Both the position numbers and the translations under genes were made by a program. DNA of 27,708 bases from a virus, in the IMG/VR virus record IMGVR_UViG_3300046009_007421, positions 1 through 27,708 of that record. The stretch is one strand, 5' to 3'. Positions 1 to 27,708 of this stretch are shown one piece after another. The notes under the pieces are model-generated. The model searched no databases, was not told where the DNA came from, and was given only the letters and a program-made list of their open reading frames with translations. The first letter of the stretch is position 1; each line of letters opens with the position of its first letter.

Positions 1-2
1 GA

Positions 3-932
3 TTAATTTACTCCAGGGTTTGTAATAACACTCATAGATTTACCATCCGATGTTATATATCTTTGTGTTTCTTTGCCAACATTAATAATTGCAGATGGGT
101 TTTGAGATACATTGAACTCATCCTGCTCGGCTATTAACAAATATTCGTGTTCATAAATCGTTTTCGTTGATTTAAATGATAAATCCCAATCTGAATTTAA
201 TAAAGAATCAAATTCACGCGTCATTACTATTAATCCTTGATTATAAAAAATATTACCAAATCTAATCATTTGTGCTTCTGGTTCTAAAAATGGTATATCA
301 TCAACCAACATTAATCCAGATTCTATGTCAAATGACACTATTACCATTTCATATAAGTCACCATTAAATGTCATTGAAAATTCATTGTTCTGTATATCCA
401 AAAAGAAAGAATCAATTGTCCCACTATATGCATTATCTGCAATATCAATAAAATTTATAGTTTGATTTTCCACATCAATTTTTCCAAAATAAATTTGGTC
501 AGGAACATCACCCACAATATTACCATATGAATCATCAAAATATGTAGTACCATTATCTATTAATGACAACGAACCTTTTTTAATTCCTTCACCAACATAT
601 ACATTCGGAATTGATATTACTTTTGCCGAACCACTTAAAAATCTTTCTTGAGCTTTTGGTTTTGAAGTATAATAATTTGTTTTTTCTCCGGTTCTTAAAA
701 ATGGATTATCTCCTAAATCGTTGTAAAATTGAGCTCTTAATTGTCCGTATAATGAATTTTTAGGATATGTAGAACCCGTTAAACTACCCGTTGCAATTAA
801 ATTTAAATCCGTTGAAGCTTCACTTGCTTCTAACATAGTAATTGAACCAGAATCAAAGTTATTAAAACTCCATTCTTTATATGCCTTAAACGGCCTAATA
901 CTAATATCTGACTTTGGTATTCTTTTTAACAT
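3..932 (-). CDS. Virion structural protein, unknown role (309 aa)
   Basis: Complete ORF with an ATG start and a TAA stop close to the window edge. I do not recognise a named family. The N-terminus (KRIPKSDISIRPFKAYKEW) is followed by a Ser/Gly/Thr-rich segment with several SGS/TGS triplets, the same composition as the neighbouring baseplate proteins. No signal peptide, membrane segment or enzyme motif is visible, and the rest reads as beta-rich. It is the last gene of the window in transcription order. It is separated from the 414-residue gene by a strong terminator hairpin and carries its own promoter-like sequence only 8 bases before the ATG, so it may be expressed separately from the genes above. 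Structural assignment is inferred from context and composition; a tail, neck or fibre part are all possible. Confidence 0.7.
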   Translation of the reverse strand: MLKRIPKSDISIRPFKAYKEWSFNNFDSGSITMLEASEASTDLNLIATGSLTGSTYPKNSLYGQLRAQFYNDLGDNPFLRTGEKTNYYTSKPKAQERFLSGSAKVISIPNVYVGEGIKKGSLSLIDNGTTYFDDSYGNIVGDVPDQIYFGKIDVENQTINFIDIADNAYSGTIDSFFLDIQNNEFSMTFNGDLYEMVIVSFDIESGLMLVDDIPFLEPEAQMIRFGNIFYNQGLIVMTREFDSLLNSDWDLSFKSTKTIYEHEYLLIAEQDEFNVSQNPSAIINVGKETQRYITSDGKSMSVITNPGVN

Positions 933-940
933 ATCGTATA
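933..940 (-). other. Very short leader before the 309-aa gene
   Basis: Only eight bases (minus strand TATACGAT) separate the candidate -10 box from the ATG at 932. There is no Shine-Dalgarno-like purine run. If the promoter at 941-969 is used, the mRNA would be leaderless or nearly so. Confidence 0.35.
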
Positions 941-969
941 TAAATATTCTAAAACTAAAAACCCACCAA
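941..969 (-). promoter_or_regulatory. Candidate promoter TTGGTG-N17-TATTTA before the 309-aa gene
   Basis: On the minus strand TTGGTG (964-969) is followed after 17 bases by TATTTA (941-946), part of TATTTATA (939-946). The spacing equals that of the three TTGGT-N17-TATATT promoters in the right half of the window. The -35-like box lies in the loop and 3' arm of the terminator hairpin at 960-982, so terminator and promoter share bases. The -10 box differs from the other set, and the octamer also occurs inside coding DNA, so this is a moderate call. Confidence 0.45.
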
Positions 970-982
970 ATTAAGGTGGGTT
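960..982 (-). terminator. Rho-independent terminator after the 414-aa gene
   Basis: The minus strand reads AACCCACC, a 7-base loop, GGTGGGTT, and then TTTAGTTTT. This is an 8-bp GC-containing stem with a T-rich tail, 24 bases after the stop codon of the 414-residue gene. It is the most convincing terminator in the window and would end the long baseplate transcript. Confidence 0.85.
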
Positions 983-1005
983 ATAGTTTTTATTTTATTC
1001 TCCGA

Positions 1006-2250
1006 TTAGAAATCTAATTTAACTTTAATTGCTATCTCTTTATCAAAAGATTTTTCAATTGGTTGAGAAGTTTTTGCAACTGCTAATAATTCATTTGCAT
1101 CATCATATAATCCTACTGATGTAATGTATACATGTGGGTCTCTTTCAAATAATGGGTTAACAAATGCACCAACTGAGCCTGTTACAAATGTTGGGTTATT
1201 TGAGAAGTTAAATTCTCTATTATTTGCTCTTACAAAGTAATGAGAAGTTGAAATATTTTCAGTTCTTCTTATTTGTAAGTCTGCACCACCACTAATTGCC
1301 ATCAACAATGCAACCGAACCTGAGTTATTACCATTATTTTGATGATAAATTGATTGTATTGAATTTGTTGCAGGTGCTAAATTTGGGTCACATGCCGAAG
1401 CTAATGCTAATGGATTTAATAATATAATACCCATATCTGGATAAAACAAACCATATCCTTGACCATTTCCTGGTGCACTATAATTTGCAATTGATGCAGT
1501 TAATGCTGAACCAATGTTTAATGAACCACTAACTAAGTTATAAACTCTACCTGCAGTTGTTACGTTTTCATCACTACCACCACTATCATCGATTAGAGTA
1601 ATACTTCTAACTGAACCTGATAAGTCTATTGAAATATTTCCTGGGTCCAATCTTTCTTTGTATCTTGCTCTATTTACATTGATTACATAGAAATTTTTCA
1701 TATCATGACCACCTGCAACTGAACCTGTATAAATACTAAAGTAATTATCTGCAGGGTCTAATAATATATTTTTGAATTGATTATAAGTTGCTTTGGTTGG
1801 TAAAGTTGAATCATCATTTTGTGTTATTGTAGGTGCACCAAATCCGTTTGTGTCACCATATGCAATTGAAAATTGAACCTCCGAAGTACCTGATGATGGT
1901 AATCCATTATATACATCTAAATAGTATCTACCACTTGTAGATGCAACCTGTGTAGATGATGTATAAGTTGCTTTAGCATCCAATGAACCAGTATCACCAC
2001 TCCATATTCCAGAAGTTACAATTTGTGTTCTATTTACTACTTTATCGATTGAACCAAACTTTTTATAAATACCATTTGTGATGGTAGTTACATCGGCAGA
2101 TATCTGTTCTCCTGCACCTAAAAATTGGTTAATGATACTTATCAATTGTGTCGTATCGACAGGTGTTCCCGTTGTGTTTGACGCACCTGCTAAATAATTT
2201 GATAAATTACTTGCTAAAAGGGCTCCTCTATTGTCTCTAATTAATGCCAT
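1006..2250 (-). CDS. Virion structural protein, tail/baseplate-associated (414 aa)
   Basis: ATG start, TAA stop, 9-base gap from the upstream 207-residue gene. The protein is rich in Ser, Gly, Thr and Asn and has no membrane segment. The C-terminal third carries a pattern that I associate with structural proteins of marine T4-like phages: a segment NREFNFSNNPTF, then residues around HVYITSVGLYDDANELLAVAK, and a basic/amphipathic end. The exact virion position is not known to me. The length would suit a sheath, fibre or neck part, but the tail-sheath beta-strand signature is not evident, so I do not call sheath. It ends the long operon, just before a strong terminator. Confidence 0.75.
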   Translation of the reverse strand: MALIRDNRGALLASNLSNYLAGASNTTGTPVDTTQLISIINQFLGAGEQISADVTTITNGIYKKFGSIDKVVNRTQIVTSGIWSGDTGSLDAKATYTSSTQVASTSGRYYLDVYNGLPSSGTSEVQFSIAYGDTNGFGAPTITQNDDSTLPTKATYNQFKNILLDPADNYFSIYTGSVAGGHDMKNFYVINVNRARYKERLDPGNISIDLSGSVRSITLIDDSGGSDENVTTAGRVYNLVSGSLNIGSALTASIANYSAPGNGQGYGLFYPDMGIILLNPLALASACDPNLAPATNSIQSIYHQNNGNNSGSVALLMAISGGADLQIRRTENISTSHYFVRANNREFNFSNNPTFVTGSVGAFVNPLFERDPHVYITSVGLYDDANELLAVAKTSQPIEKSFDKEIAIKVKLDF

Positions 2251-2259
2251 AGTATTTTA

Positions 2260-2883
2260 TTATTGAACGTAAGTTACTGTGATTGGAATAGTTTGTGAAC
2301 CACCAGTTTCGTTACCATAGACAGTTATTGTTGTTTTGATAGTCGAAGTTAATGATGGGTTTGGAATAAATTTGAAAGATAATCCTTTAGCGATTGATGC
2401 TGTTGCTGATGCATTATCACCAATAAATACCGGAGTTGTTCCAGCATCTGATGTCACACCTTCACCTACAATATCACCCGCATTTTTATTAGAAAGAATA
2501 ATCGTATATCCCATTGTTCTATTACCTGCAGGAGATGTAGTTGGAGATAGTGATACCTCACCACTTCTTTGGTTAACTGAAATATTAGGAACTCCAAATT
2601 CAACAACAGGAATTCTAGTTGTGTTTTTTGGAAGAGTTACTAATTTATATTTCATTACTTGAGTCTCATCTGGATTAGCTTCTAATACAGGCATATTTTT
2701 AATAGATGCATCATAGTAAGCTGAACCTAATGGATGTGCTGGTTCGTAAAGTGTGTAATCAATCTCATCATCTGCTAATGCAAATTGAGTAATGTTTAAA
2801 CCTTGACCTGCTGCTAATTTTTCTCTACCTTTTTTGGTAAGAATGGCGTCAACGGTTAGTTCTGTGTTACTTAAATATCCCAT
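2260..2883 (-). CDS. Conserved phage structural protein (207 aa)
   Basis: ATG start, TAA stop. The N-terminal 75 residues form a recognisable block (LSNTELTVDAILTKKGREKL, then FALADDEIDYTLYEP and a GSAYYD stretch) that I recall from structural proteins of large marine phages. The C-terminal 110 residues are Thr/Ser/Gly-rich and look like an Ig-like or other beta-sandwich domain (alternating hydrophobics, ending in TIPITVTYVQ). No enzyme motif is seen. Its upstream gap of 48 bases is one of only a few in this module and holds a TATTTATA octamer. The role is probably in the baseplate or as a decorating part of the tail, by inference from context. Confidence 0.75.
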   Translation of the reverse strand: MGYLSNTELTVDAILTKKGREKLAAGQGLNITQFALADDEIDYTLYEPAHPLGSAYYDASIKNMPVLEANPDETQVMKYKLVTLPKNTTRIPVVEFGVPNISVNQRSGEVSLSPTTSPAGNRTMGYTIILSNKNAGDIVGEGVTSDAGTTPVFIGDNASATASIAKGLSFKFIPNPSLTSTIKTTITVYGNETGGSQTIPITVTYVQ

Positions 2884-2903
2884 AGTTTAATATTATCTTT
2901 GTT

Positions 2904-2911
2904 TATAAATA
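2904..2911 (-). promoter_or_regulatory. TATTTATA octamer, possible late-promoter element
   Basis: TATTTATA lies on the minus strand 20 bases before the ATG of the 207-residue gene. The same octamer stands before the 1660- and 309-residue genes, and TATTTATT before the 165-residue gene. There is no TTGG box at a suitable distance here. A gp55-like sigma factor is encoded in the window, and T4-type late promoters are -10-only elements of similar AT composition, but the consensus differs. The octamer also occurs in coding sequence. Confidence 0.3.
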
Positions 2912-2931
2912 TAATTATTTTTTAAATTTAG

Positions 2932-5900
2932 TTATTCTACTTCCAAAATTGGTTCTGATGTGTTTCTGCCCGTTCTATTTACCGTTAATGTATTTGGATT
3001 AGATACAAATATTTCAATAGGAGAACTACCATCTAAGGTAGTTGCTGCCGTATTTTTTGAACCTCTAAAGAATGAATTTTCCAATCCTCTTGTTAAATCC
3101 GATGTATTTCTATAATGTGTTGGTAAGTATCCGTTCACAGGTACTACTGCAACTATATTATTTTGAACTGTAGGAATTGTTGAACCACTAAATGGTTGGA
3201 TGTTTAAATAAGTTTGATTATATGTTTCAATAACAGAAACATATCCTCCACGTGGGTCTCCAAATCCAGTTGCAGATGCGGTCACTGCAAATTTAGTTAT
3301 CATTCTTTCTTTTTCCTCTGTAATCAATTGAACTCTAATTCTTTCTTTTACTCTTCTATTATCTTTGTCTAAATAAGTTCTAATTGTATTACCATTTTGT
3401 GCATAAATACCAAATCCAATAGTCTCATATGCAGTTTCACCATAAGTTTCTACTCCTAAATCAATTTCCGTTGTAATTGTAGGTTCCTCCAATTTGGCAT
3501 CTATACTTACTTCATATTGTAAATTTTCAGCCGTTAAAGAAGTATCATCAAAATACACATAAGATGCCGTATATTGATAATTTTCTGCAATTGTTCTTTG
3601 TGTATCCGTTGTTGAAATTAAAGATTCGTATTGATTATTTTCTCCAATTAGATTTTCACTTAAATTTGCATCAATTATACTTTCATATTGATTATTTTCA
3701 GCTGTTGTTAGTGTTGTATCACTATATTTTATTTCGGTATCTAATTGATACTCTTCACCTATTGGTCTTTTCCTTGCAATCTTACTTCTTTCTAATATAT
3801 GTGGTTCAATTAATAAACCAGTAGTTGCTTTAACTCTTGCAGGTAACATTTTCTTAATATCCTCAAACATAGATTTCTCATATAGTTTGATTAAGTTAAT
3901 ATATGCATAAATGTCTCTATTATCAAATCTTTGGAAATAATATTGTCTTAATTCATCTAATCTAGTATAATTTGATTTATATTCATCTATGGGGTCGCCA
4001 ATATAGTTATCTAAATTGATTCCACCAAACGATTTGGCAATATCAATATTTAACTCTTTTGTAGGAGAGAAAAATAAACCAACTCTATTTGAATCGGTTG
4101 GGGATTGGTCAAATGCCTTTTTAGTTGCTCTACCTTTTGAAGATAAATCCGAAACCAAAGTTTGTGATTCAAATCTAATTTTATTTGTAGAATATCTACC
4201 AGACCCAACATCTGGAATTTCCAATACAACCGTTCTATCTATTGCTTCAAATTGAAATGGATAATTTATTAATGACGGAAACCCAATTGCAGATGCCGAA
4301 TATGATGCCGATGGATTTTCTGAAAATATTAATGTTCCGTTGGTTATAGAACCACTTTCTAAGTCATTTCTATATAAAGATGATGAAAAATAAATATTCG
4401 TATCTACATTCAATAACGAAGAAGATACTGCCAAATTTTTTGGATATTCAAAGTCTAATCTAAAGAATAAATCATCAGTAGATGCGGATATGTGATTGCC
4501 ATTAACCATTTCAGGGAAAGAAACGTGTTCGTAAAATCTTTCTTTATCTAATGGAGTAGACCATAAACGGAATTCATCCAATGAACCACTATATCCGGCA
4601 CTACCACTTGCAATATAAATGTAATTTCCATTATCCCAACTTGCACTAACATTTAAAATACTTGCAGAAACTGATTGTTGGAATATGGTTCTTTCTTTAT
4701 TAGATTGCCTTACATTGAGTTCAAAACTAGATGATACACTTCCACTATTTCTACTAACTTCAATACCAAAGAAACCATCATTGAATATTGGTAATAAAGA
4801 AGATGTTATCTCATATGAACCAGAATAATTAAATACAACTTTACCATACTTAGAATCTGTTGAACCAATCAGATTTACCCCCCACCCACTACCAGATATG
4901 ATATTAAAATTACCACTATATGCCGGTTTCACAAAACATTCTATTGTATCTGGTTTTCTATTTCTTTCGGTATTCTTCCATTCTAATTTAATACTTCCAG
5001 AATTTTGTCCGTAAAATTTAAGAGCACTGGTAGTATTATCATATATTAATTTATTTTTAGTATTGTCCGTTACTTCCGGGCCACCAAATTCTAAAACCGA
5101 AAGGTTTGATGATGGAATACCATAACAAGCCAATAATGCATAAATACCTTGTCTTGTACCTTTATGTTTTAATAAGTAAGGTAAGTTGTTTACAATTCTT
5201 CTCCAAACTTCAAAATTTCTTTGTTTTGCAGGATTTGAATTTACTTCATCTCCAGCTTTATCAACACCAAATACTAAACTCCAAAGTTGATTATCTGCAG
5301 CTAAATTTTTAGCATCCCAATTAAAAGATTTTAAAATATCAAATAATAGTTTATCAGAAATATTTCCTGTTTGTTTGTATCCCAAACCTCTACTTTTTTC
5401 AATTGCCTTCGTATGAAAATATATGTTATCAAAGTGTTGGCCAATCATTGAAAAGAATAATAACAAACTTGCATTATCTTCATTATTTACAATATATTGT
5501 GGAATATTATTATTAATCCAGTTTCTATTTTCAATATCAAAATCTTCTGCTAAACTAATTAAATTATCATACCAAGGTTCGACACTTTGCGTATCGCTTG
5601 ATAATAATCTATTATCACCATTATAAGGCCAACTTAATGATGATGATGTATATAAAAATGTTTCAAATCCATCAAACGATTGAATAATTTGATTTTTCTT
5701 TATATTTTGTCTATCAACTTCTTGCAATGATGAAATTGAACCAGTATACGACCCAGACGAACCTCCTGTATAGTTTGTGGATGCACTTATTATTAATTGT
5801 TCATATAATTCAATTAATTTAACTTTATATACAAAATTATCCACTCTCTCAGTTGCAGAACTAAAATGAACAAAGTTTTCCCAAAGATATTCCGAACCAC

Positions 5901-7914
5901 TTGTATATTCTATATTTAAATATTCTGTGTCAATAACGGAACCACTTAGATATTTATTTACCAATTGTGCAGATGAAGTAGAACCGCTCAATATTAAATC
6001 ATCCAACGATTCGTATCCGGTTGATTTTCCTGTTACAAAATCCACCTCAACATTAAAATTAGGGCCTTTTAAAGGTGGGCATTTTAAATCATCTTGTTGA
6101 TTTAAAACAATAGTTTCAATTAATGGATTCGTTAATAATTTGGTAATCCATAATGTTGAATTATTTGTAATATTTGCTGAAAGTGGTTTATATAATTTTA
6201 ATATTAAACTTTCAACTTTATCTTCCGGTCTAACAAACTCATTACCCAACTCATCTATGGATTTTTTTGATAATGTCCAATCATCGTTTTCCCAACTAGA
6301 AACCAAAAATTGATTATCATCTCCAAAATTAGCTAGATGTGTTAAATATTTACTATCTCTATCTAAATCAGGAATGTTAACTTGTTTTTTAAATGCATTG
6401 AATAAAGATGTATTAATTAAATTTTCATCCATCTTTATCGTTGGATATATAACGTTTGTTGTATATGAATAGGTGTTACTACTCAATGTGACATCACCAC
6501 CATTGTTAATTGCTGTAAATATAAAAGATACGTTCCCTTCCCAATTTATAAATTGTTCTTTTAAAGATTTAATATTTACCTTAAAAGAGCCAATTGGTGT
6601 CAATTTATCTAAATAAATAATTTTTGTATTATCTTTTTGTAACAATTCAACTTTTACATAAGTTGTATTTGATGCTTCATATTTTACCTCATATTCAATA
6701 TTATAGTCTGAAAATGCCGGAATATCAATAGATGCCGGATATGAAACACTTACGATATCGGGAGTATTATTAATTCTTGCAAATTTAACAAATACTTCTT
6801 TAGATGCTCCCAAAATATTATCAAAAACAGGAGTTAATATTAATTTTTGTAAATCAAAACTTCTACCTAAATCATTTTTAAATGATACGGTAAACGATGT
6901 AGTTGTTATATTTCTTACATTACCATTTGGGAATGTTACATTTATACTATTTGCATTCGATGTTGTAAAAGGTATTTCAATTACTTTATCAGAATCACTA
7001 TCTTTAACCTGACCATTGTATTGTGTATCAATTGTACTAACAACCGGTTGTGGAGCATTTTTTGAGAATAATAATTCTACATTTACATTTCCACGTTTTA
7101 TTATAGATGCATCCAAACTAATAGTTCTATCTACACTAGAAATGGTACCAACTTTTATATTATCAAAAGAAAAGTATTGTGGTAACACACCAGCCAACGA
7201 TAATACTAATTTTGAATTATTTAGTATTTCTTCACTTAAAGATATTTTATCCGTGTTTGGATTACTCAATAGAATACTGCCTGTTATAACATTAGTATTA
7301 CTATTTACTATTTGATAATGTACAGAAAATACATCCTCTAATTCTGCTAAATAATTTGAATTTACATCTATTGTAAACTCATAATTTTTAGTTGGTATAA
7401 TAATAATATCTCCATCTGGTGGGTTTATTCTCTTTCTTTCAAACAAAAAGGGCAATTCTATTGTACCGGTAACACCATTTAAATTTTTATATTCATAAAA
7501 TTGATATTCAGTTTGACTACCACTCTTTAATCTATATTCGGATGCTCTTATTGATTCATAATAAGTTTGTTCACCAGTTTCTGCATTATACCCTCTAAAT
7601 TCTTTATTCAAAAATACTACAAAGTAATTTTTTGCAACTTTATTATCTATTTTTGAAGTATATGTTCTTTCACTACCAAATGAAGTCGATGGTGTATATT
7701 CAATTGTTTGAGAAATTCCAATACCTATCGACTTATTACCTTCAAAATATTCGGCTGCCTCTTCTGATATCAAATAAACTTTAAAAGAGCCATTTGTATC
7801 AGTTACTATTGGTTGGGTAGATGTTCCTCCACCCCCACCACCAGTTAATTCGGTACGGCCTAGCTCATTATTTATTTGAATATTTTCGAAAGCGTCTGGA
7901 TTTATATTCTGCAC
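2932..7914 (-). CDS. Giant baseplate protein with gpI-like and LamG-like domains (1660 aa)
   Basis: The start is GTG (no ATG nearby), the only GTG start I chose. Residues 1-30 end in a run of six glycines. Residues 40 to about 490 look like several beta-sandwich (Ig-like) domains. Residues about 810-950 contain the tail protein gpI-like core, with WRRIVNNLPYLLKHKGT near residue 917 followed by a GIYALLACYGIP helix. Residues about 950-1150 form a LamG/concanavalin A-like module (IECFVKPAYSG, SASWDNGNYIYIASGS, GSLDEFRLWSTPLD). Residues 1387-1481 are five 19-residue tandem repeats. The C-terminus (RGLENSFFRGSKNTAATTLD, then FVSNPNTLTVN) looks like a conserved attachment region. Adjacent gp6 and gp25 place it in the baseplate, probably linking wedge to receptor-binding parts. 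The LamG domain suggests carbohydrate binding. Domain calls are from pattern recognition only. Confidence 0.8.
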   Translation of the reverse strand: MQNINPDAFENIQINNELGRTELTGGGGGGTSTQPIVTDTNGSFKVYLISEEAAEYFEGNKSIGIGISQTIEYTPSTSFGSERTYTSKIDNKVAKNYFVVFLNKEFRGYNAETGEQTYYESIRASEYRLKSGSQTEYQFYEYKNLNGVTGTIELPFLFERKRINPPDGDIIIIPTKNYEFTIDVNSNYLAELEDVFSVHYQIVNSNTNVITGSILLSNPNTDKISLSEEILNNSKLVLSLAGVLPQYFSFDNIKVGTISSVDRTISLDASIIKRGNVNVELLFSKNAPQPVVSTIDTQYNGQVKDSDSDKVIEIPFTTSNANSINVTFPNGNVRNITTTSFTVSFKNDLGRSFDLQKLILTPVFDNILGASKEVFVKFARINNTPDIVSVSYPASIDIPAFSDYNIEYEVKYEASNTTYVKVELLQKDNTKIIYLDKLTPIGSFKVNIKSLKEQFINWEGNVSFIFTAINNGGDVTLSSNTYSYTTNVIYPTIKMDENLINTSLFNAFKKQVNIPDLDRDSKYLTHLANFGDDNQFLVSSWENDDWTLSKKSIDELGNEFVRPEDKVESLILKLYKPLSANITNNSTLWITKLLTNPLIETIVLNQQDDLKCPPLKGPNFNVEVDFVTGKSTGYESLDDLILSGSTSSAQLVNKYLSGSVIDTEYLNIEYTSGSEYLWENFVHFSSATERVDNFVYKVKLIELYEQLIISASTNYTGGSSGSYTGSISSLQEVDRQNIKKNQIIQSFDGFETFLYTSSSLSWPYNGDNRLLSSDTQSVEPWYDNLISLAEDFDIENRNWINNNIPQYIVNNEDNASLLLFFSMIGQHFDNIYFHTKAIEKSRGLGYKQTGNISDKLLFDILKSFNWDAKNLAADNQLWSLVFGVDKAGDEVNSNPAKQRNFEVWRRIVNNLPYLLKHKGTRQGIYALLACYGIPSSNLSVLEFGGPEVTDNTKNKLIYDNTTSALKFYGQNSGSIKLEWKNTERNRKPDTIECFVKPAYSGNFNIISGSGWGVNLIGSTDSKYGKVVFNYSGSYEITSSLLPIFNDGFFGIEVSRNSGSVSSSFELNVRQSNKERTIFQQSVSASILNVSASWDNGNYIYIASGSAGYSGSLDEFRLWSTPLDKERFYEHVSFPEMVNGNHISASTDDLFFRLDFEYPKNLAVSSSLLNVDTNIYFSSSLYRNDLESGSITNGTLIFSENPSASYSASAIGFPSLINYPFQFEAIDRTVVLEIPDVGSGRYSTNKIRFESQTLVSDLSSKGRATKKAFDQSPTDSNRVGLFFSPTKELNIDIAKSFGGINLDNYIGDPIDEYKSNYTRLDELRQYYFQRFDNRDIYAYINLIKLYEKSMFEDIKKMLPARVKATTGLLIEPHILERSKIARKRPIGEEYQLDTEIKYSDTTLTTAENNQYESIIDANLSENLIGENNQYESLISTTDTQRTIAENYQYTASYVYFDDTSLTAENLQYEVSIDAKLEEPTITTEIDLGVETYGETAYETIGFGIYAQNGNTIRTYLDKDNRRVKERIRVQLITEEKERMITKFAVTASATGFGDPRGGYVSVIETYNQTYLNIQPFSGSTIPTVQNNIVAVVPVNGYLPTHYRNTSDLTRGLENSFFRGSKNTAATTLDGSSPIEIFVSNPNTLTVNRTGRNTSEPILEVE
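3472..3756 (-). repeat. Five tandem 57-bp (19-residue) units inside the 1660-aa gene
   Basis: The encoded units begin EEYQL, ENNQY, ENNQY, ENYQY and ENLQY and are exactly 19 residues apart (first codon at 3756, 3699, 3642, 3585, 3528). Most then have an I/L-x-A/T region and end in TA, IG or similar. At DNA level the copies have drifted, so the reading frame is selected. The regular spacing suggests a beta-solenoid or fibrous stalk. Confidence 0.75.
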
Positions 7915-7928
7915 AATTTATTATTTTA

Positions 7929-7936
7929 TATAAATA
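7929..7936 (-). promoter_or_regulatory. TATTTATA octamer before the 1660-aa gene
   Basis: The minus strand carries TATTTATA 14 bases before the GTG start, in the 24-base gap after the 297-residue gene. No TTGG box is found at -35. It may be a late promoter element for the giant baseplate gene. The evidence is only recurrence in the gaps of this module. Confidence 0.3.
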
Positions 7937-7938
7937 TT

Positions 7939-8832
7939 TTATTTAATAATTATATCTCTTCTTTTAAAAATAGATGAATTGTATTTTATACAATCCAGTA
8001 ATATACTATTGATTTCATTAAGTAAATATTCATATTCATATTGTTCATAATCATAGAATCTAACTTCTGATGGTTTTCCAAAATTGGAATTTCCTATTTT
8101 ATATTCTTTATTTGTTAAAAAGTAATTAACAGAATTTTTAAAATTTTCTACTATTCTTTTTTTATATCCTTCAAAATCATTAATACCAAAATCTTTTTTT
8201 AAAATTTTTATATAATCACCACCATATTGGGAAATTAAATAATCATCTACCTTTGATAGAAAGGAATTATCAAAAGAATTTATAGTATTTAAAATACTTT
8301 CCTTATAAAAAACAAAATCTTTAGATAAAGCTTTTAAATTCTTAAATTGATTTCTATTAAGTTTATTTATATTTTCGTTATTTGTTTTCAATGGAATAAT
8401 ACGAATTTCTTCTCTTGAAGGTGATATTTCATGTATCCAAACTCTTTGTAATTCATTTTCGTTACCAACTCTATTTCTAACAAAGTTAAGATTTATTTTT
8501 AATATACCATTAGTAAATCCTAAATCACTTAATAATTTCTCAATATCAATTGCAACTTCTTTCTTACCTAAATTATTTGTAATATTATACATGTAGTTTT
8601 TAATATCCGTAGATTTTATATATGCTACATTATTTCCAGATTTATGTGGTAACAAATTGTTATTAATATCATAAACCGATATTTCCATAACATCATATGG
8701 TGTGTTACCAAATTCACTTATTTGTATTTCATTTTTAGAAACTATAAACAAATCCTTATCTTCCAAAAATTGACCAGAATTTTCGGTTTTATTGTTTATA
8801 TTTTCAAAATTTGTATATTTTTTAATACTCAT
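7939..8832 (-). CDS. Probable baseplate-associated protein (297 aa), unknown
   Basis: ATG start, 11 bases after the 378-residue gene; TAA stop. I do not recognise the family. The N-terminal half looks beta-rich, with a block VWIHEISPSREEIRIIP (residues about 131-147) that resembles a domain boundary motif of wedge-connecting proteins. The C-terminal half is Lys/Asn-rich and helical (residues about 155-297). No catalytic motif, signal or membrane segment is visible. The gene lies between the coiled-coil protein and the giant baseplate protein and is noticeably richer in Asn and Lys codons than gp6. A role as adaptor between baseplate and fibres is an inference from position only. Confidence 0.7.
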   Translation of the reverse strand: MSIKKYTNFENINNKTENSGQFLEDKDLFIVSKNEIQISEFGNTPYDVMEISVYDINNNLLPHKSGNNVAYIKSTDIKNYMYNITNNLGKKEVAIDIEKLLSDLGFTNGILKINLNFVRNRVGNENELQRVWIHEISPSREEIRIIPLKTNNENINKLNRNQFKNLKALSKDFVFYKESILNTINSFDNSFLSKVDDYLISQYGGDYIKILKKDFGINDFEGYKKRIVENFKNSVNYFLTNKEYKIGNSNFGKPSEVRFYDYEQYEYEYLLNEINSILLDCIKYNSSIFKRRDIIIK

Positions 8833-8843
8833 ACTTTATTTAT

Positions 8844-9980
8844 TTAGAATCCTGGAAAAGAATCAGGATGTTGTACTTTTAATATCGTTTTGAAACTTTT
8901 TGATTTTTTAGAACCATCTTGTCTCACTACTTCGATAGATATATTACCAATAGAATCAGAACTACGTTCTCTATCACCAAACTTTAATGGTGGCCTGCCC
9001 GTATATAATGTGGGTTTCATTGATTTTGAACTACCTGCTCCTAAACTAAAACTAGTTTCTGGAAGCTTAAAGAACGCACCTTTCGGGCCAAATGTGGTTT
9101 TTATATTGATTGTAATTGGAAACTTATCGTTATTTGTAAACTCTATCGTTTCACCATATCTCCATTGTTTTTTTCTTCTTCGTTCTAATTGATGTGTAGA
9201 TACTGCAGCAGTTATCCAACCATCTTTATCATTTCCCTTATCGGTAAACTTAACCAAACCAACTTCATTGATAATTTCTGCACCTGATGAAAATGCAACC
9301 GCTTGTGCAGATTGTTGTATCGCTTGTTGTTGTTGTAATGCACCTAATTGAGCTTGTAATCCTTCAATAATTGAATTCAATGAATCAATTTGTTTAATCA
9401 ATGCTCTTATTTGTGCTTTAAACCCTGTATTTTGTGATTGTAAAGATGCCCTTAAAATCGATTCATCAACTGACTTTTGTAATGATGTGGATATTTGACC
9501 GGTGAAATCTGCAATTGTTCCGTTTAAAGTATCCAATTGATTGGTTAATGCATCATTTGTTTGTTCAATTGTTAATCTATTATTTATTTCCGTTTGAACT
9601 TGTGCTCTTAAATCTGTGATAGTTACATTTAATGAATCTATTGTTAATTGTAATCTTGTATTTTGAATTCTTAGTTCATTACTAGATGTTACCTCTGCAT
9701 CATATATTGGTTTTGGAACCAAATCCAAGTTTGATGTTGGAATATTTGGGGCCAATTCTGTTACCGCGACATTAACAGCTTTAAGTAATTCGGTTTCATC
9801 GTATTTTGGTTTATCTAATCCCTTAAATATCAATGAAGTTGCGGGATTTACATTATCAACAATGGTTACATTGTAATCATTTTTTGATATTGCAGACGAA
9901 CCAGATACACTTAGAATTTCTTCGAATTGTTTCTTTTTTTGTTCTTGTAATTTTTCTGCTATTGCTTCTAATCCTGTCAT
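8844..9980 (-). CDS. Long coiled-coil structural protein with C-terminal beta domain (378 aa)
   Basis: ATG start, one base after the stop of the 361-residue gene. Residues about 100-225 form an extended coiled coil with regular hydrophobic spacing (LRIQNTRLQLTIDSLNVTI, repeated IDSLN and LQAQLGALQQQQ), ending in a Gln-rich run. Residues about 250-378 are beta-rich (WRYGETIEFTNNDKFPITIN, then a basic segment). This stalk-plus-head layout suits a fibre or whisker-type trimer attached to the baseplate. I do not recognise a named family. Neighbours are a DNRLRE-like protein upstream and an unknown downstream. Confidence 0.75.
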   Translation of the reverse strand: MTGLEAIAEKLQEQKKKQFEEILSVSGSSAISKNDYNVTIVDNVNPATSLIFKGLDKPKYDETELLKAVNVAVTELAPNIPTSNLDLVPKPIYDAEVTSSNELRIQNTRLQLTIDSLNVTITDLRAQVQTEINNRLTIEQTNDALTNQLDTLNGTIADFTGQISTSLQKSVDESILRASLQSQNTGFKAQIRALIKQIDSLNSIIEGLQAQLGALQQQQAIQQSAQAVAFSSGAEIINEVGLVKFTDKGNDKDGWITAAVSTHQLERRRKKQWRYGETIEFTNNDKFPITINIKTTFGPKGAFFKLPETSFSLGAGSSKSMKPTLYTGRPPLKFGDRERSSDSIGNISIEVVRQDGSKKSKSFKTILKVQHPDSFPGF

Positions 9981-9981
9981 A

Positions 9982-11067
9982 TTATACTAAATCAAAAATA
10001 TATTTTTCATCAATTATTGTAGAAATATCATTTTCTACAACTTTTAATTTTAATTTATATGTTCTATTTTTTGGAAATGTATTTAAGTTCATAACAAAAT
10101 AATTAGATGTAGAATCACAACTAACTTTTGTATAATCTCCGAATGGTAAAATAACCTCAGATGTAATATAATCTTCCAATTGATAATAAATATTTGTTAT
10201 ATATTTTGATTGGTCGTATGCAAATGTTGTCCCAAAAGATTTTAAAGGATACATATCTCTTCCTTTTATTCTTATTTTTACTTTTGTATTTGCAGAATAT
10301 TCTTTTTTAAGGTTTGTAATTACAACTTTATATCCATCTTCTGCAGAACCTGTTACAGGTAATAAACTTCCAGTTACAAAAGAACTATCATCCCAAACTA
10401 ATTCTAATTTTGGTTCATATATTGTATTTGTTTCCTTTGAAAAGAACTTTAATACACCATAGTCCATTGTATCGGTATATAATGATGCCGATGTGTGGTG
10501 GTGTAATATTATACCATCATTGGTTAATCTATTTGAACCACTAATCCATAATTTTACAATATTTGTTACATCCATTCTAATATCATCCGGTTCATTACTA
10601 AACGATTGTGATGCCATTGATGCACTATACCACAACCCACCACCTCCATTTAATATAGAAGATGTATCCGTTTGAGCAGGATAAGAACCTGATAGGTCTT
10701 GCCACTTTGAAGAACCATTCAAATAATACCAACTTACACCATCCGATGTTATGTTGTCAAATTTAGTACCAGTTCCCATTTTCCAACTTCCAGATATTGC
10801 ATTTGCATACAACGTATATTCTAAAGGTATTTCTTCGGAGTTTGCCGATTTAAGATTTAAGAAAACGGAATAACTTCCTGTTCCTATGTTTTCTACAATT
10901 GATTGCGAAATTTGTGTTGTATTGAATTTAATTAAAGTTCTAGCTATATCCATAGTAGACCCATAATAAAGTTTACCTACCTCTAATATCTCATCTCTAC
11001 CTGCATTTTGTTCAGGTTGTTGAAGATATATACTTGCGTCATATGATGATGTGTAAAATATATGCAT
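9982..11067 (-). CDS. DNRLRE-like (carbohydrate-binding fold) baseplate protein (361 aa)
   Basis: The ATG overlaps the gp6 stop codon by one base (TAATG). Residues 1-230 match the pattern of DNRLRE/disaggregatase-like beta-sandwich domains: YDASIYLQQPEQNAG, then EILEVGK, then ARTLIKFNTTQI, then a W-x-x-G segment with VSWYYLNGSSKWQ, a DVTNIVKLWISGSN helix-like stretch, GIILHH, and a closing PKLELVW. The C-terminal 120 residues look like a second beta domain with basic patches. In bacteria such domains occur in secreted carbohydrate-active proteins. Here the gene follows gp6 directly, so a glycan-binding or wedge-stabilising role is likely. The domain call is by pattern only. Confidence 0.7.
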   Translation of the reverse strand: MHIFYTSSYDASIYLQQPEQNAGRDEILEVGKLYYGSTMDIARTLIKFNTTQISQSIVENIGTGSYSVFLNLKSANSEEIPLEYTLYANAISGSWKMGTGTKFDNITSDGVSWYYLNGSSKWQDLSGSYPAQTDTSSILNGGGGLWYSASMASQSFSNEPDDIRMDVTNIVKLWISGSNRLTNDGIILHHHTSASLYTDTMDYGVLKFFSKETNTIYEPKLELVWDDSSFVTGSLLPVTGSAEDGYKVVITNLKKEYSANTKVKIRIKGRDMYPLKSFGTTFAYDQSKYITNIYYQLEDYITSEVILPFGDYTKVSCDSTSNYFVMNLNTFPKNRTYKLKLKVVENDISTIIDEKYIFDLV

Positions 11068-13079
11068 TATAATGCCCTCCCTTTTATGTCTTTGTTTGGA
11101 TATTTAATTTCAAATATAGAAGGGTCTAAGGAAGGGTAGACAATCTTTCCTTTGGTTGCCTCATCTATGTTATATCTGTTTGGTGAATAATTACCGTCCC
11201 CACCACATAAGTTTGAAATTTTTACGGATGGAACACTCATTACCCCTTCCACATTTGCTAGTATCAATTCTATTTCTGAAAGATTTATTGGTTTGTTGAA
11301 TGTCCAATTATCTATATTAAAATAAGTTTGCAATTCTGTTAAGCAGTTTGTAATAACTTCTCTCTTATTATAATTTGAATAAACAACTACATCAAAGTCT
11401 ACACCAATATTAATAATAAACCCATCAATAATATTAACACCATCGGTTAACATTCTATATTCTCCTAAATACGTTTTTAGATTTTGTTTAACTGATTTGT
11501 TTATTATTGTTAAATTTTTATTAGAATTATACCCCAATACATACATATTAATTGCAAATGGATTATTTACTTCACTAATAGATGTTTTCTTTTGACTAAG
11601 ATATTTAACTAATTCTTTTTGTATATCTTGTCTAGAACTATTTTTTAATCCATCAACTAAATTAACAAATTCATTAATATTTTGTGGTGATGCCAAAATA
11701 GATGATGGAGAATTATTATCCACCTCACCATCGGGACTAACATATACTTTTGCAACACTGCCATATCTTTCTGGCATAGATAATGCTCTCACAATATAAT
11801 CCTGTCTAGTTACTGCTCTGTTTTGAGACCCAAACATTGCCAAACCATTTTGTCTAATTTCTTCAATTGATTCACTATCTCTACCACCAGTTGCAGCATC
11901 GGAATTTTCAACTCCAATTGATTGTTTATATAAACTATATAAATTTATATCAGTTATAGATGCCAAATCTTCTTCAAATTCTATTTTTGAAATGGTTGTT
12001 AAATCGTTTGCATTTACATTAGATGATACCCCACCACCAACTAAATATTTTATAGTTAATTGTTTTCCGTTAGGTGCAATACCCAATGTATTTGTTTTTA
12101 AAAAGTTAGATGGGTCAATACCTTCATTTAATCTTTGTATTGAATTTGCTAATCCCAATCCAACATTTTTTGGGTTTGGCAAAAGGATTTCATCACTTTC
12201 ACTTAAACTACCATTTCCAAATTGTAAGTCAATAGTATTATCTGAATTTACTTTGGTCGAAAATCTATAAGGTACTTTTTGAACTTCTAAAATATAAGGA
12301 ACGTCTGCAGATATATCATTTTCATTATTGTTCAATAATGTATTTGGTTGTTCTACAAAAATAGTTTCTTGTGCCAAATATGGGACTTCATAATATTGAA
12401 TGTTTTCTTCATCAACAACATTTGTTATTTGTATAATATTTGAATCCGATAATGTTATAATTGGGTAATCCGTTGAATTTGAAACCGTAATAGTTGTAGA
12501 AACTTCTCTAGCAGATATTGCCTGAACTTGTTTAGTTATCAAATATTGTGTCGGTTCTCCACTTCCATCTCTACTATAAACGTCAATTTCTCTACTACTT
12601 GAATTTGCAAAATCGACTGCATCAATTGTTCTAAAAACTACATTCGAGTTACTTTTTGATGTAACTTCCATTCCACTTTTAATTTTTAAAAATAAGCTAT
12701 CATCTGGTTTGTTGTTTACACCTGAACCAATACTTTTAATTAATTGATAAACAGTTAATGTTGTTACGGCCGGGGTTGTTACTTTTGGTTTGTATCCCAT
12801 AGATTGAGCCAATGCAATTACATTTTTCCTTTCAGTTGCATTTGATAACATTGATTCTTTAAGTTGTATATCTTGATAAAAAGATAACATATCACCAATT
12901 GCTGCAGCTTGTTCTAAGAAAACCATACCCGGAGATGCATCATTGAAATCCGAATATTGATTTGGAAAATATGTCTTAGTAAAATCAATAAGATTTTGTT
13001 TTAATGCATCAAAATCCTTACCTAAGTAATTTATGTTTTTGGTGTTTCCCCAATTTTTATTTATAGACTTTATAGCCAT
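11067..13079 (-). CDS. gp6: Baseplate wedge subunit, gp6/baseplate J-like (670 aa)
   Basis: The N-terminus has the conserved block of T4-like gp6 proteins: NYLGKDFDALKQNLIDF, then PNQYSDFNDASPGMVFLEQA, then MLSFYQDIQLKESML and ERKNVIALAQSMGYKPK. The middle contains a baseplate J-like region with GGRDSESIEEIRQNG and TRQDYIVRALSMPERYGSVA (residues about 395-440), the usual J-type signature. Length of 670 aa is in the range of gp6 (about 650). It should form the inner wedge ring that clamps the baseplate. The gene lies four bases after gp25 and overlaps the next gene by one base. The assignment is strong. Confidence 0.92.
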   Translation of the reverse strand: MAIKSINKNWGNTKNINYLGKDFDALKQNLIDFTKTYFPNQYSDFNDASPGMVFLEQAAAIGDMLSFYQDIQLKESMLSNATERKNVIALAQSMGYKPKVTTPAVTTLTVYQLIKSIGSGVNNKPDDSLFLKIKSGMEVTSKSNSNVVFRTIDAVDFANSSSREIDVYSRDGSGEPTQYLITKQVQAISAREVSTTITVSNSTDYPIITLSDSNIIQITNVVDEENIQYYEVPYLAQETIFVEQPNTLLNNNENDISADVPYILEVQKVPYRFSTKVNSDNTIDLQFGNGSLSESDEILLPNPKNVGLGLANSIQRLNEGIDPSNFLKTNTLGIAPNGKQLTIKYLVGGGVSSNVNANDLTTISKIEFEEDLASITDINLYSLYKQSIGVENSDAATGGRDSESIEEIRQNGLAMFGSQNRAVTRQDYIVRALSMPERYGSVAKVYVSPDGEVDNNSPSSILASPQNINEFVNLVDGLKNSSRQDIQKELVKYLSQKKTSISEVNNPFAINMYVLGYNSNKNLTIINKSVKQNLKTYLGEYRMLTDGVNIIDGFIINIGVDFDVVVYSNYNKREVITNCLTELQTYFNIDNWTFNKPINLSEIELILANVEGVMSVPSVKISNLCGGDGNYSPNRYNIDEATKGKIVYPSLDPSIFEIKYPNKDIKGRAL

Positions 13080-13083
13080 TTTA

Positions 13084-13521
13084 TTATTTTTCTATTTTTA
13101 AGGTTATCGTATCCGATAGAGATGGATTTGCTGCTAAAGAAAATTGTATTTCTAATAATATCTTATTTGCATCTATATCATCACTATCATAATCAAAGAT
13201 TATTTGTTGAATTTCAATATAAGGTAACCAAGTTTTAACAGCATCTAAAATACTATCTTCTATTTTTTGAGAAATCGTTTCATCTATAATTGGTTCAAAT
13301 AAAACTTGCCAAACATCACATCCAAAATTTGGGTTCATTTCTCTTTCACCTTTTGCGGTCATTACTAGATTTATAATATTATCTTTGGCCTGAGATAGGG
13401 TAGTATAATTAACGGAAAAAATACCATTAGAATTGGATGTTCTATTAATACCAATACCCAATACTTTGTAATTATTTTCCGATAAGTCGTCTACATTAAT
13501 TTTTCCTAACTCTATTGCCAT
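13084..13521 (-). CDS. gp25: Baseplate wedge subunit, gp25-like (145 aa)
   Basis: The 145-residue size fits the GPW/gp25 family (T4 gp25 is 132 aa). The family core is seen: SQAKDNIINLVMTAKGEREMNPNFGC (residues about 43-68), with the GER-x-x-x-P-x-FG motif, followed by an ETISQKIEDSILDAVKTWLP helix and a C-terminal beta hairpin. In contractile tails gp25 sits at the sheath-wedge junction and starts sheath assembly. Its ATG overlaps the TAA of the 165-residue gene (TAATG), so translation is probably coupled; gp6 follows. Confidence 0.93.
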   Translation of the reverse strand: MAIELGKINVDDLSENNYKVLGIGINRTSNSNGIFSVNYTTLSQAKDNIINLVMTAKGEREMNPNFGCDVWQVLFEPIIDETISQKIEDSILDAVKTWLPYIEIQQIIFDYDSDDIDANKILLEIQFSLAANPSLSDTITLKIEK

Positions 13522-14018
13522 TATTTAAATCTTTTTACTAATTCACTATAATCTCTTGTCAATGCTTTTATTGTAGCATCTTGTAAACCATCACCGGTTG
13601 ATTCAAAATTTGGGACATTGGATGGTACATTTACCTCTCTAAAATCCATTGTTTCCCACTCACTTTCATCGACCCTTAATTCTGGTTTAATCATATCCAA
13701 TACACTTCCAACTGCCTGTGCACCTTCTTTTCTTTGTTCCGAAGTAAATGGTTGAGTCATATTCAAAATCTCATTTATCATTGGGTCTTTTGAAAATTCT
13801 CTTTGTGGTCTTTGTGGTTGTTGTACAGGTTGTTGTCTTTTAACCGGTGTAGGAGTAACTTCTGTCATCTCTCTTAACGATGGAGTAGATGTTTTTGTTT
13901 GTGAGTTCAATGTAACTGCACCAGATTTAATTAATTTAACAAGTTCTTCTTTAACTTGTTGTTTAACTTCGTTTTTAACAACTTCTTTAATTAAAGTTAA
14001 TAAAATGTCTGATTTCAT
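13521..14018 (-). CDS. Conserved small tail protein with flexible Pro/Gln linker (165 aa)
   Basis: ATG start, TAA overlapping gp25 by one base. An N-terminal helix (residues 1-32, Val/Lys/Glu heptad-like) is followed by a low-complexity linker rich in Pro, Gln, Arg and Thr (residues about 45-75) and a C-terminal helical part (EWETMDFREV, then RDYSELVKRF at the end). I do not know a named family. Because it precedes gp25 and gp6 it may be a chaperone or connector for wedge assembly. It is the first gene after the only sizeable break in the gp55-gp6 stretch and has a candidate promoter of its own at 14044-14071. Confidence 0.7.
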   Translation of the reverse strand: MKSDILLTLIKEVVKNEVKQQVKEELVKLIKSGAVTLNSQTKTSTPSLREMTEVTPTPVKRQQPVQQPQRPQREFSKDPMINEILNMTQPFTSEQRKEGAQAVGSVLDMIKPELRVDESEWETMDFREVNVPSNVPNFESTGDGLQDATIKALTRDYSELVKRFK

Positions 14019-14043
14019 AATAATTGTTTGTATGTTTTAGTAA

Positions 14044-14071
14044 TAAATATTTGATTTAAATAATTATCCAA
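14044..14071 (-). promoter_or_regulatory. Candidate promoter TTGGAT-N16-TATTTA before the 165-aa/gp25/gp6 genes
   Basis: On the minus strand TTGGAT (14066-14071, over the last codons of the 484-residue gene) is followed after 16 bases by TATTTA (14044-14049), within TATTTATT. The gap to the ATG is 25 bases. It is the only gap over 10 bases between the gp55-like gene and the gp6 stop, so a promoter here would separate the wedge genes from the spike genes. Confidence 0.4.
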
Positions 14072-15518
14072 CATTTGGTATTGTTGGTATTTTAATGTTT
14101 ACATCGACCTTTGGTGCATTTATTTTTACATCAGGTAAAGATATAGCTAATGATGCAAGTAAATCCACAGGACTTATGTTTGGCAATTGTGGCAATTCTG
14201 GAAAAGTTGGTATTTCAATACTACCCAAATCAATCTGAGGAAATTCAATCGTTGAAGGAAAATCAGGTACAGGAGGTCCTGTTTTTACTTGATAGCCTGT
14301 ATAATTTATGCTTGCAGGTGCCGGTGGTGCAGGTGGTGTATATTGTGCTGTCACCATCATATTACCACCAACACCCATTAAATGTATTTGTGCAAGTTGG
14401 AGAAACGGGTCAATCATCACATTTGTTTTAGTGCTAAAAATAAAACTAGGTGGTGTAAAACTAATAAAAGGTGGGTCTGGTATCAAATCCTTTATCTTTT
14501 CTTCCGCCAGAGCTCGTATTTCTTCTTCGGTTGGTGTTTTTGCATCAATTTGTTCTTGCAATTCTTCTTTTGTTGGTATATTTGGAATTTCAATTGGTAT
14601 ATCTATTTCAGGTACCAATCCTTTTGCAGTATCTTTTACAAATTTTTTAATTTCTGCTGCAGTTGGTTTTGGGCTTGGAATAGAATCTAATATTGCAACT
14701 ACCATTTGAACATATTGATATATTGGTTGTAGTATGATATCTTCAATTGGAGGTATAATTTGATTTTTAATCTCCTCAATTGCTTTTTCTAATAATTTTT
14801 CTTTTGTTTCTTCTATTATTTTTTTCCTATCTGGTAATTTTGGAAATTCAAATTTTAATGCCTTTTTGATTTGTTTTCCTATTGCTGGTTTTTTCTTTTT
14901 AGCTTCTTTTAATTTTTTTATTATTTCAACTGCACCTTTAACCACCGGATGATTTTTTATATCCGGTGCAACTGCTTCTTTGTTTATTATTTTTTGGGCA
15001 GTTTCATATACAGGAATAGTGATTGATGGTAATGGTGCAATTGCGGGTAATGTTATTGTTTGTTTTTTCAACTCATCTTCCAACGCTTTTAATATTTCCA
15101 CTTCTGCTTTATGTAATGCTGCAGTAGCTGCCAATGATATCGGGTCCGGGCCAATATTTTGTATTGTACCAGGTGCAGGTGGTGTTGTAGGCCATCCCAA
15201 AGGCTTTATCAATGGGTTTGGTAATGGTGACATTTCTGCACCCAACCAATATGCATCAAATGCTGCAGGATATATTTCCGCCAATACATTAAAATTACTA
15301 CCAACACTATCCGTTCCTTTTTTTAATGCAATTTTTATAGCATCTGCCATACCTTTAACACTACCATTGATAACGTTGACTCCATACAATAAATCACCAC
15401 CACTTTTTATTGCCTTATCGTATTCATTTGCATAAAATTCAGCAAACTCATCCGGGTCAGCCTTAAATTGTCCTGTAACCATTGCGGTCAAAACATTCAA
15501 TTTAAAAATTGCCCACAT
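14064..15518 (-). CDS. Pro-rich baseplate/hub-associated protein (484 aa), unknown
   Basis: The gene starts one base after the spike gene stop. Residues 1-130 are helical (FKLNVLTAMVTGQFKADPDE, then YPAAFDAYWLGAEM). Residues about 130-310 alternate short helices with Ile/Pro strings (EKAIEEIKNQIIPPIEDIIL). From about residue 380 the sequence is Pro-rich with repeated short motifs of the kind I-x-x-P and IPTxP, ending IPTIPNVG. I do not recognise a family. Position between spike and wedge genes suggests a hub or wedge-associated role, perhaps an assembly scaffold. Because of the biased composition, several open frames on the other strand overlap it; the TAA/ATG neighbours and codon pattern support this frame. 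Confidence 0.75.
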   Translation of the reverse strand: MWAIFKLNVLTAMVTGQFKADPDEFAEFYANEYDKAIKSGGDLLYGVNVINGSVKGMADAIKIALKKGTDSVGSNFNVLAEIYPAAFDAYWLGAEMSPLPNPLIKPLGWPTTPPAPGTIQNIGPDPISLAATAALHKAEVEILKALEDELKKQTITLPAIAPLPSITIPVYETAQKIINKEAVAPDIKNHPVVKGAVEIIKKLKEAKKKKPAIGKQIKKALKFEFPKLPDRKKIIEETKEKLLEKAIEEIKNQIIPPIEDIILQPIYQYVQMVVAILDSIPSPKPTAAEIKKFVKDTAKGLVPEIDIPIEIPNIPTKEELQEQIDAKTPTEEEIRALAEEKIKDLIPDPPFISFTPPSFIFSTKTNVMIDPFLQLAQIHLMGVGGNMMVTAQYTPPAPPAPASINYTGYQVKTGPPVPDFPSTIEFPQIDLGSIEIPTFPELPQLPNISPVDLLASLAISLPDVKINAPKVDVNIKIPTIPNVG

Positions 15519-15519
15519 A

Positions 15520-16746
15520 TTATTTACTTAAAAATGTTCTACTTGATTGTATTTTACCTAATCTTTTCTTAATTGAGGTAAAAATTGCAGCATTATGTGG
15601 CCCTGCTCCACTTGGGCCTACTCCTGTTGCAAAAACCATCTTATTGATTGCATCCAACATTTCTTCCATTAATGCAATTAATTCTCCCGCCAATACTGCT
15701 CTTTGAACCGGCTCACCGGCTTTTCCTGATGTTTTTTTAACTTCACCTAACCAAATATTACCAACACCATCCGTTGATATTACAACGTTTCTTTTTGTTT
15801 GTAATATAATGTTGTTATTGGAATGTATATGTGAATCACCAATAGAATCTACACTAAATTTACCATCGGTTATTATACCCGTATTACTTTTACCAAATAT
15901 AATAAATTCTTTTGATTTTGCAGATAACACTATTCTATCGGAATTTACAAATAATTGGTCACCAGTCAAATCCGTTGAATTTGGATAGTTAGTAAATGCT
16001 ATTTTTTGTTTTTTAATTGTTTCTTTGAATGGGACTTTTACTTTACCTGATGTGAAATATACAGAAGTTCCATCTTTATTAATATTCTCCTCGACCAATG
16101 TTCCAATCGGCTCAGAATCTAATTCGTTATTTTGTTTATTACGAATATAAATTCCAGGTGAGGAAGTTTTATCATCTTCTGTCAAAAAGAACTCACTAAA
16201 ACGAATTGTATTGCCAACTCTACCTTGTAAAATTGTATCACCTTCTTTTGGTAATAAAAATTTAATCTTTTCATTTTTTTTATATAAAGATTTTTGGGAA
16301 TCGGATTTAATAGGTGCAGAATTTGGTGTACCATCTTTTGCAGATTTATAATCTGCATTTTTATTAGATGTGTTTAAACTTATTGGTTCTCTATCCGTAG
16401 TTGATATAGAAATTGCAGCATTTTCTCTATAATTTGGGTATAAAGAAATACTATATGGTAACCAATAATATCCATCTTGTATTTTTAAAATTACAATAGT
16501 TTCACCTGTTATTGGATATGTTATATTATTTTTATCAAAAGGAAATGCAATGTTTTCACTTTTTGAATTTACTTTATTTGATTTGAATTTAATTGCACCC
16601 AAATACTCCATATTATCAAATGATTCAATATAATTTTTATTATCATTATATTTTGGAATGAAATTACTATCTATATCTATTTTTCTATCAGTTGGTAAAG
16701 ATGTATATACAGTTTCAACAGTTGCTAAAAATGAATTTATTTCCAT
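15520..16746 (-). CDS. Baseplate central spike/hub protein, gp5/gpV-like without lysozyme domain (408 aa)
   Basis: The gene overlaps the upstream 135-residue gene by one base. Residues about 50-110 look like the OB-fold domain of spike proteins, with PITGETIVILKIQDGYYWLP as its core. After a charged linker, ILQGRVGNTIRFSE starts a beta-helical region. Residues about 275-335 have short repeated strand turns (FIIFGKSNTGIITDG, then SIGDSHIHSNNNIILQTKRN), as in gp5C/VgrG-type prisms. The C-terminus (AVLAGELIALMEEMLDAINK, then VGPSGAGP) is a helical end seen in phage spike proteins. T4 gp5 carries a lysozyme domain; none is visible here. It should form the membrane-puncturing tip. Confidence 0.65.
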   Translation of the reverse strand: MEINSFLATVETVYTSLPTDRKIDIDSNFIPKYNDNKNYIESFDNMEYLGAIKFKSNKVNSKSENIAFPFDKNNITYPITGETIVILKIQDGYYWLPYSISLYPNYRENAAISISTTDREPISLNTSNKNADYKSAKDGTPNSAPIKSDSQKSLYKKNEKIKFLLPKEGDTILQGRVGNTIRFSEFFLTEDDKTSSPGIYIRNKQNNELDSEPIGTLVEENINKDGTSVYFTSGKVKVPFKETIKKQKIAFTNYPNSTDLTGDQLFVNSDRIVLSAKSKEFIIFGKSNTGIITDGKFSVDSIGDSHIHSNNNIILQTKRNVVISTDGVGNIWLGEVKKTSGKAGEPVQRAVLAGELIALMEEMLDAINKMVFATGVGPSGAGPHNAAIFTSIKKRLGKIQSSRTFLSK

Positions 16747-17153
16747 TATTTTACTTTAGTTTTTATTTCTTCAATTTCTATTTCCAAATCAACCATTTTT
16801 TCTTTGGTTTTTTCTTCAACAGCATCTATTGCGTCCTCCATATCTGCAAGTAATTGTTCTTTTTCTTGTTCACTTAACCAACCATCCTCACCAATACCTT
16901 TGGCTTCTGCAGCTGCAAGTCTTTGTGCAATTGTTGCAAGTTTAATTAAATGGTCATCATTTTTAACCGATACCTCAATTAAATCTTTTATGATAGGTGC
17001 AATGACCGTTGCTTCACCAACATTTTTAATCAATTTACGAAGTGATTCAATCAAATCGGAAATGTTTTTCTTTTTGTTTTGTTGGTTTTCGTATATATCT
17101 TTAAATAATGATGATAAGTTTTTACCATCAAATAATTGAAATTCGTTTGACAT
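16746..17153 (-). CDS. Small helical phage protein (135 aa), unknown
   Basis: TAATG overlaps at both ends (with the SGNH-like gene upstream and the spike gene downstream). The protein is mostly helical, with a conserved-looking N-terminus (FQLFDGKNLSSLFKDIYENQ), a middle with VKNDDHLIKLATIAQRLAAA, and a charged Glu/Lys coiled-coil end. I do not recognise a named family. Tight coupling to the spike gene suggests that it is a baseplate hub component or a chaperone for spike assembly. No enzyme motif, signal or membrane segment is present. Confidence 0.75.
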   Translation of the reverse strand: MSNEFQLFDGKNLSSLFKDIYENQQNKKKNISDLIESLRKLIKNVGEATVIAPIIKDLIEVSVKNDDHLIKLATIAQRLAAAEAKGIGEDGWLSEQEKEQLLADMEDAIDAVEEKTKEKMVDLEIEIEEIKTKVK

Positions 17154-17929
17154 TATATTATGTTGTTCTTTATTATATAATTATAAAGTTCCTGACTTAT
17201 TAGATTGTAACCTTCTTTATTTGGATGTTGTGCAACTTTCATTGGGTTTGGAATTTTCTTTTCCCAAACATCTTTACCTTTATAATTTTTCATTAACCAT
17301 GATTCCAAAGATTCGTTTGCAAAACCCCAATATGTTGATTTATCAATTAAATAAGTGTTATCATCTTTTTTATCTAAATTTTGAATCATTAAGTCAAATG
17401 CATCACACATAATATATTTTACACCATATTCATTTAACATATGTTGTAAATAAATTATATAATTTTGATTTATTATATTATAATAATTTTGTGTAAATAA
17501 ATTTCCTAAAAAGAATTTTTTATACTCAGCCAAAAAATTATTAAACTTCTCATCTCCGTATGTATATGATTCTGTAAACTTATGTGGTAAGGCTGATAAT
17601 TCCATTTGTCCCCAACTTATCCATTCACCTTTTGGTAAAAATGGAACATAATCTCTTAACGATGAACTCCACATGATAACAATAAAATCATCTTTATGAA
17701 TTTTACCATTTCTTAAATCATTTATAACCTCATTAAAAATAACATTATTTGCTTTACCACTCCACCCATTATTTACAGGTTCTAATCCTAATTTATTGGC
17801 AAGAATGTTTACCCAACTACTTTCATTTCTGAATAGTTGTAATTGTTTTCTGTCTTTAAATGATTTTTCTATGGGCCAGTTGGTTCCTTCTCCTTCTGTC
17901 CAACTATCTCCAAATGCATGTAGTTTCAT
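17153..17929 (-). CDS. SGNH/GDSL-like hydrolase in the late operon (258 aa)
   Basis: Block I is FGDSWTEGEG with the nucleophile Ser9. Block II is NNGWSGKAN (about residues 53-61). The C-terminal catalytic His is in AQHPNKEGY (His235). The canonical Asp three residues before that His is replaced by Val232, so the dyad/triad may be altered or use another acid. SGNH enzymes remove acyl groups from sugars or lipids; some family members bind without catalysis. No signal peptide is seen. It is coupled by TAATG to the carbamoyltransferase upstream and to the 135-residue gene downstream, so it is made together with tail genes. A role in modifying a glycan, of virion or host, is inference. Confidence 0.75.
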   Translation of the reverse strand: MKLHAFGDSWTEGEGTNWPIEKSFKDRKQLQLFRNESSWVNILANKLGLEPVNNGWSGKANNVIFNEVINDLRNGKIHKDDFIVIMWSSSLRDYVPFLPKGEWISWGQMELSALPHKFTESYTYGDEKFNNFLAEYKKFFLGNLFTQNYYNIINQNYIIYLQHMLNEYGVKYIMCDAFDLMIQNLDKKDDNTYLIDKSTYWGFANESLESWLMKNYKGKDVWEKKIPNPMKVAQHPNKEGYNLISQELYNYIIKNNII

Positions 17930-19626
17930 TATTTGCTAATTAAAAATTTACCTAATACTAAATAATTCATATCACAATTATTAAATGTCCAAATTGCTTT
18001 TTGTGGGTCATTGGTCATTGTATGGTCTTTTAAGTTAAAAGATGTATTCAATAGAATGGGTGTTCCTGTTAGTTTTTCGAACTCCTTTAATAAGTTATAG
18101 TAAAGTGGGTTATCTTCTCTTTTAAGTGTCTGTATCCTTGCAGAATTGTCAACATGCGTTACTGATGGAATGTTTACATCCTTTTTAACTTTGACAACCT
18201 GATTCATATAGGGAACATCTTCTTCTGATAGAAAATACTTTTGATAATCTTCAATTGTAACCGATGGAGCGAATGGCCTAAACATTTCTCTTTTTTTGAC
18301 AACCTTATTAATTCTATCTCTAATGTCGGACAAATGTGGATTACCTAAAATAGAACGATTACCTAATGCTCTTGCACCAAATTCAGTTCTACCTTGAAAC
18401 CAACCTATGATATTACCCTGTTCAATTAGCTTTGCAACTTCTTTACACAATGTCTGTTGGGTATCATGCATTATAACTTTACTTCTATGATTTTGTAATA
18501 TAATTTTAAGTAATTCAGGACTACTCCACTCCTCACCTAAATATGGAGATTGATTATCACCACCTTTTACTTTTGGATTACCAAATGTTTGATGATAATG
18601 ATATAAACATGCACCTATTGCAGAACCACTATCCGATGGAGCAAATGGAATAAATACATTCTTAATTGCTGTAAAATGTTTAATTTTACCATTGGCAGTT
18701 CCATTATATGCACATCCACCACCCAATACTAAATTCTCACATTCCCAAGTATTTGTAATTCTATTGATAATAAAGTATAATGCACTTTCATACCAACCTT
18801 GCAATGAAGCAGCTAAGTCTTTATGATGTTGTTCTATTGGTTCATCTTTGAAACGTGGAGGAAATCCAATTAAATCAATAAGCTTTTGATTAAACATATC
18901 ATTATCGGATGTATGCCATGTAAAGTAAGACATGTCCATCTTTACGATGTCTATTTCACCACCGGTAGTAACAACTTTATCAAATATGTTATTATATTTT
19001 TGATTATCCCCATATGGTGCCAATCCCATTACTTTATACTCACCTTCGTTTGGTTTAAATCCTAAATAAGCAGTAAATGCTGAATATATCAATCCCAATG
19101 AATGAGGAAAGTGTAATGTTTGTATTTTATGAAATCCTTTGTCATCACACATTGCTGCGTATATAGTATGTGACTCACCAACTCCATCGATTGACAAACC
19201 TATTGCTTTATCAAATGGTGATGTATAATAAGATAGTGCCAAATGCGAATGGTGATGTAATGAATATAAAATTTCTCCATCATATCCAATTGATTTTAAT
19301 ATTCCTTTTAAATTACCTTCCGATTGATTCCATCTTTTTAAGAATTGTCTCCATTTCATTGGATATCTTAAACCACCCCATTTACCAATTGTTTCTCTAA
19401 CTCTTTCGAATTTATCGTTTGGATTTTCATACCAACAAACCATATCAATTTCATCAATTGTTATTTTTGCGTATTCTAAACACCATTGGATTGCTTTAAA
19501 CGGAAAAGAACTATCATGCTTTTCACCGGATAGTTTCTCCTCTTCAATTGCACATATAACTTTACCATCTATAACTAATGCAGCTGCTGAATCGTGGTAA
19601 AATGCTGATAAACCTAATTGTATCAT
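17929..19626 (-). CDS. NodU/CmcH-type carbamoyltransferase (565 aa)
   Basis: The full-length architecture of the O-carbamoyltransferase family is present. The N-terminal Kae1-like domain starts MIQLGLSAFYHDSAAALV and contains the metal-binding HHHSH (residues 124-128) and SIDGVGE (about 145-151). The C-terminal domain has the hallmark TEFGARALGNRSILGNP (about residues 415-431) followed by MFRPFAPSV, and a late FNLKDHTM. These enzymes use carbamoyl phosphate and ATP to carbamoylate hydroxyl groups of sugars or antibiotics; in phages, some act on hydroxymethylated DNA bases. The gene lies between the gp55-like gene (3-base gap) and an SGNH-like gene (TAATG). Family assignment is firm; the acceptor is unknown. 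Confidence 0.92.
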   Translation of the reverse strand: MIQLGLSAFYHDSAAALVIDGKVICAIEEEKLSGEKHDSSFPFKAIQWCLEYAKITIDEIDMVCWYENPNDKFERVRETIGKWGGLRYPMKWRQFLKRWNQSEGNLKGILKSIGYDGEILYSLHHHSHLALSYYTSPFDKAIGLSIDGVGESHTIYAAMCDDKGFHKIQTLHFPHSLGLIYSAFTAYLGFKPNEGEYKVMGLAPYGDNQKYNNIFDKVVTTGGEIDIVKMDMSYFTWHTSDNDMFNQKLIDLIGFPPRFKDEPIEQHHKDLAASLQGWYESALYFIINRITNTWECENLVLGGGCAYNGTANGKIKHFTAIKNVFIPFAPSDSGSAIGACLYHYHQTFGNPKVKGGDNQSPYLGEEWSSPELLKIILQNHRSKVIMHDTQQTLCKEVAKLIEQGNIIGWFQGRTEFGARALGNRSILGNPHLSDIRDRINKVVKKREMFRPFAPSVTIEDYQKYFLSEEDVPYMNQVVKVKKDVNIPSVTHVDNSARIQTLKREDNPLYYNLLKEFEKLTGTPILLNTSFNLKDHTMTNDPQKAIWTFNNCDMNYLVLGKFLISK

Positions 19627-19629
19627 AAC

Positions 19630-20328
19630 TTAAATTTTTATATCACCATGCTTATCAAATTCATTATATAATTCCATTTGTCTTTCTTTCATTTTGTTGA
19701 CAACTTTGGTTATGTAATGTGTAGGATGACCGGTCATTTCTCTAATAAGTAAATATAATGATTTTTTATTAAAATTTTCTATATAATTTGCTCGTCTAAA
19801 CAACTCTAAAACAGAATCTGCAATTTGCATATCTCTTTTCTTTGGGAAGTAATTTTCTAAATGTTTATCCCAATATTGTAACATTCTAATATTAAATGTT
19901 CTATGTTCATCGTTTCTCTCCTCCTCTCTAAAATTATTTTCAGTATCAAATGATTCGGGTAGGCCAGACATTACATCTGTATCTTTATATCGTTTATAAT
20001 TTGCATTATTATTTAAAATAAGATAATTTCTTGCAACAATTGTAAAATAACTAAATGCTTTACCTTTACCGGCTTTGTACATATGTATTTTTTCAATCAT
20101 AAAAGCAACTACCTCTGCCATTACATCTTTTGGGTCATCATCAAAGTAAGTAAACTTCCATTTATTATAAACTATCTCTGCAAGTTTGTCAAAGGCAGAT
20201 GCAATTCTTTCCCTGTATAATTTATCTTTAATATATTGGTCATCGGTTAAATTATATTCAATAATTGCATCTTCAGTATCTTTTGGAAAATATTGTCTGT
20301 TAGGGCCTCTTTTCTTTCTAATTGGCAT
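19630..20328 (-). CDS. gp55: gp55-like sigma factor for late transcription (232 aa)
   Basis: The sequence matches the cyanophage/marine T4-like gp55 pattern: IIEYNLTDDQYIKDKLYRER, then IASAFDKLAEIVYNKWKFTY, and a sigma region 2-like stretch KGKAFSYFTIVARNYLILNN (residues about 88-107). The protein is a little longer than T4 gp55 (185 aa). It should replace host sigma and, with a sliding clamp and gp33-type coactivator, direct RNA polymerase to phage late promoters. It overlaps the upstream 91-residue gene by 11 bases and precedes the whole tail module by 3 bases, so it is transcribed with late genes, a possible positive loop. Confidence 0.88.
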   Translation of the reverse strand: MPIRKKRGPNRQYFPKDTEDAIIEYNLTDDQYIKDKLYRERIASAFDKLAEIVYNKWKFTYFDDDPKDVMAEVVAFMIEKIHMYKAGKGKAFSYFTIVARNYLILNNNANYKRYKDTDVMSGLPESFDTENNFREEERNDEHRTFNIRMLQYWDKHLENYFPKKRDMQIADSVLELFRRANYIENFNKKSLYLLIREMTGHPTHYITKVVNKMKERQMELYNEFDKHGDIKI

Positions 20329-20593
20329 TGCTTTGTTGTTTGAATTTTTCTATTGTTTCTTTGATTTGATAAAATATAGAACCAACTTCATCATCTTTCT
20401 CAAACATTTCACGACTATCAATTAGTCTTAATGCTTCCAGTAATGATTCGTTTCTTTCTAATTCGGTTTGTAAAAATATATCATTTTCTTCGATGATATC
20501 TTCGTATTTTTCTAATTTTTGTAAAATATTATAAATTGCAAATGATAATGCAATTGTTAATAATGATAATATTGTGATTATTGTGTATAACAT
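20318..20593 (-). CDS. Small one-span membrane protein (91 aa), unknown
   Basis: One N-terminal hydrophobic segment (residues about 3-23) is followed by a Glu/Lys-rich coiled-coil-like cytoplasmic part (residues 25-88) ending in FYQIKETIEKFKQQ. The stop is TAG and overlaps the gp55-like gene by 11 bases. I recall similar short proteins beside gp55 in T4-like marine phages, without a known function. It lacks the lipobox or second segment expected for a spanin, so lysis is not supported. Confidence 0.7.
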   Translation of the reverse strand: MLYTIITILSLLTIALSFAIYNILQKLEKYEDIIEENDIFLQTELERNESLLEALRLIDSREMFEKDDEVGSIFYQIKETIEKFKQQSNAN

Positions 20594-20595
20594 AA

Positions 20596-21231
20596 TTAAA
20601 CGATTTCGTATCCTTGTAAAAATAATTTATTTGCATTTTTAAATTTAACTTCAACCATTTCACCTTCTTTTGATTTCATTACTATTTTTTCATTTCTACC
20701 AAAGTCTACTTTTTTTACTACCTGTGTATTATAAACTCTATCTTTAATTGTAAATCCGTCTAAATGGTCGATTTCATGTTGAATTATAACCGTCATCATT
20801 GTTTCTTTGGAAATTTGTTCATTTGCAGTGTCTCCTTCTGTATTAATTTCAAATGTTAGTTCACCCAAATTATCGGTATCAATTACAACTTTGCAAGCTC
20901 TAATAGTTCTTGTTGGTTTTGTAATAGATGATGGAATAGATAAACATCCTTCCATAAAAAGAAATCCTTCTTTTGACTTTTCTTTAATAATTGGATTTAC
21001 TAAGAATAATTCCTCTTCACCAAATTTAATATAACAAGCTCTCTTTTTAATTCCCAATTGTGGTGCAGAAATACCTAATCCTGGATATTCAGCTAGTCCT
21101 TGTTCCAATTGTTTTCTTAACTCATCAGATTCTTGTTGTGTAATTTCTGATTTTACCACAGGAGTTTTAAGATACTCCGTAAACTCTTTTGTTGTTAGTC
21201 CATTAGAACCTTTGTCAACTATTAATTTCAT
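20596..21231 (-). CDS. def: Peptide deformylase (211 aa)
   Basis: All three family motifs are present: GLGISAPQ (residues 51-58), EGCLS (94-98) and QHEIDH (151-156). Cys96, His152 and His156 would bind the metal, and Glu153 would be catalytic. It would remove the N-terminal formyl group from nascent proteins. Peptide deformylase genes are known from marine phages, where fast removal of formyl groups during infection is the usual explanation. The N-terminal motif has Ile-Ser in place of the common Ala-Ala. A ~20-residue insertion (about 125-145) precedes motif three. It lies two bases before the 91-residue membrane protein. Confidence 0.93.
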   Translation of the reverse strand: MKLIVDKGSNGLTTKEFTEYLKTPVVKSEITQQESDELRKQLEQGLAEYPGLGISAPQLGIKKRACYIKFGEEELFLVNPIIKEKSKEGFLFMEGCLSIPSSITKPTRTIRACKVVIDTDNLGELTFEINTEGDTANEQISKETMMTVIIQHEIDHLDGFTIKDRVYNTQVVKKVDFGRNEKIVMKSKEGEMVEVKFKNANKLFLQGYEIV

Positions 21232-21234
21232 ATT

Positions 21235-21444
21235 TTATTTTTTTAATCCGTATTTTATCCATTTATACCAAACTCTTTCGTGAATGTAGTATTGTATGGG
21301 TTTATAAATTAATTCTGCTACTCCAAATGCTGCTCCAACTTTAATTGAACCACTTATCAACCACATTAATAGAAAACCAATAACAGTACTTACAATTCTA
21401 TATGATATGGTTTTAGCAATGTGTCTTTTACGCTCTACTAACAT
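21235..21444 (-). CDS. DUF2061 family small membrane protein (69 aa)
   Basis: The sequence fits the DUF2061 pattern: RHIAKTISYRIVSTVIGFLL, then a Gly-rich SIKVGAAFGVAELIYKPIQY and YYIHERVWYKW at the end. Two hydrophobic segments (residues about 15-33 and 36-52) indicate a small inner-membrane protein. The function of the family is not known to me. The gene overlaps the nucleotidyltransferase by 17 bases and stands three bases before peptide deformylase, so it belongs to the UvdE operon. Confidence 0.85.
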   Translation of the reverse strand: MLVERKRHIAKTISYRIVSTVIGFLLMWLISGSIKVGAAFGVAELIYKPIQYYIHERVWYKWIKYGLKK

Positions 21445-21823
21445 CTTCGTTATCTATGTTGTAAACAATCACATCTCCATTGGAGTCTATGTATTTTTTT
21501 CTAATGGCAGTTCCACTAATTTGTTCGATTTCTTTTGGTGGTTCGTGATATATTACATCATAACCCACACCTCTACCATAGTTTACACTTTCAATATCTG
21601 GAATTATTGATATCATAATCTTATCCCAATTGTTTGTAAAAAATGGTTCTTGTTGTAATTCTTTTAAAACGTCCTGTGCTGATTTAGGATTGTTCTCATC
21701 TATTTGAACATCTCTAATTGCTACCCAACAATTCTTTCCCTTTTCTAATTGTTGATTTATTAACCACTCATGACCTTTATGCCACGTTTGCCATCTTCCA
21801 ATAAATAATGCGTATTTTTTCAT
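21428..21823 (-). CDS. HIGH-type nucleotidyltransferase, NadM/cytidylyltransferase-like (131 aa)
   Basis: It begins with the family motif LFIGRWQTWHKGHEWL (HxGH at residues 15-18) and has ISGTAIRK (102-109) near the C-terminus, the second nucleotide-binding motif. The size (131 aa) is short for NadM (about 170 aa) and close to glycerol-3-phosphate cytidylyltransferase (about 130 aa). It transfers an AMP or CMP group from a nucleotide triphosphate. NAD salvage and lipid/teichoic-type precursor activation are both possible; nothing here decides the substrate. It starts two bases after the stop of uvdE's coding frame and overlaps the DUF2061 gene. Confidence 0.82.
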   Translation of the reverse strand: MKKYALFIGRWQTWHKGHEWLINQQLEKGKNCWVAIRDVQIDENNPKSAQDVLKELQQEPFFTNNWDKIMISIIPDIESVNYGRGVGYDVIYHEPPKEIEQISGTAIRKKYIDSNGDVIVYNIDNEDVSRA

Positions 21824-21824
21824 T

Positions 21825-22712
21825 TTATATAAATTTTAATATTGCTAAATCTTTTTGTTTTGCTTCAACCATAATGTCCACACCCATGTCGTATGTATCG
21901 GGGAGGGTTGTAATATAATCGGAATGTGCTTGCGCTTTAATTTTTGTATTGTTTTCATGTAATGATTTACTTTCGGAATAATGAACTGCCGGTGTTATAC
22001 CTCTCGGCCACGTTGTAATTGCTAATGCCAATGCATCTCGTTCACTTAAATCTCCTGTGTTAAATGAGTGGTGGTGATAATCAAATACAATAGGTATCTT
22101 TATTGCATTGTGTATATACATTAAATCTTTTACCGAATACATACTCGCCTTATCGTCATTCTCAATTGTTAATCGGCTACGAACTGAATCTGATAATTTC
22201 GAAAAGTTATCACAAAATCTATCCATTGCACTTTGTTTGTCTCCATATACTCCGTTGCAATGTATATTAATTTTATTGTAAGGTGTTTTAGATAATTCCA
22301 TTGCGTCCATTATTCTACCATGCACTTCTAAGTCTTTAATCGTATTCAATACCACATTTTCTTTTGGGGATACTAATACATTAAACGGACCGGGGTGAAA
22401 TGATAATCTTTGTTTATACATTGTTGCCTTTGCACCACATCTTTGTAGTATCTTTTGTATTTCGTTCCAATCTTTAAGGTCTGTAAATTCGTATTCGGTT
22501 GCCCACGGAAACATCTCGCTACTCATACGATACATTTTAATTCCCATTTGTTCGTTCCAGTCTATAATTCGTTCGAGGTCTGCAACATTCTGCAATACCA
22601 AATCCGATACATAGTCAAGTCCCTTTGCTATGAAAGTTCGTTTGACCATTGTCCTATTCGTTGTAATCTTTTTACCTAATGAAAGGTTAATACATGCATA
22701 TCCTATACTCAT
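21825..22712 (-). CDS. uvsE: UV damage endonuclease, UvdE/UvsE family (295 aa)
   Basis: The family signatures are clear: YRMSS (61-65), SFHPGPF (104-110), His151 in NIHCNGVYGDK, LTIENDD with Glu184 (181-187), VFDYHHH (209-215), HYSES (244-248), HSDY (263-266) and DIMVEAKQKD with Glu283. These form a TIM-barrel metal site that nicks DNA 5' to UV photoproducts and abasic sites. The length equals the bacterial family (about 300 aa). The N-terminus MSIGYACINLSLG is the usual start. A promoter lies so close that the ATG falls about where transcription should begin, suggesting a leaderless message. Sunlit-water phages often carry it. Confidence 0.95.
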   Translation of the reverse strand: MSIGYACINLSLGKKITTNRTMVKRTFIAKGLDYVSDLVLQNVADLERIIDWNEQMGIKMYRMSSEMFPWATEYEFTDLKDWNEIQKILQRCGAKATMYKQRLSFHPGPFNVLVSPKENVVLNTIKDLEVHGRIMDAMELSKTPYNKINIHCNGVYGDKQSAMDRFCDNFSKLSDSVRSRLTIENDDKASMYSVKDLMYIHNAIKIPIVFDYHHHSFNTGDLSERDALALAITTWPRGITPAVHYSESKSLHENNTKIKAQAHSDYITTLPDTYDMGVDIMVEAKQKDLAILKFI

Positions 22713-22718
22713 ATAGTA

Positions 22719-22747
22719 AATATACGAAAATAATTCTAATTTACCAA
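22719..22747 (-). promoter_or_regulatory. Promoter TTGGTA-N17-TATATT upstream of the UvdE gene
   Basis: On the minus strand the -35-like TTGGTA (22742-22747) and -10-like TATATT (22719-22724) are 17 bases apart; the spacer ends TTATTTTCG. The same boxes and spacer end occur at 24120-24148 and 25283-25311. Read as a Bacteroidetes promoter, the site is TTTG-N20-TATATTTA, close to TTTG/TAnnTTTG. Six bases separate TATATT from the ATG. Confidence 0.75.
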
Positions 22748-22750
22748 ATA

Positions 22751-23884
22751 TTAATAAGTTTTAATATTCTCATCTTCACTTCTTAGTCTAGATAACTCCC
22801 TAACATTACCACCTTTGGTTGATAACCAATAATTAACTGCCTTTGGATTATTTATCCATAATTTTCTATTCTGCCATGGAAATTCTGGATGCATATATTC
22901 TTCCCATTTTAAATCTGGAAGCTTTTCTTCTACATTTTCAGAAGTAAATGTATCATCAACCACAACATCAGTAGATTCAACATTTGTATCTTCTTTTTTC
23001 TCGTTAATCTCATTTTTTTCGATTTCGTTAACAATATTATCTCCGTAAACTTCGTAACCTTTATAGTTTTCTTCCATTAAATCATCTAAATTATCATATA
23101 AACCTAATTTTTCGTCATTTTTCATCATTTCAACTAAAATTTCTTTTTGTTTTTGTTTTTTATCAGAAATTAGTCCGTTGAAAGCGATAATGAGTGCTAC
23201 TGCCAATGGGTCAAATACGATTACAATCAAAAATATGAAGAATTTTACAACATTTTTCAATTCCATACCAAATGCCTCCGCAATAAATCGAAATCCACCC
23301 ACTTCTTTCTCTAAATCTAAGTTTTTTAACTTAATTTCGTTGATTTTTTCGTTATTTTTAGTATTTTCAGTTTGTAAAATCTCAATTTTTTTGTTAATTG
23401 TAACAACTTGCTTATCTTTGTTATCAATTGAACGTAAAAGACGAGAATTTATCTTACCTTTGTCTAAAATTGTGCTTTGAGTTGATGATAATTGACCCAA
23501 TTGTGTGTTTAATTGATTGAGTTGTATGGTATTTTGGTCAATTTTTGTAGTATAGACTAAAATTTCTCTATCTACCTGTTGCAATTTTAAGGACTGAGAT
23601 TGAAATGCATTAGAAAGGTAACCAAATATACCCGCAGAAGTGATTAACATCAATAATGCAACGGCAGAGGTCAAATACCACTTATTAAATCCCTTTATGT
23701 TTTCCCACTCTTGTTTAAGATAAGTTGCTGCAACTAGCTTTGCAAACTCCAATGCACCTGCCATTACCATAACCGATACCGCCGCTCCACTAAATAGAAC
23801 ACCCAAACCTGTTACGGAGAAATAAGCTGCACATCCGGCAATAATTAGTGCAGAAAATCCGACTAAATATTTAAGCCAATTCAT
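22751..23884 (-). CDS. Multi-span membrane protein with coiled coil (377 aa)
   Basis: Hydrophobic segments lie at about residues 5-27, 30-50, 68-92 and 213-238, with a long coiled coil (about 95-200, Gln/Asn/Lys-rich with regular Leu/Ile) between the third and the fourth. The tail is acidic and ends with a compact Trp/Asn/Pro-containing part (PEFPWQNRKLWINNPKAVNY, about 330-350). The first membrane part has the look of a conserved phage membrane protein family (FSVTGLGVLFSGA, then VIVFDPLAVALIIAFN). I do not know a function; envelope remodelling or superinfection control are guesses. It abuts the 58-residue ORF with zero bases between stop and ATG, so the two are co-translated. Confidence 0.8.
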   Translation of the reverse strand: MNWLKYLVGFSALIIAGCAAYFSVTGLGVLFSGAAVSVMVMAGALEFAKLVAATYLKQEWENIKGFNKWYLTSAVALLMLITSAGIFGYLSNAFQSQSLKLQQVDREILVYTTKIDQNTIQLNQLNTQLGQLSSTQSTILDKGKINSRLLRSIDNKDKQVVTINKKIEILQTENTKNNEKINEIKLKNLDLEKEVGGFRFIAEAFGMELKNVVKFFIFLIVIVFDPLAVALIIAFNGLISDKKQKQKEILVEMMKNDEKLGLYDNLDDLMEENYKGYEVYGDNIVNEIEKNEINEKKEDTNVESTDVVVDDTFTSENVEEKLPDLKWEEYMHPEFPWQNRKLWINNPKAVNYWLSTKGGNVRELSRLRSEDENIKTY

Positions 23885-24061
23885 TTATCGATTGATTCTG
23901 GTTAATTCGGCAACGCGCTCTACTATCTTTCTTGCATCTTCCAAAGTAGTGTGAGCAACCGATGGTGTCATTGATTGTGCACCAGTAATTCCGTTTTGTA
24001 AAATCCTCAACTTTCCGTCTAAAGATTCTAATAACGTTTGTATTTTTTCGTTGTATATCAT
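23885..24061 (-). CDS. Small ORF, 58 aa, coupled to the membrane protein gene
   Basis: ATG at 24061, TAA at 23885-23887, followed directly by the ATG of the membrane protein gene (stop and start touch). The product begins MIYNEKIQTLLESLDGKLRI and ends LEDARKIVERVAELTRINR; it is mostly two amphipathic helices around a short Gly/Ser linker. I know no family. It fills the space exactly, has a promoter and hairpin just upstream, and its codons match the neighbouring genes, so I judge it real. No membrane segment is visible. It may be a partner of the membrane protein. Confidence 0.7.
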   Translation of the reverse strand: MIYNEKIQTLLESLDGKLRILQNGITGAQSMTPSVAHTTLEDARKIVERVAELTRINR

Positions 24062-24086
24062 AGTAATAAGTATTTATTTGTAATAA

Positions 24087-24118
24087 AAAAGGTAGAAGTG
24101 TTTAATCTCCTACCTTTT
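24087..24118 (-). terminator. Hairpin after hsp20: terminator and/or 5' hairpin of the next mRNA
   Basis: The minus strand reads AAAAGGTAG, a 14-base loop, CTACCTTTT, then TTATT. As part of the hsp20 message this is a weak-to-moderate intrinsic terminator (5 GC-containing base pairs plus A-U extension and a T-run). It also follows the -10 box at 24120-24125 directly, so a message starting there (around 24112-24114) would begin inside the 5' arm and keep only GGTAG/CTACC. Confidence 0.65.
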
Positions 24119-24119
24119 C

Positions 24120-24148
24120 AATATACGAAAAATAACTGAATTAACCAA
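24120..24148 (-). promoter_or_regulatory. Promoter TTGGTT-N17-TATATT at the end of hsp20
   Basis: The minus strand TTGGTT (24143-24148, over the Val-Gly-stop codons of hsp20) is followed by 17 bases ending TTATTTTTCG and then TATATT (24120-24125). The layout is the same as at 22719-22747 and 25283-25311. It would drive the 58-residue ORF and the membrane protein gene, and its start point lies inside the hairpin at 24087-24118. Confidence 0.7.
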
Positions 24149-24527
24149 CTTTCGGGGTTAATTTTTTTGGTTTGGACTCTTCTTTTCTTTCAATAGTAAT
24201 TAAGAGAATACCATTTTTAATTTCAGCTTTTGCTTTTCTGCCATCGAAGTTTTTACCTACGGTAACTCTTTCTTCAATGTCTGAGATTAATTGATTGAAA
24301 GGATTTTCTTTGTCCTCTTGTGTTTTTTTGGCTTTAATTTCAATCTTGTCTTCAAAACAATTGATTTCAATATCTTTTGGGTCATGCCCTAATACCGATA
24401 ATGCAATTGATGCACTTTCTTCTTTAAGTTCTACTGCAAATTTTGAAGGAACGTACGTTGTTCTTTCTTTTGGTTGTTGAATTGGAAAAAATTCATCAAA
24501 TAGTTTACCATAATCAATCATGTACAT
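24141..24527 (-). CDS. Hsp20-family small heat-shock protein (128 aa)
   Basis: The alpha-crystallin domain spans about residues 31-115: FAVELKEESASIALSVLGHD (strands 2-3), then FEDKIEIKAKKT and the family hallmark NGILLITI near the C-terminus. The C-terminal tail has LTPKV in place of the usual I-x-I/V. Small heat-shock proteins hold unfolding proteins without ATP. They are common in T4-like marine phages, perhaps for virion assembly. Two ATGs lie in frame (24527 and 24521); I keep the first, but the second is equally possible. The 77-base upstream gap has a TTGGTA (24575-24580) but no good -10 at 17 bases; a weak AATATT lies at 19. Confidence 0.9.
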   Translation of the reverse strand: MYMIDYGKLFDEFFPIQQPKERTTYVPSKFAVELKEESASIALSVLGHDPKDIEINCFEDKIEIKAKKTQEDKENPFNQLISDIEERVTVGKNFDGRKAKAEIKNGILLITIERKEESKPKKLTPKVG

Positions 24528-24604
24528 AATATAAATGTTTTTAGTTAATAATATTGTATATAGTTCAAATATTATACCAATACATTATTTTAGACATTTT
24601 GTCA

Positions 24605-25252
24605 TTAAATTTCGTTATTTTGTCGTTCTATTACGGTAGACATCCAATCTGCCCAATGCAAAATATATTGAATTTTATATCTTGGAGCTTTTGCACCATT
24701 GTGACCAGTTAAGTATTTTTGATTATCTTCATCAAACATACCATCGGTCAATTTAATACCAAAATATTCTTTCTCATTATAACTTATACCATATTCATTC
24801 AAAGTAAAGAATGTTCTATCAGTTAGAGTCATATAGGTAATCTTATCATTTGATTTGAATAACTTACCTTGATTTTTAATTTGCCAATCATTATCATTTG
24901 GTAAATAGTGCAATTCACCTTTAATACCCAATTTTCCTAAATCGTGATGTAATGCACAGAATATTAATTCTTCATCCGTAAAATCTACAATACCACCCTG
25001 TGCAATAAATAATTCTTTCATTTTCATAGAATTCTTACATACATTAAAGATGTGGTCTATATAACCACCAATATGTGCATTGTGATAGTGTTTTGAGCCA
25101 GATGCAGCAGATAGTGTAAGGTTAACACCCAATTCTTCTTCGGAATACATGTGGAGTAATTTCTCCAATCTATCTCCTTTAAAATATTTCTTAATTATAC
25201 CTATAAATCGGTCATAATTTGTTTTTAATTCTTGTTCTGTCTTTTGTTTCAT
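24605..25252 (-). CDS. HD-domain phosphohydrolase (215 aa)
   Basis: The HD metal-binding ligands can be followed: His60 in NAHIGGYIDH, His103-Asp104 in CALHHDLGKLG, and Asp202 in ILHWADWMST. Such proteins act on nucleotides or nucleic acid phosphodiesters; the short HD proteins of T4-like phages have no defined substrate. N- and C-terminal flanks are helical. The gene has its own promoter in the 61-base gap upstream. The context is beside hsp20 in a non-structural segment. A nucleotide pool or anti-defence signal-cleaving role is possible, without direct evidence. Confidence 0.85.
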   Translation of the reverse strand: MKQKTEQELKTNYDRFIGIIKKYFKGDRLEKLLHMYSEEELGVNLTLSAASGSKHYHNAHIGGYIDHIFNVCKNSMKMKELFIAQGGIVDFTDEELIFCALHHDLGKLGIKGELHYLPNDNDWQIKNQGKLFKSNDKITYMTLTDRTFFTLNEYGISYNEKEYFGIKLTDGMFDEDNQKYLTGHNGAKAPRYKIQYILHWADWMSTVIERQNNEI

Positions 25253-25282
25253 AATTTAGAGTTTAATTGTTTATAATACTCT

Positions 25283-25311
25283 AATATACGATAAATAATT
25301 GACATTACCAA
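25283..25311 (-). promoter_or_regulatory. Promoter TTGGTA-N17-TATATT upstream of the HD gene
   Basis: The minus strand has TTGGTA (25306-25311), 17 bases ending TTATTTATCG, and TATATT (25283-25288); the -35 box is preceded by T, giving TTTGG. Thirty bases separate TATATT from the ATG at 25252. It opens the transcript for the HD gene and, with read-through, hsp20. Confidence 0.75.
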
Positions 25312-25313
25312 AT

Positions 25314-25850
25314 TTATATTAATTTTTTTATATATTTTTCATTTCTATAACGATTATTTACATTTAACATATATTCATATTTTGTATTTGATATATTAAA
25401 ATAATTTTTTATTTTTTCTAAATCAATTTTTGTATTATATATACCTTCATATGTAATCGAAATATCTACATTCATATTTTTTATTTTATCATTTTGATTT
25501 TTGATATTTTTTTCTAATTTATATAGTTCTTCTCTGTGTTCATCAATCCAATTTTCATCTATTGTATAAATACTATGCCATTTATTTGTTTTTATAGAAT
25601 GTAAATTACTTATTGCACATTCATATATATTTTCTCTTATAATTGATATTTTAATATTATTATTGGGTATCATATCAATTTGTTCCGGTTCCAATTTTAT
25701 AACAAAGTTTCCTTCTTTAAAATCTATTTTTTTATTTACCGAATGGTTATGAAATGGTTCTTGAATATATTTCCTATTAATTTCCTTTGACAACCACTCT
25801 CCAAAACAAGTTCCACCTACTCTACTATACGCTATAATACAAATATTCAT
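25314..25850 (-). CDS. Sulfotransferase-like protein, second copy (178 aa from this start)
   Basis: The N-terminus MNICIIAYSRVGGTCFGEWL has the P-loop-like phosphosulfate-binding segment (SRVGGT) of sulfotransferases, and IKISIIRENIYECAISNLHS resembles the 3'-phosphate-binding region. The rest is helical and Asn/Lys-rich. I chose the ATG at 25850, one base after the stop of the SGNH gene, since the motif is then at the family distance from the N-terminus; an in-frame ATG at 25871 would add seven residues and overlap the upstream gene. It would move sulfate from PAPS to a hydroxyl or amine. Codons are extremely AT-rich (5 G/C in the 60 bases at 25381). It is short for a sulfotransferase, so activity is uncertain. 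Confidence 0.7.
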   Translation of the reverse strand: MNICIIAYSRVGGTCFGEWLSKEINRKYIQEPFHNHSVNKKIDFKEGNFVIKLEPEQIDMIPNNNIKISIIRENIYECAISNLHSIKTNKWHSIYTIDENWIDEHREELYKLEKNIKNQNDKIKNMNVDISITYEGIYNTKIDLEKIKNYFNISNTKYEYMLNVNNRYRNEKYIKKLI

Positions 25851-25851
25851 A

Positions 25852-26655
25852 TTAAGCTTTTTTCGGCACATTCAAATCTTCTGGTATATAATTTCGAAAA
25901 TTCTTTTTAATATATTCAAATAATTTTATACTATACTGATAGTTGTGACTTGGTCCTGGGTGTGCATTATCAACTCCAAAATCTAAAAATGGTCTTGTGT
26001 AACCCCCATCGAATCTATTAAATTCATTATAATCTTTTGGTATATCAAAGGAACCATTCCATAACCAATTGCAACCTTTGGATTCTAAAAAATACTTTAT
26101 TAATAAATGATTTTTATACCAATTTATAAAATCTGCGTTTTCGTTTTGTAATGATACCAAATGATTTTGTGTTTCATTTCCTTCTTCGGAAGATTCTAAC
26201 CACCCCCAACGGGCATTGGGTATGAATGGTTCTATTCCATTATCTTTGGTATATATTTCTCTTCTTTGCGGACTAGTGTACATTATCAATACCAAATCTG
26301 GTTTTATCACATCGTAATATGTTAATAAACATCTACATATAAAATCATTACTTCTGCCACCAGTACCAAAATTCATATCAACGCCGCCAGATATTAACTT
26401 GCAAAATTGATGTGACCATGTTTCATTATTACCCACACCAACCCCTTCGGTAATTGAACAACCTAATGACATTACCTTAAATCCTTCTTTTTTTATACTA
26501 TCACCTCTAAACCCCAATTCATTGTATGTGTATACACATAGATTGGTGTTATCGTTTCCTGAAGTTTTATAAGTTCTATTTACTCTTTCCTTTAATGAGT
26601 ATTTGTGAGATGAAATTTCAAATCCGTCCGATGTCCAATATTCTAGTGGTTTCAT
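25852..26655 (-). CDS. SGNH-like hydrolase (267 aa) in the sulfotransferase cluster
   Basis: The nucleophile block is SLGCSITEG (Ser67), the second block is NFGTGGRSND (about 95-104), and the acid-base pair is DNAHPG with Asp229 and His232. The order and spacing fit the SGNH/GDSL fold. About 60 N-terminal residues precede block I, and they may be a separate recognition part. It would deacylate a sugar or lipid, or act as an O-acyl-modifying partner. It overlaps the dioxygenase gene by four bases (ATGA) and precedes the second sulfotransferase by one base, so all four genes are one operon. It keeps the catalytic Asp missing in the SGNH protein at 17153-17929. Confidence 0.82.
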   Translation of the reverse strand: MKPLEYWTSDGFEISSHKYSLKERVNRTYKTSGNDNTNLCVYTYNELGFRGDSIKKEGFKVMSLGCSITEGVGVGNNETWSHQFCKLISGGVDMNFGTGGRSNDFICRCLLTYYDVIKPDLVLIMYTSPQRREIYTKDNGIEPFIPNARWGWLESSEEGNETQNHLVSLQNENADFINWYKNHLLIKYFLESKGCNWLWNGSFDIPKDYNEFNRFDGGYTRPFLDFGVDNAHPGPSHNYQYSIKLFEYIKKNFRNYIPEDLNVPKKA

Positions 26656-27152
26656 AATAATTTATTTATATCAAATTTTACATGTTCACTTTGTAAAAAC
26701 CACAATAAAGAATACCTTTCACCTTCTAAAATTGAGGTTATTTCGTGGTCTATTCTTACATCAAATAAATATGTATTTCCAATAACTTTATCTAATATAA
26801 TTTCATTTGGATTGTATAATTTAAAATCACCACCTTCAAAATCATTGTTTAATAAAACTCCCACAGCATATAATCTATTATCTCTAACATCATTATGTTT
26901 TCCGAACCAATCACCTTTTGTAAATTTATGAAAATGTATCCTTTTTTTTATTGTTCTGATTTCAATGTTTGTTTCCCTTTCCACAAAATCCTTCAACTTA
27001 TCAAATAACCAATTGGTTTCTAATGAATAATTAATTGGTTGTGATTTATAATTTCTATCTCCCATTTTCCAATCTTTCTGATTTATTTTTAATAAGTTTA
27101 TTATTAATTCACACTCCTCTTTACTAAATAATATTTTTTGTTTTATCAACAT
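26652..27152 (-). CDS. 2-oxoglutarate/Fe(II) dioxygenase, prolyl-hydroxylase-like (166 aa)
   Basis: The iron ligands are visible: His86 and Asp88 in FGKHNDVRDN and His136 in RIDHEI, with Arg146 (GERYSLLWFL) for the oxoglutarate carboxylate. Between them lies FEGGDFKLYNP, the usual beta-helix core. The N-terminus FSKEECELIINLL fits the prolyl-4-hydroxylase-like subfamily. It would hydroxylate a protein side chain or small molecule. It overlaps the first sulfotransferase by 29 bases and the SGNH gene by four. A TET-like role is not supported. Substrate is unknown; a hydroxyl made here could be the acceptor for the sulfotransferases, which is inference. Confidence 0.83.
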   Translation of the reverse strand: MLIKQKILFSKEECELIINLLKINQKDWKMGDRNYKSQPINYSLETNWLFDKLKDFVERETNIEIRTIKKRIHFHKFTKGDWFGKHNDVRDNRLYAVGVLLNNDFEGGDFKLYNPNEIILDKVIGNTYLFDVRIDHEITSILEGERYSLLWFLQSEHVKFDINKLL

Positions 27153-27696
27153 TTATTCTATATTTTTTACCGTACGGAAAATTTTCATTTTTAAGGAAAT
27201 CTATATTTAAATAATCTAATATTTTTTGAAAACCATTATTATAATACAATTCTTCATATGAAATTGTAAAATAATTTTTATCTAAATATTTTAATTTAAA
27301 GCTTCTTTTTAATTCACTAAAAAATAAAGTTTCATTTTCATTTTTTATATCATTTGAAACCCAATGTTTATCCCAATTATTTGTTGTTTTAGCATTTATC
27401 CATGATTCTATTTGTTCTTTTTCATTTTCTCTATATAAACAAATTACTTTATCAGATGTCGATGTAAATATATCATAGTTTTTATAATGATAATAATCTT
27501 CTTTTATAAGAAGATGTTCGGTTTTATATTTATAATCTTTTGGATGAATATCGTTTTGATACCAACTATGGTTAGAGTTCCTAAATTCAGGTTTAATGGT
27601 TGGGTTAAAAAAAACAGTAAAGTTTTTATTAAAATAAAACCAATTAGTTAAATTTGTTGAACCACTTCTTGGTTCTGCTAAAATTGTTATTATCAT
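27124..27696 (-). CDS. Sulfotransferase-like protein, first copy (190 aa)
   Basis: The N-terminus MIITILAEPRSGSTNLTNWF has the PRSGSTN phosphosulfate-binding loop (residues 9-15). KVICLYRENEKEQIESWINA (about 84-103) aligns with the 3'-phosphate-binding strand-helix and with the matching region of the second copy. The stop is TAG. The ATG at 27696 is the first gene start in the window, and only 12 bases remain upstream, so promoter and preceding gene are outside. It should use PAPS as donor. Length (190 aa) is short but the core motifs are intact. Substrate is unknown. Confidence 0.8.
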   Translation of the reverse strand: MIITILAEPRSGSTNLTNWFYFNKNFTVFFNPTIKPEFRNSNHSWYQNDIHPKDYKYKTEHLLIKEDYYHYKNYDIFTSTSDKVICLYRENEKEQIESWINAKTTNNWDKHWVSNDIKNENETLFFSELKRSFKLKYLDKNYFTISYEELYYNNGFQKILDYLNIDFLKNENFPYGKKYRINVDKTKNII

Positions 27697-27708
27697 ATTA
27701 AATTATCT

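Follow-up and report, generated by a model that had tools for sequence, protein, structure and literature searches.

A viral modification operon forms part of a variable gene island whose enzymes share a C-terminal tag associated with an ATP-grasp-like, Hint-containing protein

A four-gene operon in an uncultivated-virus record (IMGVR_UViG_3300046009_007421; the whole 27,708-nt stretch analyzed is called the window here) makes up the 3' end of a larger modification island, variable in composition, that is found in related viral contigs. Island proteins of several unrelated kinds end in a shared C-terminal tag, approximately K-[T/S]-[L/I]-[I/L]-COOH, and the tag is associated with a protein, here c4, that carries a hypervariable Cys-rich tail. 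We propose, at a probability of roughly 45%, that this is a modular tailoring island in which the tag docks enzymes on c4 and the modified tail is released in the manner of a RiPP. The original prediction, which had described the operon as an enzyme cassette, holds in that respect; the shared tag, its most informative feature, was absent from that description.

The four open reading frames all lie on the minus strand between positions 25314 and 27696. The first, encoding a sulfotransferase-like protein of 190 amino acids (ST1; 27124 to 27696), ends in ..NVDKTKNII-stop, with the tag codons (KNII) at 27138 to 27127. It overlaps by 29 nt a gene for an Fe(II)/2-oxoglutarate (2OG) dioxygenase of 166 amino acids (26652 to 27152; C terminus ..FDINKLL-stop, tag codons at 26666 to 26655), which in turn overlaps by 4 nt the gene for an SGNH/GDSL-type protein of 267 amino acids (25852 to 26655; C terminus ..NVPKKA-stop). 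After a gap of 1 nt follows a second sulfotransferase-like gene (ST2; 25314 to 25850; 178 amino acids, C terminus ..KYIKKLI-stop, tag codons at 25328 to 25317); if an upstream ATG at 25871 is used instead, ST2 has 185 amino acids and the junction becomes a 20-nt overlap. The co-directional, overlapping cassette that had been described is thus confirmed. The extreme AT content ascribed to all four genes holds for three of them (GC contents of 20.4, 23.8, and 19.9%) and not for the SGNH gene, whose 31.5% is ordinary for the record.

Three of the four operon proteins carry the tag. The SGNH protein lacks it in its own frame, and a tag-like E-K-S-L-I-stop is found in the -1 frame of its gene (25847 to 25864, minus strand), directly after an A6 run, with a TGA that overlaps the ST2 ATG by 4 nt. 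Most aligned SGNH relatives end in frame with ..LI or a similar sequence, whereas the window copy is tag-like out of frame only.

The enzyme classes named in the original prediction were borne out by family motifs, remotely so for the two sulfotransferases. Across 22 aligned ST1 sequences, R10-x-G12-S13 and R89..S98 are invariant, and Sulfotransfer_3 matches 11 of the 22 members (best E value, 0.0026), the window copy, at 17.1 bits, falling below the cut-off of 27. For ST2, R10, G12, R72, and S81 are invariant in 12 aligned sequences, and Stf0 matches 6 of the 12 (best E value, 0.0045), with the window copy having no match. Both families thus contain the motifs of PAPS-dependent sulfotransferases: an R-x-G-[S/T] loop near the N terminus, which we take to be the 5'-PSB-like loop, and R..S, presumably the 3'-PB motif. 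A PDB profile search with ST1 and ST2 returned no relevant match; the invariant motifs and sub-threshold Pfam matches suggest that both are remote sulfotransferase-like proteins. Their predicted paralogy is likewise remote, being visible only by profile comparison (hhalign probability, 99%; E value, 5e-18; BLASTP E value, only 0.076). Sulfotransfer_3 proteins similar to one of Synechococcus phage S-SRM01 occur in phages of OM43, and sulfotransferase function in phages has been called unclear (PMC10580990); these belong to the same broad family as the window protein, and the available part of that report describes no such island.

The 2OG dioxygenase assignment is clear at the level of sequence: the predicted protein matches PF13640 (E value, 2.3e-5; 25.7 bits, just below the cut-off of 27), PHROG 61 (E value, 6e-12), and PDB entry 6n1f (E value, 7e-4), and H86-x-D88, H136, and R146, corresponding to the iron triad and the 2OG-binding Arg, are invariant in 24 aligned sequences. 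In the SGNH family, S67, G97, D229, and H232 are invariant and N103 is present in at least 90% of 22 aligned sequences; we take the Ser to be block I, the Asp-x-x-His to be block V, and the Gly and Asn to be the corresponding block residues. The window copy has no Pfam match, and Lipase_GDSL_2 matches 9 of the 22 members (best E value, 8.8e-4). A predicted structure (pLDDT, 90) gave 13 Foldseek matches at E values of ≤0.001, seven of them designed scaffolds and the rest SGNH-type enzymes and the RiPP protein CgnD. Matches to SGNH enzymes had E values of 4e-4 and weaker with low TM-scores (TMq, 0.3), the best overlay being TesA (1j00; TMt, 0.65; E value, 1.7e-3). The predicted SGNH/GDSL type therefore rests on the invariant catalytic residues together with the SGNH fold of the model.

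The operon genes remain linked in relatives, as the original prediction required. Among 50 distinct SGNH orthologs, the upstream gene is in view in 48; in 23 of these it is a 2OG ortholog, with the identical 4-nt overlap in 21. A sulfotransferase-type gene lies within six genes in 41 of the 50, which is not a free sample, since some loci were collected using ST1, c4, or c6 (a neighbor of c4, described below) as a query. All 269 upstream neighbors are co-directional, and the gene downstream of SGNH varies widely. Island membership varies freely and other enzymes join, so the fixed pathway of hydroxylation, deacylation, and sulfation that had been envisaged is not supported. The kinds of island protein that carry the tag are 2OG, SGNH, SET, radical SAM, Trp halogenase, sulfotransferase-like, and zinc-ribbon-like proteins; methyltransferases and Asp/Asn beta-hydroxylase also occur in islands. 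The 27.7-kb window record contains no c4, c6, or APS kinase. Its phage probably carries all three, judging from relatives such as L042, in which ST1 is 82% identical, the gene order is kept, and c4 and c6 lie upstream. No match to the operon (DNA search) or to SGNH and ST1 (tblastn; none for ST1 at an E value of 1) was found in 50,697 phage records, and, in line with the original prediction, no phage operon with this gene set was described in these records or in the portions of the literature searched.

The tag is found at 27.8% of 2,184 distinct C termini versus 1.1% at internal positions. Among 97 families with at least four members, 18 are tagged in ≥60% of members, 7 in 21 to 40%, and 72 in ≤20%. 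Highly tagged families include ones with 51/55, 18/20, 75/92, 80/107, 145/203, 45/67, 33/55, and 9/11 members tagged; c4 itself is untagged (0/100), as are others (0/49, 0/42, 0/36, 0/34, 0/29, and 0/28) and the carbamoyltransferase and APS kinase families near islands. Tagging is less common in the SGNH family (26/114 by a strict and 61/114 by a loose definition).

The shared ending could in principle be a DNA-level artifact, a conserved junction or translational-coupling sequence translated by chance, and 258 of 602 distinct tagged genes do overlap the next gene. We consider this highly improbable, as K-T-L-I is encoded by 19 synonymous nucleotide spellings across 68 genes, Ser at position -3 is drawn from both codon families (AGY and TCN), replacements are conservative, and 129 of the 602 genes lie >20 nt from the next gene. 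The spellings, the two Ser codon types, and the distant genes together lead us to judge the tag to be a protein-level feature. Within loci, its last residue tends to agree from one family to another (0.571 versus 0.521 [standard deviation, 0.012]; 0 of 1,000 shuffles), with no significant coherence at positions -2 to -4; this coherence at one position of four perhaps reflects shared descent.

The association of the tag with c4 is seen in c6, a neighboring protein encoded no more than four genes after c4 in 66 of 97 cases. Of 98 c6 proteins with c4 in the locus, 81 are tagged; 14 of the 17 untagged copies have a near-variant ending, as judged by eye, and three have no tag-like end. Where no c4 is in view, c6 is tagged in 0 of 10 cases and the protein stops short. 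Tagged genes number 17/215 and 11/213 in two c4-bearing phages (G001 and G003) versus 1/156 and 0/206 in two c4-less phages (G011 and G016), though the c4-less controls are fragments, several of them short, and test mainly c6 because few enzyme families are represented in them (one of nine such records has a 2OG profile match). Most of the tagged genes in G001 (11 of 17) map outside its main island. The label zinc-ribbon-like for c6 comes from its Cys pattern; the protein has no Pfam match, its PDB matches are weak (E value, 0.013), and a search of the 50,697 phage records gave one weak match.

These counts bear on a further reading, that the tag is a degradation or localization signal read by a host protease, membrane, or export factor, so that the proteins would share a fate and not a partner. 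A degron or membrane-contact signal could take the form of a short basic-hydrophobic C terminus, yet this reading accounts neither for the difference in c6 tagging with and without c4 nor for the lack of a tag on most of the remaining genes in these phages, and we regard it as improbable.

The c4 protein consists of an ATP-grasp-like part, an intein-like (Hint) part, and the hypervariable tail. Foldseek matched the N-terminal part, modeled together with the rest, to glutathione synthases (1m0t, E value of 1.3e-5; 3kak, E value of 8.6e-4) with low TM-scores; D9, E22, N24, R107, K168, and R223 are invariant in 21 proteins. Residues 276 to 463 match inteins and Hint domains, including hedgehog and bacterial-intein-like (BIL) domains, and the model has a Hint fold (Z score of 14.1 over 147 residues, root mean square deviation of 3.1 versus 6y75, by VIA-align with Hint matches only listed). 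As in those systems, this part ends at a conserved His-Asn: H460-N461 is invariant in 21 aligned proteins, and all 100 c4 proteins have one His-Asn with a Cys no more than six residues away. Unlike them, c4 has no Cys at the place of the N-terminal nucleophile (residue 281, aligned in the model with intein residue 1), which is Lys in 16 of 21 proteins, His in 2, and Gln, Ile, and Ser in 1 each, and its Hint part lies between an ATP-grasp-like part and a Cys-rich tail. Because the usual N-terminal Cys/Ser nucleophile is lost, splicing is not expected. The tail is 17.5% Cys and is 30% identical between 40 close pairs, compared with 61% for the Hint part and 69% for the first part, the last figure being favored by the choice of pairs at ≥60% identity in that part. 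A conserved leader-like part thus precedes a variable core-like tail, which resembles a RiPP precursor in pattern only. The whole architecture was not apparent in the best 50 matches of a BFVD search (TMq, ≤0.27).

ATP-grasp ligases of the LysX/ArgX type, which act with the zinc-ribbon carrier LysW, likewise combine in one operon an ATP-grasp-like protein and a small partner that has paired Cys residues and a special C terminus; the structural match to them is weak (E value, about 0.1), and in c4 islands many enzymes share the C terminus. A carrier-protein or NRPS role for the c4-c6 pair was considered and dropped, c6 having paired Cys and c4 being ATP-grasp-like and Hint-like.

In the reading that we prefer, the tag would act as a docking signal through which interchangeable enzymes from unrelated families (hydroxylases, sulfotransferases, and SGNH proteins here; radical SAM enzymes, halogenase, and methyltransferases elsewhere) reach one common partner. 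That partner, probably also the substrate carrier, would most likely be c4. The docked enzymes would hydroxylate and sulfate its Cys-rich tail, among other modifications, before Asn cyclization freed the tail, as a RiPP core is freed from its leader. The nearest known parallel is with RiPP clusters, above all proteusins, which have large structured leaders (see also PMC10858898). Such clusters resemble the c4 island in pairing a conserved leader-like part with a hypervariable C-terminal part and a predicted cleavage between them, and in their radical SAM, halogenase, 2OG, and methyltransferase-type enzymes. They differ in that the c4 island is viral, that the leader-like part is an ATP-grasp-like and Hint protein, and that recognition would sit in a tag on the enzymes and not in a leader-binding domain.

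Extended further, the island would be a viral RiPP-like peptide factory that works by a plug-in code, in which any tailoring enzyme gaining K-[T/S]-[L/I]-[I/L] would be recruited to the c4 precursor, and Asn cyclization would release a sulfated, hydroxylated, and sometimes halogenated peptide for use against the host or competitors or for display on the virion. We put this forward as a tentative extension, less likely than the docking scheme itself. We know of no comparable phage system; a viral line for peptide tailoring, built around a docking tag that can be transferred, would to our knowledge be the first of its kind. The portions of the open-licence PubMed Central literature that were searched contain no description of the tag or of an ATP-grasp-Hint phage protein. 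A tag on unrelated enzymes and one partner with a hypervariable tail make the role of phage 2OG and sulfotransferase genes testable, with partner and substrate named; if the scheme is right, it points to a viral source of modified peptides and to a short tag able to direct unrelated enzymes to one substrate.

The principal alternative is that the tagged enzymes modify a tail fiber or other virion protein, with the tag docking on the assembling virion or a chaperone and c4 itself being a receptor-binding or fiber-tip protein with a disulfide-rich tip. An S74-like (fiber chaperone) motif, read by eye, follows the Cys-rich part in 10 of 100 c4 proteins and in L237, although scanning one of these proteins (the c4 of L169) against Pfam gave no family at an E value of 0.01. 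A collagen-like S74 fiber gene (Pfam E value, 5.5e-19) occurs in 13 of 56 stretches, with loci on the same contig counted separately; by eye, no fiber-like gene was recognized beside the second c4 module of G001, and the variability of the gene downstream of SGNH also tells against this reading. Marine T4-like cyanophages carry several 2OG-Fe(II) oxygenase genes, which have been tied to nitrogen metabolism or status (Sullivan et al. 2010, PMC3037559, available in part), likewise in partly co-directional blocks near tail genes, including tail-fiber genes. These blocks differ in lacking the tag (1 of 98 open reading frames in four such regions is tagged), which tells against virion decoration, and a tblastn search with one c4 query found no match in the 50,697 phage records. 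We judge virion decoration possible but doubtful.

Somewhat less likely still, in our estimate, is the tailoring of surface glycans, the role first suggested for the operon, in which a host or virion polysaccharide would be hydroxylated, deacylated, and sulfated and the tag would be a scaffold for the glycan complex. Glycan tailoring typically involves sulfotransferases, SGNH enzymes, carbamoyltransferase, and glycosyltransferases; a fusion of glycosyltransferase and methyltransferase adjoins many islands, APS kinase lies near the island in relatives, a GT2 match, though weak, was obtained for one partly tagged family (2/5), and epimerase-like and glycosyltransferase-like genes were recognized by eye at 40 to 50 and 76 to 85 kb in G001. 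Against this, the island includes Trp halogenase, Asp/Asn beta-hydroxylase, and SET, classes whose known substrates are amino acids or residues in proteins; its constant partner is itself a protein, one bearing a hypervariable Cys-rich tail; and the tie of the tag to c4 is left unexplained.

Among 78 pattern matches in bacterial genomes, one is a c4 relative, on a 3.7-kb contig filed under a Pelagibacterales metagenome-assembled genome. A further protein, c5, was called sulfotransferase-like from motifs read by eye, with no Pfam match in three members. The window also encodes a small nucleotidyltransferase-like protein (21428 to 21823, minus strand), possibly involved in PAPS supply, whose homologues have APS kinase directly upstream in 31 of 37 cases and no more than two genes away in all 37; an ATP sulfurylase role was rejected for it, the sole match being cytidylyltransferase-like at an E value of 0.047. 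A second SGNH protein (17153 to 17929, minus strand; Lipase_GDSL E value, 2.1e-5) is encoded beside a carbamoyltransferase and ends in ..YIIKNNII-stop, a tag-like sequence that may have arisen by chance.

The window record, a single virus record of 27,708 bases, carries T4-like baseplate genes (gp25 family, 2.3e-13; Baseplate_J, 1.2e-4) and stops 12 bases past ST1, the first gene of the operon. As originally predicted, four minus-strand ORFs occupy 25314-27696, with overlaps of 29 and 4 nt followed by a 1-nt gap: a sulfotransferase-like gene (ST1, 27696-27124), a 2OG dioxygenase gene (2OG, 27152-26652), an SGNH/GDSL-type gene (SGNH, 26655-25852) and a second sulfotransferase-like gene (ST2, 25850-25314). 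The extreme AT content attributed to all four holds for ST1, 2OG and ST2 (20.4%, 23.8% and 19.9% GC) and not for SGNH (31.5% GC). Elsewhere in the record, a 297-aa protein at 7939-8832 (minus) is encoded at 20.7% GC among neighbours of about 30%.

Judged by sequence, the dioxygenase identity of 2OG is clear, with H86-x-D88, H136 and R146 invariant in 24 aligned sequences and matches to PHROG 61 (6e-12), PDB 6n1f (7e-4) and Pfam (2.3e-5, just below the cut-off). ST1 and ST2 score below threshold throughout Pfam and have no relevant match among PDB profiles; their conserved motifs, which we take to be the two sulfotransferase nucleotide-binding motifs, are both invariant in 22 (ST1) and 12 (ST2) aligned sequences. 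The proposed paralogy of the two is borne out as a remote one, seen by profile comparison (E 5e-18) and hardly visible pairwise (E 0.076). In SGNH, S67, D229 and H232 are invariant (22 sequences). Its structure model (pLDDT 90) retrieves mostly SGNH enzymes in Foldseek, but weakly: TM-scores are low, the strongest match to a natural protein has E 4e-4, and designed scaffolds make up 7 of the best 13 matches.

IMG/VR scans with SGNH and ST1 as queries gave 41 and 15 loci (55 distinct, some sharing a contig). All 269 upstream neighbours of the 50 distinct SGNH orthologs are co-directional; a 2OG ortholog lies directly upstream in 23/48, keeping the 4-nt overlap in 21 of these 23. The order ST1-2OG-SGNH recurs in four loci (L025, L032, L042 and L125), including the closest relative by ST1, L042 (identity 82% in ST1, 68% in 2OG and 57% in SGNH), where c4, a protein with ATP-grasp-like and Hint parts and a Cys-rich tail, and c6, a zinc-ribbon-like protein, are encoded upstream. 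Neither these nor APS kinase was found in the window record. Outside the three genes, this modification island differs between relatives. Across the 55 loci and the window, repeats counted, one 2OG-type cluster holds 121 genes and one sulfotransferase-type cluster 44. Further island members belong to the radical SAM (1.6e-6, narrowly under the cut-off), SET (3.8e-13), APS kinase (4.9e-17), Trp halogenase (1.2e-86) and Asp/Asn beta-hydroxylase (6.6e-15) families. Downstream of the island, L007, L008, L012, L014 and L017 carry paralogs of about 369 aa in tandem, whose last residues are SSGHCGWR or close to it; 26 copies are spread over 9 loci, and in several loci they follow a protein of roughly 2000 aa. 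For one copy, the sole match is a PHROG of unknown function.

Reading C-termini, we noticed like endings, approximately K-[T/S]-[L/I]-[I/L]-COOH, on unrelated island proteins. The pattern [KN][TSNKHQEDPRM][LIVMF][ILMVFY]-stop, picked after inspection of the data, occurs at 27.8% of protein ends versus 1.1% of internal positions (213 loci, 2184 distinct ORFs). Among 97 families of at least four members, 18 are tagged at 60% or more, 7 at 21-40% and 72 at 20% or less. Tagged families include that of the window 2OG (145/203), a PHROG-81 2OG family (51/55), one whose phage relatives are annotated dioxygenase or ferrochelatase (18/20), ST1/ST2 (45/67), c5, sulfotransferase-like by motif only (75/92), radical SAM (33/55), c6 (80/107), Trp halogenase (9/11), Asp/Asn hydroxylase (5/6) and SET (5/7, the Pfam-scanned copy being untagged); the mixed SGNH cluster has 26/114. 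Because several highly tagged families are related to each other, we count about seven unrelated tagged kinds. Untagged are c4 (0/100), nucleotidyltransferase (0/49), DUF2061 (0/42), APS kinase (0/36), HSP20 (0/34) and carbamoyltransferase (0/28); 18 larger families picked as low-tag total 3/539, with fam19 (2/21) and fam12 (12/30) left out. It is the amino-acid sequence of the tag that is conserved: K-T-L-I is encoded by 19 different nucleotide sequences among 68 genes, Ser at -3 comes from both codon families, the next gene is more than 20 nt away in 129/602 distinct tagged genes, and the ST1 alignment preserves the same ending behind tails of varying length.

Three of the four window proteins are tagged: ST1 (KNII), 2OG (NKLL) and ST2 (KKLI). 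SGNH ends PKKA in frame, and its -1 frame reads a tag-like EKSLI-stop at 25847-25864 (minus) after an A6 run (25863-25858), the stop forming the usual 4-nt overlap with the next ATG. Most simply, this reflects an indel in the homopolymer, either natural or introduced during assembly; frameshifting may instead be the cause. Near the baseplate genes, a separate small modification pair at 17153-19626 (minus) comprises a carbamoyltransferase and, directly after it, a second SGNH protein ending KNNII.

Where the locus includes a c4-like sequence, c6 is tagged in 81/98, and by eye 14 of the remaining 17 have a near-variant end and three have none. With no c4 in view, c6 is tagged in 0/10, all ten ending at ..CPxxKWE[KQR]. 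Whole-record searches found c4 in 0/10 c4-less records, mostly fragments, and in 6/6 others selected as positives. The two c4-less records over 100 kb have tagged genes at or below background (1/156 and 0/206); the c4-bearing phage records G001 and G003 have 17/215 and 11/213, with 6/9 and 7/10 inside islands, as we bounded them, and 11/206 and 4/204 outside. A 2OG profile matches in 1/9 c4-less records, and since few of the enzymes are present there, these records test mainly c6. Cyanophages do carry 2OG genes; in four such regions the pattern ends 1/98 ORFs. Within loci, the last tag residue agrees across 19 tagged families at 0.571 versus 0.521 (sd 0.012) when shuffled, a value reached in 0/1000 shuffles (77 loci, 452 genes); positions -2 to -4 did not exceed shuffles in this comparison. 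Shared descent can explain part of the agreement. A second minimal module, c4-c6-c5, at G001:26138-28793 (L058) has its own variant, KTLF, on c6 and c5. The 3.7-kb contig L237, assigned to a Pelagibacterales MAG in its record, looks like phage sequence and holds a tagged 2OG-like gene, a c4 with an S74-like end and a tagged c6.

These data are consistent with a modular tailoring system whose enzymes share a common plug. The best candidate for the socket of tagged enzymes would be c4, because it is an untagged constant and its absence from view coincides with untagged c6. In the c4 model (pLDDT 82), residues 276-463 form a Hint domain, which matches a BIL domain with Z 14, and the N-terminal part has glutathione-synthase-like matches (1m0t, E 1.3e-5, low TM). 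At the intein Cys/Ser position stands Lys in 16/21, Cys in 0/21 and Ser in 1/21; His-Asn is invariant in 21 aligned proteins, and one His-Asn with Cys at most six residues away occurs in 100/100. The tail that follows is 17.5% Cys; between close relatives it is 30% identical (20% without Cys), the Hint part 61% and the first part 69%, by which the pairs were selected. With this RiPP-precursor-like conserved-then-variable pattern and a predicted release device, c4 would also be the best substrate candidate. One main rival places c4 in a virion fibre; an S74-like motif beyond the tail was seen by eye in 10/100, and a Pfam scan of one of these returned no family. The other makes a glycan the substrate; a glycosyltransferase-methyltransferase fusion is also among the island members. 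At L032:13577-17886 and L040:662-3385, a glycosyltransferase-FkbM methyltransferase fusion, a methyltransferase and a collagen-like S74 fibre gene follow the island. With c4 as putative socket and substrate, the island would work like RiPP pathways; on evidence from sequence and models, we do not assign it to them. IMG/VR yielded 291 confirmed c4 stretches (80 kept), and one query found no match in named phage records. 2OG genes (PMC3037559) and sulfotransferases (PMC10580990) were already known in phages; among open-licence papers, the titles and abstract openings searched describe neither the tag nor an ATP-grasp-Hint phage protein.

Sulfation by the island enzymes would draw on PAPS. In relatives, APS kinase adjoins a small nucleotidyltransferase in 31/37 and lies at most two genes from it in 37/37. 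The window encodes, at 21235-21823 (minus), a nucleotidyltransferase-like protein and a DUF2061 membrane protein, both found behind APS kinase in relatives, a succession that suggests a phage-borne PAPS supply. At 21825-22712 (minus) is a UvdE-type UV endonuclease (Pfam 6e-66), in the same position in some relatives and not seen there in others.
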